From the NCBI RefSeq assembly GCF_033708015.1, contig NZ_CP137920.1, positions 744,001 through 808,000 on the forward strand: a DNA stretch of 64,000 nt. The letters are read 5' to 3'. This DNA is from Proteus vulgaris. Its GTDB lineage: Bacteria; Pseudomonadota; Gammaproteobacteria; Enterobacterales; Enterobacteriaceae. Shown here in pieces: positions 1 to 64,000 of the stretch. A program made the translations under genes and the position numbers. The notes beneath the pieces were generated by a model. That model was not told where the DNA came from and ran no database searches. It worked only from the letters and a program-made list of their open reading frames with translations. Position 1 is the stretch's first letter. Each line of letters starts with the position of its first letter.

Positions 1-160
1 CAGCTAATAAATTGCCGTTAGCATCTTTAACGACTAACTCATCGTTATCAATAGTGGGTTCTGCATCGTTCCACTCATGCGCACATTCAGGGCAAACATA
101 CATTGCACCGTCTTCATAGGTGTATTCTGAATTGCACTTAGGACAAGAAGGTAATGACAT
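1..160 (-). CDS. yjdM: YjdM/PhnA-family zinc ribbon protein (partial, 3' end outside window)
   Basis: The reverse strand from an ATG at 160 reads [20 protein letters not shown] and continues open to base 1, so only the first 53 residues are present. Two CxxC pairs (Cys6/Cys9 and Cys23/Cys26) form an N-terminal zinc ribbon, and the start is nearly the same as E. coli YjdM (formerly PhnA). The family is small (about 110 residues) and its cellular role is not settled; the old link to phosphonate use came from gene position. It lies downstream of the ribose operon on the same strand but is separated by a terminator and about 320 bases, so it is probably transcribed alone. Confidence 0.85.
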
Positions 161-547
161 AATAATACTCTCAAATTTTATCAAAATGGGAAGTGATTAA
201 TCGTCACAATGAGGATAACACTTGCCCCATAAATTAAAGGACACATTATCGTTTAAGAGTGAAAGTTCTAAGCAATTTCTTAAATAGGCGTTGCTTCTGA
301 TAATGTGAAAGGGCGATAGTATAATGGATTTGATGGAAATTTGCATCTTTCACAGGGTATGACATAACGAGTGAGGAAAAGTAGATTAGATATAGCGAGT
401 TAAATAGAAAATAAAGATAAATAAAAGCAGTTTTAAATATTATTTAACTAATTGATATTAAAGTGTTAATTTAATAAAGATGACTAAAAATAAATGCCCT
501 CATCATAAATGAGAGCATTATCAATAATAGTGTTAATTTTCTTGTTA
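161..547. other. Intergenic region between yjdM and rbsR
   Basis: No credible gene is visible in these A+T-rich 387 bases. The rbsR-proximal end holds the ribose operon terminator (listed separately). The rest should contain the minus-strand promoter of yjdM; a TATACT-like -10 can be read on the minus strand near 310-330, but no convincing -35 goes with it. Confidence 0.5.
484..520 (-). terminator. Probable terminator of the rbs operon
   Basis: An imperfect hairpin, ATGCcCTCAT paired with ATGAGaGCAT around a short loop, lies 28 bases beyond the rbsR stop. On the minus strand it is followed by a T-rich run (TTTATTTTTAG). Confidence 0.6.
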
Positions 548-1555
548 TTATTTTATGAAATCTATCACAGAACCACGCTCTATAAGTTTGGGTGTAAGCA
601 CCAGGACATTGTCATCAGCATCGATGTTTTCCATGCGATGTAATAATTGGCTGACAGCAAGCTTACCCAATTCATCTTTGGGTTGATGGATCGTAGAAAG
701 CGGAGGGATCATATAAGAAGCGAGGTCGATATCATCATAACCCATGACTGAAATATCATCGGGTACACGCAACCCTTTTTGATAAATAGCTTGATAAGCA
801 CCAACAGCCATCGCATCATTACAGGTGAACACCGCTTGTGGTAAGGCAGAAAGTGAGAGTAATTTTTGCATTGCGCTAAATCCCCCCGCAAATTCAAAAT
901 CGCTGGTTAATACAAACTCTTCTCGAATGGTTAATCCTGCTTTTTGCATCGCATTGTAATAACCTTGCAAACGATGTTTTGCGGGAAGCTTATCTTGTGG
1001 ACCTGCAATACAGGCAATTTCAGTAAAGCCTTTTTCAATTAGATAATTGGTGGCGATTTCTCCCCCAAGTAGAGAGTTATCTTGAATAATATCGCCTCCA
1101 TATTCAAATGGGGACCAATCCATCATAACCATCGGTAAACGAGGATAACGATTTAGTACTTCATGAGAGGGCGCTCTGGCTTCTGTTGACATCAATAATA
1201 AACCATCAACACGTTTTTGTAGCAACGTTTCAAGGCTACTATCCATGCGTTCGTAATCCCCTTCGGTGTTACATAAAATAAGGCTATAACCTTTTTCGTA
1301 ACAACTGCGTTCAACACCACGAACAACTTCTGCATAGAACGGGTTACTACTGGCTGTCACTAACATTCCAATAGTGTGAGTACAGTTCATTTTTAAACTG
1401 CGCGCTAAAGCTGAAGGCGCGTAATTTAAGGTTTCGATAGCGTCATTAACCTTTTTACGAATACCTTCGCTAACATAACGATTGTTATTGATAACGTGAG
1501 AAACAGTTGATGTCGAAACGCCCGCCAAACGGGCGACATCTTTCATTGTTGCCAA
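548..1555 (-). CDS. rbsR: Ribose operon repressor RbsR (LacI family)
   Basis: This is a LacI/GalR-family repressor of 335 residues. An N-terminal helix-turn-helix (about residues 4-25, [20 protein letters not shown]) is followed by the hinge and a periplasmic-binding-protein-like sugar domain. It aligns throughout with E. coli RbsR, which binds the rbs operator and is released by ribose. The best family start is a TTG at 1555, giving MATMKDV; the alternative ATG at 1546 would remove three residues. It is the last gene of rbsDACBK-R, 4 bases after the rbsK stop, so the repressor is made from the operon it controls. Matching palindromes lie ahead of rbsD. Confidence 0.95.
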
Positions 1556-1559
1556 AGTA

Positions 1560-2486
1560 CTATGCTCGCTCTGCTAAAAATGATTCAATTTCATGACGCC
1601 AAGGAACAGACGATTGCGCACCATGACGTGTAACGGCAATTGCAGCTGCTGCGTGAGCAAAACGAATAGCCTCAACGGAAGGTTTCCCTTCTAAGATTGC
1701 AGTGACAAATGCCCCATTAAATGTATCACCTGCGGCAATGGTATCAACAGCATCGACACGAAATCCAGGAATTATCACGCCTTTTCCTTGTTCACTAAAC
1801 CATACCCCGCGGCTACCTAACGTGATTAGCACTTGTTTGATACCTTTACGATGTAAAATCTCGGCAGCTTTTGCTGCACCCGCTTCATCATGCACAGAAA
1901 CGCCAGTTAATATTTCGGCTTCTGTCTCATTTGGCGTGATAACATCAATAAAACTCAGAAATTCATCCGATAAAGCTTGTGCTGGTGCGGGATTTAAAAT
2001 GACTTTCGTTTGATGTGATTTTGCAAGTTTTGCCGCTTCAAAAACCGTCTCTAACGGTGATTCTAATTGCATCAGTAAGGCGTCAGCATGCTCAACAACA
2101 TGATGATACTGCTGAAAATGTGTAGGTGTTAATGCGCCATTTGCACCCGCAACAATGCTAATGACATTTTCACCTTGTTCATTAACAAGGATCATCGCAA
2201 CACCCGTTGGTGTTTGAGGAATAATGCTAATTGCATCAATATGAATGTTATCTGTTTTAAGTTGAGAGATGATTTCACTGCCAATGGCATCATCACCGAC
2301 ACAAGCAATAAAGGTAATATCGGCGCCACTACGGCCACAAGCCACGGCTTGATTTGCACCTTTACCACCAAAGGCTATTTTGTATTGATGACCAATAATG
2401 GTTTCACCAGGTTTGGGAAATTGCGAAATATTCATAATGTGGTCAACATTGATACTACCTAGAACAGCAAGGCGAGGTGTTGTCAT
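1560..2486 (-). CDS. rbsK: Ribokinase RbsK
   Basis: Ribokinase (PfkB family, 308 residues) phosphorylates D-ribose on O5 using ATP, which commits it to the pentose phosphate pathway or to PRPP. The N-terminal GSINVDH sugar-binding segment, the [10 protein letters not shown] substrate loop (about residues 38-47) and the C-terminal anion-hole/catalytic-base motif [11 protein letters not shown] (about residues 248-258) are intact. The frame stays open upstream to 2531, but the ATG at 2486 gives the family start [15 protein letters not shown] and is preceded by AAGGA. The extra 15 codons overlap an intergenic hairpin and are rejected. Confidence 0.96.
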
Positions 2487-2525
2487 AGCCTTTATCCTTG
2501 TGAAACATGTTTTAATGATTAAAGC

Positions 2526-2553
2526 CACCACGGAGCAATATCACCCCGTGGTG
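2526..2553 (-). repeat. Intercistronic hairpin between rbsB and rbsK
   Basis: A perfect 8-bp stem (CACCACGG/CCGTGGTG, 12-base loop) sits 10 bases after the rbsB stop. No T-run follows on the minus strand, so it looks more like an mRNA-stabilising or attenuating hairpin than a full terminator. Such a hairpin would fit the need for more binding protein than kinase. Confidence 0.6.
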
Positions 2554-2563
2554 TTTATTGTTG

Positions 2564-3454
2564 TTATTTTTTAATAACTAACTCAAGCTCGACAGGGATT
2601 GTTGCATCCACTTTCTCGCCTTTGAGAATTTTATCTGCAGTTTGAATGCCGATAATACCAATTTGATCTGGACGTTGCGCAATGGTTGCACCTAACATGC
2701 CACGGTTTACCGCTTTGATCCCATCATCTGTACCATCGAAACCAATCACTAATACATCGGTACGACCGGCAGTTTGCAATGCACGTAATGCACCTAATGC
2801 CATTTCATCATTTTGTGCAAAAACAGCCTGAACTGCAGGATACGCAGTTAACAGATTTTGCATTACGTTAAGACCTTTTGTGCGGTCAAAATCAGCGGGT
2901 TGGCTTGCAAGTACATCTAATTTATGGGCATCAACGGCTTGCTTAAAGCCTTCACCACGTTCACGCGATGCCGATGTTCCTGTAATACCTTCTAGTTGGA
3001 TGACTTTGGCATCATTAGCGACTTTTTCAGCAATATAATCTCCCGCCATTTTGCCACCAAGGCGGTTATCTGAAGCGACGTGGCTGACGACGTCACCTTT
3101 GTTTGCAACTCGGTCTAAGGTGATCACGGGGATATTGGCTTTATTGGCTAAAATAACTGCATTACCCACAGCATCTGAATCTGTTGGATTAATAAGCATT
3201 AAGCGTGTGCCTTTCACGGTGAGATCTTGTACGTTAGCAAGCTCTTTTGCAGGGTTATCCATAGAATCTAGAACAACAAGATCGTAACCTAATCTATTTG
3301 CCTCTTTTTGTGCACTGTCTTTCATGGTGACAAAGAAAGGATTGTTAAGTGTTGAGATAACAAGCGCGATCGATTCTTTTGCTAATGCGTTAGCACTGAT
3401 TGTGGCGCTTAATGCAACAACAGAAAGAAGTGTCGCCATTTTTTTGAGTTTCAT
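2564..3454 (-). CDS. rbsB: D-ribose-binding periplasmic protein RbsB
   Basis: Periplasmic binding protein of 296 residues that delivers ribose to the RbsAC importer and, in E. coli, to the chemoreceptor Trg. A signal peptide is clear: positive N-end MKLKKM, hydrophobic core, and ANALA at residues 21-25 as the cleavage site. The mature protein starts [16 protein letters not shown]. Ligand-contact motifs seen in the family are present ([42 protein letters not shown]). It is the fourth gene of the operon, after rbsC. Confidence 0.96.
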
Positions 3455-3496
3455 AATATAAGTTCCTGTCGGGATTCGGATTAAGAGAATAGAGTG

Positions 3497-4462
3497 TTAT
3501 TTTTTGTTATCTACCAAAACAGCAAGTAAGATGACCACCGCTTTTACTATCATTTGATAGTTTGATGATATTCCTAATAAATTTAGTGCATTATTTAAAA
3601 AGCCGAGAATAAGCGCACCAATTAATGTACCAATAATACGACCTTTACCCCCCGCAAGGCTGGTGCCACCTAGAACAACGGCGGCGATCGCATCTAGCTC
3701 ATAGCCATTACCTGCCATGGGTTGTGCTGATGAAAGTCGAGCAACTTCAATGACACTCGCAAGGGCGGCTAATAAACCGCATAATGAATAAACGATGATT
3801 TTGATTTTATCGACGCTAATACCCGATAAGCGAGTGGCTGATTCATTGCCTCCTAACGCATAGATATAGCGACCTAAACGGGTGTGATGTAATAAATACC
3901 AGGCACTTAAAAAGACAATCATCATTAGCCAAATGGGGGTTGGAATACCAAATGGGCGACCAATACCAAACCAACTAAATAGGTCGGCATTATCGCTAAA
4001 CCCGGTATTAATTGGGCTGCCGTCGGTATAGACACGCGTAACACCGCGCAGTAATAACATCATGACTAACGTAGCAATAAAGGCTTGTACTTTACCTTTA
4101 GCAACGATAATTCCTGTTACTCCTCCAATAGCCGCACCTAATGCCAATGCGCCAACAACAGCAACCAGCGCATTAACATCCGCTCCAACCATAGATGCTG
4201 CAACGGCGCCAGTTAAAGCAAGCAATGAACCCACAGAGAGATCGATGCCTGATGTTAAAATAACTAGAGTCATTCCAACTGCCATAATGGCGTTAACCGA
4301 TGTTTGTTGGAGAATGTTGAAAATATTATTTAAGGTAAAGAAATTAGGGCTGAGTGTGGAAACCACAACAATCAGAAGTAGTAATGCAATCAGCGATTTT
4401 TGTTCTAATAGCCAAGCTTTTGAGAACCAACGTTTTGACGCTGGAATTGAATTTGTGCTCAT
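3497..4462 (-). CDS. rbsC: Ribose ABC transporter permease RbsC
   Basis: Inner-membrane permease of 321 residues, the length of E. coli RbsC. It has about ten hydrophobic segments and the family stretch SGIDLSVGSLLALTGA near residues 70-85. The cytoplasmic-loop signature GGNESATRLSGISVDKIK, which contacts the ATPase, lies near residue 205. A homodimer forms the channel through which RbsB-delivered ribose enters. The gene starts one base after the rbsA stop, so the two are probably translationally coupled. Confidence 0.96.
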   Translation of the reverse strand: MSTNSIPASKRWFSKAWLLEQKSLIALLLLIVVVSTLSPNFFTLNNIFNILQQTSVNAIMAVGMTLVILTSGIDLSVGSLLALTGAVAASMVGADVNALVAVVGALALGAAIGGVTGIIVAKGKVQAFIATLVMMLLLRGVTRVYTDGSPINTGFSDNADLFSWFGIGRPFGIPTPIWLMMIVFLSAWYLLHHTRLGRYIYALGGNESATRLSGISVDKIKIIVYSLCGLLAALASVIEVARLSSAQPMAGNGYELDAIAAVVLGGTSLAGGKGRIIGTLIGALILGFLNNALNLLGISSNYQMIVKAVVILLAVLVDNKK

Positions 4463-4463
4463 A

Positions 4464-5972
4464 TCAAGCTCCTAATTTCGCGTCATATTGTTTACCAACA
4501 GCCGCTGCCATTAGCATTTCTTGTGTGACATTGTGTGCCGAAAACTCACCACTAATACGACCTTCATGCATAACCAAAATACGGTCACTCATTCCCATTA
4601 CCTCAGGCATTTCAGAAGAAATTAAGATGATGCTTAATCCTTCTTGTTTAAATTTATTAATTAGCTGATAAATTTCTTTTTTAGCGCCCACATCAACACC
4701 ACGAGTGGGTTCATCAAGAATAAGTACTTTAGGGCGAGTCATTAGGCCTCTTGCGATAGCCACTTTTTGTTGATTTCCCCCAGATAAAAAGCCAATAGTT
4801 TGATCCATTGAAGGCGTTTTTATATTGAATAATTTAATAAAGTCACCGACCGTGAGTTGCTCTTCTTTATGATTAATCACACCCATACTGCGGCTAAAAT
4901 AGCGAAGTGCAGTCAGAGACATATTTTCTTTTACTGACATGCCAAGCACTAAACCATCACGCTTTCTATCTTCAGAGATGTAAACAATACCTTGTTCCAA
5001 TCCTTCAACGGGTTTTTTGATTTGGCAGGGTTTACCATCTAACTCAACGGTGCCATTAGTTTTGGGTAATGCGCCGTAGATAATTTTCATTAACTCAGTA
5101 CGACCCGCTCCCATTAATCCTGAAATACCAAGAATTTCGCTTTCATGTAATGAGAAACTCACTTCGTGAACATCTTCGCCACTGAGGTTAATGACGTTAA
5201 GTTTTATTTTTCCTTGTGGAATATTAATACGAGGGTATTGATCTTCTAACTTACGCCCCACCATCATTTCAATCAGGGTGTCTTCTTTTAATGAAGCGAC
5301 AGGTTTTTCACCAATAAACTGGCCGTCTCGTAGTACCGTTACGTCATCACAAATCTCAAAGATCTCTTTTAAACGGTGTGAGATATAAACAATGCCACAA
5401 CCTTGATCCCTCAGTTCACGAATAACACTAAATAGTGATTCAGTTTCAGTGTCAGTTAATGCGTCTGTTGGTTCATCCATAATAATCACTTTGGAACCAA
5501 AGCTAAGCACCTTGGCAATTTCTACCATTTGCTGATCGCCAATTGATAATTCAGACACTAAACGGTGACTACTGTAAGCAAGGTTTAATCGGGCTAATAA
5601 CTTATCGGCCTCTGTATACATTTTCTTCCAATCGATAGCACCAAAAGCACGTGTAAATTCACGACCTAAGAAGATATTTTCTGCAATGGTTAATTCTGGA
5701 ATAAGGTTAAGCTCTTGATGAATAATGCCTATTCCTGCTTCTTGGGAAGATTTTGGGCCATTGAAAGCACAACTTTTGCCTTGATAAATCACTTCGCCAG
5801 CATCTTTTTTATAGATCCCAGTGAGTACTTTCATCAGTGTTGATTTTCCTGCGCCATTCTCACCGACTAAAGCCATTACTCGACCTGGGTAAATTCGCAA
5901 CGTTGCGCCTGATAGTGCTTTTACGCCGGGGAATGACTTATCAATATCTTTAAGTTCAAGTAAAGGTTCCAT
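4464..5972 (-). CDS. rbsA: Ribose ABC transporter ATP-binding protein RbsA
   Basis: Fused double ATPase of 502 residues that powers ribose import. The first nucleotide-binding domain has Walker [10 protein letters not shown] (about 37-45), the signature LSIGDQQ and Walker [12 protein letters not shown]. The second has a degenerate Walker A (GLMGAGRTE), a canonical [14 protein letters not shown] and Walker [15 protein letters not shown]. This asymmetry is normal for sugar importers of the RbsA/MglA/AraG type. The gene follows rbsD by 7 bases and precedes rbsC by 1. Confidence 0.96.
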
Positions 5973-5979
5973 ATTGTCC

Positions 5980-6399
5980 TCAAAAAGTCACACCAGAAAA
6001 CAACACAATATTGGCATAAGGTGTACATTCACCCGTTCTAATAACAGCTTTATTTTCAGTAAGTTGCTTCTTTAATGTTTCATGTGAAACAGAGATTATT
6101 TGGATAGGTTTCTTCTGCTCTTGTTCTAATAAATGGAGGTAAGAGATGATTTCATTAAAAAGAGAAGGATTGATCGTTTTAATTTCGTCCGCCAGCATTA
6201 CGGCTTCCACTTGCATCTCATGAGTGATCGTCTGCAGTACGGACATAAAGTCTGGAATACCTTGAGTCAGAGCAAGATCAATCCGTTCAACAGAGGAGGG
6301 AATAGGTAATCCGGCATCTGCAATAGTGATTTTGTCAGTGTGTCCTAAACGTGAAATGACACTCGAGATAGGACTATTAAGTAATACACCTTTTTTCAT
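5980..6399 (-). CDS. rbsD: D-ribose pyranase RbsD
   Basis: RbsD, 139 residues as in E. coli, interconverts the beta-pyranose and beta-furanose forms of ribose so that ribokinase receives its preferred form. The catalytic-histidine region SRLGHTDKI is at about residues 16-24 and the C-terminal motif [15 protein letters not shown] is intact. It is the first gene of the operon. Its GAGGAGGAAAC ribosome binding site directly abuts the 18-bp operator palindrome, so repressor binding would cover the region between promoter and start codon. Confidence 0.95.
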
Positions 6400-6409
6400 G
6401 TTTCCTCCT

Positions 6410-6427
6410 CAGCGAAACGTTTCGCTG
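6410..6427. promoter_or_regulatory. RbsR operator O1 ahead of rbsD
   Basis: Perfect 18-bp palindrome CAGCGAAACGTTTCGCTG, 10 bases upstream of the rbsD ATG. It matches the known E. coli RbsR operator, has the central CG of LacI-family sites, and overlaps the predicted transcription start. Confidence 0.85.
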
Positions 6428-6432
6428 TCTAC

Positions 6433-6460
6433 ATAGTAGAAAAGAAAGAGGGGAAAACAA
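6433..6460 (-). promoter_or_regulatory. Predicted rbs operon promoter
   Basis: On the minus strand, TTGTTT (6460-6455) and TACTAT (6438-6433) are separated by 16 bases. Transcription would start near 6426, inside operator O1. Confidence 0.5.
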
Positions 6461-6477
6461 GTTTGATTTATTCATAT

Positions 6478-6493
6478 TGTGAACATGATCGAA
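6478..6493. promoter_or_regulatory. Possible CRP half-site at the rbs promoter
   Basis: TGTGA, six bases, then TCGAA: the left half matches the CRP consensus and the right half is poor. Its centre lies about 60 bases upstream of the predicted start, the normal spacing for a class I CRP promoter. It overlaps the second palindrome. Confidence 0.3.
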
Positions 6494-6501
6494 ACGTTTC
6501 G
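6490..6501. promoter_or_regulatory. Second RbsR-type palindrome O2
   Basis: A 12-bp palindrome CGAAACGTTTCG shares the core of O1. The two centres are 77 bp apart, about seven helical turns, which would permit looping across the promoter. Confidence 0.55.
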
Positions 6502-6695
6502 TTGGTGAACAAAAAGAAAGAAAAATCTAACTGATTGAATAAATTAACGCTGAATGGTTTCAAGAAAAAAAGTATTTGTTTTCAGTGAATTTCATAAAAA
6601 TGTGATAACGGACAAGATTATATGGGGGGAATAAGAAGTATGAAAGCGTAAACCAGTATTATACAAGTAGATAATCACAGCCTAAAAAATGTATT

Positions 6696-6725
6696 AACCT
6701 CTCCTTTAGTTAATCAGGAGAGGTT
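6696..6725 (-). terminator. Terminator hairpin downstream of dxs
   Basis: A perfect 10-bp stem (AACCTCTCCT/AGGAGAGGTT) with a 10-base loop lies about 20 bases past the dxs stop. The minus-strand T-run (TTTTTT) begins a few bases after the stem. The rest of the 6400-6744 gap holds the rbs promoter and operators and otherwise shows nothing. Confidence 0.6.
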
Positions 6726-6744
6726 TTTAATCAATTTAATTCAA

Positions 6745-8610
6745 TTAGTTAGCTTGATAAGCCTTAATTGATTTCTCAATACCTTCGGCATCTAATCCTA
6801 AGTCAGCTCTGATTTCTTCTTGTCCACCTTGTGGTACAAAAAGATCAGGTATACCTAAGTTCAAGACAGGTACAAGGCAACGTTCTTGCATGAGCAACTC
6901 ATTAACACCACTACCAGCGCCGCCCATAATGGCATTCTCTTCTAGCGTTACTAACATATCATGTTGTTCAGCGAGAGAAAGAATAAGTGATTGATCAAGA
7001 GGCTTGATAAAACGCATATCAGCGACAGTAGCATCCAATTTTTCAGCCACTTCTAACGCTTCTGGTAGTAATGTACCAAAGTTTAGGATCGCAATTCCCT
7101 TGCCTTGACGACGAATAATACCTTTACCCATAGGTAGTGGATTAAGTGGTTGCAATTGCGCACCAACACTAGAACCTCTTGGATAGCGTACGGCAACAGG
7201 GCCATCTTGATAGTGATAACCAGTATGAAGCATTTGGCGACATTCATTTTCATCACTTGGCGCCATAATGATCATATTAGGAATACAACGTAAGAACGAG
7301 AGATCAAAAGCGCCTTGGTGAGTTTGACCATCAGCTCCCACAATACCGCCACGATCAATAGCGAATAAAACAGGTAGTTTTTGAATGGCAATATCGTGGA
7401 TCACTTGGTCGTAAGCGCGTTGTAAGAATGTTGAATAGATAGCAACAATCGGCTTATAACCCCCAATTGCTAAACCTGCTGCAAACGTAACGGCATGTTG
7501 TTCTGCGATCGCAACATCAAAGTATTGTGATGGGTATTCTTTTGAGAAACGCACCATACCAGAGCCTTCACGCATAGCTGGGGTAATAGCCATGAGTTTG
7601 GGATCAGTTGAGGCTTCTTCACATAACCAGTCACCAAAAATTTTGGAAAATGTAGGTCGTGCATTCGGGCTTTTAGGTAATGTACCTGCTTGTGGATCAA
7701 ACTTAGGTACAGCGTGCCAGCTAATAGGATCACGTTCAGCAGGCGCATATCCACGGCCTTTTTTAGTCATAATATGCAGAAGTTGAGGGCCTTTTAGATC
7801 ACGCATATTAGCGAGTGTTTGTACTAATGCAATAACATCATGACCATCAACTGGACCGATATAGTTGAAGCCTAGCTCTTCAAACATGGTGCCTGGAACC
7901 ACCATGCCTTTAATATGTTCTTCCGTCTTTTTCAGTAATTCTTTAATGGGGGGAATACCAGAAAAGACCTTTTTTCCACCTTCACGCAAGGTCGTATACA
8001 GTTTGCCAGATAACAATTGTGCAAGGTGATTGTTTAATGCACCAACGTTTTCTGAAATCGACATTTCGTTGTCATTAAGTATAACGAGCATATCAGGTTC
8101 AATATCCCCTGCGTGGTTCATTGCTTCAAAAGCCATACCCGCAGTAATTGCACCATCACCAATGACACAAACTGTTTTTCTGTTCAGCTTTTCTTGCTCA
8201 GCTGCAACAGCCATACCTAGACCTGCACTGATAGAGGTTGAAGAGTGACCGACACAAAGCTTGTCATATTCACTCTCTTCTCGCCAAGGGAAGGGATGCA
8301 ATCCATTTTTTTGACGGATAGTATCAATGCGGTCACGGCGACCTGTTAAGATCTTATGAGGATAAGCCTGATGGCCAACATCCCAAATGAGGTTATCAAA
8401 AGGGGTTTTATAAACGTAATGAAGAGCAACCGTTAACTCAATAGCACCTAAACCTGAGGCGAAGTGACCACTTGAGCGGCTGACACTGTTTAGAAGAAAT
8501 AGCCTTAGCTCATCACAGAGTTTAGGTAAACTCTCTTTTGGTAATAGGCGCAAATCTTCTGGTGTTTCAACCAACGCCAATGTGGGATATTTTTCGATAT
8601 CAATGCTCAT
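6745..8610 (-). CDS. dxs: 1-deoxy-D-xylulose-5-phosphate synthase Dxs
   Basis: Thiamine-diphosphate enzyme of 621 residues (E. coli 620) that condenses pyruvate with glyceraldehyde 3-phosphate. This is the first step of the MEP isoprenoid pathway and also feeds thiamine and pyridoxal synthesis. Visible are SGHFASGLG with the catalytic His49, [10 protein letters not shown], the ThDP/Mg motif starting [13 protein letters not shown] (151 onward), the transketolase-like central domain with [11 protein letters not shown] carrying the catalytic Glu, and the C-terminal domain. It is the last gene of xseB-ispA-dxs, 66 bases after ispA, as in E. coli. Confidence 0.97.
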
Positions 8611-8676
8611 GTGATGCCTATTAATTAATCACTTGTAATAGGGAAAGAACAGGTAAGCTGCTCTCTTTATTTTTTA

Positions 8677-9600
8677 TTAGTTTTTCCGTTTGACGATAAA
8701 ACTCGCTAATTGTTTAAGCGTGGTCGTATCGTACTCGTATTGCTCAAGAAACGCTAAGGCATCCAGTGCTTCGTTATACAATTCCTGTGCTTTCTTTTGA
8801 GCTTGTGCTAATCCAAGGAGTGCCGGATATGTGCTTTTTCCTGACTCTTGGTCGCTCCCTTGACGTTTTCCTGTTTCTTCAGTACTGCCAATGACATCTA
8901 AAATGTCATCTTGTACTTGAAATGCGAGGCCAATAGAGTGGGCATACTTATCTAGTGCGGGTAATACATTATGGCCTTTTGAGCCAGCACTAAATGCACC
9001 TAATCGGACAGCTGCACGAATTAATGCACCTGTTTTGTGTAAATGGATTTTTTCAAGAGATGCGAGGTCAATTGATTTATCTTCGGCTTCAAGATCAAGT
9101 GCCTGACCACCACACATACCTGCCAGCCCGCTGGCTGTTGCTAATTCAGCAATCATAGCAACGCGATCGGCGATTGCAACATCAGGCATGGGATTTTTGG
9201 CTAAGATCTCAAAGGCTAATGTTTGTAATGCATCACCCGCTAAAATTGCGTTGGCCTCACCAAACTCAATATGACATGTAGGCTTACCACGACGTAAATC
9301 ATCATCATCCATCGCAGGTAAATCATCATGAATGAGAGAATAAGCGTGAATACATTCTACGGCGGCGGCGGGGGCATCAAGGTTAAGTGCTGGGACTTTA
9401 AACATTTCGCCCACTGCATAAACAAGAAAAGGACGTAAGCGCTTTCCACCTAAAAGAGCACCATAATGCATGGCTTTACCTAACGGCATGTCAGTAAATG
9501 GTAAAGCGGATAGCGCTTGGTTTAATGCATCATCAACACGTTGGTGGGCGGAATCTAATTTATGACGGAACGCATCCGTACTTGAAGTTGCGTTACTCAA
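8677..9600 (-). CDS. ispA: Farnesyl diphosphate synthase IspA
   Basis: Short-chain trans-prenyltransferase of 307 residues that makes farnesyl diphosphate from IPP and DMAPP/GPP. The first aspartate-rich motif DDLPAMDDDDLRRG begins near residue 92 and the second, QVQDDILD, lies near 232; GGKRLRPFLVYA is also conserved. The reading frame begins with TTG at 9600, directly next to the xseB TAA, and AAGAGGC sits just upstream. No ATG lies close enough to give a family-length N-terminus, so the TTG start is preferred. Its tight coupling to xseB and the downstream dxs matches enterobacterial order. Confidence 0.93.
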   Translation of the reverse strand: MSNATSSTDAFRHKLDSAHQRVDDALNQALSALPFTDMPLGKAMHYGALLGGKRLRPFLVYAVGEMFKVPALNLDAPAAAVECIHAYSLIHDDLPAMDDDDLRRGKPTCHIEFGEANAILAGDALQTLAFEILAKNPMPDVAIADRVAMIAELATASGLAGMCGGQALDLEAEDKSIDLASLEKIHLHKTGALIRAAVRLGAFSAGSKGHNVLPALDKYAHSIGLAFQVQDDILDVIGSTEETGKRQGSDQESGKSTYPALLGLAQAQKKAQELYNEALDALAFLEQYEYDTTTLKQLASFIVKRKN

Positions 9601-9864
9601 TTATTCTGCCTCTTGGATAAAATTATCAGGAGTTGCATTATCGTCTTCTTTTAGAAGAATACGAACACGTTGTTCAGCATCTTGTAATGTTTTTTGTCCA
9701 ACACGGGCTAGACGAACGCCGTGTTCAAACTCATTAAGCGCTTCTTCTAGAGGGAGCTCACCGGATTCTAAACGGTTTACGATTTGCTCAAGTTCTTGCA
9801 TAGATGCTTCGAAACTTGGTGTTGGTGCGGTGTCTTCGTTAATTGGTGTCGTTTTCTTAGCCAT
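9601..9864 (-). CDS. xseB: Exodeoxyribonuclease VII small subunit XseB
   Basis: Small helical subunit (87 residues) of exonuclease VII, which degrades single-stranded DNA together with the catalytic XseA. The family core [20 protein letters not shown] and the [14 protein letters not shown] helix are present. The N-terminal 15 residues are low-complexity and Thr/Pro rich, slightly longer than in E. coli. It is first in xseB-ispA-dxs and divergent from thiI; the two promoters must share the 201 bases from 9865 to 10065. Confidence 0.94.
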
Positions 9865-10065
9865 AATATTTTTGATAATAAAGCATGTTAGCGCTGAATA
9901 ATAGCGATCATCTTACTACAAGTAAGAAGAAAATTTCTTATTCAGTCGATGATTTTTGCGGGTGAGCCCTAAATATTGGTGATATACTTTGTGACTTTTA
10001 TAAACTCCAGTCAATTTACATCACTGTAGTTTATGTTTCTACTTAATAACCTATGACCATTGACT

Positions 10066-11517
10066 ATGAAGTTTATTATTAAATTATTCCCCGAAATTAC
10101 GATCAAAAGCCAATCAGTTCGTATACGTTTTATCAAAATTCTTACCAGCAATATTCGAAATGTTCTTAATACATTAGGTGATGAAATCACCGTTGTTCGC
10201 AATTGGGATAACATTGTTGTTGTTAGCAAAGATGAAAGTAAAAGTGAAGCTGTATGTGATGCATTAACACGTATTCCTGGTATTCATCACTTTTTACAAG
10301 TAGAAGAGCATCCGTATACTGATTTACACAATATTTTTGAGCAAACTTTTGCCGCATTTAAGCATTTAGTTGAAAACAAAACATTTTGTGTTCGTGCTAA
10401 ACGTCGTGGTAAGCATAGTTTTACTTCAAATGAAGTTGAGCGTTATGTTGGTGGTGGCTTTAACCAACACATTGAAAGTGCAAAAGTGAAATTAACGCGT
10501 CCAGATGTCACCATTAACTTAGAAATTGAAGACGATAAACTTATTTTAGTGAATGCGCGCTATGAAGGTATTGGTGGCTTCCCAATTGGTACACAAGAAG
10601 ATGTTTTATCACTGATCTCTGGTGGTTATGATTCAGGTGTATCGAGTTATATGTTAATGCGTCGTGGTAGCCGAGTTCACTACTGTTTCTTTAACTTAGG
10701 TGGCTCAGCACACGAAATTGGGGTTAAGCAGGTTGCATATTACTTATGGAATCGCTTTGGTCGCTCTCATAAAGTACATTTTGTCGCAGTTGATTTTGAG
10801 CCAGTTGTTGCAGAAATTTTAGAAAAAATCGACGATGGTCAAATGGGCGTGGTACTAAAACGTATGATGGTACGTGCAGCATCTCGTGTTGCCGAACGCT
10901 ATGGTGTTCAAGCGATTGTAACAGGTGAAGCATTAGGTCAAGTTTCTAGTCAAACCTTAACTAACTTACGTTTAATTGATAATGCGACTGATACATTAAT
11001 TCTACGTCCTCTTATCACGCATGATAAAGAAAATATTATCAATATAGCGCGTCAAATTGGTACAGAAGATTTTGCTCGCACAATGCCTGAATTCTGTGGC
11101 GTAATTTCAAAAAGCCCAACAGTGAAAGCAGTTAAAGCAAAGATTGAAGCGGAAGAAGAGAAATTTGATTTTTCCATTCTAGATAGCGTTGTTGAAAACG
11201 CCAACAATATGGATATTCGTCGTATTGCAGAAGAAACCGTACAGCAAGTTACTGAAGTTGAGATGGTATCTGAATTTGGTGCTAACGATGTTATTTTAGA
11301 TATTCGCTCACCTGAAGAGCAAGAAACTTCACCATTAAAGATAGACGGTGTTAATGTTAAAGAGTTACCTTTCTATAAATTAAGCACTCAATTTGGTGAT
11401 CTAGATAAAGCCAAAACTTATTTACTCTATTGTGACCGCGGAATGATGAGTCGTTTACAAGCGTTGTATTTGCGTGAACAAGGCTTTGAAAACGTTAAAG
11501 TCTATCGTAAAAAATAA
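10066..11517 (+). CDS. thiI: tRNA 4-thiouridine / thiazole sulfurtransferase ThiI
   Basis: ThiI (483 residues, E. coli 482) adenylates U8 of tRNA and transfers sulfur from IscS to make 4-thiouridine; it also supplies sulfur for the thiamine thiazole. Domain order is a THUMP domain (about 60-165), a PP-loop ATPase with [10 protein letters not shown] (about 185-194), then a rhodanese domain with the active cysteine in [13 protein letters not shown] near residue 456. The resolving-cysteine motif [11 protein letters not shown] is also present. The start is the ATG at 10066 ([15 protein letters not shown]); a TTG two codons upstream is also possible. No strong ribosome binding site is visible. Confidence 0.96.
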
Positions 11518-11541
11518 TATATAACGTTTATACTTTTGATA

Positions 11542-11606
11542 AAAAAGCCACTATCTTTAACTACTTTGGCATACTAAGTAGTTAAAATTAGTGGCTTTTG
11601 TTTTTT
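11542..11606 (+). terminator. thiI terminator
   Basis: A long hairpin starts 25 bases after the thiI stop. Its outer stem is AAAAGCCACTA/TAGTGGCTTTT, its inner stem TTTAACTACTT/AAGTAGTTAAA, and TTTTTT follows. Confidence 0.85.
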
Positions 11607-11650
11607 ATACAACAATAATGTTGGGGAATGTCGCTGCTATTCTCCAGGTG

Positions 11651-11690
11651 ATTATATTGAGCAAAATATTATTTTTTTGCTCAATATAAT
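11651..11690. repeat. A+T-rich 16-bp inverted repeat between thiI and yajL
   Basis: The perfect arms ATTATATTGAGCAAAA and TTTTGCTCAATATAAT enclose a short loop. It lies 17 bases past the yajL stop and may end yajL transcription, although the T-tract is in the stem and loop rather than after it. Confidence 0.55.
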
Positions 11691-11707
11691 ATGTTAGCAA
11701 TTATTAT

Positions 11708-12325
11708 TTACCTATCCCCAAATCCTGTAAATTCATCTTGGTAATTATAAATACCGGGTGGTAATACCAGTTGTTTGGCAACATCGGCGGCAGCTTCTTT
11801 GCCTTTTAAGCGTTCGATAATTTTTAGTGCGAAATCGATAGATGTTGCAGGCGCTTGGCTGGTAATCAAATTAACTCTCTCATCAAAATAGACTCGGTAA
11901 TCAACCCATTTTTTGGGCGATATTTTATCTTTTAATGCAGGAAAACCCGTCATGTTACCGACGGGAAAAATATTGTGAGACTCAAGAATAATTGCGGGTG
12001 CTGCACAGATGGCTGCAACAAGTTTATTTTCACTGTGCATACGACGTACTTTTTCAACGACTAAAGGGCTATCTCTTAAGGTTTCAGTACCTTGTAATCC
12101 ACCAGGTAGAATAATAACGTCATAGTGGTGATCGACAACACGAACTAAAGGGGCATCAGCGACAAGTTTTATGCCTCGTGAGCATGTAATTATAAGCTCA
12201 TCAACATCATCTTCTGCACTTGCAAGTACGACATTAATACCCGCCCTTACCAGTAAATCTGCAGTAGTCACAACTTCGGTTTCTTCACTTCCATTAGCTA
12301 GGCAGATGAGTGCTGATATGGTCAT
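11708..12325 (-). CDS. yajL: YajL, DJ-1/PfpI-family protein
   Basis: DJ-1 superfamily protein of 205 residues, orthologous to E. coli YajL, an oxidative-stress protein reported as a chaperone and protein deglycase. The nucleophile-elbow cysteine is Cys107 ([12 protein letters not shown]), and Glu15 (NGSEETE), which tunes its pKa, is conserved. The frame is open upstream to 12430, but the ATG at 12325 gives the family start [15 protein letters not shown]. That start overlaps the end of panE by 32 bases, an arrangement also found in E. coli, so the pair is co-transcribed. Confidence 0.92.
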
Positions 12326-13214
12326 AATTGCCTTCCTGTTGTTTAATAAATTGAAAAAGGCGGTTATTTTCTGGCAATACAAGCCCTTGTTCCGAAGCTC
12401 GACGCAATAAATAACCCGTAATATAGTCAATCTCTGTATGGCGTTGATATTTCACATCTTGATACATAGAAGAATAATTATTTGCTGTTTGTTCTATGGT
12501 ATCAATAATATAGCCATGAAGATGTGTTTTGGAGGTGGGAACAACACCTTCACGTTCCATAACTTGATAAACTTCATCGCAGACTTTTTGAATATGTTCA
12601 GGGTAGCGCAATAAATCCCCATTACGGCATTGATAATAAACGGTAAGCGGATTGATAACACAATTCACAGCAAGCTTTAGCCAACTAATTGTATGGATAT
12701 CATTATGCCAAGCGACATCCGGCAAAGCATGGTGTAAGGTTTCCGCTAAATAGCTATATTGTTCAGCGACATGATTTAATGGACCGATATGTGTTATTCC
12801 GGTTGCGGTATGAATAACATCTTGTCCTTGTTGATAAGCACCATGAGTAATAATGCCTTGTAAAATAGGTCTGATAACTGGGTGTTGTGTCGCTGTTAAT
12901 TCATCAGCCGTTCCCATACCATTATGGATAAGTAAAATAGGACATTGTGCAGAAAGATAAGGTAATAGCGAATTAACGGCATCTGAGACTTGCCAAGATT
13001 TTAAGCAAACAATTAATAATTCGCTTTGTTTTAACAATTGAAGTTGATTTGCGGTAATACGTTGATAAAAAGGCTCACCATTAATGTTATCAACACTCAC
13101 GTCTAAAAAAGGCTGAGGTACTCTTAACCAACCTTGTACTTCATGAGATTGGCGTGTTAAAGCTGCAACCCAAAGTTTACCAATCGAACCACATCCTAAA
13201 ACGGTAATTTTCAT
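12294..13214 (-). CDS. panE: 2-dehydropantoate 2-reductase PanE
   Basis: NADPH-dependent ketopantoate reductase (306 residues) of pantothenate/coenzyme A synthesis. It has the N-terminal Rossmann motif [10 protein letters not shown], the catalytic-lysine segment [14 protein letters not shown], and the substrate-binding Glu in [12 protein letters not shown]. The start is the ATG at 13214 ([12 protein letters not shown]); the upstream 17-codon extension of the frame has no family support. It is transcribed first, ahead of the overlapping yajL. The short gap to yajQ (13215-13439) must hold divergent promoters. Confidence 0.94.
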
Positions 13215-13439
13215 TGTGCCTCTTTTTTGCAAATCGCAATAGCTAAGGTGGCTACTGACGGTCATTAGACTATTTAGCCAAAATTATAACATTGATTGCA
13301 TTTCTCTGTTTAAAGTATGTTTGCGCTTTACTATAAGAGATCATGAAGGGAATAAGTTTGTTATTGAATGTGCGATGCTTTTTTGTAACCCTAAAAGAAG
13401 CTATTATTCGGGCTGTATTTATTTATTGAGGAAGAAAGA

Positions 13440-13931
13440 ATGCCATCTTTTGATATCGTATCTGAAGTTGACTTACATGAAGTGCGTAATGCGGTAGAAA
13501 ATGCACAACGTGAACTGACTACTCGCTGGGATTTTCGTAACGTTGAAGCAAGCTTTGAATTAAACGAAAAAGCAGAGTCAGTGAAAACGACCAGTGTATC
13601 TGAATTTCAGGTTCAACAATTATTAGATATTCTGCGTGAGAAAATGGCAAAAAGAGGGATTGATGGTGCGGTATTGAATATCCCTGAAGAGATGACTCAT
13701 AGCGGAAAAATGTACAGCGTAGAAGCTACCTTAAAACAAGGTATTGATACCGCTTTAGCGAAAAAAATTGTTAAGTTAATCAAAGACAGTAAATTGAAAG
13801 TTCAGACTCAAATTCAAGGTGAGCAAGTTCGCGTTACAGGTAAATCACGTGACGACTTACAAGCCGTAATGAAATTAGTCAGAGAAGGTGAGTTAGGGCA
13901 GCCATTCCAATTTAACAATTTCCGTGACTAA
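13440..13931 (+). CDS. yajQ: YajQ, UPF0234 nucleotide-binding protein
   Basis: YajQ family protein of 163 residues with two ferredoxin-like folds. Members bind nucleotides, and orthologues in Xanthomonas and Pseudomonas act as cyclic-di-GMP effectors; the enterobacterial role is unclear. The start [22 protein letters not shown] and the TTRWDFRN motif are family hallmarks. GAGGAAGAA sits just upstream of the ATG. The gene is monocistronic and closed by a strong terminator shared with yajR. Confidence 0.94.
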
Positions 13932-13951
13932 TTGTTTATTCATTTAGTTAT

Positions 13952-13983
13952 AAAAAATGCGCTGGTTGAACAGCGCATTTTTA
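13952..13983. terminator. Bidirectional terminator between yajQ and yajR
   Basis: The hairpin stem AAAATGCGCTG/CAGCGCATTTT has a six-base loop, with A-runs on the left and T-runs on the right, so it can end transcription from both convergent genes. Confidence 0.85.
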
Positions 13984-14008
13984 TGTTATCTCGTCAATGC
14001 ATTGAGCC

Positions 14009-15379
14009 TTAAACTAAAGGGATCAACGACTCTAATGTTGTTCTCGGCGTTTGTTTAGTATCAACCTTAATATAAGCACTCTGTTCATCCGCAATCATCA
14101 CAACTTCATTAACCCCAGGTTGTTGCTTAAATAATTGTTGGAGTTGCTGTTGTTGGTGTGAAGATAAATTTGGAGGTAATTCAACACGTAAGCTACTGAC
14201 ATAAGAGGGTTGGTGCAATGTCAGGCTAATGAAAAACCAAATGAAGCCAATCACTAAACAGCCTAAAAATACAGTTTGTGCACTATAATGCTGGTAAAGC
14301 CATCCCCCTAAAATTCCGCCTAATGCCACGCCTAAAAATTGGCTGGTGGAATAAATTCCCATTGCTGTACCTTTATAACCTGCTGGCGCTTCTTTACTAA
14401 TTAATGAAGGAAGTAGGGCTTCCATAATATTAAAACCAATAAAGAAAACCTGAATGCCTGCAATAATTAACCATAAACTAGAGCCTGAAATAATAAGAAC
14501 GGCTTGCGCAATAATAAGTAAGAAAATACAGAATAAGAAAACTTGTTTCATTTTGCGTTTCTTTTCTGCATAGATAATAAAAGGAAGTACAGTAATAAAA
14601 GCAATAAGCATAGTGACTAGGTAAACAATCCAATGTTTCTCTTTCTCTAAACCTGCGCTACTCATAACTAGGGGGAGTGCAACAAATGCAGCCATTAATA
14701 AAGTATGTAGTGAAAAAATGCCTGTATTAAGCTTAAGCAGCTGAGCATCAAATAAAACTTTTTTTACACTACCACGAACAAAACCAGACTCTCTATTAAG
14801 AATATGATGTTCGCTATTTGGTACAGTAAAAAGCGTAATAATAATGCCACCAAAGGCGAGTAGGGCAATCCCCCAAAATAGGCCATGTAAGCCAAAAATA
14901 TGCGTTAAAATAGGTCCTAATACTAAGGCTAAAGCGAAGGTTATTCCAAAGCTAATACCGATAAAGGCCATTGCTTTTGTTCTATTTTGTTCTCGAGTTA
15001 AATCTGATAATAACGCCATTACTGCTGCAGAGATAGCTCCCGCCCCTTGTAATGCTCTACCAATAATAATGCCGTAGATATTGTCACTGAGTGCAGCAAT
15101 CAAACTCCCAATAATAAAAATAATTAAGCCAAAAACAATCATTGGTTTTCGACCAAATTTATCAGAAAAAATACCAAAAGGAATTTGGAATATAGCTTGT
15201 GTTAATCCATAAATACCGATGGCTAATCCAATGAGAGATTCGGTTGCGTGTTGTAGTTGAAGCCCATAAGTGGTTAAAACTGGGAGTACCATAAACATGC
15301 CAAGCATGCGAAGAGAAAAAACAGTGCCTAGTCCCCATGTTGCTTTACGCTCTAATGGAGTCATTTTATTATCATTCAT
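14009..15379 (-). CDS. yajR: MFS transporter YajR
   Basis: Major facilitator superfamily transporter of 456 residues with twelve predicted membrane helices. Motif A (GIFSDKFGRKP, about residues 70-80) is visible between helices 2 and 3. The last 65 residues (from about 390) form the small soluble ferredoxin-like YAM domain that marks YajR orthologues. The substrate is not known; family members are proton-driven drug-efflux type. It is convergent with yajQ and lies downstream of the cyo operon on the same strand, separated by a terminator. Confidence 0.9.
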   Translation of the reverse strand: MNDNKMTPLERKATWGLGTVFSLRMLGMFMVLPVLTTYGLQLQHATESLIGLAIGIYGLTQAIFQIPFGIFSDKFGRKPMIVFGLIIFIIGSLIAALSDNIYGIIIGRALQGAGAISAAVMALLSDLTREQNRTKAMAFIGISFGITFALALVLGPILTHIFGLHGLFWGIALLAFGGIIITLFTVPNSEHHILNRESGFVRGSVKKVLFDAQLLKLNTGIFSLHTLLMAAFVALPLVMSSAGLEKEKHWIVYLVTMLIAFITVLPFIIYAEKKRKMKQVFLFCIFLLIIAQAVLIISGSSLWLIIAGIQVFFIGFNIMEALLPSLISKEAPAGYKGTAMGIYSTSQFLGVALGGILGGWLYQHYSAQTVFLGCLVIGFIWFFISLTLHQPSYVSSLRVELPPNLSSHQQQQLQQLFKQQPGVNEVVMIADEQSAYIKVDTKQTPRTTLESLIPLV

Positions 15380-15498
15380 GGATTACCTCGTATACTGATA
15401 CCTCTCATTGTAATGGCAAATCTTGGTGAGGTTAATCAATAAATGGGATACAAAAAAGACAAAACTGTACTGATATCAGGCGAAGTCGTCAAAGAGAT

Positions 15499-15532
15499 AA
15501 AAAAATACCAGTCAGAAGGCTGACTGGTATTT
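15499..15532 (-). terminator. cyo operon terminator
   Basis: A hairpin with stem ATACCAGTCAG/CTGACTGGTAT and loop AAGG lies 20 bases past cyoE. On the minus strand a T-run follows. Confidence 0.85.
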
Positions 15533-15552
15533 AGATTACGTTAATAAATACA

Positions 15553-16437
15553 TTATCTTAGATACGCAAGAACCGCTTCTGTTGAGCTTGTTGGATCAAC
15601 AGACATCATTACGCTTAATGAAGTGATTGCGACAATAGAGAAAATAAATAATTTTCGTGCCCACACAATATCATTGGTTGCTTTATAACCAGATAAAGCC
15701 ATGCCTAACCACCAAATACTAACGGCTGAAGCCACAATCAGGTATTTATAACCTGCATAACCAACTAATGTCAGCATTAAGGTTGCAATCATAAACGCCA
15801 GAATATAGAGAATGATATGACGTTTAGCGACAGAGATCCCTTTAATTACAGGTAATACAGGGATATTCGCAGCTTGGTAGTCTTTAAAACGGAAAATAGC
15901 AATGGCATAAGAGTGAGGCATTTGCCACAAACTAAAGATAAGTAATAGGATTGCCGCGCCTGCATCAAATTCACCGCTAACGGCACAATAACCGATAACA
16001 GGAGGTGCAGAGCCAGATAAGCTTCCAATCAGTGTGCCATAAACAGATTTACGCTTCATATAGAGGCTATAAACCCCAACATAAATAATAAAACCGAATA
16101 CAGCGATAAACATTGCAAGTGGGTTGGCTGCTACATAGAGCAGCACAACACCTGCAATACCTAATACTGAGGCATAAATCAGGCTAATTCGAGGGTCAAT
16201 TAATCCTTTAACTAATGGACGATTCTTCGTTCTTTCCATGATACGGTCAATATCACGGTCAATATAGTTGTTAAAAACACAACCAGAAGCAACGACCAGA
16301 GACACCCCAAGTAGAGTCGCGAAAAATAGGGAGTAATCAATCTCACCTTTAGAAGCGAGTAGAAAACCACCTATTACAGAAATTAAATTTCCGAAGATAA
16401 TTCCTGGTTTGGTGACTTGTAGGTATTGCTTAATCAT
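15553..16437 (-). CDS. cyoE: Protoheme IX farnesyltransferase CyoE (heme O synthase)
   Basis: UbiA-family membrane prenyltransferase of 294 residues that attaches a farnesyl group to heme B to make heme O, the cofactor of cytochrome bo3. The polyprenyl-diphosphate/Mg motif [19 protein letters not shown] lies near residues 55-73, and several membrane helices follow. The frame is open to 16680 through cyoD, but the ATG at 16437 yields the family start [20 protein letters not shown]. The long upstream part is an out-of-frame reading of cyoD and is rejected. It starts 11 bases after cyoD and is the last cyo gene. Confidence 0.96.
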
Positions 16438-16448
16438 AGCGACAACTC

Positions 16449-16781
16449 TTAATCCATCATCATATTGATGTTCAGGTTGTACATAATCCACAGCGAGCCT
16501 ACGACAACAATGCCGATAATAAGCAGTGTGAACAGGAATGCGACGACGTTCCAGCGCTCTTCTGATGACGTATTCATATGTAAGAAGCAGACTAAGTGAA
16601 CCACAATCTGCACGACTGCCATACCGACAACCGTCCATAGAATTGTTGCTGGTGTCGCTGTTCCTTCCATCACCATCCAAAATGGAATAACGGTGAGGAT
16701 AACAGACAGAATAAAGCCGATTAGGTAAGACTTCATGCTGCCGTGGCTTGCGCCTGAAGGAGAAGTATTTGGATGACTCAT
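16449..16781 (-). CDS. cyoD: Cytochrome bo3 ubiquinol oxidase subunit IV CyoD
   Basis: Small subunit (110 residues) of cytochrome bo3, with three membrane helices and conserved [13 protein letters not shown] near residue 67. It supports assembly of the binuclear centre and has no cofactor itself. Its start overlaps the cyoC stop by one base, which indicates translational coupling. Confidence 0.96.
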
Positions 16782-17392
16782 TACATCGCTCCCATCAGAT
16801 AAACTACGGTGAACACACAGATCCAGACAACGTCAAGGAAGTGCCAGAACAGACTTAAACAGCTTAAACGAGTACGATTAACTTCTGTTAAACCACGGCG
16901 TGATACTTGGATCATCATAATCACAATCCAAATTAAACCCGCAGTTACGTGAAGACCGTGCGTTGATACTAATGCAAAGAATGCAGATAAGAATGCACTG
17001 CGATCTGGGCCATAACCTTCTGCGATTAGCTCATGGAATTCGTAAACTTCCATGATGACGAAACCTAAGCCGAATAAGAAAGTAACAAATAACCACAGAT
17101 TAACTTGGCTGACGCTACCTTTATTCATGCTCAGCATAGCGAAACCGAAAGTGATACTACTAAATAGTAGTAAGAAGGTTTCAACTAAAACAAACGGTAA
17201 GCTAAAAATCTCTTTACCTGAAGGACCATCTGCAATCCCGTTAACAAGCACCGCATAAGTGGCAAATAAGCTGGCAAACAGGATAAGGTCGCTCATTAGA
17301 TAGATCCAGAAGCCGAAAACTTTCGTTGCTCCTGCATCGTGGTGCCCATGATGCTCATGGGCGTTTGCGTTATTTACAGTTTGAGTAGACAT
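16781..17392 (-). CDS. cyoC: Cytochrome bo3 ubiquinol oxidase subunit III CyoC
   Basis: Heme-copper oxidase subunit III (203 residues) with five membrane helices. Conserved segments include the helix-1 start [15 protein letters not shown] and [13 protein letters not shown] near residue 142. The N-terminal tail is His/Asn rich ([12 protein letters not shown]). Cofactor-free, it stabilises subunits I and II. It overlaps both cyoB and cyoD by one base. Confidence 0.96.
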
Positions 17393-19374
17393 TATTTCAC
17401 ACCTGCTTTTTTCAGTTCTTCATAATGCTTATTCTCGAGAGCTTCAATTTCAGGTACTTGGACATAGTAATCCACATCTGTATCAAAGCTTTTCACGATC
17501 CAAGTGACAATCATGCCAGCGAAACCAACGATAGCTAACCACCAGATATGCCAGATCATGGCAAAGCCAAGTACTAAGCTGAATGCTGAAATAATCACAC
17601 CAGCGCCTGTATTTTTAGGCATATGGATGGGTTCATACTTGGTTGGACGCTGATAAGCTGTGCCTTTTTCTTTCTGATCCCACCACTCATCACGAGTTTG
17701 AACATTAGGTTCAACCGCAAAGTTATAGAAAGGCGCAGGTGAAGAAATTGACCATTCCAGCGTACGACCACCCCATGGATCTCCCGTTAAGTCACGGTTT
17801 TGATCACGGTCACGGATACTTACGTAGATCTGGATAACTTGACAAGCGATACCGATAGCAATCAGAGCCGCACCACCCGCAGCAACCATTAACATTGGAT
17901 GGAATTCTGGGTTGATATTTTGGCTGATACGACGAGTCATTCCCATAAAGCCAAGAATATACAGTGGCATAAAGGCCATAAAGAAGCCGATAAACCAGAA
18001 CCAGAATGCACGGATACCCCATTTTTCATTCAGTGTGAAACCGAATGCTTTAGGGAACCAGTAGGTCATACCTGCGAAACAGCCAAATACCACACCACCA
18101 ATGATAACGTTATGGAAGTGAGCAATTAAGAATAAGCTGTTATGTAAAACAAAGTTTGCACCTGGAACGGCTAACAGAACCCCAGTCATCCCCCCAACAG
18201 AGAAGGTGATAAGGAAACCGATAGTCCACAGCATTGGGCTTTTATATTCGATACGACCTTGATACATCGTAAACAGCCAGTTAAAGATTTTAACCCCTGT
18301 TGGTATAGCGATGATCATTGTGGCGATACCGAAGAAGGCATTGACGTTGGCGCCAGAGCCCATGGTAAAGAAGTGGTGTAACCAAACGATAAATGACAAC
18401 ACGGTAATAACGACAGTTGCACCGACTAAAGAGGTATAACCGAATAACCGTTTTTTAGAGAATGTTGCTGTAACTTCAGAGAACACACCAAATACGGGCA
18501 GAACAAGGATATAAACTTCTGGATGACCCCAAGCCCATACAAGGTTGATGTACATCATCATGTTACCGCCCATATCATTGGTAAAGAAGTGTGTACCAAG
18601 ATAGCGGTCTAATGTTAACAGCGTAATAGTGACTGTTAAAATTGGGAATGCAGCAATAATTAGGACGTTAGTACATAAAGCAGCCCAAGAGAATACTGGC
18701 ATTTTCATCATGCTCATACCCGGCGCACGCATACGCAGGATCGTCGCGAAGAAGTTAACCCCAGTTAGAAGCGTACCAATACCAGATATTTGTAAACTCC
18801 ATATCCAATAATCGACCCCGACTCCAGGGTTATACTCCAAGCCTGATAGCGGTGGATAAGCTAACCAACCTGTTTGAGCAAACTCACCAATACCTAAAGA
18901 GATGTTGATTAATAACACACCTACAACAAAGAACCAGAAACTCAATGAGTTTAGGAATGGGAAGGCAACATCACGAGCACCAATTTGTAAAGGTACAACA
19001 AGGTTCATCAGACCTACAACGAAAGGTGTTGCCATGAAGAAAATCATGATTACACCGTGTGCGGTAAAAATCTGATCATAGTGATGAGGTGGTAAGAAAC
19101 CCGCTTCGCCAGCAGAGGCGAGCGCTTGTTGGCTTCTCATCATAATCGCATCGGCAAAGCCACGGAACATCATGACCATTGCAACGATGATATACATAAT
19201 ACCAATTTTTTTATGGTCAACGCTGGTTAACCATTCGGTCCATAACCATTTCCATTTACGAAAATAAGTTAGTGCGCCAACAACAGCAAGCCCACCAAGC
19301 ACAATACCGAGTAAAGTTACTACGATAATGGGTTCATGTAGCGGGATTGCATCAAGAGTTAATTTTCCGAACAT
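17392..19374 (-). CDS. cyoB: Cytochrome bo3 ubiquinol oxidase subunit I CyoB
   Basis: Catalytic heme-copper subunit of the terminal oxidase (660 residues), which reduces O2 with ubiquinol electrons and pumps protons. The heme and copper ligands are visible: the His of [11 protein letters not shown] (low-spin heme), the His-Glu-Tyr of WGHPEVYIL (CuB and the cross-linked Tyr), HHFFTMG (two CuB His), and [10 protein letters not shown] (high- and low-spin heme). The start is the ATG at 19374 ([15 protein letters not shown]); the frame's upstream 11 codons run into cyoA. There are about 15 membrane helices, as in E. coli. Confidence 0.97.
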
Positions 19375-19378
19375 GCCT

Positions 19379-20329
19379 TTATTCCTCTGCTCCTGCATGT
19401 GCCGCATGGCTCATGTTCATATTCATTGTTGCATCAGCATGTGCTGTCTGATTGCTACTGGTGTGAGCGCCATGACCAGTGTGACCAAATTTAGAAATGG
19501 TCTCTTGGAATAACATTGGCTTCACGCTTGAATAGTAGGTCACTGGATTTTTCTGGCTTGGTTTAGCAAGTTCATTAAATGCAGCGGTCGTATTTAACGT
19601 ATCTGGCGATTGTTTGACTTTTTCAACCCACGCATCGAAACCGGCACGATCAGGTGTCGCAATCGCTGTAAATTTCATATCAGAGAAGCCGTGTCCACTA
19701 TAACTTGCTGACATACCTTGATATTCACCTGGTTCATTAGCAATTAAGTGTAGCTTCGTCTGCATTCCTGCCATCGCATAGATTTGTCCACCTAAGCGAG
19801 GGATAAAGAATGAGTTCATGACAGAGTCAGACGTGATTTTGAAATTAACAGGAACATTAGTCGGGAAAGCCAGTTCATTAACGGTTGCTATACCTTGTTC
19901 TGGATAGATAAATAACCATTTCCAATCCATTGAAACAACTTCAATGGTGACCGGTTTTTCTGTGGACTCTAATGGTTTGTAAGGATCGAGTTCATGGGTA
20001 GTTTTCCATGTAATACTCGCCAAAATCACAATAATGATAATTGGCACTGTCCAAACGACGAGTTCAATTTTATTTGAGTGAGCCCAGTTTGGGCGATAGG
20101 TGGCTTTAGTATTGGATTCACGGTAGCGAAAAGCGAAAACAATCACCATCAGTATTACCGGTATCACAACAATTAACATTAAACCAAGTGCAATGAGGAT
20201 TAATGTTTTTTGCTCAGCGCCGATAGCGCCTTTGGGATTCATTAACGCCATATCACAGCCACTTAATAGAAGCGCTGCTGCTAATAGCGAGAGTGTCCCA
20301 ATACTTTTTATGTATTTCATAAGTCTCAT
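19379..20329 (-). CDS. cyoA: Cytochrome bo3 ubiquinol oxidase subunit II CyoA
   Basis: Lipoprotein subunit II (316 residues) with lipobox LLLSGC (Cys25), two membrane helices and a periplasmic cupredoxin-like domain. That domain lacks CuA ligands, as expected for a quinol oxidase. The family segment [26 protein letters not shown] is intact. The start MRLMKYIK at 20329 matches the E. coli family start; an in-frame ATG three codons later and a TTG four codons earlier are alternatives. The C-terminal 40 residues are unusually rich in His and Met. It is the first gene of cyoABCDE and follows a 480-base regulatory gap. Confidence 0.95.
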
Positions 20330-20825
20330 CCAACGACCCAAATGATAAAGGTTCTATTGTTGTTTCATCAGTATCAGTAAGGACATTTTACGGTAAGGTT
20401 GCGACAGTGTAAACAATTGTAATGGTAAGTAAGTGGTTGGTTAGTCTTTTGTGTTAATGTGATCACAAGTAATCAAACTATTAAATAAATGTTAACTTAA
20501 TTATTGTGTATTAACTATAATTTCATAAAGTACCATGTTTTTAAAATAAATACATATTTTTACAAATAAAAATGCAGTAAAAAGTGTAAGAAAACGTATT
20601 TTGAGTAAAAAAGAAACAAAATAGAGGTCGGAGGAGAGTTGATAGGAAAAATCCTTTCCATGTTGATGTTTAATATCTTTATTTGATCATTGTATGATTT
20701 TTAATATGGATAATTGGCTATTTTGTGAATATTTATATCCAATGAGAAAGTTTTTCATTAAGTAATAAAAAGAGGTTACAGCGAATAAAAAGGCTTTCGC
20801 TGTAATAAAAATTAACAATTAGCGA
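20330..20825. other. cyo promoter region and intergenic gap
   Basis: No gene is visible. The stretch is strongly A+T-rich and must hold the cyoA promoter. A palindrome TGTGATCACA at 20458-20467 might bind a regulator but lacks the spacing of a CRP site. No clear FNR or ArcA box was found by eye. The left end in plus coordinates of the tsx-like gene's terminator lies at 20776. Confidence 0.4.
20776..20805 (-). terminator. Terminator of the Tsx-like porin gene
   Basis: A 10-bp stem TTACAGCGAA/TTCGCTGTAA lies 20 bases past the stop. The minus strand continues CCTCTTTTTATT. Confidence 0.7.
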
Positions 20826-21587
20826 TCAAAAATTATATTTTAGGCTGTATACAATGCCGTCTTGCAGAAAATCTTCGCCTAATTTTTTATAAGCATAACG
20901 ATATTGAATACCGGTGGTAATCGAGGTCGTTGGATGCCACCAAAAAGCTAAAGCACCATTAAACCCATTTTTTCCTCCATTGCCATAACGCTCATGACGA
21001 TTAAATTCCATTTCATGCCAATTGCTAATACTAAATTTTTGATCACTAATAGAAAAATCATATCCAGCGACCCAACCAACGACATAGCCATTATTTCCTG
21101 AATAGTAAGTTTGATCGACATAGTGAAGTGCGATAAAGGGTTTAAACCATAAATTATCAATTTGTGTGTTATAGCCTAAACCGTAAAGCGTATTCACTTC
21201 ATGGAAGTTACCCTTGTTTTCTTTGCCCGGAAGTGACCATGTACCATAAATATGCCCGTAAAAATTAAAATGACTTTCACCCAAATAAATGCGGCTGGTT
21301 GCTTTAACGGTATAACGTTGATTATCACCTGGCTGTGTTTTGCGAGGATTAAAGGGGTTTTCTAGATCAAAAAATCCATAAAACTCACCCCATGAAAAGT
21401 TAGCACCACCTTCGAGTTCTAAATAGGCAAAATCATCTTTATGAGAAGATTGCCCTGTTTTATGTGTTGTATGAGAAGTCCAATCAAGATAATTGATGCT
21501 GGTATTAGCGAAGCCACCTAAATAGCTAGCTTGAGCGGATAAAGAAAGTGTACTAGCGATGGTTAATAGAAATGTTTTTTTTATCAT
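20826..21587 (-). CDS. Tsx/OmpK-family outer membrane channel
   Basis: Outer membrane beta-barrel of 253 residues. The signal peptide is MIKKTFLLTIASTLSLSAQA. The rest has alternating strands rich in Tyr, Trp and Gly and ends ...YSLKYNF, with the terminal Phe needed for barrel insertion. The motif FAYLELEGGANFSWGEFYGFFD resembles the DYLEMEFGGR..DLYGYVD region of Vibrio OmpK and the equivalent part of E. coli Tsx, the nucleoside channel. Which substrate passes is not shown by sequence. The start is the ATG at 21587; the frame's extra four codons lack a ribosome binding site. E. coli has no gene here between cyoA and ampG. Confidence 0.75.
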   Translation of the reverse strand: MIKKTFLLTIASTLSLSAQASYLGGFANTSINYLDWTSHTTHKTGQSSHKDDFAYLELEGGANFSWGEFYGFFDLENPFNPRKTQPGDNQRYTVKATSRIYLGESHFNFYGHIYGTWSLPGKENKGNFHEVNTLYGLGYNTQIDNLWFKPFIALHYVDQTYYSGNNGYVVGWVAGYDFSISDQKFSISNWHEMEFNRHERYGNGGKNGFNGALAFWWHPTTSITTGIQYRYAYKKLGEDFLQDGIVYSLKYNF

Positions 21588-21949
21588 GAGTAATCTCAAT
21601 TAAATTTAATGAAATAATTTTTCGGTGAATTTGTTTTTTGATCTATTTTGAAATTATAATCTTTTTAAACTTTATTATAAGATTATAATGTTGAAATTAA
21701 GATCTGTTTCTAGAATATTAAATCGAAAGTTAAAAGTAGGAATTTTATCATTGTTTAATTTATTTTTAGTATTTGTTCTATTTTGAATGGATTAAGTGTT
21801 TACTTGCGGTTTTTGGGGTAGGAAAAAAGGAAGTTAAAAAAGAAAGAAGAATAGGTGGAAAGAATGGCGTAAAAATACCTCACGACACAGGAATAAAGGG
21901 ATAGTATCATTAGCCAATATTCGTTTTTATCTTACTTGGAATTTTTATT
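21588..21949. other. A+T-rich gap between the porin gene and dbpA
   Basis: About 360 bases of very low G+C DNA with no gene. It separates divergent genes and must hold both promoters. Several A/T-only stretches make individual boxes impossible to assign with confidence. Confidence 0.4.
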
Positions 21950-23323
21950 GTGACCTCATTTGCTGAACTTAACGCACTTCCTGCAGAACAACTCGCTAAC
22001 CTTAATGAATTGGGTTATCTCACTATGACCCCAGTTCAAGAAGCTGCTTTGCCCGCTATTCTTGAAGGAAAAGACGTTCGCGCTCAGGCAAAAACAGGCA
22101 GCGGTAAAACGGCTGCTTTTGGTTTGGGACTTTTGCAACACATTGATGCAAAAAAGTTTAATACTCAATCACTTATTTTATGCCCAACGCGAGAACTTGC
22201 TGATCAAGTTGCAAATGAATTACGTCGTCTTGCTCGTTATCTTCCAAACATCAAAGTATTAACGCTGTGTGGTGGTGTTCCATTTAGTATCCAGCGTGAT
22301 TCATTAATACATGCTGCACATATTATTGTGGCAACACCTGGCAGATTGCTTGATCACCTAAAAAAAGAGACGGTCACTTTAGATGATGTGAAAACATTGG
22401 TATTGGATGAAGCTGATAGAATGTTGGATATGGGATTTTTTGATGATATCAACGATATTATTTCTCGTATGCCTACGGCACGCCAAACGTTGCTTTTTTC
22501 TGCAACTTGGCCCAATGAGATCGCAACAATTAGCCGTAAGATCCAGCAAAATCCAGTAACTATTGAAATCAATTCTGTTGATGAACTTCCTGCTGTTGAA
22601 CAGCAGTTTTATGAAATATCTCGTCATGGAAAAATTGGATTGTTGCAAAAGCTGTTAAGCCGTGAGCAACCTGCTTCTTGTGTTGTATTTTGTAATACGA
22701 AGCGAGATTGCCAAGATGTGTATGAAACACTGACAGAAAGTCATCAAAGTGTGCTCGCTCTACATGGTGATATGGAACAAAGAGAGCGTGACCAAACGCT
22801 TATTCGCTTTGCTAATGGAAGTTGTCGTGTATTAGTCGCAACAGATGTTGCGGCTCGTGGACTTGATATTAAAGCGTTAGAGATGGTGATTAACTACGAG
22901 TTGTCGTGGGATCCTGAAGTACATGTTCATCGAATTGGTCGCACAGCCAGAGCGGGTGAAAGTGGATTGGCAATTAGTTTTTGCGCGCCAGAAGAAATTC
23001 AGCGTGCTAATGCTTTAGAAGAGATGCTTCACTTAAAGATAAATTGGTTGCCAGTACCTACTGGGCTACAAATTATGCCTCTTGAAGCAACGATGGCAAC
23101 ATTATGTATTGATGGTGGTAAAAAAGCCAAAATGCGTCCAGGTGATATTTTAGGCGCATTAACTGGTGATATGGGGTTCAATGGTGCCGATATTGGTAAA
23201 ATTATCATTAACCCAACACATGCTTATGTTGCTGTAAAACAATCTATTGCAAAACAGGTCTTGAAACAGCTGCAACAAGGTAAAATAAAAGGTAAAACCG
23301 TAAAAGTGAGATTGTTTAGATAA
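21950..23323 (+). CDS. dbpA: ATP-dependent RNA helicase DbpA
   Basis: DEAD-box helicase (457 residues) that acts in 50S assembly. It is activated by hairpin 92 of 23S rRNA through its C-terminal RNA-binding domain (about 380-457, PGDILGALTGDMGFNGADIGKI). All helicase motifs are visible: the Q motif TMTPVQ, Walker A AKTGSGKT (47-54), PTRELA, TPGR, DEAD (VLDEADRMLDMG), SAT, and HRIGRTARAG. The start is a GTG at 21950, matching the family N-terminus. It is monocistronic, closed by a strong terminator, and lies outside its E. coli neighbourhood. Confidence 0.93.
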   Translation: MTSFAELNALPAEQLANLNELGYLTMTPVQEAALPAILEGKDVRAQAKTGSGKTAAFGLGLLQHIDAKKFNTQSLILCPTRELADQVANELRRLARYLPNIKVLTLCGGVPFSIQRDSLIHAAHIIVATPGRLLDHLKKETVTLDDVKTLVLDEADRMLDMGFFDDINDIISRMPTARQTLLFSATWPNEIATISRKIQQNPVTIEINSVDELPAVEQQFYEISRHGKIGLLQKLLSREQPASCVVFCNTKRDCQDVYETLTESHQSVLALHGDMEQRERDQTLIRFANGSCRVLVATDVAARGLDIKALEMVINYELSWDPEVHVHRIGRTARAGESGLAISFCAPEEIQRANALEEMLHLKINWLPVPTGLQIMPLEATMATLCIDGGKKAKMRPGDILGALTGDMGFNGADIGKIIINPTHAYVAVKQSIAKQVLKQLQQGKIKGKTVKVRLFR

Positions 23324-23342
23324 CTCTATTTACTAAGAATAT

Positions 23343-23370
23343 AAAAAAGACAGCTTAAGCTGTCTTTTTT
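23343..23370. terminator. Bidirectional terminator between dbpA and ampG
   Basis: A perfect palindrome, six A, GACAGCTTAAGCTGTC, six T, lies between the convergent genes. Confidence 0.9.
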
Positions 23371-23401
23371 ATGGCGCATATACATTGATAAGGTAATAAA
23401 A

Positions 23402-24922
23402 TTAATATGTTGTTTTCTTAAGGGCTAAATAATCGAGTATTGTGCCAAATACAAGGCTTACCGCACCAACAATGACACCGTATAAAAAGAGTGTTGACGC
23501 CCAAGAACTTAATCTATCAGTATCTATTGATTGAATATAATTCACAGACTGGAACATCTCTAAAGTAGGTAGTGAATTTATTACCACAAGAATTAAACTG
23601 CAAATAAAGAAAAGAACCGTCAGCATCAAGCCATAAATAGCAAAGCGGTACTGTTTAATAAATAACGTTCTTCTAAGAAATTCACCTGTTTTTTGTGTGT
23701 ATATAAGTGTATTTTTCGAAATCAACAGTAAGATAAGACCGGGTACAGAAGCCGCAATAGAAAAAAGGTAAAATGCTTCCCAACCATGGCTTTCAACATA
23801 CCAGCCAGCAACGGGTCCAACATAAACACGACCAATCGCAGAAAGAGCCGAGAGCAACGCAAATTGTGTTGCTGAAAAGGAGAGATGACAAAGTGTCATC
23901 AGAAGGGCAACGAATGCGGCGGTTCCCATTCCGCCACAGATATTTTCAAATGCAACTACTGCTCCCATGCTATAAATACTTTGCTCAGAAACCGCTAAAT
24001 ACCAATAACCGATATTTGAACCACCTTGCAAAATACCAAAAATCATCAGCGCCTTAAATAAACTCCAACGTCGCATTAATAAACCACCTAATAATGCCCC
24101 GATAATAGTGGCTGCAAGTCCAAGTGTTTTATTCACTAATCCAACTTCACCTGCATCAAATCCAGCACCGCGTATAAGAAAAGTGGTACTTAAACTTAGG
24201 GCAAAGGCATCGCCCATTTTATACAGCACAATAAGCAGTAAAATTAGCCAAGCATTATTACGAGAGAAGAATTCATATAAAGGTTCAATAACAGCTTCAT
24301 AGAGTGTTCGTGGCGGTTTTACAGTTGTTTCTGGCTCTTGGGCAAGTAGTGTCGCAATAATACCAATTCCCATTAAGGCTGCCATTAACCAATACATATT
24401 TTGCCAGCCAATATATTTATCCGCTAACCAAAGCGCCATACCTCCAGAAACAAGCATGGCTATGCGATAGCCTAATACAGAAACAGCAGCTCCTGTACCA
24501 CGCTCATCAGCTTTTAATATATCTGTTTTATAGGCGTCAAAAACAATGTCTTGTGAAGCAGAGCAAAAGGCAACAATGACAGCTAAAGAGGCAAGCCACC
24601 ATAAATGATCATTAGGATTTAAAAATCCCATTCCTGCAATACCAAGCACTAATCCTATTTGAGTAAGCAACATCCATCCTCGGCGACGACCAAGAAAAGA
24701 AGGGGTATAGCGATCCATAAATGGTGACCAGAGGAATTTAAAAACATAGGCTTGTCCCACCAATGAGAAAAAACCAATGGTTTTTAAATCGATATCTTCT
24801 ACTGTCATCCAAGCTTGTAATGTGCCTGCTGTTAACGCCAGCGGTAATCCAGAAGTAAAGCCAAGTAATAGAAGAATAAATGATTTATACCAAGTGGTTT
24901 GTTTGAAGGCGGGCTGAACCAT
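23402..24922 (-). CDS. ampG: Muropeptide permease AmpG
   Basis: Inner-membrane MFS-like permease (506 residues) that imports GlcNAc-anhydro-muropeptides released by cell-wall turnover. In bacteria with inducible AmpC, its substrates signal beta-lactamase induction. The family features GFTSGLPLALTAGTLQAWM at the start, FKFLWSPFMDRY, RRRGWML and SASQDIVFDAYKTDIL are present, with about 14 hydrophobic segments. It lies downstream of yajG on the same strand, as in E. coli, with a small hairpin between them. Confidence 0.95.
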   Translation of the reverse strand: MVQPAFKQTTWYKSFILLLLGFTSGLPLALTAGTLQAWMTVEDIDLKTIGFFSLVGQAYVFKFLWSPFMDRYTPSFLGRRRGWMLLTQIGLVLGIAGMGFLNPNDHLWWLASLAVIVAFCSASQDIVFDAYKTDILKADERGTGAAVSVLGYRIAMLVSGGMALWLADKYIGWQNMYWLMAALMGIGIIATLLAQEPETTVKPPRTLYEAVIEPLYEFFSRNNAWLILLLIVLYKMGDAFALSLSTTFLIRGAGFDAGEVGLVNKTLGLAATIIGALLGGLLMRRWSLFKALMIFGILQGGSNIGYWYLAVSEQSIYSMGAVVAFENICGGMGTAAFVALLMTLCHLSFSATQFALLSALSAIGRVYVGPVAGWYVESHGWEAFYLFSIAASVPGLILLLISKNTLIYTQKTGEFLRRTLFIKQYRFAIYGLMLTVLFFICSLILVVINSLPTLEMFQSVNYIQSIDTDRLSSWASTLFLYGVIVGAVSLVFGTILDYLALKKTTY

Positions 24923-24937
24923 GCAAAATTCCTTTCA

Positions 24938-24963
24938 ACGACCTGTTTGAGATAACAGGTCGT
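24938..24963 (-). repeat. Hairpin between yajG and ampG
   Basis: A perfect 10-bp stem (ACGACCTGTT/AACAGGTCGT) lies between the yajG stop and the ampG ribosome binding site. No T-run follows directly, so it may attenuate or process the transcript rather than end it. Confidence 0.5.
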
Positions 24964-24977
24964 TTATGCTAATAAAA

Positions 24978-25556
24978 TTAACGAGCGTTAGATTTGATAA
25001 ATTGACTGACTGAAGCGTCTTTTGCCATATCGCCAACAAGTTCACTTAAGACATTGTTAATCGCAGCGGCAATTTTCTCATTAGTTGCACCAAATGGACC
25101 TTGAACATTGTAGCTAGTACGGAATGTTTTGGTATTAGAACTGCCATTTGGCAAGGTGACGATAACGGAAATGTCCGCTTTTGCACTGATATTATGACGA
25201 ACACTTCCTTCACCTACGTCTGCATTGAGTTTATTGATAACAATAATCACATCCGCAGAAGCAGGGGAACCTATCATAAAACCACGAGCGACCATTTGTT
25301 TTTGTAAAACTTCTTGCATTAAAAATGCAATATCACGAGTTGGGACAAGGACTTCTAATTTACCGTTGCGGTTGATTTCCGCTAGGTTTTTAGATGCACG
25401 TTTGTCTTGGCTTGAAATATTCAGCGAAATAGGGCGCATTGTTGGATCGGCCGCAGGGACTGACATCACAGGCTCAATAGACAGTTTGTTACTAGGGGTT
25501 GCACAACCTGAAAGGAGTGTTAATGCAAAAACAGCACAGAGTAAATTTTTAATCAT
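24978..25556 (-). CDS. yajG: YajG, uncharacterised lipoprotein
   Basis: Lipoprotein of 192 residues with signal MIKNLLCAVFALTLLSGC (lipid-attached Cys18). The residue after the Cys is Ala, so outer-membrane sorting is expected. The family is conserved next to ampG in enterobacteria, but its function is not established. Transcription probably starts in the 340-base gap shared with bolA. Confidence 0.9.
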   Translation of the reverse strand: MIKNLLCAVFALTLLSGCATPSNKLSIEPVMSVPAADPTMRPISLNISSQDKRASKNLAEINRNGKLEVLVPTRDIAFLMQEVLQKQMVARGFMIGSPASADVIIVINKLNADVGEGSVRHNISAKADISVIVTLPNGSSNTKTFRTSYNVQGPFGATNEKIAAAINNVLSELVGDMAKDASVSQFIKSNAR

Positions 25557-25897
25557 GAGGTAATCTCGGTTAAATATGTCTGTTGTGTTAACGAGTAGAA
25601 TAGGCTTTAAACTTTAGCCTATCATACCACTGCTGATAGGTTGCTAATATCCCCTTAACGGACGAAATTATCTGATTTTATCAATTGATTTTATTTCAAA
25701 TTACTCTCATTTCTGCCCATGTATATTGACAATATTCGGTCAATGGTTTTACTCAAGATGAAAAATAAGCGATTATCATCAGCAAAATTAAAAAGAATAA
25801 GTCCATCATGTTGTATTGATAAAGACTCAATCAATATAGTCTGGTTGACTTATTTTTTATTCACCATGGTATAAAGGCTAGAGTATTAGGGGTAGAG
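25557..25897. other. Divergent promoter region yajG / bolA
   Basis: No gene is seen in 341 A+T-rich bases. The bolA-proximal end holds a promoter candidate (listed separately); the yajG promoter cannot be pinned down. Confidence 0.4.
25845..25874 (+). promoter_or_regulatory. Candidate bolA promoter
   Basis: TTGACT (25845-25850) and GTATAA (25869-25874) are separated by 18 bases, just upstream of bolA. A stationary-phase gearbox promoter like that of E. coli could not be confirmed. Confidence 0.35.
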
Positions 25898-26212
25898 ATG
25901 ATCCGTGATGATATTGAGAATAAGCTGATTTCACGCTTTTCACCGCATTTTTTACAAGTAATAAACGAAAGCCATCGTCATAATGTGCCCGAAGGCTCTG
26001 AAAGCCACTTTAAAGTCATTATCGTGAGTGATGATTTTAATGAGAAACGTCGTGTTTCGCGCCATCGTGATGTGTATCAAACATTAGCTCATGAAATGGA
26101 AAATGGTGTTCATGCATTAGCATTACACACCTTTACTTTGAGTGAATGGAATGAACAGCAGGATAAAGCGTTACGCTCTCCTGGGTGTCGTGGCGGAAGC
26201 CAAGAAGATTAA
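25898..26212 (+). CDS. bolA: BolA transcriptional and morphology regulator
   Basis: BolA (104 residues) is a stress and stationary-phase protein that affects cell shape and biofilm formation and partners with monothiol glutaredoxins in iron-sulfur handling. The family core runs from IENKLISRFSPHFLQVINESH through FKVIIVSDDFNEKRRVSRHRDVY to VHALALHTFT. The start MIRDDIENKL at 25898 has GGGGTAGAG upstream. It lies between yajG and tig, as in E. coli. Confidence 0.95.
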   Translation: MIRDDIENKLISRFSPHFLQVINESHRHNVPEGSESHFKVIIVSDDFNEKRRVSRHRDVYQTLAHEMENGVHALALHTFTLSEWNEQQDKALRSPGCRGGSQED

Positions 26213-26334
26213 CAACCTTATCGTTAATCGTGAGTAAATAGATCTTAAGATGCGTATTTTTTGTTCTTTATAGCGGAAAAAAGGGGAGAGTTGCTCGATT
26301 TTATGAAAAAATTGAGGAATAAAACGGCTCTTTC

Positions 26335-26363
26335 TCGACTCAACCCCTCTAGATCGTTATAAT
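26335..26363 (+). promoter_or_regulatory. Predicted tig promoter
   Basis: TCGACT (26335-26340), a 17-base spacer, then a consensus TATAAT (26358-26363). The predicted transcript begins near 26370, leaving a leader of about 160 bases. Confidence 0.6.
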
Positions 26364-26389
26364 GTCGCGTCTAATTTTCAGTAAGGTTT

Positions 26390-26425
26390 CGGGATGCTTC
26401 TGATATCAGGGATCCTCGTTTTTTT
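26390..26425 (+). terminator. Terminator-like hairpin in the tig leader
   Basis: CGGGAT pairs with ATCcTCG (one bulge and one wobble) around an inner CTGATATCAG palindrome. Seven T follow directly. It lies downstream of the predicted promoter and upstream of the gene, so it could act as an attenuator. Confidence 0.35.
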
Positions 26426-26447
26426 AAATGTGGCGGCCCCGGTTCTG

Positions 26448-26493
26448 AAAGGAAAATAAACCTAAACATGTCAACATCATGTTAGTTTCCTTT
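26448..26493 (+). repeat. Hairpin in the tig 5' leader
   Basis: The outer stem AAAGGAAA/TTTCCTTT and inner stem AACATG/CATGTT are joined by an asymmetric bulge. The hairpin ends 40 bases before the tig ATG. Confidence 0.45.
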
Positions 26494-26533
26494 AAAGTAG
26501 ACCGAGCACTAAAACTTATTTTGAGGTAACAAG

Positions 26534-27838
26534 ATGCAAGTTTCTGTTGAAACGACTCAAGGCCTAGGGCGTCGTGTCACAATCACCGTACCAGCCGCTG
26601 ATATCCAAACTGCTGTAGACAGTGAACTGAAAAAAGCTGCTAAAACTGTTCGCATTGATGGTTTCCGTAAAGGTCACGTTCCAATGTCAATGGTTAAACA
26701 GCGTTACGGTATGTCAGTACTGAATGATGTTCTGGGTGATCTGATGCAGCGTAATTTCATTAACGCTATCATCGAAAACAAAGTAAACCCAGTTGGCGCG
26801 CCTGATTACAAACCAGAGCAATACAAAGAAGGTGAAGACTTTGTTTACTCTGTCGAATTCGAAGTTTTCCCAGAAATCGAACTGAAAGATCTGGAAAGCA
26901 TTGAAGTAGTAAAACCTGTTGTTGCTGTTAAAGACGAAGACGTTGATAACATGTTAGAAACACTGCGTAAACAACAAGCAGAGTGGAAAGACAAAGACGG
27001 CGAAGTTGCAGCAGAAGATCGTGTAACTGTTGATTTCAACGGTTCTATTGACGGTGAAGAATTTGAAGGCGGAAAAGCTGAAGATTTCGTACTGGCAATG
27101 GGTCAAGGTCGTATGATCCCAGGTTTCGAAGAAGGCGTTATCGGTCATAAAGCGGGTGAAGAATTCACAATTGATGTGACTTTCCCAGAAGATTACCACG
27201 CTGAAAATCTGAAAGGTAAAAAAGCACAATTCGCTATCAACCTGAAAAAAGTTGAAGAGCGTGAACTGCCAGAATTAACTGAAGAATTCATTAAGCGTTT
27301 TGGTATTGCTGATGGTTCTGTTGATGGTTTACGTGCTGAAGTGCGTAAAAACATGGAACGTGAACTGAAAAATGCAATCCGTACTCGTGTTAAATCACAA
27401 GTTATTGATGGCTTAGTGAAAGCAAACGAAGTTGACGTACCAGCAGCCGCTGTTGACAGTGAAATCGAAGTTCTGCAACGTCAAGCCGCTCAACGCTTTG
27501 GTGGCGACGAGAAACAAGCTCTGCAATTACCACGTGAACTGTTCGAAGAACAAGCTAAGCGTCGTGTAATCGTTGGATTACTGTTAGGTGAAGTGATCAA
27601 TAGTAATGAACTGAAAGCAGAAGACGACCGTGTGAATGCACTGATCGACGAAATGGCTTCAGCTTATGAAGATCCATCTGAAGTTGTTGAGTTCTACAAC
27701 AAGAACGAACAACTGATGAACAATATCCGTAATCTTGCGTTAGAAGAGCAAGCGGTAGAAAAAATCTTAGCAAATGCTAAAGTAACTGAAAAAGAAACTA
27801 ACTTCACTGAACTGATGAACGAAGTTCAAATGGGTTAA
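26534..27838 (+). CDS. tig: Trigger factor Tig
   Basis: Ribosome-bound chaperone of 434 residues that meets nascent chains at the exit tunnel. Domain order is the ribosome-binding N-domain with the signature GFRKGHVP (43-50), an FKBP-type peptidyl-prolyl isomerase domain (about 150-245, [17 protein letters not shown]), and the long helical C-domain that forms the substrate cradle. TGAGGTAAC precedes the ATG. It is followed by its own terminator and then clpP-clpX-lon, the usual quality-control cluster. Confidence 0.97.
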
Positions 27839-27866
27839 TTTTTAACCGCGAATATTGGTTTTAAGC

Positions 27867-27899
27867 AAAAACCCGTGGTTTTTTACCACGGGTTTTTTT
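27867..27899 (+). terminator. tig terminator
   Basis: Hairpin stem AAACCCGTGGT/ACCACGGGTTT with a four-T loop, followed by a T-run, starting 29 bases after tig. Confidence 0.9.
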
Positions 27900-28096
27900 C
27901 AGTTTGTATGTATTTATCAAATTTTGCCTTGAAATTACAGCGATTATCTCCAGATAATTCTATATTCTCTGTATCACTCCTCGCGAGGCGCCTTGAATGT
28001 CTTGTGAGAGATTGGATGATTAAAAATGGTCATGATCAATTATCTCAAGTAAAATTGTTGTCATTGGCACCAATAAGAATGCAATAGGAGACAGAT

Positions 28097-28720
28097 ATGT
28101 CATTTAACGACACACAGGAACAATTCGCACCTAATATGGCTCTGGTGCCGATGGTTATAGAGCAAACTTCGCGAGGAGAGCGTTCTTACGACATTTACTC
28201 TCGTTTATTAAAAGAACGTATTATTTTCCTGACTGGCCAAGTTGAAGATCACATGGCTAATCTTATCGTTGCTCAAATGCTCTTTTTAGAAGCAGAAAAT
28301 CCAGAGAAAGACATCAACCTGTATATCAACTCACCAGGTGGTGTCATTACGGCGGGTATGTCTATTTATGACACGATGCAGTATATCAAAGCAGATGTTA
28401 GTACCATTTGTATGGGGCAAGCGTGCTCAATGGGGGCTTTCTTATTATCTGCTGGTGCGAAAGGCAAACGTATTTGCTTACCTAACTCTCGTGTGATGAT
28501 CCACCAACCATTAGGTGGTTACCAAGGTCAAGCAACAGATATTCAAATTCACGCCCAAGAAATTTTGAAAGTAAAATCCCGTATGAATGAGTTAATGGCT
28601 CAACATACAGGTAAATCTATTGAAGAAATAGAAAGAGACACTGAGCGTGATCGTTTCTTATCCGCTAACGAAGCGTTAGAATACGGATTAGTAGATAAAG
28701 TCTATACTCAACGTAGCTAA
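28097..28720 (+). CDS. clpP: ATP-dependent Clp protease proteolytic subunit ClpP
   Basis: Serine protease of 207 residues that forms the tetradecameric barrel fed by ClpX or ClpA. The catalytic triad is Ser111 ([11 protein letters not shown]), His136 (VMIHQPLGG) and Asp185, at the same positions as in E. coli. Residue 110, before the serine, is Cys instead of Ala. The N-terminus ([20 protein letters not shown]) includes the short self-processed propeptide. AGGAGACAG precedes the ATG. clpX lies 143 bases downstream, so the two may be co-transcribed. Confidence 0.97.
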
Positions 28721-28863
28721 TCATTACACGTTGTAATAGTAACTGAATTAATACGTTTCCTTTGTGGGCTAATAATGCATGGGAAACGGCTATCAATATT
28801 TATGTAAAAAAGACTTTCTTCTTCTTATATATGATATGAAGAATAACTAAGTGAGGTTGACTG

Positions 28864-30135
28864 ATGACAGATAAGCGCAAAGATAGCTCCGGGAAGCTTC
28901 TGTATTGCTCTTTCTGCGGTAAAAGCCAGCATGAAGTAAAAAAATTGATCGCTGGCCCGTCGGTTTATATCTGTGATGAATGTGTCGATCTTTGTGTTGA
29001 TATCATTCGTGAGGAAATAAAAGAACTGGCACCTCATCATGAACGCAGTGAATTGCCAACGCCACATGAAATCCGTAAGCACCTTGATGACTATGTTATC
29101 GGTCAGGAATTGGCTAAAAAAGTGCTGGCTGTTGCCGTTTATAACCACTATAAACGTCTGCGTAATGGCGATAAAGCCAATGGTGTTGAGCTAGGGAAAA
29201 GTAATATTTTGCTGATAGGCCCTACTGGTAGCGGTAAAACGTTATTAGCAGAAACATTAGCACGCTACCTTGATGTTCCTTTTACTATGGCAGATGCCAC
29301 AACGCTGACAGAAGCGGGTTATGTGGGTGAAGATGTTGAAAACATCATTCAAAAACTGCTACAAAAATGCGATTACGATGTGCAAAAAGCGCAACGTGGT
29401 ATTGTTTATATTGATGAAATTGACAAGATCACCCGTAAATCTGAAAACCCATCAATCACGCGTGATGTGTCTGGTGAAGGTGTACAGCAAGCATTATTGA
29501 AATTAGTCGAAGGCACTGTCGCTTCTGTTCCACCTCAAGGTGGACGTAAGCATCCACAACAAGAGTTTTTACAAGTTGATACTTCTAAGATCCTCTTTAT
29601 TTGTGGTGGTGCATTTGCAGGGCTCGATAAAGTGGTTGCACAGCGTTTAAATACACATTCAGGTATCGGTTTTGGTGCAGAAGTCAAAAGCCAAAATGAG
29701 AAAGCTAGCGAAGGTGAGCTATTAGCCCAAGTTGAGCCAGAAGATCTGATTAAATTTGGTCTTATTCCTGAATTTATTGGGCGTTTACCTGTTGTTGCAA
29801 CGCTAGGTGAATTAAACGAAGAGGCGTTAATTCAAATTTTACAAGAACCTAAGAATGCATTGACTAAGCAGTATCAGGCCTTATTTAAATTAGAAGGTGT
29901 AGATTTAGAATTCCGTAAGGAAGCACTGACGGCAATTGCGAAAAAAGCCATGGTACGTAAAACGGGGGCTCGTGGTTTACGTTCGATTGTTGAAGCTGCA
30001 TTACTTGATACGATGTATGACCTTCCTTCATTTGAGCATGCAGAAAAAGTGGTCATTGATGAAGGCGTGATTAATGGAAAATCTGAGCCACTGGTTATTT
30101 ATAGCCAGCCAGAAAATCAGGCATCAGGTGAATAA
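28864..30135 (+). CDS. clpX: ClpX ATPase, specificity subunit of ClpXP
   Basis: AAA+ unfoldase of 423 residues. It has an N-terminal C4 zinc domain (Cys15, Cys18, Cys37, Cys40) for substrate and adaptor binding, Walker A GPTGSGKT near residue 120, Walker [11 protein letters not shown], and the ClpP-docking IGF loop (GIGFGAEV near 267). It recognises ssrA-tagged and other substrates and passes them to ClpP. It is followed by a terminator and lon. Confidence 0.97.
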
Positions 30136-30228
30136 TGCATCGTAATTTGGCAATGTCTCTTGTCTGACATTATCTTGTTTTCTCTCAAAATAAGAGGGAA
30201 ATTTAAGATAAGGCGCGCCAACGCAATT

Positions 30229-30262
30229 AAAATGAGGGAATTTTCCCTCATTTTGTTTTTTT
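30229..30262 (+). terminator. clpPX terminator
   Basis: The stem AAAATGAGGGAA/TTCCCTCATTTT is followed by GTTTTTTT. Confidence 0.9.
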
Positions 30263-30276
30263 AATGGCTAATGCTA

Positions 30277-30303
30277 TTGAATGTCAGAAAAGTGCCCTTA
30301 TAT
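30277..30303 (+). promoter_or_regulatory. Candidate heat-shock (sigma-32) promoter of lon
   Basis: TTGAA (30277-30281), 13 bases, then CCCTTATAT (30295-30303). This approximates the sigma-32 pattern CTTGAA-N13/14-CCCCATNT and lies at the place of the E. coli lon heat-shock promoter. The -10 part is imperfect. Confidence 0.45.
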
Positions 30304-30394
30304 ATTTTGACAATCCGTGGAATTAATTTTATTTGGTGACATGCGAATAAAATTACCTGTAAAAGCGTTAAGCTAAAAACGAAGAGAGAGCTCT

Positions 30395-32755
30395 ATGAAT
30401 CCTGAGCGTCCAGAACGTATTGAAATACCTGTATTGCCATTACGTGATGTCGTTGTATATCCGCATATGGTGATCCCGTTGTTCGTTGGTCGTGAAAAAT
30501 CTATTCATTGCTTAGAAGCTGCGATGAACGACAACAAACAAATTATGCTGGTTGCGCAGAAAGATGCATCTACTGACGAACCAGGTGTTAATGATCTTTT
30601 TTCTGTTGGTACAGTCGCGTCTGTTTTACAGATGTTAAAATTGCCTGATGGAACAGTGAAAGTCCTTGTTGAAGGTATTCGTCGCGCCAAAATTACGACG
30701 TTATCTGACAATGGTGAATATTTTCAGGCAAAAGCAGAATACCTTGAAACACCAGCTGTTGATGAGCGGGAACAGGAAGTCTTAAATCGTACGACAATTA
30801 ATCAGTTTGAAGGTTATATCAAGCTGAATAAAAAAATTCCGCCAGAGGTATTAACCTCATTACATGCTATCGAAGAATCAGCGAAATTAGCAGACACCAT
30901 TGCTTCTCATATGCCGCTGAAATTGAAAGATAAGCAAGCTGTACTTGAAATGTCTGATGTTACAGAACGCCTTGAATATTTAATGGCGATGATGGAATCA
31001 GAAATCGATCTGCTGCAAGTTGAAAAACGCATTCGTAACCGCGTTAAAAAGCAGATGGAAAAGAGTCAGCGTGAGTATTATCTCAATGAGCAAATGAAAG
31101 CCATTCAAAAAGAATTAGGTGAAATGGATGATGCACCTGATGAAATGGAATCGCTGAAACGTAAAATCGATGCTGCTAAAATGCCAAAAGAGGCAAAAGA
31201 GAAGACAGAAGCGGAACTTCAGAAATTAAAAATGATGTCGCCAATGTCGGCAGAGGCTACGGTTGTACGTAGTTACATTGATTGGATGGTTCAAGTTCCT
31301 TGGAATAGCCGTAGCAAAGTTAAAAAAGACTTAGTGAAAGCACAAGAAGTTCTTGATACTGACCATTACGGTTTAGAGCGTGTCAAAGAGCGTATCCTTG
31401 AATATCTCGCGGTACAGTCTCGTGTTAGCAAAATTAAAGGGCCAATCTTGTGCTTGGTAGGGCCTCCGGGTGTAGGTAAAACCTCACTGGGTCAATCTAT
31501 TGCTAAAGCAACAGGCCGTAAATATGTGCGTATGGCGTTAGGTGGTGTACGTGATGAAGCTGAAATTCGTGGTCACCGCCGTACTTACATTGGTTCGATG
31601 CCAGGTAAATTAATTCAGAAAATGGCGAAAGTTGGCGTCAAAAACCCACTTTTCCTGTTAGATGAAATTGATAAAATGTCATCAGACATGCGAGGCGATC
31701 CCGCTTCTGCACTGTTAGAGGTGTTAGATCCAGAGCAAAATATCGCATTTAACGACCATTATTTGGAAGTTGATTACGATCTGTCTGATGTTATGTTTGT
31801 GGCGACATCTAACTCCATGAATATACCGGCACCGTTGTTAGATCGTATGGAAGTTATTCGTTTATCTGGTTATACCGAAGACGAAAAATTGAATATCGCT
31901 AAGCAACATTTGTTACCAAAACAGATTGAACGTAATGCGTTAAAACCAAGTGAGCTGACAATTCATGACAGCGCAATTATGGGTATTATTCGTTATTACA
32001 CGCGTGAAGCGGGTGTACGTAGTTTAGAACGTGAAATATCTAAACTATGCCGTAAAGCAGTAAAACAACTGCTCATGGATAGCACAATCAAACATATTGA
32101 GATTAACGAAGATAATCTCAAAGATTACTTAGGTGTTCGTAAAGTTGACTACGGTCGTGCTGACACAGAAAACCGAGTAGGAATGGTAACAGGACTTGCA
32201 TGGACTGAAGTCGGTGGCGATCTACTGACTATTGAAACAGCAAGCGTGCCAGGTAAAGGCAAGCTAACATTTACTGGTTCATTAGGTGAAGTGATGCAAG
32301 AGTCTATCCAAGCGGCAATGACGGTAGTTCGAGCTCGTGCGGATAAACTGGGTATTAATGGCGATTTCTATGAAAAACGTGATATGCACGTACACGTTCC
32401 TGAGGGGGCAACACCAAAAGATGGTCCAAGTGCAGGTATCGCAATGTGTACTGCATTGGTATCAAGCCTAACAGGTAATCCTGTACGTTCTGATGTTGCA
32501 ATGACGGGCGAAATTACGTTACGCGGACAAGTATTGCCAATTGGTGGGCTGAAAGAAAAGTTACTTGCTGCACATCGTGGTGGAATTAAGACAGTTCTTA
32601 TCCCTGATGAAAATAAACGTGATTTAGAAGAAATTCCTGAAAATATTATTGCTGATCTGGATATTCACCCAGTGAAAACAATAGAGGAAGTTTTATCGTT
32701 AGCCCTGCAAAACTCGCCGTTTGGCATGGAAGTTGTGACTGATAAATCACACTAA
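30395..32755 (+). CDS. lon: ATP-dependent protease Lon
   Basis: Cytoplasmic AAA+ protease of 786 residues (E. coli 784) that degrades misfolded and regulatory proteins. It has an N-terminal substrate domain, a long coiled linker (about 200-290), Walker [10 protein letters not shown] near 356-364, and a C-terminal peptidase domain. The Ser-Lys dyad lies in DGPSAGIAM and [14 protein letters not shown]. The start [18 protein letters not shown] has GAGAGAGCTCT upstream, closely like E. coli. It has its own terminator. Confidence 0.97.
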
Positions 32756-32783
32756 AGAGTGATATTTGTCATAAATTATAGCT

Positions 32784-32828
32784 AAAAAAAAGGCTGGATA
32801 AGTAATAAAAGCTTGCCAGCCTTTTTTT
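32784..32828 (+). terminator. lon terminator
   Basis: The arms AAAAAAAGGCTGG and CCAGCCTTTTTTT flank a loop of about 19 bases, 28 bases after the lon stop. Confidence 0.85.
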
Positions 32829-32969
32829 GTGTCGCTAATTTAATGGCGATTTTAATTAAAAATGCTGTTTTATCGGTCTTGCTATATATAAAAAGGCTTG
32901 ATATAACGACGTTTGCAAAATTTGCCATTAATGGCGAAAAATAACGCATAAAATTATGGGGATGAAAGC

Positions 32970-33245
32970 GTGAATAAAACTCAACTGATCGACAAAATTG
33001 CTGCAAATGCAGATATCTCAAAAGCGGCGGCTGGTCGTGTTGTAGATGCTCTGGTTGCTTCTATCACTGAGTCTTTACAAAAAGGTGATGATGTAGCATT
33101 AGTAGGCTTCGGTACTTTCACTGTACGTGATCGTGCAGCTCGTACAGGCCGTAACCCACAAACAGGTAAAGAAATTCAAATTGAAGCTGCAAAAGTTCCT
33201 GCATTCCGTGCAGGTAAAGGTTTAAAAGACGCAGTTAATCAATAA
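32970..33245 (+). CDS. hupB: DNA-binding protein HU-beta HupB
   Basis: Histone-like HU beta subunit, 91 residues, which bends and compacts DNA as an alpha/beta heterodimer. The whole sequence matches the family: [19 protein letters not shown], the [21 protein letters not shown] arm with its intercalating Pro, and [13 protein letters not shown]. It starts with GTG at 32970, as in E. coli hupB. It lies between lon and ppiD in conserved order. Confidence 0.97.
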
Positions 33246-33720
33246 TAGTTGAACCTATTTTCTGCCAATTGGTTATTAGCTTAACGTGATGGGTAAACAG
33301 AAAACGACTCAATTAAAAAATGAAGCGCATCTTTTTGAGGTGCGCTTTTCTTTTTTAGGTTATAAATCACGATTAAACCTTGTATTCTCTGGCGATAAGA
33401 CGTGAAACTGAAGTAGTCATTTGATAGAATGACGCGTTGTTCTATAACTGAAATAGACAACAATGAATGATTCAGTGATGAGTTAAATGGCTATCGTAAT
33501 CAATGAATCAAATAATGCTGTTTAGTTTTTTCTTAGTTATAGAAAGTGCGTGTTAAGACTGCGCATTAATACGGGACTGGCTGTTTTGAATGATTGTCGC
33601 GTGTCGCGACATTTTGATATTAAGCCAGCATGGGCACATTATCTTTTCGCTGTGCTCAAAATAGTCGTGTAACACCCATAAAAATAATTTTTATTTCACC
33701 AAACGGAGCCTCGTCTCGTT
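33246..33720. other. hupB-ppiD intergenic region
   Basis: These 475 bases contain no gene. They hold the hupB terminator (33322-33357), a TGTCGCG repeat with a TGTCGCGACA palindrome at 33595-33611, and presumably the ppiD promoter. Confidence 0.4.
33322..33357 (+). terminator. hupB terminator
   Basis: An imperfect stem (AAGCGCAtC/GAgGTGCGCTT) around a TTTTT loop is followed by TTCTTTTTT. Confidence 0.8.
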
Positions 33721-35598
33721 ATGATGGACAACATTCGTTCCACTGCTAATAATCCATTTATAAAGATACTATTAGCTGTGATCATCCTCTCCTTCGTCCT
33801 AACTGGTGTGGGCGGATATCTCTTTAGTTCAGGCGTTAATGATGCTGCTGAAGTTAACGGATATAAGATTAGCCGTTCCCAATTAGAGCAAACTTATCAG
33901 CAACGTCGTGCTCAATTACAACAAGATATGGGTGAAAATTTTGCTGCTCTTGCTTCATCAGAAGAAGGTCAGAAACTTATTCGCCAACAAGCACTTGATT
34001 TACTGATCAACCAAGCATTGCTTGATCAATTTGCGCAAACTCTCGGTATTTCAGCGGGTGATCAGCAAATTAGAGAGGCTATTTTTGCTCTTCCTTACTT
34101 TCAAACTGATGGCAAATTTGACAATAAAAAATATGTCGATTTATTGAAAGGCAATAATATTGATGCTGATGCCTTTGCAGAAGGGATCCGTCAAAATCTT
34201 ATTAATCAGCAATTAAAATTTTCTATCCAAGGTACGGATTTTGCCTTAGATAGCGAAGTTAAAGAATTTGCGGGATTAATGCTACAAAGCCGTAATGTGC
34301 GTTTAGCTTCATTAGATATTCAGCCATTCCTTGAAAAAGAAACCGCATCTGATGAAGAAGTAAAAGCGTTCTATGAGCAAAATAACGCAATGTTTATCGC
34401 GCCAGAGCAATTTAAAATTAGCTATATCCAATTAAATGCTCAAAAAGATTTTAATAATATCAACATTACTGATGAAGAAGCGAAGGCTTACTACGATAGT
34501 AATATTGATGAGTTCACGACAGCAGGACAGAAACAGTACAGTATTTTAGTATTAGCTGATGAAGCTGCAGCTAAAGCAGCAGAAGATGAGCTGAAAAAAG
34601 GGGCTGATTTTGTTTCATTAGTGAAAGAAAAATCTATTGATAGTTTTTCTAAAAAACAAAATGGTTCTTTAGGTTGGATAACTATCGGACAAGAGTTACC
34701 TGAGTTAGCTAATGCAAGTTTGACAGAAAAAGGCCAAATCTCTGCACCTGTTAAGATAAGCAATGGCTACGCTATTTTCCGTCTTGATGATGTCAAACAA
34801 TCTGTTGTAAAACCCTTTGATGAGGTGAAAACAGATTTATTGGCAAAAATGCGTGAAAATAAAGCGATTGATGATTTCTTCGCATTACAACAAAAAGTGA
34901 GCCAAGCTGCATCTAATGACAACGACACATTAGCTCCTGCTGCTAAAGCGGGCAACGTGACTGTGGTTAATACAGATTGGTTTGATGAAAATACGGTTCC
35001 TGCACCATTAAATAATGAAAAACTCACCCAGTTAATTTTTGGTGGCTCATTAGTGGATGAAAATGGCCCAACAGGCATGAATTCAGACATGGTGACGTTA
35101 GGCAATGACAGTGCATTTATCGTGCGCGTAGAAGGTTATAAGCCTTCAGCAACCCAACCATTAGACAAAGTGCGTGATCAAGTGGTTATGCTGGTTAAAC
35201 AGCAAAAAGCATCACAAGCAATGAATGCAGAAGCCCAAAAACTTTTAGCTGCATTGAAAGCAGGCAAAGGCGAAGAAGCACTGAAAGCGGCTAATATTTC
35301 GTTTGGTAGTGAAGAAAGCATTGTTCACTCATCAGCAACAGATGCAGTACAAACCGCTATTTTCTCTATGCCAAAACCGACTGAAGGCAAAAAAGAGTAT
35401 GGTATGACTAATGTACCGGGTACTAAAGTCGTCCTTATTCAATTAGATAGCGTAACAGAGGGCAAACCAACATCTGAACAACTAGAGTTTATGACTAATC
35501 TCTATCGCGCTCAGATGGGGGAAGAGGCGTTACAACTTATGTTACGTGACCTCCGAGATAACGCTAAAATTGAAATTTTTGATAAAGACTATCAATAA
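33721..35598 (+). CDS. ppiD: Periplasmic folding chaperone PpiD
   Basis: Membrane-anchored periplasmic chaperone of 625 residues. One N-terminal helix (about 14-35, FIKILLAVIILSFVLTGVGG) anchors it next to the Sec translocon. A SurA-like domain follows, then a parvulin-type domain at about 265-355 (QKQYSILVLADEAAAKAAEDEL...GSLGWITIGQELPEL), which in E. coli has little isomerase activity. Two adjacent ATGs at 33721 allow MMD or MD starts; the family usually has MMD. Confidence 0.95.
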   Translation: MMDNIRSTANNPFIKILLAVIILSFVLTGVGGYLFSSGVNDAAEVNGYKISRSQLEQTYQQRRAQLQQDMGENFAALASSEEGQKLIRQQALDLLINQALLDQFAQTLGISAGDQQIREAIFALPYFQTDGKFDNKKYVDLLKGNNIDADAFAEGIRQNLINQQLKFSIQGTDFALDSEVKEFAGLMLQSRNVRLASLDIQPFLEKETASDEEVKAFYEQNNAMFIAPEQFKISYIQLNAQKDFNNINITDEEAKAYYDSNIDEFTTAGQKQYSILVLADEAAAKAAEDELKKGADFVSLVKEKSIDSFSKKQNGSLGWITIGQELPELANASLTEKGQISAPVKISNGYAIFRLDDVKQSVVKPFDEVKTDLLAKMRENKAIDDFFALQQKVSQAASNDNDTLAPAAKAGNVTVVNTDWFDENTVPAPLNNEKLTQLIFGGSLVDENGPTGMNSDMVTLGNDSAFIVRVEGYKPSATQPLDKVRDQVVMLVKQQKASQAMNAEAQKLLAALKAGKGEEALKAANISFGSEESIVHSSATDAVQTAIFSMPKPTEGKKEYGMTNVPGTKVVLIQLDSVTEGKPTSEQLEFMTNLYRAQMGEEALQLMLRDLRDNAKIEIFDKDYQ

Positions 35599-35619
35599 TC
35601 GAATTTGAGTTATTACATT

Positions 35620-35648
35620 AAAAACCCAGCATAACGCTGGGTTTTTTT
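35620..35648 (+). terminator. ppiD terminator
   Basis: The stem AAAACCCAGC/GCTGGGTTTT is followed by a T-run, 22 bases after the stop. Confidence 0.9.
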
Positions 35649-35848
35649 ATGGCGACTATTACTGATAATTTAAGCAAATAGCATCCTTCCTCGAAAAATT
35701 TTATATTTGAGAGCAGCCCCAACAATTTTTTGTAATGTTTCTTTTATTCCTTTCTATTTTTCCTACCTCCTCGTAGTTCCCATTTTATACAATTGCCGAT
35801 TTATCAAGATATTGGCATTCTTCTTCTGCATTCAGAAATCCTGTTTGC

Positions 35849-35886
35849 TATTGAATTTAAAGTTATTGAATTTAAAGTTATTGAAT
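35849..35886. repeat. Short tandem repeat upstream of ybaV
   Basis: Two and a half copies of the 15-base unit TATTGAATTTAAAGT end a few bases before the ybaV ribosome binding site. Confidence 0.85.
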
Positions 35887-35897
35887 AAAAGGAAATT

Positions 35898-36275
35898 ATG
35901 ATTATGAAGATGGATAAAAAAATGTTGTCAGGTTTTATGGCCTCTATCTGCCTTGCTTTGGGATTAGGGCTTTCTCCTTTCTCTTATGCAGAAGAAGCCA
36001 TCGCTTCAACACCAACGGTTTCTATTGAAACTCACTCATCAACTGCTCATGATGTTAAAGAAAACAAAACCAGTACAGAAGGTAAAGTTAATTTAAATAC
36101 GGCAACACTAGATGAATTAATGGGATTAAAAGGGATTGGAAAAGCAAAAGCGCAAGCTATTATTGATTACCGCGAACAGCTAGGACGTTTTACCACTATC
36201 GATGAGCTTGAAAAAGTGTTTGGAATTGGTATGAAGTTAGTTGAGCAAAATCGTGATTTTATCGTTATTAATTAA
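35898..36275 (+). CDS. ybaV: YbaV, ComEA-type helix-hairpin-helix protein
   Basis: Secreted protein of 125 residues. Its N-terminal hydrophobic segment ([23 protein letters not shown]) ends in a likely signal-peptidase site. A linker rich in Ser and Thr follows, then a ComEA-like double helix-hairpin-helix domain (about 62-122, [26 protein letters not shown]). The domain binds DNA non-specifically; in competent bacteria ComEA pulls DNA into the periplasm. Its role in enterobacteria is not established. AAAGGAAATT precedes the ATG. Confidence 0.9.
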
Positions 36276-36341
36276 GGTATTCATTCTTATACGATGTTGA
36301 GTATAAGTGATAGTAGAAACGTGAATATTGATTGAAACTCC

Positions 36342-36388
36342 CTGTGTTTCTCTTTGATCTTTGTTTTGATAAGAGAAACACAGTTTTC
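36342..36388 (+). terminator. ybaV terminator
   Basis: A perfect 13-bp stem (CTGTGTTTCTCTT/AAGAGAAACACAG) is followed by TTTTC and a further T-rich stretch. Confidence 0.8.
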
Positions 36389-36526
36389 TAGCATTTTCTT
36401 TTTTAAACGAAAACGAGATAAACCTATATCAGAAATTACTAAACTTATTTTCTTGACTATATTTAGGGTAGTACAAAAAAACTTTATAAAAAGTTTATTA
36501 GAATAATCAAGAGGTAATAAATTAAT

Positions 36527-36931
36527 ATGAGTACATTAATTAAAGTTTATGGTTTTCATTTAGATGTTTTTGAACATGTGAATAATGCACGTTACCTTGA
36601 GTTTTTAGAACAAGCCCGATGGGATTGGATTGAGCAACATTTAGATTTTGATTGGTTTAAGCGCAATGGCTTGGCATTAGTGGTTGCTAATATCAATATT
36701 AATTATCGCTTACCTGCAAGTTTAGGCGATGAGTTACTCATTGATTGTGAGATCGCGGAAGTGGGAATTAAAAGTGGCGTACTGTCTCAAAAGATCGTGA
36801 GAAAAAAAGATGGTGCACTTATCTCTGATGCATTAATTACTTTTGTTCTTGTTGATATTCATACAAAAAAAGCACTGACCTTAACAGAGCAGTTAAGAGA
36901 AAAGCTTGAATATGTACGTCAATCATCCTAA
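36527..36931 (+). CDS. fadM: Long-chain acyl-CoA thioesterase FadM (YbaW)
   Basis: Hotdog-fold thioesterase of the 4HBT family, 134 residues. It matches E. coli FadM (YbaW), which removes dead-end acyl-CoA products of beta-oxidation. The catalytic Asp13 lies in HLDVFEHVNNARYLEFLEQAR, with ININYRLPA following the central helix. AAGAGGTAAT precedes the ATG. It is convergent with queC; small hairpins lie between them. Confidence 0.9.
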   Translation: MSTLIKVYGFHLDVFEHVNNARYLEFLEQARWDWIEQHLDFDWFKRNGLALVVANININYRLPASLGDELLIDCEIAEVGIKSGVLSQKIVRKKDGALISDALITFVLVDIHTKKALTLTEQLREKLEYVRQSS

Positions 36932-36938
36932 TACGCAA

Positions 36939-36958
36939 AGAGAGTATTGGTGCTCTCT
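36939..36958 (+). repeat. Small hairpin after fadM
   Basis: AGAGAG/CTCTCT stem with an eight-base loop, 8 bases after the fadM stop and without a T-run. Confidence 0.35.
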
Positions 36959-36994
36959 GACTAAAGGCATTCAGGCTAATCTGAAATGATTTAA

Positions 36995-37027
36995 TGCAGT
37001 GATAATGTTTGATAAATTATCACTGCA
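36995..37027. terminator. Hairpin between fadM and queC
   Basis: A perfect 12-bp stem (TGCAGTGATAAT/ATTATCACTGCA) lies between the convergent genes. No good T-run is seen on either side, so it may work as a weak bidirectional terminator or an mRNA 3'-end stabiliser. Confidence 0.5.
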
Positions 37028-37066
37028 TAAGCGAAAAATGGTAGGGGAAAGTCGTCACTAGGATGA

Positions 37067-37765
37067 TTATTTAAGAGCGACTTTCCGTTTCATTGTCTGC
37101 ATAATGAGTGTTTTATCAGCTAAATAGGTGTTTAATCCACGTTGTCTTAAATGACAAGCCGCACATTCACCACAGCCATCACCCTGAATACCGTTATAGC
37201 AAGTTAACGTTTCATGACGAACGAAATCTAACTTTTTATAGTAATCAGCAAGAGCCCAAGTTTCGGCTTTATCTAACCACATTAAGGGCGTGATAAATTT
37301 AATATCACGTGCAATACCTAAGCTAACAGCATGATTCAGTGCTTTTACAAATTCATCACGACAATCAGGGTAACCAGAGAAATCCGTCTCACAAACACCC
37401 GTGATGACACTCTCTGCACCAATTTGATAAGCATAAATTGCCGCTAAAGTGAGAAAAAGAATATTCCTACCCGGTACAAAGGTGCTTGGAATATCACTTT
37501 CTTCACTTTCTTTGAAATCAGGTACTGGGATATTGTCGCGAGTTAAGCTACTGATCGCGAGTTCATTGAGTAAACTTACATCTAAAACTTTATGCGCAGT
37601 TGCCCCTAGTAATTGACTCACTTTTTGTGCTACCTCAATTTCTTCTTTATGGCGTTGCCCATAATTAAATGTAATGCAATGGACTTCATCGTACTTTTCC
37701 AACGCTTGAATAAGACAGGTTGTCGAATCTTGTCCACCACTAAAGACAACGACCGTTTTTTTCAT
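37067..37765 (-). CDS. queC: 7-cyano-7-deazaguanine synthase QueC
   Basis: PP-loop ATPase of 232 residues that converts 7-carboxy-7-deazaguanine to preQ0 in queuosine synthesis. The ATP motif SGGQDSTT is at residues 9-16. A C-terminal four-cysteine zinc site is in [17 protein letters not shown]. The start is the ATG at 37765, with CAGGAGT upstream; the further open frame to 37810 is rejected. It is divergent from decR across 156 bases. No preQ1 riboswitch-like structure was recognised upstream. Confidence 0.96.
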
Positions 37766-37921
37766 CAGAATACTCCTGAATATTGAATTTTTATAAGGAT
37801 TAGTACGCACAAAAGTATATATATTATGGCAATTTATTACCGATTTATCATTAGGTGATTACTCTTATAGTCAGGGGCAGGTTATCATTATTTTGTAGGG
37901 GCATATTTTGAAGGAGTATTT

Positions 37922-38383
37922 ATGTTAGATAAGATTGACCGTAAATTATTAGCGCTGTTACAGGAAGATTCAAGCCTCTCACTGAATACTTTGGCTGAGG
38001 CTGTTAACCTAACCTCAACACCTTGCTGGAAACGATTGAAAAGATTAGAGGATGAAGGGTATATTCGTAAGCGCGTTGCGTTGCTTGATAGTGAAAAAAT
38101 TGGGCTAGGTCTAACAGTTATTGTTATGATTAGAACACAGCAACACAATAGCGAATGGTACGAACAGTTTGTTTCATTTGTTAAGCAAATGCCAGAAGTA
38201 CTGACATTCTATCGAATGGCGGGTGAGTGTGATTATCTAATGCATGTTGAAGTAGTAGACATGAAAAGTTACGACCTATTTTATAAGCGTATGGTTAATG
38301 GCGTACCAGGTCTTATTGATGTGACTTCTAACTTCGCAATGGAAAAAATTAAATACACAACGGCAATGCCGATACCTGAATAA
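37922..38383 (+). CDS. decR: Lrp/AsnC-family regulator DecR (YbaO)
   Basis: Feast/famine regulator of 153 residues. The N-terminal winged helix (about 5-50, [19 protein letters not shown]...[16 protein letters not shown]) is followed by a RAM ligand domain. It aligns end to end with E. coli DecR, which senses cysteine and activates the cyuPA desulfidase operon. A cyuPA-like operon is not next to it, so any target is elsewhere. AAGGAG precedes the ATG. Confidence 0.9.
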
Positions 38384-38438
38384 GGTTCATCTTTACCAAC
38401 TGGCACTTTTATTTTTGTATAACCTTAGGATTTAAGGC

Positions 38439-40184
38439 GTGGCTCTATTTTCACAGCTCAGTTGGTATTTCCTTAGTGAATGGCGTCGTTATGTAGGTGC
38501 CATTTTCTTATTGATGGTTATCGCCGTATTACAAGTGATCCCTCCAAAGATTGTTGGGATCATTGTAGATGGTGTCGATAGCCATAGTCTGACGTTTAGC
38601 CAAGTGATGAATTGGATTGGCGTGATGGTATTAATTGCCCTCGCGGTTTATCTTTTGCGTTATGTTTGGCGTCTTTGGTTATTTGGTGCATCTTATCAAT
38701 TAGCAGTAAAACTGCGGATGCAAATTTATCAACAACTTAATCAACAATCCTCTTCTTTTTATCATCGTTATCGTACAGGTGATTTAATCGCACGTACTAC
38801 CAACGATGTGGATAAAGTGGTTTTTGCCGCGGGTGAAGGTGTACTGACCTTAGTAGATTCTATGGTTATGGGGCTGGCAGTGCTTGTCATGATGAGTATT
38901 CAGTTAAGTTGGGAATTGACACTGATTTCATTACTACCCATGCCAATCATGGCGATTTTGATTAAGCGATATGGTGATAAACTACATAGTCGCTTTAAAA
39001 CAGCACAGGCACTCTTCTCTTCGCTTAATAATCAAGCACAAGAAAGCTTGAGTAGTATTCGCATGATCAAATCATTCGGACTAGAGCAACAGCATGCCTC
39101 CCGTTTTGATGATGTGGCAAAAGAAACTGGACGCCAAAATATGCGTGTTGCAAGAATTGATGCGCTATTTGATCCTACTATTTTTATGGCTATTGGTTTT
39201 GCTAATTTACTCGCGGTTGCGGGTGGTAGCTATTTTGTTATTAATGGCAAAATGACATTAGGTGAGTTAACCAGCTTTGTGATGTATTTAGGGCAAATGA
39301 TCTGGCCAATGCTGGCTTTAGCATGGATGTTCAATATTGTTGAGCGTGGCAGTGCGGCTTATAGTCGAATTAATAGCTTATTAAATGAAAAACTCGATAT
39401 GGTTGATGGTGAATTATCACCCAAGCAAGGTCGAGGTGTGTTATCCGTTGATATCAAACGTTTTCAATATCCAGAGCAAACGACAGAAACACTGAAAAAT
39501 ATTCATTTCACATTATCACCAGGTGAAATGTTAGGTGTTTGTGGAATGACTGGGAGTGGGAAAAGTACATTACTGGCTGTTATTCAACGACTTTACGATG
39601 TGACTGAGGGTGAAATTTGTTTTCAATCTATACCTATTTATCAATTGAAACTGGATGAATGGCGAGCACGATTGGCGGTTGTTAATCAAACACCTTTCCT
39701 ATTTTCAGATACCATCGCGGGCAATATTGCCTTAGGCCGTCCTGATGCAACCAAAGAAGAAATAGAGTCTGTGGCGAAACTGGCAAATATTCACGAGGAT
39801 ATTTTGCACTTATCTGAAGGATATCAAACACAAGTAGGGGAAAAAGGTGTGATGTTATCCGGTGGACAAAAGCAGCGTATTTCTATCGCCAGAGCACTCT
39901 TATTGGATGCTGAGATTTTATTATTAGATGATGCACTGTCTGCTGTTGATGGACAAACGGAATATCAAATTTTACAAAACTTGTCGCAATGGCGAAAAGA
40001 TAGAACATTAATTATCAGTGCTCATCGCTTATCTGCATTAGTTGGTGCTACGAATATCTTAGTGTTAAAACAAGGTGAGATTATAGAGCAAGGTACACAT
40101 CAGCAATTAATTTCAATACCGGGTTGGTATCAAGATATGTACCATTATCAGCAATTAGAGGCCGCGCTGGATGACGATGAATAA
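38439..40184 (+). CDS. mdlA: ABC exporter subunit MdlA
   Basis: Half-transporter of the MDR/lipid-exporter type (581 residues). Six membrane helices lie in the first 300 residues, followed by an ATPase with Walker [10 protein letters not shown], signature [15 protein letters not shown] and Walker [13 protein letters not shown]. The aspartate in place of the usual catalytic Glu after Walker B (LDDA) suggests a degenerate site that needs MdlB. The start is a GTG at 38439 ([15 protein letters not shown]). The substrate is unknown. Its last 14 bases overlap mdlB. Confidence 0.92.
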
Positions 40185-41958
40185 AAGTAAATCCGTTAAA
40201 GCGCTATTGCCTGCATTAAAGCGTCTTTTAACTTATGGTAAAACCTATCGCAAACCCATGACATGGGGTGTCATTATGTTATGGGCTGCTGCCGTAGCAG
40301 AAGTAGGTGGACCATTACTTGTGGGCTATTTTATTGATGCAAAAGTTGCCACGAATAATGTGGAGTTGATGTCATCATTGGGTCTAGCATTGGCTTTTAT
40401 TCTTTTGCAAGTGATTGCCGCCACACTTCATTATTATCAAGCCATTGTGTTTAATCATGCTGCTGTCGGGGTCGTACAACAATTACGCACCGATGTAATG
40501 AGTGCGGCACTCAAACAGCCATTAAGTGCTTTTGATAATCAGCCTGTGGGGCAATTAATTTCTCGTGTAACAAATGATACTGAGACGATTAAAGATTTGT
40601 TCGTGAACGTTTTGCCAACATTATTCCGAGCGATTGCATTAGTGGTTGTAATGCTAATAGCCATGTTTTTATTAGAATGGCGAATGGCATTCATCGCGAT
40701 GACTATCTTTCCTGCCGTTATCGGTGTCATGATGCTTTATCAGCGACTCAGTACGCCGATAGTCCGTAAAGTGCGTCATTTTCTCGCCAATATAAATGAT
40801 GGTTTCCATGAAGTTATTAATGGTATGTCAGTTATTCAGCAATTTAGGCAACAAGCTCGATTTGGTGAAAGAATGTCAGATGACAGCTGGCAACATTATC
40901 AAGCACGTATGAAAGCGTTAAAACTTGATGGGCTGTTATTACGTCCTTTATTAAGTATGCTCTCAGCGTTGGTTCTGTGTGGCTTATTAATGTTATTTGG
41001 ATATCAGGGCAGTGCAGTTATTGGTGTTGGGGTTATTTATGCATTTATCAGTTATTTAGGTCGATTAAATGAACCCTTGATCACATTGACATCACAACAA
41101 TCGATTTTACAACAGGCAGTTGTTTCTGGTGAGCGTGTTTTTGAACTAATGGATGCGCCTTTACAGCACTATGGTTCATCATCGCATTCCATCACTCAAG
41201 GTAATATTGATGTTAATTCGCTTTGGTTTGCGTATCGTGATGAGCAATGGGTATTAAAAGATATCAATTTAATGATCCCTGCTCGTTATTTTGTTGCATT
41301 TGTTGGTCACACCGGAAGCGGAAAGAGCACTTTAGCCAGTTTATTAATGGGGAATTATCCTTGGCAAAAAGGGAATATCTTTTTAGATAAGCAACCATTA
41401 GAAGCCTATTCACATGCTGCATTGCGTAGTGGTATTGCAATGGTGCAACAAGATCCCGTTTTATTATCGGGTTCACTGCATGACAATATTACGTTAGGAC
41501 GCGAATGTGATGAATCACATTTATGGCAGGTATTAGAAACAGTTCAACTGGATAAATGGGCTAAAGCCTTACCTGAAGGACTACAAACAGAACTTGGTGA
41601 ACAAGGTAGCCGCTTATCTGCTGGGCAAAAACAGTTACTGGCATTGGCGCGTGTATTATTAATACCTCCTCGTATTCTTATTTTGGACGAGGCAACGGCA
41701 AATATTGACTCAGGAACAGAACAAGCCATACAGAAGGCGTTAAAAGTCGTTAGGAAAAAAACAACACTGATTGTTATTGCTCATCGACTTTCCACGATTA
41801 TTGAAGCGAATGAAATTGTGGTGCTTCATCGTGGTGCAATTGTTGAGCAGGGCGATCATGCTAAGTTACTCTCGCAAAAAGGACGGTACTATAATATGTA
41901 TCAATTACAGCAAGTTAGAGAGTCGTTACAAGATCAAGCGCCTGTTGAAGTAGAATAA
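40171..41958 (+). CDS. mdlB: ABC exporter subunit MdlB
   Basis: Partner half-transporter of MdlA (595 residues), with membrane domain in the first 310 residues. The ATPase has Walker [10 protein letters not shown], signature [15 protein letters not shown] (Ala for Gly at the second position) and Walker [13 protein letters not shown] with the catalytic Glu intact. The heterodimer thus has one canonical and one impaired ATP site. The start at 40171 gives MTMNKSKS; an ATG two codons on is equally possible. It overlaps mdlA, indicating coupled translation, and is followed by a terminator. Confidence 0.92.
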
Positions 41959-41985
41959 TAATCTTAAATAAAATATATCATTTTA

Positions 41986-42020
41986 GAGGGCACATCATTT
42001 TTATGTATGTGCCCTTTTTG
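41986..42020 (+). terminator. mdlAB terminator
   Basis: The stem AGGGCACAT/ATGTGCCCT is followed by TTTT. Confidence 0.85.
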
Positions 42021-42064
42021 ATTTCCCAATTATCTTACTTTTATCAAAATAGTCGTCGTATTTT

Positions 42065-42081
42065 TGCACCAACTCGGTGAA
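42065..42081. promoter_or_regulatory. NtrC (GlnG) binding site
   Basis: TGCACC-AACTC-GGTGAA matches the NtrC palindrome TGCACC-N5-GGTGCA except at two outer bases. Its centre is about 95 bases upstream of the predicted start of the sigma-54 promoter, a normal enhancer distance. Confidence 0.75.
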
Positions 42082-42141
42082 CCTTTTCATTTAAATGATT
42101 TCAAAAATAAAATTTTATTAAAATATCAATGAGTTAAATAA

Positions 42142-42156
42142 TGGCATGTCTTTTGC
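42142..42156 (+). promoter_or_regulatory. Sigma-54 promoter of glnK-amtB
   Basis: TGGCATGTCTTTTGC has the -24 GG and -12 GC at the exact sigma-54 spacing (consensus TGGCAC-N5-TTGC). Transcription should start near 42168, 33 bases before glnK. Confidence 0.85.
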
Positions 42157-42200
42157 TTTTCTATATAGGCTTTTTTCTTTCAAATATCGACGAGGTTTAT

Positions 42201-42539
42201 ATGAAATATATCATCGCCATTATTAAGCCATTTAAATTAGAAGAAGTGCGAGAGGAGCTCTCTGAGTTAGGTATAAAAGGAATGACAATCAGTGAAGTAA
42301 AGGGATATGGACGACAAAAAGGACATGCGGAATTGTATAGAGGAGCAGAATACGAAGTTAATTTTCTCCCCAAAGTAAAAATAGAACTCGCTATTTGTGA
42401 TGAGCAACTTGAGTCAGTTATGCAACTGATAATGCAAGCGACTGATACAGGGAAGGTAGGAGATGGGAAAATTTTTGTTTTTGAATTATTGCAGGCTGTT
42501 CGTATTCGTACTGGTGAGTCTGGTGATGAAGCACTTTAA
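42201..42539 (+). CDS. glnK: Nitrogen regulatory PII protein GlnK
   Basis: PII signalling protein of 112 residues that binds ATP/ADP and 2-oxoglutarate and blocks AmtB when ammonium is plentiful. The T-loop with uridylylation Tyr51 (RGAEYEVNFLPKVKIE) and the ATP-binding TGKVGDGKIFV and RIRTGE motifs are intact. The frame is open to 42141, but that first ATG lies inside the sigma-54 promoter, so the ATG at 42201 after GAGG is the real start. It forms an operon with amtB, 12 bases downstream. Confidence 0.96.
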   Translation: MKYIIAIIKPFKLEEVREELSELGIKGMTISEVKGYGRQKGHAELYRGAEYEVNFLPKVKIELAICDEQLESVMQLIMQATDTGKVGDGKIFVFELLQAVRIRTGESGDEAL

Positions 42540-42551
42540 AGGGGATATTCG

Positions 42552-43844
42552 ATGAAACGCTTACTTTCTTTGCTATTAATGTTAGTGCTTACACATTTTT
42601 CTTCGTCTGTATTTGCGACTGAAACAACCATTGCTGATAAAGCGGATAACGGTTTTATGTTGATATGTACGGCTTTGGTCTTTTTTATGTCTATACCCGG
42701 TATTGCTCTGTTTTATGGCGGATTATTAAGAGGGAAAAACGTACTTTCTTTGATCACGCAAGTAATGATGATCTTCAGTGTCGTTATTATTCTTTGGGTT
42801 ACGTTTGGTTATAGTTTGGCATTTACTGCGGGTAATAAAATTTGGGGTGGGTGGTCACTTACTTTTTTAAATAATGTATCACTAGATTCGCTCGCTGGTT
42901 CAATGAATCAGTATATACATATTGCGTTTCAAGGCTCTTTTGCTGTTATCACTGTTGCATTAATTATTGGAGCATTAGGAGAGCGCATTCGTTTTTCTGC
43001 ACTACTTATTTTTACGATCATTTGGTTCACATTTTCTTATATCCCTATTGCGCATATGGTATGGGGAGAAGGCGGTTGGTTAATCGATGATGGTGCATTA
43101 GATTTTGCAGGGGGAACGGTCGTGCATATTAACGCGGCTATTGCGGCTCTTGTTGGTGCTTACTTACTTGGTAAACGAAGAGATAGCCAGCATACAGCAC
43201 TTAAACCTCATAATTTGCCCATGGTCTTTACTGGTACAGCGGTACTCTATATTGGTTGGTTTGGTTTTAATGCAGGCTCTGCTGGCAGTGCAAATGCGAT
43301 TGCGGCTTTAGCATTTCTGAATACAGTAATAGCAACTGCTGGAGCTGTACTTTCTTGGACAGCATCAGAATGGCTCACCAGAGGGAAACCTTCTATGCTG
43401 GGCAGTTGTTCTGGCTGTATTGCAGGATTAGTTGCGATTACACCCGCTGCTGGTACGGTCGGAATGATGGGCGCTTTATTTATCGGTGTCATGGGGGGGA
43501 TCATCGGACTTTGGGGCGTCGTTGTTTTAAAGCGCTGGTTAAAAGCTGATGATGTTTGTGATGTTTTTGGTATTCACGGTACTTGCGGTATTGCTGGTTG
43601 CTTATTAACAGGGATATTTACGGCTTCATTTTTAGGTGGAGTGGGATATAGCGATGGAATGACACTCAGTAAACAAGTTGTAATTCAACTAATTAGTGTC
43701 GTGATCACAGTGATTTGGTCTGGTGTTGTCGCTTACACAAGTTTTAAAATTGCAGATAAGCTGGTAGGTTTACGTGTTACAGAAGAGGAAGAGCATGATG
43801 GATTAGATTTAACCACTCATGGTGAAAGAGCCTATCAACAATAA
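42552..43844 (+). CDS. amtB: Ammonium transporter AmtB
   Basis: Amt/Rh-family ammonium channel (430 residues). A cleavable signal (MKRLLSLLLMLVLTHFSSSVFA) precedes eleven membrane helices, as in E. coli. The substrate path residues are visible: Trp/Asp/His in the GGTVVHINAA region (Asp of DFAGG and first pore His) and the second pore His in VFGIHGTCGIAG. GlnK binds its cytoplasmic face, which explains the operon. Expression is expected only under nitrogen limitation through the shared sigma-54 promoter. Confidence 0.96.
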   Translation: MKRLLSLLLMLVLTHFSSSVFATETTIADKADNGFMLICTALVFFMSIPGIALFYGGLLRGKNVLSLITQVMMIFSVVIILWVTFGYSLAFTAGNKIWGGWSLTFLNNVSLDSLAGSMNQYIHIAFQGSFAVITVALIIGALGERIRFSALLIFTIIWFTFSYIPIAHMVWGEGGWLIDDGALDFAGGTVVHINAAIAALVGAYLLGKRRDSQHTALKPHNLPMVFTGTAVLYIGWFGFNAGSAGSANAIAALAFLNTVIATAGAVLSWTASEWLTRGKPSMLGSCSGCIAGLVAITPAAGTVGMMGALFIGVMGGIIGLWGVVVLKRWLKADDVCDVFGIHGTCGIAGCLLTGIFTASFLGGVGYSDGMTLSKQVVIQLISVVITVIWSGVVAYTSFKIADKLVGLRVTEEEEHDGLDLTTHGERAYQQ

Positions 43845-43850
43845 TTGTCT

Positions 43851-43876
43851 ATTCCCCCTCAATTGAGGGGGGAATA
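43851..43876. terminator. Hairpin between amtB and tesB
   Basis: A near-perfect stem ATTCCCCcTCAA/TTGAgGGGGGAAT between convergent genes. Neither strand has a clean T-run, so bidirectional termination is probable but not certain. Confidence 0.55.
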
Positions 43877-43886
43877 TGCCAAGATA

Positions 43887-44762
43887 TTATTTTGAATGTT
43901 TAGGCCGTTTTTGGCGAATAACGCCTTCTTGAACAGAAGAGGCAACGAGTTGACCATTTGTATTAAAGAATTTACCTCTAACAAATCCTCTCCCCCCCGA
44001 TGCTGAAGGGCTTTCAATTACATAAAGTAACCAATCATCCACACGGAATGGGCGATGAAACCACATAGAATGATCAATCGTAGCGACCTGCAGACTTGTA
44101 TCCATAAAACCTAAGCCATAAGGTTGTAGAGCGGTTGGTAGAAAATCAAAATCAGAAATATAACCAAGCAAGTATTGATGTAAGAAAGGATCTGATGGCA
44201 TTTCACCACGACTACGATACCAAACATAGCGTTCAGCAGGTGCTTTAGAGTAGCCAAAAGGGCTAAAATATTGCACCGGACGCGCTTCAAAAGGCGTTTC
44301 TCGTAGTGCTAAAGATTTAATCGGCTCGGGTAATTTAGGCGCTAATTTCTTTAAAATCTCATGCTGTGAGATAAGTTCATTAGGAAAAGGCACATCTGGC
44401 ATTGTATCTTGATGTTCAAAACCTTCTTCAAATTCTTGAAAAGAAACCGTCATATAAAAAATAGGTTTACCATGCTGAATGGCGCTGACTCTACGAGTAC
44501 TAAATGAACCACCATCACGAATAAATTCTACATCATAAACGATAGGCTTATGGCTATCACCAGGACGTAAAAAGTAGCTATGAAATGAGTTGATATAGCG
44601 GTTATCCGCAATTGTCTGTTTTGCTGCGTATAGTGCTTGTCCTACAACTTGCCCACCAAAAACTTGAGGTAATCCTAAATCTTCGCTTTGACCTCTAAAT
44701 AGGCCTTCTTCTATTTTTTCAAGTGCCATCAAATTAATGAGATCTTTCAATGCTTGACTCAT
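43887..44762 (-). CDS. tesB: Acyl-CoA thioesterase II TesB
   Basis: Double-hotdog thioesterase of 291 residues that hydrolyses medium- and long-chain acyl-CoA. The family motifs [12 protein letters not shown] (about 34-45), HSYFLRPGD, and the C-terminal SLDH-type region [21 protein letters not shown] are present. It is monocistronic on the minus strand, convergent with amtB, in the same place as in E. coli. Confidence 0.95.
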
Positions 44763-45123
44763 AGTGTACCTGTATCATTCGATCTGGTTGTGTTTTAATA
44801 AAGTTGATTATATACAATCCTAAGGATATAAAAAAATAATCTCCTTTTTTATCTTAGAGAGTTATCTAATGATAAATGAACAGCGTTGATAAGATTATTG
44901 TTTATCATCTTATCTGGTACGTCGTAAAACCGATCCTTCAGGGAGTGGAAGATGTCAATGAATATCCCAGATGAATTTGTGAGAGGAAAAAGGCGCGTTT
45001 AAGGCAATTGAATAATCAGTAAGTGCGGATTTGGGTAATTAATCATCACTTAGGCTCGCTTTCCTTGCTATTTGGATCAGTTTAAAACATAATGCGTGAC
45101 GTCTTAGCAATAAGACAATCTAT
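44763..45123. other. tesB-ffs intergenic region
   Basis: These 361 bases hold the tesB promoter on the minus strand and the ffs promoter (45065-45093). A 16-codon frame at 44952-45002 with a good ribosome binding site is described under findings; nothing else is recognised. Confidence 0.4.
45065..45093 (+). promoter_or_regulatory. ffs promoter
   Basis: TTGCTA (45065-45070), a 17-base spacer, and CATAAT (45088-45093), followed by a GCGTG discriminator typical of growth-rate-regulated stable RNA genes. The primary transcript would carry a leader of about 20 bases, consistent with RNase P trimming of 4.5S RNA. Confidence 0.65.
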
Positions 45124-45235
45124 GGGGTCTTGTTGGTTCTCCCGCAACGCTAACTTGTTAACTCGGTCAGGTCCGGAAGGAAGCAGCCATGGCAGGTGTC
45201 GCGTGTGCCGGGATGTCGCTGGCAAGGCCCCACCC
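45124..45235 (+). ncRNA. ffs: 4.5S RNA, signal recognition particle RNA
   Basis: The sequence is nearly identical to E. coli 4.5S RNA. The conserved core with GGTCAGGTCCGGAAGGAAGC carries the GGAA tetraloop and the asymmetric and symmetric loops that bind Ffh. The 5' end GGGGTCTTG pairs with CAAGGCCCC at the 3' end to close the long hairpin. With Ffh it forms the SRP that targets inner-membrane proteins co-translationally. The ends are estimated from the closing stem and the E. coli 114-nt mature RNA. Confidence 0.95.
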
Positions 45236-45619
45236 AATTTCTAGCTCTTCGTAATTTCCAATCCTTCATAGCTATTATCTTCTAACATTTTTATTTTCTT
45301 TTATATCTTTACTCTTTATGCATGTTTTTTTGGGCATTATTTTCTTTGGATTTGAGAGTCAATATTATTGAATAGAAAATAGTATGCTTAATGTATCAAT
45401 TTATTATTGGAAAATTTACGGTAGTGCTTATAAACGGAAGAAATATTTGGGCAAAGGAGTGCAGTCATGCCGTAATAAGTCAACGGCATGATGGTGTGTA
45501 ATCATTCTACTGATAAGAAAACGTGAATAAAACGATATCTAAATTAAGAAATAATAACCCTACTACTATAAAAAATTAAAATAGCAAAAATAAAACTAAG
45601 GTAATTAAATAAAACTAGA
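45236..45619. other. Gap between ffs and hha
   Basis: 384 A+T-rich bases. The only structure seen is a hairpin at 45466-45490 (CATGCCGT/ACGGCATG, nine-base loop), about 130 bases beyond the hha stop. Two overlapping frames of 35-36 codons near 45380-45500 are not credible genes. Confidence 0.4.
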
Positions 45620-45823
45620 TTATCTTACAAATTTCCAAACAGACGCTGGAATTTTATCATAGAGTTTATTCATTGTGAGTTCTGCTAAACGGTGGTCTGC
45701 GGCTGAATAAAACAGCTCTAGCTCATCATCAGAGAGTTCATATTTATTTTTTTCAATCACACGTTCTAATGTTTCGATTGAAGTACATTTTCTTAAACGC
45801 ATTAGATAGTCAGTCTTAGTCAT
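45620..45823 (-). CDS. hha: Hha/YmoA-family nucleoid modulator
   Basis: Small all-helical protein of 67 residues, nearly identical to Hha and YmoA from [13 protein letters not shown] to the end. It lacks the five extra N-terminal residues of E. coli Hha, so it is closer to YmoA in layout. Hha binds H-NS and helps silence A+T-rich acquired and virulence genes in response to temperature and osmolarity. It follows tomB by 45 bases on the same strand; in E. coli this pair behaves as a toxin (Hha) and antitoxin (TomB). Confidence 0.95.
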
Positions 45824-45868
45824 GTTGTCTTTTCTCTATTATTAAAATAAAACTAAAGATAATTAAAA

Positions 45869-46231
45869 TTACTTAATATAACTTTTTGGGTTCTTGGCAA
45901 TGAGAGTTAAAAGTGACTGGTTTAACTCTTTCCAATTATTGATGTCTGAGTAAGAAATTGATGTATTACCAAATAAACGATAAGTCTCTTCAAGATATTC
46001 TTCTATAAGTGTATTAATGACATGTTTATCTGGGTGCTTAATCTTAAATTTCCAACTAAAGTCCATAATGTGTTCAATTAGGACATTAAGGTCAACGCTT
46101 TTTGTGCTACTCAGATCGTTATACCAAACTGTGTTCCCTTTATTTAATGAACCTAAAGCTTGCTGTAATAGTTCTTCGCATAAAAATGACAATTCGGCTA
46201 AATCTACTTTTTCTGGTGAATATTCGTCCAT
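45869..46231 (-). CDS. tomB: Hha toxicity modulator TomB (YbaJ)
   Basis: Helical acidic protein of 120 residues with family features MDEYSPEKVDLAELSFLCEELL and VLIEHIMDFSWKFKIKHPD. In E. coli, TomB promotes oxidation of a cysteine in Hha and so relieves its toxicity, which affects biofilm and persistence. The start is the ATG at 46231 (MDEYSPEK); a TTG four codons upstream is less likely. It is transcribed ahead of hha from a very A+T-rich upstream region. Confidence 0.88.
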   Translation of the reverse strand: MDEYSPEKVDLAELSFLCEELLQQALGSLNKGNTVWYNDLSSTKSVDLNVLIEHIMDFSWKFKIKHPDKHVINTLIEEYLEETYRLFGNTSISYSDINNWKELNQSLLTLIAKNPKSYIK

Positions 46232-46821
46232 AACATATCGCAATTGAATTAATAGAAAATATTCATTAATAATGATAAATACTTAAACTTAAGTTTATTA
46301 ATGGGATACATCACATAATTCATTAATGGATTAATAAAAAACATAAACTTGAAAATGGGGGTTTATATTTACTCGTATGCTAAAAGAGTTTAATAATTAT
46401 ATTTATTATTTCTAACAAAGTAATAGCATATCGAAAGAGAACGCTAAACACTCAATTACATACGAATGAGTTTAAAACTTATACAATAAGTATTTCTTTG
46501 CTTAATATAGCACTATTATTGCATAAGTCACTATCTGAACAACAGAATTTTGTCTATTTTCGTAAAAATCAATAAATCTCAATTAAGGGGGATTCCTCTT
46601 AACATAATGATTATCTTAGTTTTTAGCGTATTTTTAAATGTTTAACCGTGTAAATGAGGCATAATTATCGTTGTTATTTATAAATAACAGAGCAGCTTAA
46701 CTTTGACAAAAAGTCACATATAAGAAAAAAAATAAAATGAATTTATTGATTAAAGAGATACTTCCTAAAAATAATATAATGAGATAAGTTTTCATTTAAA
46801 ACAATACATCAATAGATAAAG
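46232..46821. other. Very A+T-rich region upstream of tomB-hha
   Basis: About 590 bases without a gene, among the lowest G+C of the window, with many A/T runs. It must hold the tomB-hha promoter. Its composition and position suggest an H-NS/Hha-bound regulatory region (inference). Confidence 0.4.
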
Positions 46822-46847
46822 AAAAAGGTCGCTTTCGCGACCTTTTT
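46822..46847 (-). terminator. acrAB terminator
   Basis: The perfect hairpin AAAAAGGTCGC / GCGACCTTTTT with loop TTTC lies 27 bases past the acrB stop. Confidence 0.9.
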
Positions 46848-46873
46848 AGCATTATCACTCAAATTCATTCTAA

Positions 46874-49800
46874 TTAGTGTGAATGATTTGGATGCTCTAA
46901 ATCTTCATTTTTCTTCGCAAATCGTCTACGGATCACGACGAAGAAGATAGGAACAAAATAGATAGCAAGGGAGGTTGCGGCAATCATACCACCGAATACA
47001 CCTGTACCTACTGAGTTCTGAGCACCAGAACCTGCACCGTTACTTAATACCAGAGGAATAACCCCTAACATAAAGGCCAGAGAGGTCATTAGAATTGGAC
47101 GTAGACGCATTCTAACAGAATCTAACGTTGCTTCTATGAGTCCTTTACCTTCTTTCTCCATCAAGTCTTTGGCGAATTCAACAATTAAGATTGCGTTTTT
47201 CGCCGATAACCCAATGGTTGTTAAAAGCCCAACCTTAAAGTAAACGTCGTTTTCAAGGCCTCTTACTGATGTTAATGCAAGAGCACCAATAACACCCAGT
47301 GGAACGACTAACATAACGGAGAATGGTACTGACCAGCTTTCATACAGAGCAGCAAGACAAAGGAATACAACTATCAAGGAAATGGTATACAGCGCAGGCG
47401 CTTGGTTACCCGATAAACGTTCTTGATATGACATTCCTGTCCATTCATAACCGATACCGCTTGGTAGTTTACTTGCGAGATCTTCCATCATGAGCATTGC
47501 ATCACCACTACTTTGACCAGGTGTTGCACTACCTTGAATTTGAACTGCTGGTAAACCGTTATAACGCTCTAAACGAGGAGAGCCGTATAACCAAGGATCT
47601 TTACTTGTATCAATGAACGATGAGAATGGAACCATCTGACCGATATTGTTACGAACATAAAGATTGCCGATATCTTGTGGCAACATACGGAATTGTGATT
47701 CAGCTTGAACGTAAACTTTCTTAACACGACCACGGTCGATAAAGTCGTTTACATAGCTACCACCAAACATCGTACCTAATGTTGAATAGATATCACTGAT
47801 TGCAACACCTTGAGCTTGTGCTTTTTCTAGGTCGATATACAGACGATACTGTGAAGTATCTTCCTGACCATTAGGACGCACACCCGTTAACATTTGAGGT
47901 TGTTGTGCTGCCATTCCGAGTAATTGATTTCTCGCTTCCATGAGTTTTTCGTGACCGAGGTTAGCTTTATCCACCAACTCGAACTCGAAACCACCCGCAG
48001 AACCTAACTCAACAATCGCTGGAATATTAAATGAATAAACAAAGGCTTCCTTTATTTGGGATAGTGCCATGTTAGCACGTCCTACGATAGCTGGAACTTT
48101 GTCTTCTTCTGCTTTACGTTCATCCCAGTCATTCAATACAACGAAAACTAAACCCATATTTTGGCCTTGACCACCGAAGCCGAAGCCACTTACGGTAAAG
48201 ACAGATTTAACAAGTTCTTTTTCATCAGTATTGAAGTAGTCATTGACTCTTTCGAGTACATCTTGGGTTTGTTCTTGTGTCGAGCCAGCAGGCAACTGAA
48301 CCATTGTCAGCAATACCCCTTGGTCTTCTTCAGGCAAGAACGATGCAGGTAGACGAATAAACATTAACGCCATGCCCGCGACTAATAAAACGTAAATTAA
48401 CAAGTAACGTCCTGTACCACGAAGAGTACGAGATACGCTGTCAGTATAGTGATGGCTGCTCTTTTCAAAGGTACGGTTAAACCAACCAAAGAAACCAGTT
48501 TGTACACCATGACTGCCTTTCGGTATAGGTTTTAACATCGTTGCACAAAGTGCAGGTGTTAAAATCAATGCAACGAAAACAGATAGAATCATTGCTGATA
48601 CGATGGTGATCGAGAACTGGCGATAAATCGCACCTGTTGAACCACCAAAAAATGCCATTGGAATAAATACCGCAGACAGCACAAGTGCGATACCTACCAG
48701 TGCACTTTGGATTTGCCCCATCGATTTACGTGTTGCTTCTTTAGGTGATAAACCTTCTTCTTGCATTACACGTTCGACGTTTTCTACCACAACGATGGCG
48801 TCATCCACCAGAAGCCCGATGGCAAGTACCATCGCGAACATCGTCAAGGTATTTATCGAATAACCGAATGCTGAGAGTATGGCGAAGGTACCTAACAATA
48901 CAACAGGCACTGCAATTGTTGGAATTAACGTAGCACGGAAGTTCTGTAAGAACAGATACATAACTACGAATACCAGCATGATTGCTTCAACGAGCGTTTT
49001 TACTACTTCGAAAATAGAGATCTTAACGAATGGCGTTGTATCGTAAGGATAAACGACCTCTAATCCCGCAGGGAAGAACGGCTCCATTTCAGCCAATGCT
49101 GCACGTACCGCGGTTGCTGTATCTAACGCATTGGCACCCGTTGCTAATTTAATACCGATACCCGAAGCAGGTAGGCCATTAAAGCGAGCAACAGTACTGT
49201 AGCTTTCTGCTCCCATCTCAACCACACCGAGATCTTTTAGCTTAACCTGTGAACCATCGGTGTTAACCTTCATCAGGATATCACCAAATTGTTCTGCGGT
49301 GTTGAGTCGAGTTTGAGCAATAATTGATACGTTTAAACGTTGACCAGGAACAGGAGGTGTGCCTCCTAATTGACCCGCTGCCACTTGGTTATTCTGCGCT
49401 TTAATCGCATTAGTCACATCAAGTGTGGTCATGTTATATTTCACCAGTTTATCGGGATCTAACCAAATACGCATGGCGTATTGAGTACCAAATAACTGGG
49501 TTTCCCCCACACCAGTAACACGGCTTATGGGGTCTTTAATTGTAGCACCGACATAGTCTGCGATATCATCTTGTGACATTGAACCGTCATTTGAGATGAA
49601 CCCCGCAACCATCAAGAATGAACTTGAGGATTTATCAACACTAATCCCTTGTTGTTGCACTTCCTGAGGTAATAAAGGCATAGCAAGTTGCAGTTTATTC
49701 TGCACCTGTACTTGCGCGATATCAGGGTCAGTACCTGCTTCAAAGGTCAGAGTGATATTCATCATACCCGCTGAGTCACTGGTCGCAGACATATACACCA

Positions 49801-50023
49801 TGTTATCGATACCGTTCATATTCTGTTCGATAACTTGGGTAACGGTGTTCTGCACAGTGGTGGCATCAGCACCCGGATAAACCGCAGAGATAGAAATCGC
49901 TGGCGGTGCAATCGTTGGATACTGGGCAACAGGCAATTTGATGAGTGCCAGAAGACCTGCGAGCATGGTAATTATCGCAATTACCCACGCAAATATCGGT
50001 CTATCTATAAAAAACTTAGGCAT
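46874..50023 (-). CDS. acrB: RND multidrug efflux pump AcrB
   Basis: Inner-membrane RND pump of 1049 residues, the exact length of E. coli AcrB. It extrudes many drugs, dyes, bile salts and detergents by proton exchange, together with AcrA and TolC. The proton-relay aspartate pair is in [17 protein letters not shown] (about 407-408), and the relay Lys is in the C-terminal helix segment [15 protein letters not shown]. The N-terminal [17 protein letters not shown] and the two large periplasmic loops are intact. It starts 14 bases after the acrA stop. Overexpression of this pump reduces tigecycline susceptibility in Proteus (established knowledge). Confidence 0.97.
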
Positions 50024-50037
50024 GGATCACCGACTCC

Positions 50038-51231
50038 TTATTGAGGATTCTTAGCTGGCTCAGTTTGTTCAGGTGATGGCTTCGCATCTAAATTCTCTTC
50101 TTGAGGCGTTACTGTCATTTTGGGTTTTGCTTTTTGCAAACCTGAAACGATAACGCGCTCACCAGCCTGAACACCACTATTAACGAGCCATTTATTACCA
50201 ACAGCTTGTGACACATTGATGGTACGAACTTCAACAACATTATCTTTGTTAACAACCATCGTTGTTGCTTCACCACGAGCTGTACGAATAACGGCCTGCT
50301 GTGGGATCAAAACTGCATTTTGACGAATACCATTTTCTAATTTAGTACGAACAAACATACCCGGTAATAATTCCCCATTCGGGTTAGGTACGATCGCACG
50401 CATCGTAATTGAGCCTGTTGTTTCATCAACAGTCACATCAGAAAACTCTAAATGACCTTTCTGTGCGTAAGTCTGCCCATTAGTCAATGTTAAATGAACA
50501 ACAGGTTTGCCTTGCTCTTGACGAATAACGCCACTTTCAATTTCATTTTTAAGTTTCAGGTAGTCTTCACTCGATTGCGTCACATTGACATAAATCGGAT
50601 CAATTTGCTGAACCGTTGTCAGTGCAACTTGCTGACCTGGAGCGACAAGCGCACCTTCTGTCACCGTTGACTTACCTGAACGACCTGAAATTGGTGCTGT
50701 TACTTTGGTATAATCAAGATTAATTTTTGCAGTTGTTACAGCGGCTTCGCCTGCTTTAACAGCAGCAACAGCTTGTGCGTACTGAGACGTTGCAGTATCA
50801 AAATCTTGTTTACTGATATAGTTTGTACCCAGCAGAGGCTTATAACGCTCCACAGTGAGACGCGCTATTTCAGCATTAGCTTTAGCTTTCACTAGTTCAG
50901 CTTGTGCACTATTTAAAGTTGCTTCAAACATAGCTGGGTCGATTTGGTACAAAGATGTACCTGCTTCTACATAGCTACCTTCGGTGTAATTGCGTTTTAA
51001 AATAATGCCGCCAACTTGAGGACGAACTTCAGCAATACGGAAGGCTGATGTACGACCAGGTAAATCAGTGGTGATTGTCAGAGCTTCCGCTCCTAAAGTC
51101 ACAACACCTACAGCCGGAGCAGGGGGTGGCCCCCCAGCAGACTGTTTAGCTTTGTCGTCACATCCAGCAAGAACCAAGCTGCCTGATAGCACTAACAGAG
51201 CCAGAGGCAAAACCCCTCTGTTTTTTCGCAT
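50038..51231 (-). CDS. acrA: Efflux periplasmic adaptor AcrA
   Basis: Membrane-fusion lipoprotein of 397 residues that links AcrB to TolC. The lipobox is VLAGC (Cys24). The split lipoyl domain, an alpha-helical hairpin (about 100-170) and beta-barrel (LEFSDVTVDETTGSITMRAIVPNP) are all visible. A Pro/Glu-rich tail of about 25 residues ends the protein. The start is the ATG at 51231 (MRKNRGVLPLALLV); the open frame to 51312 overlaps the promoter and is rejected. It is the first gene of acrAB, divergent from acrR. Confidence 0.96.
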   Translation of the reverse strand: MRKNRGVLPLALLVLSGSLVLAGCDDKAKQSAGGPPPAPAVGVVTLGAEALTITTDLPGRTSAFRIAEVRPQVGGIILKRNYTEGSYVEAGTSLYQIDPAMFEATLNSAQAELVKAKANAEIARLTVERYKPLLGTNYISKQDFDTATSQYAQAVAAVKAGEAAVTTAKINLDYTKVTAPISGRSGKSTVTEGALVAPGQQVALTTVQQIDPIYVNVTQSSEDYLKLKNEIESGVIRQEQGKPVVHLTLTNGQTYAQKGHLEFSDVTVDETTGSITMRAIVPNPNGELLPGMFVRTKLENGIRQNAVLIPQQAVIRTARGEATTMVVNKDNVVEVRTINVSQAVGNKWLVNSGVQAGERVIVSGLQKAKPKMTVTPQEENLDAKPSPEQTEPAKNPQ

Positions 51232-51299
51232 AAGAAAACCTCTATTCAAACGTTGTTTCCCGGGATAAAAATAATTAAGTTGATGATTGATTGCGATGT

Positions 51300-51329
51300 A
51301 TAGTACAAACATACATGAATGTATGTAAA
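51300..51329 (-). promoter_or_regulatory. acrAB promoter
   Basis: On the minus strand TTTACA (51329-51324) and TACTAT (51305-51300) are 18 bases apart. The AcrR operator lies inside the spacer, as in E. coli acrAB. Confidence 0.65.
51309..51326. promoter_or_regulatory. AcrR operator
   Basis: A palindrome ACATACAT-GA-ATGTATGT lies in the acrA/acrR intergenic region. It resembles the E. coli AcrR site (TACATACATT...AATGTATGTA) with a shorter centre. Confidence 0.8.
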
Positions 51330-51355
51330 TTAACTTCAGTCAAAATCGAGGATTA

Positions 51356-52000
51356 ATGGCACGAAAAACTAAACGGCAGGCACAAGAAACAAAACAGCAG
51401 ATTATTGATGCTGCACTTAGGCTGTTTACTGTGCAAGGCGTTTCTGCCACATCACTTTCAGATATTGCTGCCGAAGCAGGTGTTACTCGTGGCGCAATAT
51501 ATTGGCACTTTAAAAACAAAGTGGATTTATTTACTGAAGCGTGCGAACTCACCGACTTAAAAATAGAATCTTTAGAAATAGAGTATCAAACAAAATACCC
51601 AGATGATCCACTATTTGTATTAAGAGAATTGCTTATTTACATATTGACATCAATTGTCGAAGATCCCAAACATAATGCATTATTAGAAATATATTTCCAT
51701 AAATGCGAATTTGTCGGTGAAATGACACCAATTGTTGAAATTCGCAGAGAATTGTGTGCAGCGGATTACTCTAGAATAGAACAATCTTTCTCTCGTTGTA
51801 TTGAAAAAAAACAGCTTCCAGCCAACCTTAATTTAAGAAGAGCTGCCATTATGTTAAGAGCTATGATGACAGGTCTTGCCGAAAATTGGTTATTTTCACC
51901 AGAAAGTTTTTCTATCAAAGATGAAAGTCAATATTTGGTTGATAGCTTTATTGATATGATAAAGCACAGCGCAAATATGAGAATATCTGCGTCATCTTAA
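51356..52000 (+). CDS. acrR: TetR-family repressor AcrR
   Basis: TetR-family repressor of acrAB, 214 residues (E. coli 215). The helix-turn-helix is at about 33-52 (SLSDIAAEAGVTRGAIYWHF) and the C-terminal ligand domain binds varied drugs. The frame is intact with no truncation, so normal repression is expected. It is divergent from acrA, with the operator between them. A ychN-like gene follows after 28 bases, probably in the same transcript. Confidence 0.95.
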   Translation: MARKTKRQAQETKQQIIDAALRLFTVQGVSATSLSDIAAEAGVTRGAIYWHFKNKVDLFTEACELTDLKIESLEIEYQTKYPDDPLFVLRELLIYILTSIVEDPKHNALLEIYFHKCEFVGEMTPIVEIRRELCAADYSRIEQSFSRCIEKKQLPANLNLRRAAIMLRAMMTGLAENWLFSPESFSIKDESQYLVDSFIDMIKHSANMRISASS

Positions 52001-52028
52001 TTTATTATTAAACTTGAGGAAGATGTTT

Positions 52029-52382
52029 ATGAGTAAGGTATTAGTTATTGCTAATGGTGCAGCTTATGGCAATGAATCATTATTTAACGCACTGCGTTTA
52101 TCAATAACATTAAAAGAACAGCATCCAGAAACGGAATTAAATATTTTTTTAATGTCAGATGCTGTGACTGGGGCTTTAGCTCACCAACACCCGAAAGAAG
52201 GCTATAACTTACAGCAAATGTTAGAAATTCTGACAGCGCAAAATGTTCCAGTTAAATTATGTAAAACATGCACAGATACTCGTGGTATCAGTGAGTTACC
52301 CCTCGTGGATGGTGCTGAATTAGGCACATTAGTGGACTTAGCTCAGTGGACATTAGAGGCTGATAAAATTCTGACTTTCTGA
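52029..52382 (+). CDS. ychN: DsrE/DsrF-family protein YchN
   Basis: DsrE-fold protein of 117 residues, the same length as E. coli YchN and very similar (VIANGAAYGNESLFNALRLS, LMSDAVTGAL, EILTAQNVPVKLCKTCTDTRGI). Two conserved cysteines (KLCKTCTDTRG) could be redox- or sulfur-active as in relatives TusD/DsrE, but YchN has no established role. The start is the ATG at 52029 after GAGGAAG; the frame from 52014 is longer by five residues. It sits between acrR and mscK here, away from its E. coli location. Confidence 0.88.
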   Translation: MSKVLVIANGAAYGNESLFNALRLSITLKEQHPETELNIFLMSDAVTGALAHQHPKEGYNLQQMLEILTAQNVPVKLCKTCTDTRGISELPLVDGAELGTLVDLAQWTLEADKILTF

Positions 52383-52415
52383 TCACGATTTCATTTTCTC
52401 AGGCGAGAAATAACC

Positions 52416-52505
52416 TAAGCAACTTGTTCTATTTACACTGCCAATTTAAAGGAATTGGATTATAATTAGAAACAGTTTTTCAATATTAATTGAACAAGTT
52501 GCTTA
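52416..52505. repeat. Long-range inverted repeat before mscK
   Basis: The perfect 14-base arms TAAGCAACTTGTTC (52416-52429) and GAACAAGTTGCTTA (52492-52505) enclose 62 bases containing an inner CCAATT/AATTGG hairpin. The right arm ends 3 bases before the mscK ATG. Confidence 0.85.
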
Positions 52506-52508
52506 ACT

Positions 52509-55500
52509 ATGCGTACTCATATTTTTTTTGCTCAATTCAGTAATCGAATAATGACGAGTATTTTCGGCGCGATTATTGCGTTTATTTTTTGGAGTTTCTC
52601 CATCACCTCAGTTTTCGCTGTGACACCTAGTAATTTACCCACCCAAGACAGTATTCAAAACCAGCTTAATTTATTAAACAAACGCAGTGAGCTAAGTGCA
52701 GAAGATAAATTAACGATTGCTGATTTGGAACAATCTCTTTTATTACTTGATAACATCCAACAGCTAGAAAAAAAGTCAGTAAATTATGATAAAACCGTAG
52801 AGCAATTACCTGAAAAACTGCGTAATGCACAATATCAACTGAATCAGTTAAAGCAGAGAGTCGCTAATAAAGAAGTAGAAGATTATCAAAAATCACTAGA
52901 AGCATTACCGTTAACAACGTTAGAGTCACAATTAGAGACGGTCTTACAATCATTACAAAAAGCGCAAGACGATTTAGCAAATTACAGCAATGAACTTATT
53001 GTGTTACAAACACAACCAGAAAGGGCACAATCTGTTTTATTTAATAACTCAGAAAGACTGCAACAAATAAGAATATTATTGAATAAAAGTAGTGCGGATA
53101 AAGCACAAATGCGATCTTCTGCCGTACAATTGTTACAATTAGAGCAATATTATCTTCAACAACAGAATAATTATCAAAAGCGCACCTTACAATCTAATGT
53201 GCAGTTACAAAGTTTATTACAACTCCAACGTGATTATAGTTCTGCTTACATCGATCTTTCCCAAGAACATGCTCAACTTATCCAAGACGAGATTAGTGAT
53301 AAGCGTTTAGATAGTTCAGAAGAAACGGCGAAAGAAGCGCAAAGTACGGGACTTGAAAATCAGGCAATTAATAATAATCCTTTTTATTTAGCACAAACAG
53401 AAATCAATAAACATCTCAGTGATAAGCTGATTGTTACAACGCAAAATAATAATGAGCTAAATCGTCATAGCCTGATGGTTAAAAATCGTTTAGACAGAGC
53501 TATTCAATCTGAACGAAATTTAAAAGAACAAATTGATGTGCTAAAAGGAAGTTTATTACTTTCTCGTATTTTATTTGAAGAGCAAGTTGATTTACCTGAT
53601 GGTATTTTCATTAATAACCTGCCCGATAAAATTGCGGATTTACGCTTAGAACAGTTTGAAATAAACAAACAACGCGATCAGATAATACAGCCCAGTATTT
53701 ATATTGATCAGTTGATGAATGAGTACCAAGCCACTCATCCTGAAGCGACGGATCCTAATGCACAAAAAGAGTTACGTAGTGCATTAGAATCACTTGTTGA
53801 TGCTAGACGTGAATTACTTGATAAGCTTAACAATCAATTGGGCAATCAAATCTCAGGTTCAATTAATCTACAAATGGACCAACAACAATTACGTAGTGTG
53901 GTTAGTTCACTCGAAAACACATTGGCTCAGCAAATTTTCTGGGTAAGCAGTAATAAGCCGATTAATCTTAATTGGTTTTCAACATTCCCCGCTCAGGCTG
54001 TTGCCGAGTTTCAAGGTTTTAAACTCAATTGGTCAAATGAAAATCTGCTGATCGGGGCTAAGAAATCACTGCCTGTTCTTATTGCGTTAATTTTGTTCGG
54101 TTCAATACTGATCTGGCAACGTAAAAAACTTGATATTCAGTTTGAAAAACTCAATGGGGATATAAATAAACTTAATAAAGATTCGCAGTTACATACGCCA
54201 CTTGCACTGGGCATTGTTTTTCTAAAAACATTACCTTTGTCTTGTTTTGTCTTAGCGATTGGATATTGGCTAATAAATAGCTTTAATGTACAACAAGAAT
54301 TTATCTGGTCCTTCGCTTGGCAATTTGCGGTATTTTGGCTGATGTTTGAATGGTCTTATCGCTTAATGTCTGACAATGGGGTTGCCGTAAAACATTTTAA
54401 AATACCCGTAGAACGAGTCCAGCAAAACCGTAAACGTTTATTGCGACTTTCTCTTCCTATGTTGCCTATTATTCTACTTTCTGCTTATGGGATTAATAAT
54501 CCATTACTGCTGGTGGGTGATGTTATTGGGCAGTTGGTTGCCATTATTTCATTATTGGGTATTAGTTTCTTCGCACTGCCATTTTGCCGTGAAATGTGGC
54601 AAGAAAAAGGCAACCATGTTGTTAGAACCGTAGTGATTACGTTATTAACGTTTTCACCTTTAATTTTAATGGGATTAGTGATTTTTGGTTATTACTATAC
54701 GGCGTTACGTTTAGCAAATCGTTGGATTGATAGTTTATATCTGCTTATGTTGTGGTTTATTGCTTATCACGCCAGTTTACGCGGATTAACTGTTGCGGCT
54801 AGAAGACTTGCATATCGCCGCGCTCTTGAACGTAGGCAAGCGATGTTAAAAGAGAAAAAAGAAGGTGAAGATAACAGCCTTGAACCTATTCAAGAGCCAC
54901 CAATGGATATGGATCAAATCAATCAGCAATCATTAAGACTGACAACGATGATCTTATTTATCATCTTTGCTTCGAGTTTCTATGGGATCTGGTCTGATTT
55001 TATTACGGTCTTTACTTATTTAGATGGAATAACACTTTGGAGTTACACATTACCGACAGAACTCGGTAATGTGGTTAAGGCAGTGACTGTTGCAGATTTA
55101 TTATTGTCTGTTTCTATTATGGCAATTTCTTGGTTTATGACACGAAATTTACCAGGTTTATTAGAGGTATTAATTTTATCTCGTATAAAACTGCAACAAG
55201 GTGCGTCTTACGCGATCACAACTATTTTGACCTACATTATTATTGCTATCGGGACCATCGTATCACTGGGAATATTAGGTGTAGCATGGGAAAAACTGCA
55301 ATGGTTGGCGGCAGCTTTAACGGTGGGTTTAGGATTTGGTTTACAAGAGATATTTGCAAACTTTGTGTCCGGCTTAATCATTTTGTTCGAAAGACCCGTC
55401 AGAATTGGTGATACGGTTACTATTGGTACTTATTCTGGCACGGTAAGTCGAATTCGTATTAGAGCAACGACAGTGACTGACTTTGATCGCAAAGAAGTGA

Positions 55501-55931
55501 TTATTCCAAATAAAGCGTTTGTAACTGAACGGCTTATTAACTGGACATTATCTGATACGGTGACACGTATTATTATTCAAGTGGGTGTTGCTTATGGATC
55601 TGATCTCAATAAGGTCAAAGAGATCTTAATGAAGGCCGCTAAAGATAATGTCAGAGTGATGACGGAACCAGAACCTGTGGTGTTATTTACTGAATTTGGG
55701 GCAAGTACCCTGAATCATGAGTTGCGTTTTTATGTCAGAACATTAGGTGATAGAAGTATTGCAATAGATGAAGTTAATCGTGCTATTGATAAGCTATGTA
55801 ATGAAAATAATATCAATATTGCGTTTAATCAACTTGATGTGTATTTGCATAATAAACAAGGTGATGAAGTACAAGAGATAAAACGTCCTCTTGATGGTTC
55901 AACACCTGAAGCCAATACGCCTTTTGCTTAA
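52509..55931 (+). CDS. mscK: Potassium-dependent mechanosensitive channel MscK
   Basis: Large MscS-superfamily channel of 1140 residues (E. coli MscK about 1120). A signal peptide (about 1-37) is followed by a long periplasmic helical, Gln/Leu-rich domain (about 45-480). Then come about eleven membrane helices and, near 880-1100, the MscS core with the pore helix GLGFGLQEIFANFVSGLIIL and FERPVRIGDTVTIG. It opens under hypo-osmotic tension and is gated by external K+ in E. coli. No good ribosome binding site is visible; the start lies directly after an inverted repeat. Confidence 0.93.
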   Translation: MRTHIFFAQFSNRIMTSIFGAIIAFIFWSFSITSVFAVTPSNLPTQDSIQNQLNLLNKRSELSAEDKLTIADLEQSLLLLDNIQQLEKKSVNYDKTVEQLPEKLRNAQYQLNQLKQRVANKEVEDYQKSLEALPLTTLESQLETVLQSLQKAQDDLANYSNELIVLQTQPERAQSVLFNNSERLQQIRILLNKSSADKAQMRSSAVQLLQLEQYYLQQQNNYQKRTLQSNVQLQSLLQLQRDYSSAYIDLSQEHAQLIQDEISDKRLDSSEETAKEAQSTGLENQAINNNPFYLAQTEINKHLSDKLIVTTQNNNELNRHSLMVKNRLDRAIQSERNLKEQIDVLKGSLLLSRILFEEQVDLPDGIFINNLPDKIADLRLEQFEINKQRDQIIQPSIYIDQLMNEYQATHPEATDPNAQKELRSALESLVDARRELLDKLNNQLGNQISGSINLQMDQQQLRSVVSSLENTLAQQIFWVSSNKPINLNWFSTFPAQAVAEFQGFKLNWSNENLLIGAKKSLPVLIALILFGSILIWQRKKLDIQFEKLNGDINKLNKDSQLHTPLALGIVFLKTLPLSCFVLAIGYWLINSFNVQQEFIWSFAWQFAVFWLMFEWSYRLMSDNGVAVKHFKIPVERVQQNRKRLLRLSLPMLPIILLSAYGINNPLLLVGDVIGQLVAIISLLGISFFALPFCREMWQEKGNHVVRTVVITLLTFSPLILMGLVIFGYYYTALRLANRWIDSLYLLMLWFIAYHASLRGLTVAARRLAYRRALERRQAMLKEKKEGEDNSLEPIQEPPMDMDQINQQSLRLTTMILFIIFASSFYGIWSDFITVFTYLDGITLWSYTLPTELGNVVKAVTVADLLLSVSIMAISWFMTRNLPGLLEVLILSRIKLQQGASYAITTILTYIIIAIGTIVSLGILGVAWEKLQWLAAALTVGLGFGLQEIFANFVSGLIILFERPVRIGDTVTIGTYSGTVSRIRIRATTVTDFDRKEVIIPNKAFVTERLINWTLSDTVTRIIIQVGVAYGSDLNKVKEILMKAAKDNVRVMTEPEPVVLFTEFGASTLNHELRFYVRTLGDRSIAIDEVNRAIDKLCNENNINIAFNQLDVYLHNKQGDEVQEIKRPLDGSTPEANTPFA

Positions 55932-56096
55932 TTAAAGGGATGAATGAGTAGATTGTGCCGCTAATTTTTCTTCATAATCTAGGCGCACAATCTCGAGAGC
56001 TTCTAGTGCTGTTTTAGGATCAATATGGTGGCTTTCAAGTAAATAGATAAGATCGACTGCCAATTGAATAGACTCTGGTGCTTCTTTTAAGCTCAT
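55932..56096 (-). CDS. ybaM: YbaM, DUF2496 small protein
   Basis: A 54-residue protein reading MSLKEAPESIQLAVDLIYLL and ending in ...YEEKLAAQSTHSSL. It matches E. coli YbaM (53 residues) in length and at most positions of the N-terminal half. It is helical and soluble, with no known function. It starts 11 bases after the priC stop on the same strand, as in E. coli, and its stop codon directly abuts that of mscK from the opposite strand. AGGAGTAAT precedes the ATG. Confidence 0.88.
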   Translation of the reverse strand: MSLKEAPESIQLAVDLIYLLESHHIDPKTALEALEIVRLDYEEKLAAQSTHSSL

Positions 56097-56107
56097 TATT
56101 ACTCCTA

Positions 56108-56650
56108 TTAAAATTTATCTTCTTGTTTCTCAATGCCTTTTTCGATAGAGAATAGCGCATTTTTACAGCGTGCAAGGCGATTTTCAAGCGCGGCAATCTC
56201 TTTTTGTAGCGCTTGTTGTTTCATAAAGCTCTGTGCTTGTGTTAATGAAAGCTCTCTATCTTGGATCATGGCTTGTAATCGACGCTCATAATCCTGATGT
56301 TGGGCAAGTTTTTGGTATAAATCGACACTTTTTTTTCGTTGAGTAAGCTGGTTCTCTTGCTTTCTTAGTGTTTGTGTCGATAATTCACGAGTTAATGCTT
56401 CAATTTGTTGTAGGATTTGTGTGGCCAGAAATTTAACCTGCTGGCTTCGTTGTGCCTCAACACAAGCGATTAACTGAGTAAAATTATCGCGGATCTGTTG
56501 CATATAGCCGCCAAGAGAATCACTTCGGCGGTGGAATAGTGCTGTGTCGAAGCAAGGTGCTGCAATTTTTTTGTTTGCAATAGGTGCCACTGTTTCGGCT
56601 AGATTGTCTATCTGTTTTTTAAACAAGCTTAAAGGATCGGGTTTATTCAT
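56108..56650 (-). CDS. priC: Primosomal replication protein PriC
   Basis: PriC (180 residues) restarts stalled replication forks by loading DnaB without PriA/PriB. It is all-helical and rich in Gln, Lys and Arg, with the family segments SLFKKQIDNLAETVAP, FDTALFHRRSDSLGGYM and the C-terminal coiled LEN RLARCKNAL. The family diverges quickly, but length and neighbours (mscK-ybaM-priC / apt) fit. It is divergent from apt across 137 bases. Confidence 0.9.
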   Translation of the reverse strand: MNKPDPLSLFKKQIDNLAETVAPIANKKIAAPCFDTALFHRRSDSLGGYMQQIRDNFTQLIACVEAQRSQQVKFLATQILQQIEALTRELSTQTLRKQENQLTQRKKSVDLYQKLAQHQDYERRLQAMIQDRELSLTQAQSFMKQQALQKEIAALENRLARCKNALFSIEKGIEKQEDKF

Positions 56651-56787
56651 CGGTTTCTTGTCCCTGTTTTAATAAAAACATGAATTGACTTAAAGCAACA
56701 AAAAAGAGTTGTTAATTGGCTTTCTGTTGCATTTTAACGGCATATTGCATAGATTCTATCGTTTCGTTTTTTATTATGGCACTGATT

Positions 56788-57339
56788 ATGACTGCTAACG
56801 CGCAACAACTGCAATTTATTAAAGACAGTATTGAAACCATTCCAGATTATCCAAAAGAAGGGATATTATTCCGTGATATTACTACATTATTGGATAATCC
56901 TGCCGCATATCAGGCAACCATTGATTTATTGGTAGAACATTACCAAGGTCAGGGTATCACTAAAGTTGTGGGTACCGAAGCGCGCGGCTTCCTATTTGGT
57001 GCTCCTGTCGCTTTACGCCTAGGGGTTGGTTTTGTTCCTGTTCGTAAAAAAGGTAAATTGCCTCGCGAAACGCTCAGTGAAACTTATGATCTGGAATATG
57101 GCACAGATACTTTAGAGATCCACAAAGATAGCATTACGGATCAAGACAAAGTATTAATGGTTGATGATTTACTGGCAACAGGTGGCACCATTGAAGCAAC
57201 TGCTCGTCTTATCCGCCGTTTAGGTGGGACTGTGACAGAAGCTGCATTCATTATCTGCTTACCTGATTTAGGCGGTATCGAACGCTTAGAAAAACAAGGT
57301 ATTCACAGCTTTACATTGGTTAATTTTCCAGGACATTAA
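56788..57339 (+). CDS. apt: Adenine phosphoribosyltransferase Apt
   Basis: Purine-salvage enzyme of 183 residues that converts adenine and PRPP to AMP. The PRPP-binding motif [13 protein letters not shown] (about 122-134) and the adenine-site [17 protein letters not shown] are intact. The start [15 protein letters not shown] at 56788 fits the E. coli N-terminus; in-frame ATGs at 56776 and 56716 give longer products without family support. No strong ribosome binding site is visible. Confidence 0.95.
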
Positions 57340-57593
57340 TATCTTCACTGTTTAGAGATGGGCGAATTAAGTTCTTATCTTAAACACAAGTAAGAGTGCG
57401 GGTGTTTATATATCTTTTATAAGTTTTTCTATTTTTATAAATGTATATTGCCCGCACAATTGTGACTTCTTACTTTATCTAAAATTTCTGCTGGTTCTTT
57501 CATCAATATCTCATTTGTTTCTTACAGATCTCGCTCAATAGGTCGCCCCTGTGTTAGCATAGAGACAAATCTCGTTCAAATTTAGCGGAATCA

Positions 57594-59567
57594 ATGAGCT
57601 ATCAGGTACTTGCCCGTAAGTGGCGCCCACAAACTTTTAACGATGTTGTTGGTCAACGTCATGTGTTGACTGCTTTAGCTAATGGTCTTGATCATCAGCG
57701 ACTTCATCATGCCTATCTTTTTTCTGGCACAAGAGGTGTCGGAAAAACCACTATTGCCCGATTATTTGCTAAAGGGCTTAATTGTGAAACAGGCATTACG
57801 AGTAAACCTTGTGGTCAATGTGCAAATTGCCTTGAAATAGAACAAGGGCGTTTCGTTGATTTAATTGAAATCGATGCGGCATCTCGAACTAAGGTAGAAG
57901 ATACCCGTGAACTTTTGGATAATGTCCAGTACGCGCCAGCACGTGGACGCTTTAAGGTCTACTTGATTGACGAAGTTCACATGCTTTCTCGTCACAGTTT
58001 TAATGCGTTACTAAAAACATTAGAAGAGCCGCCAGAACACGTTAAATTTTTATTAGCGACGACAGATCCACAAAAATTACCTGTCACAATATTATCGCGT
58101 TGCCTGCAATTTCATTTGCGAGCCTTAGATATTGACCAAATTGCGACACAACTCGAAAAAGTGCTTTCAGCAGAGCATATTGAAAATGATGTGCGAGCAC
58201 GTCAACTTATTGCTCGTGCCGCTGATGGCAGTATGCGAGATGCGTTAAGCTTAACTGACCAAGCTATTGCAAGTGGCGAAGGTGTTGTCAGCGCGGAAGT
58301 GGTTAGCCAAATGCTGGGTACTATTGATGACGCTCAACCTTTAGCATTGATTGAAGCGCTGGTAAAAGCAGATGGTCAGCAGGTCATGTCGCTGGTTAAT
58401 GAAGTTGCTTCAAGAGGTACTGACTGGGAAAATTTCTTGGTTGAAACACTCTCATTATTGCATCAAATTGCGATGTTGCAGTTATTACCTAGTGAAGAAA
58501 ATCCTCAAGAGCAATTTACTCAAGAACGTTTACGTTTATTGGCTAAATCGGTTTCTCCACAAGATCTACAGCTCTATTATCAAACCTTATTAGTTGGGCG
58601 AAAAGAACTGGCTTATGCGCCAGATAGACGCATGGGGGTTGAAATGACGCTACTACGTGCGCTTGCTTTTCATCCTAAAACAGTGATTGATGAAATACCT
58701 TCTGCGCCATTAGCACAAACGTTACCTTCAGCATCATTGCCTACAAATAGAATGTCTGAACATTATGCTCCACAAACGGTGCAGACGCATTCGTCTCAAA
58801 TGGCTCACCCATCTTCTTCACCAAAAGAAAATAGTGCTTCATTAGGCAATAGTCCCGCAGCGCAACTTTTAAGAGCAAGGCAGGCAATAAAGGGGTCGGA
58901 ACAGCAAACCCCGCCAAAAAAGTCTGAACCGGCGACGCCTAATCGGGCTAAGCCGGCTGCTAGTGCATTAGAGCGGCTAGCAGCCGTGAGTGAAAAACGC
59001 CAGCAAGCTGCGAAGCGTCAAACTAATGCACCTGAAAAAAAGAAAAAAGAAGCGTATCAGTGGCGTCCGCAAAACCCTGAGCTCATGTCAACGCAAGAGA
59101 CGGTTTCTTCACCTAAAGAGATCAAAGAAGTTCTCGAGTATGAAAAAACACCTGAATTAGCAGCAAAAATTGCTAAAGAGTCGCAAGAAAGAGATGCTTG
59201 GGCGGCTGAAATTGACAAAATGCCATTACCTAAATTGGTGCAACAACTGGCATTAAATGCGTATAAAGAGACCGTAAGCGAAGAAAACGTTATTTTGCAT
59301 TTACGAACTAAACAGAAACATTTAAATTCAGCAAATGCGTTACGCACGCTCACTAATGCGTTAAGTGAATTGCATGGAAAAGCAATTTCACTCACAATTA
59401 TAGAAGATGATGATCCAGCGGTAAAAACGCCGTTGGAGTGGCGACAAGCCATTTATGATGAAAAATTGGCGTTATCGCGTCAATCGATTATTACGGATAA
59501 AACGATTCAAACATTACAGCAATATTTTGATGCTGAATTGGATGAAGAGAGTATCCGACCTGTTTAA
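57594..59567 (+). CDS. dnaX: DNA polymerase III subunits tau and gamma DnaX
   Basis: Clamp-loader subunit tau, 657 residues. It has Walker A GTRGVGKT (45-52), a zinc module with Cys64, Cys73, Cys76 and Cys79, a DEAD-like LIDEVHMLS, and sensor-1 LATTDPQKLPVTILSRC. The C-terminal part (after about 440) is low-complexity, then binds DnaB and the alpha subunit. A frameshift heptamer at 58916 should also yield a 444-residue gamma protein. It forms an operon with ybaB and recR downstream. Confidence 0.96.
   Translation: MSYQVLARKWRPQTFNDVVGQRHVLTALANGLDHQRLHHAYLFSGTRGVGKTTIARLFAKGLNCETGITSKPCGQCANCLEIEQGRFVDLIEIDAASRTKVEDTRELLDNVQYAPARGRFKVYLIDEVHMLSRHSFNALLKTLEEPPEHVKFLLATTDPQKLPVTILSRCLQFHLRALDIDQIATQLEKVLSAEHIENDVRARQLIARAADGSMRDALSLTDQAIASGEGVVSAEVVSQMLGTIDDAQPLALIEALVKADGQQVMSLVNEVASRGTDWENFLVETLSLLHQIAMLQLLPSEENPQEQFTQERLRLLAKSVSPQDLQLYYQTLLVGRKELAYAPDRRMGVEMTLLRALAFHPKTVIDEIPSAPLAQTLPSASLPTNRMSEHYAPQTVQTHSSQMAHPSSSPKENSASLGNSPAAQLLRARQAIKGSEQQTPPKKSEPATPNRAKPAASALERLAAVSEKRQQAAKRQTNAPEKKKKEAYQWRPQNPELMSTQETVSSPKEIKEVLEYEKTPELAAKIAKESQERDAWAAEIDKMPLPKLVQQLALNAYKETVSEENVILHLRTKQKHLNSANALRTLTNALSELHGKAISLTIIEDDDPAVKTPLEWRQAIYDEKLALSRQSIITDKTIQTLQQYFDAELDEESIRPV
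58916..58986 (+). promoter_or_regulatory. Programmed -1 frameshift signal in dnaX
   Basis: The slippery heptamer A AAA AAG (58916-58922) is in the correct frame (CCA AAA AAG). Slipping back one base gives GTC then TGA, so gamma would end after residue 444. Six bases downstream a hairpin begins (CCGGC at 58929 with GCCGG at 58952). A second stem (CGGCTGCTAG/CTAGCAGCCG, 58954-58986) overlaps it and would compete. Confidence 0.8.
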
Positions 59568-59585
59568 TCGCAACATGTTGTATGA

Positions 59586-59950
<365 letters not shown>

Positions 59951-59951
<1 letters not shown>

Positions 59952-60556
59952 TGCAAACTAGCCCACTTCTTGAATCATTAATGGAAGCGTTGCGTTGTTT
60001 ACCCGGTGTTGGGCCTAAATCAGCGCAACGAATGGCTTTCCAACTACTTCAACGTGATAGAAGCGGTGGTATGCGACTTGCACAAGCACTCACGCGTGCA
60101 ATGTCTGAAATTGGTCATTGCTGTGATTGCCGGACTTTTACTGAAGAAGAGCGTTGCACCATTTGTGCTAATGTTCGCCGTCAGCAAAATGGGCAAATTT
60201 GTGTTGTTGAAAGTCCTGCGGATATTCATGCTATCGAGCAGACAGGGCAGTTTGCAGGTCGATACTTTGTTTTAATGGGGCATTTATCCCCTTTAGATGG
60301 TATTGGACCTATGGATATTGGTTTAGATAGACTTGAAGAGCGCTTAAGCCAAGAGACTATTTCTGAAGTGATCTTAGCGACAAACCCGACCGTTGAAGGT
60401 GAGGCAACAGCCAATTATATTGCTGAAATTTGTGCGCAGTATGATATTGCCGCTAGCCGAATCGCTCATGGGGTTCCTGTGGGAGGCGAGCTTGAAATGG
60501 TCGATGGAACAACGCTTTCACACTCTATTGCTGGACGCCAAAAAATCCACTATTAA
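59951..60556 (+). CDS. recR: Recombination mediator RecR
   Basis: RecR (201 residues) works with RecO and RecF to load RecA at gaps. A helix-hairpin-helix ([17 protein letters not shown], 17-33) is followed by a C4 zinc finger (Cys57, Cys60, Cys69, Cys72), a Toprim domain (about 80-175, [15 protein letters not shown]) and a Walker-B-like C-terminal segment. Its start overlaps the ybaB stop by one base. A strong terminator ends the dnaX-ybaB-recR unit. Confidence 0.97.
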
Positions 60557-60574
60557 CATCATAAATAGTTTATT

Positions 60575-60615
60575 AAAAAAGCACCTTTTACAAGATGTAA
60601 TCAGGTGCTTTTTTT
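60575..60615 (+). terminator. dnaX-ybaB-recR terminator
   Basis: The arms AAAAAAGCACCT and AGGTGCTTTTTT surround a loop of about 16 bases, with further T following. Confidence 0.9.
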
Positions 60616-60800
60616 CATCTGAAATCATGAAAATGGCCTCAATTTTAATTTAAAACATCGGGTTTTAAATCTTAAAGCTTATTGTTTTTCAGAAATATCT
60701 TTATCTTCACTTTATTATTTTTTCTTTCTGATGAATTTTGCGTCTTTATGTTACATTAATAATTATCATGAAAAATAATAACTGAATGATGGAGCATCTT

Positions 60801-61469
60801 ATGATCCCTGACGTAGCCTTAGTTGATAATAGTGAACAAAGAACCCCTCTGATCTTAGTGCTAGATAGCTCTGGTAGTATGTATGGGCAGCCTATTCAAC
60901 AATTAAATGAAGGTCTTAAGCTACTTGAACAAGAATTAAAAAATGATGTTATTGCAGCGAAACGTGTGCGTATTTTAGTCATTGAATATGGTGGATATGA
61001 TCAATGTACTGTTCATGGCGATTGGAAAGATGCGATGGATTTTACGGCACCTGTTTTGGAGGCAAATGGCACAACCCCGATGGGGCAAGCCATTACGCTA
61101 GCACTTGAAGAAATTGAAGCTGAAAAACAGCGCTTTAAACAAGCAGGTGTGGCTTATACTCGTCCTTGGTTATTTTTAATGTCTGATGGTGTTCCGACAG
61201 ACCAATGGGAACACGCCGCGCAGCTTTGTCGTCAAGCAGAAGAAAATCAAAAAACAGCGGTATTTCCTATAATGGTTGATGGTGCATCAGCAGAGGTCAT
61301 GGGAAGCTTTAGCCGTAATGGTGTTAATGGTGTGAAAATGCTTAAAGGACTGCAATTTAAAGAATTGTTCTTGTGGCTAAGCGCCAGTATGCAGGTGGTT
61401 TCTCAATCAACACCAGGTGGTACGGCACAATTACCTTCAACTGATTCTTGGGCGAGTGTACCTGTTTGA
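60801..61469 (+). CDS. von Willebrand A domain protein (TerY-like), first gene of a three-gene set
   Basis: vWA protein of 222 residues with a complete metal-ion-dependent adhesion site: DSSGS at 22-26, Thr91/Thr92 in NGTTPMGQA, and Asp129 in LMSDGVPTD. The layout (short, single vWA domain, no signal peptide or membrane helix) resembles TerY proteins, cytoplasmic partners of PP2C phosphatases and kinases in Ter-linked stress systems. Three in-frame ATGs exist; the one at 60801 (MIPDVALVDN) has GGAG six bases upstream and is preferred over 60786. Its stop overlaps the next start (TGATG). Substrate and trigger are unknown. Confidence 0.85.
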   Translation: MIPDVALVDNSEQRTPLILVLDSSGSMYGQPIQQLNEGLKLLEQELKNDVIAAKRVRILVIEYGGYDQCTVHGDWKDAMDFTAPVLEANGTTPMGQAITLALEEIEAEKQRFKQAGVAYTRPWLFLMSDGVPTDQWEHAAQLCRQAEENQKTAVFPIMVDGASAEVMGSFSRNGVNGVKMLKGLQFKELFLWLSASMQVVSQSTPGGTAQLPSTDSWASVPV

Positions 61470-62224
61470 TGAATGATTGGTTAGCTTATGGGGCATCTGT
61501 GACAGGTATTGCCCATCAAGAGCGTCAAATTCCCTGTCAGGATGCTTATTTTATTCGTCGTAAAGGTGAGTATCTTATCGCCGCTGTTTGTGACGGTGCA
61601 GGCTCTTCTCGTTATAGCGAACAAGGTGCTCAGCTTGTTGCTCGGTTATTTACGCTACGCATTACAGAGTGGCCAAACATTGATTTGTTAACCGAAAAAC
61701 AGATAACGCAAGGGGCTAAACAAGTTATTGAAGATATTCGCCTCCAGCTGGCGGAATATGCAGAAATAAAGCAGTGTGCGCTTAATGAATATGCATCAAC
61801 ACTAGTGGCATGTTGGGTTGGTGATGATAGTGGCTATTTATTCCATTTAGGTGATGGTATTGCTGTGGTGGAATACAGTGATGGTACACGTTATGTATCA
61901 CAGCCTGAAAATGGGGAATATGCAAATCAAACATGGTTTGTGACATCAGAAAATTGGGAATCGCATCTACGCGTTATTCCCCTCAATAAACCGGTAAAAC
62001 AGGTTATTTTGATGTCAGATGGTGTACAGCCTTTTGCCATGAATAAAACGTGTGATGCTTTGTATGAACCCTTTATTACTCCCGTGCTCCGTTATTTAAA
62101 AACAGTATCAGAAGAGAGCGGAAGTGAGGCATTAGCAGGGACTTTAGCTGATCCTCGAACACATTCAATTACAGGCGATGATAAAACCTTAATTATTTGT
62201 ATCAGGGATGAAGCGTTGTGGTAA
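61469..62224 (+). CDS. PP2C-family serine/threonine phosphatase
   Basis: Metal-dependent phosphatase of 251 residues. The PP2C metal ligands are in place: Asp25 (CQDAY), Asp42-Gly43 (VCDGAGS), Asp129 region (HLGDG), Asp184 (LMSDGV) and the C-terminal TGDDKTLI. There is no membrane segment. The real start is the ATG at 61469, overlapping the vWA stop; the open frame from 61448 adds seven residues. It probably reverses the action of the downstream kinase on shared targets such as the vWA protein (inference from gene order and family). It overlaps the kinase gene by 7 bases. Confidence 0.88.
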   Translation: MNDWLAYGASVTGIAHQERQIPCQDAYFIRRKGEYLIAAVCDGAGSSRYSEQGAQLVARLFTLRITEWPNIDLLTEKQITQGAKQVIEDIRLQLAEYAEIKQCALNEYASTLVACWVGDDSGYLFHLGDGIAVVEYSDGTRYVSQPENGEYANQTWFVTSENWESHLRVIPLNKPVKQVILMSDGVQPFAMNKTCDALYEPFITPVLRYLKTVSEESGSEALAGTLADPRTHSITGDDKTLIICIRDEALW

Positions 62225-63693
62225 AAGCGAGAAAAAAAGGGATAGTTCAACTTGTATCTAGTCAATTACAAGATGAAAACGGTAAGATTTATCAAATAGG
62301 TGATTTGATAAAAAGCGGAGGGGCTGGCAGTGTTAGCCATATTAATAACGCACCTCTTCAAGTATCAAAAGTTTATCATGACAAAATTGATAAAGCCTAT
62401 TATTTGAAAAAAATCACGGCAATGCAGAAGTTAGAACCTGCATTAAAGCCCGTTTCTGTTAATGGCACGCCTATTATCCAGCTCGCATGGCCTCAAGCAC
62501 GTTTATACAATAGTCAAAAGCAATTTGTTGGCTTTGTGATGCCTGAACTTGATGTCAAAAATACGATTGAGTTGGAATACATTCTTCAAGAACGCCAAGC
62601 CAAAGCTCATGGCTTACCCTCGGGAATGGGGGCGAAAGTGAGTCTCGCCTATAATCTTTGCTCATTGATTGATGCTTTACATCAGCAAGGGCACCGTATT
62701 ATTGATATGAAACCATTGAATTTACGGTTTTATAAATCAAGCTTGTATATGTCTCTTCTCGATTGTGATGGTTTTAGTATTCAAGGTGAAAATACACGTT
62801 ATCCTGCGGGGCAATTTACCGTTGAATATTTAGCGCCTGAATTTCAAGCTAAACAAACTATTCCAGAAGCAGAAGAAGAGTGGCAAGATCGATTTGCCTT
62901 AGCCGTTATCATTTTTCAGTTGCTTAATTTTGGGATCCACCCCTTTAGTGGTCGCCCTAAAAATGACACTGTACCTACAGATATTCCAAGGCGTATTGCT
63001 GGGCGTTTTTATGGTTATGGGATAAAAGCACATAATTTAATTACACCCAGTGTGGCGAGTGGACATAAACAATTACCTGATAAATTAAGAACTCTTTTTG
63101 ATAAAGCGTTTTCAGGCACACCTTCGCAAAGACCCAGTGCAAAGAGATGGGCGACAGCACTTTATGAATATGCACAACCCGAAAAGCAACAGCTAGTCGT
63201 TTGTCAAAAAGATAAAAATCATCAGCATTTTGCAGGTAAAGCTTGCGCAGCATGTGCAAGAGAGGCGAAGTTACAGCAAGTTGCTATTACGCAAAAACAA
63301 AACCAAACGCAACGTGAACAAATTCGTCAAAAAAGAGTACAAAATGCGAATATCCGACAAGCGCCAATTCAACCTACGCCAGCGAAACCGATTCAACCGC
63401 CTGCGATATTTATAGCGGTTAAAAATGCAATAAACCAAGTCCCTAAAGTCATATTTCATACCGCTATTGCTATGTTGATCCCTGTGATATTTGGAGTTTT
63501 GATGATGAATTTTATTCCACAGGATATAAGTAGTGAGTTAGCTTCTAATTGGGTCTCTGATTTAATCAAAGCGGATTATTTTAAACAATTTATAATGGCG
63601 ATAATGAGTGTGATGTTTTTAATGGTTTCCGTAATCGTTTTATTGATCCTGTTTGTTTTCCCTTCATCGAGTATATTGAAAAAAAGGCCATAG
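62218..63693 (+). CDS. Atypical Ser/Thr protein kinase with Cys/His cluster and C-terminal membrane helices
   Basis: Protein of 491 residues. The kinase domain spans about 25-320: Gly-rich loop SGGAGSV (33-39), ATP-site Lys51 in VSKVYH, catalytic loop HRIIDMKPLNL (159-169) with Asp163, Lys165 and Asn168, metal-binding LLDCDGF (180-186), and LAPEF (205-209) in place of APE. A C...H...C-x2-C cluster (Cys329, His335/337, Cys343, Cys346) resembles a zinc ribbon. A Gln/Arg-rich linker and Pro-rich stretch follow, then two membrane helices at about 411-433 and 457-481. The start is a GTG at 62218. It is translationally coupled to the phosphatase. Confidence 0.85.
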   Translation: MVKARKKGIVQLVSSQLQDENGKIYQIGDLIKSGGAGSVSHINNAPLQVSKVYHDKIDKAYYLKKITAMQKLEPALKPVSVNGTPIIQLAWPQARLYNSQKQFVGFVMPELDVKNTIELEYILQERQAKAHGLPSGMGAKVSLAYNLCSLIDALHQQGHRIIDMKPLNLRFYKSSLYMSLLDCDGFSIQGENTRYPAGQFTVEYLAPEFQAKQTIPEAEEEWQDRFALAVIIFQLLNFGIHPFSGRPKNDTVPTDIPRRIAGRFYGYGIKAHNLITPSVASGHKQLPDKLRTLFDKAFSGTPSQRPSAKRWATALYEYAQPEKQQLVVCQKDKNHQHFAGKACAACAREAKLQQVAITQKQNQTQREQIRQKRVQNANIRQAPIQPTPAKPIQPPAIFIAVKNAINQVPKVIFHTAIAMLIPVIFGVLMMNFIPQDISSELASNWVSDLIKADYFKQFIMAIMSVMFLMVSVIVLLILFVFPSSSILKKRP

Positions 63694-63708
63694 ATTAGGG
63701 AAAATAAA

Positions 63709-64000
63709 ATGAAAAAAAGAGTAAAACTTATACTGATTATTATTGGCATTATAACGTTACTGTTCCCTTTTTGGTTACCTGCTTTTTTAGTTTCAACTTT
63801 TAGTTTGATTGATAGTTTTAATAGCAAAATTCTCCCCTCATCTGTTCGCTTTGATGAGCGTAATTTCTTACTGGGAGTGTGGGTAGGCTCTCTGATTATG
63901 ACGATTGTGATGTTGTTGCAATCGTGGCGATCTAAAAATATTTATTATTTATGTGGTGGTGGGCTCGTATTTTTAATGGCACTCAGCGTGTCATTTTCGA
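63709..64000 (+). CDS. Membrane protein of unknown function (partial, runs off the window)
   Basis: An open frame begins with MKKRVKLILIIIGIITLLFP at an ATG at 63709 and stays open to the last base (97 codons). AGGGAAAAT lies just upstream. Three hydrophobic segments are visible (about 5-33, 54-70 and 79-96), the first perhaps a signal anchor. It follows the kinase by 15 bases on the same strand and is probably in the same transcript. No family is recognised. Confidence 0.7.
   Translation, partial: MKKRVKLILIIIGIITLLFPFWLPAFLVSTFSLIDSFNSKILPSSVRFDERNFLLGVWVGSLIMTIVMLLQSWRSKNIYYLCGGGLVFLMALSVSFS

Follow-up and report, generated by a model that had tools for sequence, protein, structure and literature searches.

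A vWA, PP2C phosphatase and Ser/Thr kinase triad of Proteus belongs to a conserved four-gene unit with a predicted membrane protein bearing two TonB C-terminal domains

Receptor kinases of the PASTA type occur with PP2C partners, as in PrkC/PrpC, PknB/PstP and IreK/IreP, and the TonB energy transducer has a single N-terminal membrane helix with a conserved His, and ExbB/ExbD as partners. PASTA-type kinases are also named in PMC12189002. Closer to the locus described here is the TerY-P triad, defined as a vWA protein, a PP2C phosphatase and a kinase fused to a C-terminal zinc ribbon (PMC11090510). In E. coli, YegI is described as a membrane-bound Ser/Thr kinase that phosphorylates itself and is dephosphorylated by PphC, and conditions that favour expression of the two enzymes are reported as not yet defined (PMC13232886). 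In this study, we have analysed 64,000 nucleotides of Proteus vulgaris (contig NZ_CP137920.1, positions 744,001 to 808,000; hereafter the window), and we show that three genes encoding such a triad are three quarters of a conserved four-gene unit in Proteus. The triad is already known; the literature that we searched, which includes few subscription papers and so is a weak guide, yielded no TonB or TonB_C partner of a TerY-P triad or of a Hanks-type kinase with a PP2C.

The ORF calls confirm three intact genes, all on the + strand, with overlaps of 1 base (vWA/PP2C) and 7 bases (PP2C/kinase), as originally predicted. The first (60786..61469, 227 aa) encodes a YegL/TerY-like vWA protein (Pfam VWA, 30.6 bits, cut-off 23.8). 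The original prediction had correctly recognised this gene and had begun it at 60801, which is an in-frame internal ATG of the reading frame that opens at 60786; either start is possible. The second (61469..62224, ATG start, 251 aa) encodes a PP2C-family phosphatase (PP2C_2, 154.5 bits, cut-off 24), and the third (62218..63693, GTG start, 491 aa) a Ser/Thr kinase, for which Pkinase was the only Pfam match found, at 31.5 bits and thus just below the cut-off of 31.7. A profile of the kinase found no match among PDB sequences, and Foldseek of its structure model returned the kinase fold only (PknB, 3.0e-11). The catalytic and metal-binding sets are complete and conserved in the relatives fetched: in the vWA protein, D27, S29 and S31 of the MIDAS are each kept in 76 of 78 relatives, and T97 and D134 in all 78; D25, D42-G43, D184-G185 and D237-D238, the metal ligands of the phosphatase, are each kept in 78/78; and K51, D163, K165, N168 and D184 of the kinase are each kept in 80/80.

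The kinase domain is followed by a Cys-His-Cys-Cys ribbon (63202..63255, + strand; C329, H335, C343 and C346, each kept in 80/80 relatives), which is predicted to bind zinc, and by two C-terminal hydrophobic helices. Hydropathy places these predicted membrane segments at residues 408-426 and 454-472 (63439..63633, + strand), and the structure model (pLDDT 84.0) has helices at 410-432 and 454-489; these would anchor the kinase in the inner membrane. At least one hydrophobic segment follows the kinase domain in 78 of 80 relatives, and a single one lies in the tail of eight of the nine long-tailed kinases examined.

The original prediction listed three genes and overlooked the start of a fourth at 63709, 15 bases past the kinase gene. 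The window holds its first 97 codons (63709..64000, + strand), and the gene continues beyond the window end to G000:C1:810216 (L002:3910-6417). Its product, of 835 aa, has predicted membrane helices at the N-terminus and, besides helical repeats, a pair of TonB C-terminal domains (Pfam TonB_C, 62.1 bits over two stretches; TIGR01352, 72 bits). The first TonB_C domain hits TonB C-termini of known structure (E 2.8e-8); searched as a whole model against the PDB, the protein had no Foldseek match at E 0.001 or better, and the top rows (TM-score 0.11-0.14), repeat proteins by name, were uninformative. Hydropathy gives three membrane segments, with the C-terminus outside, and the structure model four helices. 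The protein is predicted to extend into the envelope, and its helical-repeat and TonB_C part would lie in the periplasm. Some database records call it 'energy transducer TonB'.

The four genes form a block between recR and cstA, the neighbours being recR, a cstA-like and a cobW-like gene. Of 20 genomes of the genus, 18 carry the block and two (G002 and G016) gave no match to it; we read its flanks in four of the carriers other than the window's own genome. In G016, where we found no copy of any of the four genes, recR is followed by cstA across a gap of 414 bases, and this plain junction bears out the original description of the genes as inserted after recR. The upstream boundary of the unit is a terminator-like hairpin after recR (60575..60614, + strand), which folds at -17.3 kcal/mol (mean of shuffles -4.76, 0/200 as good) and resembles the stretch after recR in the empty site of G016 (85% over 48 bases). 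A simple terminator scan with a loop limit of 8 did not list it; that scan found 7 terminators against 4.4 expected, of which we use the one after gene 4, so that hairpins flank the four genes on both sides. The promoter scan (18 found, 18.8 expected) carried no information. We rejected a mobile element as the source of the block: none of the six loci scanned had a tRNA, and no plasmid (0/7) or phage (0/1) record covered 80% of the kinase. Identity within the genus is 92-100% for the vWA protein (split in one genome), 84-96% for the PP2C, 77-90% for the kinase and 60-89% for protein 4, and the kinase domain changes more slowly than the membrane and predicted periplasmic parts.

The association of the genes extends beyond Proteus. 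In 78 of 80 loci, chosen for the kinase and with ORFs called stop to stop, vWA, PP2C and kinase lie on one strand, and therefore their arrangement is not due to chance. Independent occurrence, which by the original prediction would speak against a system, was not the pattern observed: matches to the three also stand side by side in 20 of 60 related genomes; of the same 60, one (G045) has vWA and kinase with no PP2C match and another (G057) a distant version. Gene 4 was found in 10 of 392 genomes of the family, the same 10 that have a close kinase (E 2.4e-188 or better), and the two genes are adjacent and co-oriented in 10/10. In six others the only kinase found is a distant, YegI-like one (E 3.4e-25 to 7.9e-33), without gene 4, and the remaining 376 have neither gene at E 1e-20; when the class was sampled evenly (274 genomes), the genome of the window was the single one with gene 4. 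The profiles used (A3 and A4) derive from loci selected by their kinase, and the ten genomes span only 6 genera, so that this co-occurrence does not amount to ten independent pieces of evidence.

In two Betaproteobacteria, the TonB_C domain lies on the reading frame of the kinase itself. In Cupriavidus it is recognised at 46.5 bits (Pfam cut-off 24.6), and in one Azonexus (L103), where two membrane segments precede it, at 22.4 bits, just below the cut-off. The L103 kinase matches the gene-4 profile at 5e-55, a profile that includes another Azonexus (L101) as one of its 19 rows. L101 carries the homologous region as a gene of its own adjoining the kinase, 47% identical to the tail of the L103 kinase over 404 aa. 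The kinases of L101 and L103 are sisters in our tree (99/89) and fall within a clade (100/100) to which every TonB_C row belongs. Our own profile found no TonB_C at 60 of the 80 loci of relatives. Since alphaproteobacterial loci have the triad, with hydrophobic segments on the kinase, but without a TonB_C partner, this partner is confined to one clade. Tails of Janthinobacterium kinases could not be established as TonB_C: Pfam gives 18.5 bits in P0065, against the cut-off of 24.6, and lists no match in L100, and hhalign assigns a probability of 7%.

Among the closest known systems is that of E. coli. The window vWA is 42% identical to YegL, the PP2C 29% to PphC (YegK) and the kinase, over its kinase domain, 28% to YegI, and YegI also has two hydrophobic segments; the order is the same, with overlapping vWA and PP2C genes and the kinase next on the strand. 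In contrast to Proteus, no TonB_C gene is annotated beside the E. coli genes, yegJ lies between pphC and yegI in K-12, and the alignment does not include a long C-terminal part of YegI.

On balance, we favour the view that the four proteins work as one transmembrane phosphorylation switch reading the state of the envelope. The periplasmic helical-repeat and TonB_C part of protein 4 would bind an envelope component, for example peptidoglycan or an outer-membrane protein, and a change there would be relayed across the membrane by the helices of protein 4 and of the kinase. The cytosolic kinase would then autophosphorylate and also phosphorylate the vWA protein or some other partner, the PP2C would take the phosphate off, and the vWA protein could carry the output through its metal-dependent site. 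Against this stand the 60 of 80 loci without TonB_C by our profile, the disagreement between hydropathy and structure model on the membrane helices of protein 4, and the distance of the precedent enzymes PphC and YegI, only 28-29% identical to the window proteins. More tentatively, and here we are rather doubtful, the unit may be a Gram-negative counterpart of PASTA-kinase signalling, with a periplasmic TPR/double-TonB_C protein as receptor for a kinase-PP2C-vWA switch; this receptor would act in trans in enterics and be fused to the kinase in some Betaproteobacteria, it would read peptidoglycan or outer-membrane proteins, and the MIDAS vWA would control the cell. Both systems have a transmembrane Ser/Thr kinase, a PP2C and an outward-facing module (one chain in the fused forms). 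Unlike PASTA kinases, the window unit uses TPR/TonB_C, usually on a separate protein, and has an extra vWA; its kinase domain is only distantly related, and Pfam detected no PASTA domain in it or in the kinases of five relatives. In a clade where the triad is linked to a single envelope protein, for some members on the same reading frame, the input side can be put to the test, and if our reading is true, TonB C-terminal domains gain a signalling role beside a Ser/Thr kinase.

Protein 4 could instead be the output, phosphorylated near the membrane by a kinase that is set by a cytosolic signal sensed through the ribbon or the vWA, with a resulting change in envelope function such as coupling to proteins of the outer membrane. 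TonB_C domains act as effector domains in TonB and TolA, gene 4 is the last of the unit, its product has predicted cytosolic loops, and the invariant ribbon ligands fit a cytosolic metal or ligand input; but the presence of TonB_C on the kinase itself in Cupriavidus and Azonexus L103 is a receptor-kinase layout, and the faster divergence of membrane and predicted periplasmic parts is common in sensors, and we regard this arrangement as unlikely, if well worth considering. We give very little credence to an ordinary TonB energy transducer that merely adjoins the triad. Beyond the name in some records and the match of its first domain to TonB C-termini, protein 4 departs from TonB: its first 115 residues contain no His, three or four membrane helices replace the single one of TonB, and it carries large helical repeats and a second TonB_C domain; no exbB or exbD was recognised among the neighbours read, and its tie to the kinase, by co-occurrence and by fusion, also argues against such a role.

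The other alternatives place the output in stress or defence. That the unit is a self-contained TerY-P module against phage or stress, in which protein 4 would be the envelope effector, seems improbable to us: one locus (L054) does have the triad beside an SF1-type helicase, named by eye, yet the PADLOC matches of the three proteins were all weak (PglW was the best, at 22.2 bits), on which ground we rejected a defence system, and the plasmid and phage counts and the presence of the block in most of the genus point the same way. Nor does any McrBC-like, nuclease or helicase gene recognised here adjoin the block, as distinct from CoCoNuT and other restriction-linked TerY-P loci. A detached Ter branch, for tellurite or metals, is highly improbable. 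The window triad does have the TerY-P make-up, with MIDAS, PP2C metal ligands and kinase ribbon residues, and its vWA is 35% identical to a TerY of the ter cluster in the same genome; but it has no recognised terD-family, restriction or nuclease partner, its kinase has membrane segments and a TonB_C partner, and its vWA has no Pfam match to TerY_C and is nearer to YegL than to the TerY_C-bearing protein of that cluster (24%). The triad is not a Ter system. No ter gene was recognised within 16 kb downstream, and, consistent with the original statement that the window has none, one of the six terD-family matches of the genome (the only ter family searched) is at 1.96 Mb and the other five are at 3.44-3.45 Mb, against 0.744-0.808 Mb for the window. 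The original proposal of a phospho-switch with its output beyond base 64000 thus holds for the TerY-P triad and for its union with a gene lying mostly past that base, and is not supported for a Ter-linked, restriction or defence output; the gene found there codes for a predicted membrane protein that carries two TonB_C domains. The ter cluster at 3.44 Mb retains a TerY, PP2C and kinase triad of its own, with a TerY_C domain, and its kinase has no hydrophobic segment and shares 26% identity with the window kinase over 237 aligned columns.

The window ends within a four-gene unit on the + strand. Open reading frames place the vWA gene at 60786-61469, the PP2C phosphatase gene at 61469-62224 and the kinase gene at 62218-63693, with the overlaps of 1 base (vWA/PP2C) and 7 bases (PP2C/kinase) that the original prediction had described. 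Its expectation of a further gene past base 64000 held insofar as gene 4 starts at 63709, inside the window and 15 bases after the kinase gene, and runs beyond it on the + strand to genome position C1:810216; a Ter-linked or defence output was not supported. A terminator-like hairpin lies upstream of the unit, after recR (-17.3 kcal/mol; as good in 0/200 shuffles), and a second lies downstream of gene 4 (-15.0; 2/200), of which a simple terminator scan lists only the latter. Gene 4 is followed by a cstA-like transporter gene, identified by eye, and then a cobW-like GTPase gene. In the stretch downstream of the window, two adjacent ORFs of 219 and 334 aa (L002:15383-17157) have no Pfam match above cut-off, and the longer carries a long Thr-Glu repeat tract.

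The three upstream proteins retain their active sites, as had been claimed. The vWA protein (Pfam VWA) has an intact MIDAS, its residues kept in 76-78 of 78 relatives fetched; the phosphatase (PP2C_2) has intact metal ligands, kept in 78/78; and the kinase has an intact Lys/Asp/Lys/Asn/Asp set, kept in 80/80. The kinase falls 0.2 bits below the Pkinase cut-off, and its predicted structure (mean pLDDT 84.0) matches solved protein kinases. C-terminal to the kinase domain is a Cys-His-Cys-Cys ribbon, kept in 80/80 relatives, followed by two hydrophobic segments by hydropathy (residues 408-426 and 454-472).

We rejected membership in a Ter system: a ter cluster lies elsewhere in the genome, at about 3.44 Mb, with five terD-family matches and its own triad, including a PP2C of 498 aa, a kinase of 502 aa with no hydrophobic segment, and further TerY proteins, one with a TerY_C metal-binding domain. 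The window vWA protein is 42% identical to E. coli YegL, as opposed to 24% to the TerY_C-bearing protein, and the window and Ter-linked kinases share only 26% over 237 columns. By these sequence comparisons, therefore, the triad in the window is an additional one, of the YegL-PphC-YegI type. Right after the Ter-linked kinase, and convergent to it, lies a gene whose 124-aa product, a likely lipoprotein, has a TonB_C match of 44.3 bits (L138:6719-7090, - strand; G000:C1 ~3455219-3455590), possibly by chance or as an instance of the same TonB_C theme.

Protein 4 (835 aa) has hydrophobic segments within residues 1-100, then helical repeats, a first TonB C-terminal domain at about 391-446 and another helical block; a second TonB C-terminal domain closes the protein. 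The assignment is supported by Pfam TonB_C (62.1 bits, two stretches), TIGR01352 (72 bits) and solved TonB C-termini (E 2.8e-8). Its model (pLDDT 83.4) is of a database protein differing at 1/835 residues. Hydropathy gives three membrane segments versus four helices in the model: with three, and the basic loop after the second inside, the remainder is predicted to be periplasmic; with four, it would not be.

A kinase-alignment scan reported 145 related stretches, and the following counts refer to the best 80. The vWA, PP2C and kinase genes lie on one strand in 78/80, which bears out the proposed linkage; L097 and L098 are without vWA and PP2C. A hydrophobic segment follows the kinase domain in 78/80 kinases, the exceptions being the Myxococcota rows L106 and L113. 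Using our own TonB_C profile, we found the domain as a separate next gene in 18/80 loci (Proteus 9, Klebsiella 2, and Providencia, Serratia, Enterobacillus, Entomohabitans, an Enterobacteriaceae MAG, Azonexus and Stenotrophomonas), with gene 4 as two tandem copies in Entomohabitans. It is on the kinase reading frame in 2/80 (Cupriavidus and Azonexus), and neither fused nor next door in 60/80. Eighteen of those 60 are Janthinobacterium kinases with tails of 409-437 residues, in which TonB_C is unproven; in Lysobacter L083, L088 and L096 the adjoining frame resembles the membrane and helical parts of gene 4 without TonB_C. L107-L137 except L113 and L127, mostly Alphaproteobacteria MAGs, have the triad and a kinase with 1-3 hydrophobic segments; our profile found no TonB_C in these loci, and the Alphaproteobacteria rows had no gene-4-like partner. 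Several of this group are flanked by unrelated-looking genes (by eye), encoding a 462-aa product or a peptidase-like one of 371 aa.

All four genes occur in 18/20 genomes of the genus, the window's own counted, and none was found in the other two, G002 and G016. The 18 include G018, whose vWA gene is split over two frames, and G010 (L055:6526-10083), where a DDE transposase gene (PF01609) breaks gene 4 and the triad genes are open. In G016 cstA directly follows recR (gap 414 bases), and the final 265 bases of the spacer match the window genome's pre-cstA spacer (76% over 267 columns), so at this site the whole block is either there or missing; in G002 a different gene, on the opposite strand, follows recR. 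Among 60 relatives, G021, of another genus, carries the triad plus two copies of gene 4, and G030, G040 and G041 match gene 4 weakly in the TonB_C part (E 6.7e-5 to 4.7e-4). The G021 copies are tandem full-length homologues behind one triad (L051:6793-11887), between treR-like and ridA-like genes (by eye), the same gene block as Entomohabitans L073. At E 1e-20, gene 4 is found in 10/392 family genomes, and the same 10 carry the close kinase immediately upstream in the same orientation; six have a distant kinase only and 376 neither. This co-occurrence is strong evidence, not fully independent because the 10 include the window's own genome, 4/10 belong to the window's genus, and kinase-bearing loci supplied the seeds for the profiles. 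An even class sample gave gene 4 in 1/274 genomes, the window's own. Six of 16 gene-4 matches bear a name, all Proteus.

The Cupriavidus kinase scores 46.5 for TonB_C (Pfam cut-off 24.6). In Azonexus L103 the C-terminal half of gene 4 forms the continuation of the kinase frame (5e-55 against a gene-4 profile of 19 rows, one being Azonexus L101; Pfam TonB_C 22.4, just below cut-off). The L101 and L103 kinases are sisters (99/89), and in L101 the homologous region stands as its own gene, with 47% identity to L103 over 404 aa. One 100/100 clade of 48 rows contains all TonB_C rows, whether fused or separate, together with the Janthinobacterium and Lysobacter rows. The rows nearest the window kinase in the tree, P. 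alimentorum, P. cibi, P. columbae, P. terrae and P. penneri, place the genome in Proteus; long branches leave the placement of the Ter-linked kinase, E. coli YegI and G045/G057 unsure.

According to PMC13232886, YegI is membrane-bound and autophosphorylating and is dephosphorylated by PphC, with no expression-promoting condition known for the pair; PMC12189002 counts YegI as one of the kinases that autophosphorylate in the activation loop. The window kinase and PP2C would be expected from homology to make up a similar autophosphorylation/dephosphorylation pair, to which protein 4 would be an added partner, predicted to put TonB_C and helical-repeat domains into the periplasm. In eight of nine long-tailed kinases examined the tail has just one hydrophobic segment (L103 has two), and fused forms with one segment have a receptor-kinase layout. 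Within the genus, identity is 92-100% for vWA, 84-96% for PP2C, 77-90% for the kinase and 60-89% for gene 4; in the kinases of two relatives, P0028 and P0024, the catalytic domain is 92 and 96% identical, against 57 and 66% for the membrane part. A conserved cytosolic core with a variable membrane and envelope side fits protein 4 as the sensor; it may instead serve in output, the role the original prediction gave to genes beyond the window. The triad itself is already known; no link between it and a double-TonB_C membrane protein, in separate or fused form, turned up in the literature searched.

Two other loci differ in composition. In G045 vWA and kinase genes form a pair with no PP2C match (L053:6829-8576), and no adjoining TonB_C gene was noticed. 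In G047 the next gene after the triad encodes a protein of 558 aa with a hydrophobic N-terminal stretch and no Pfam match (L052:6547-8220, - strand), perhaps another envelope partner.
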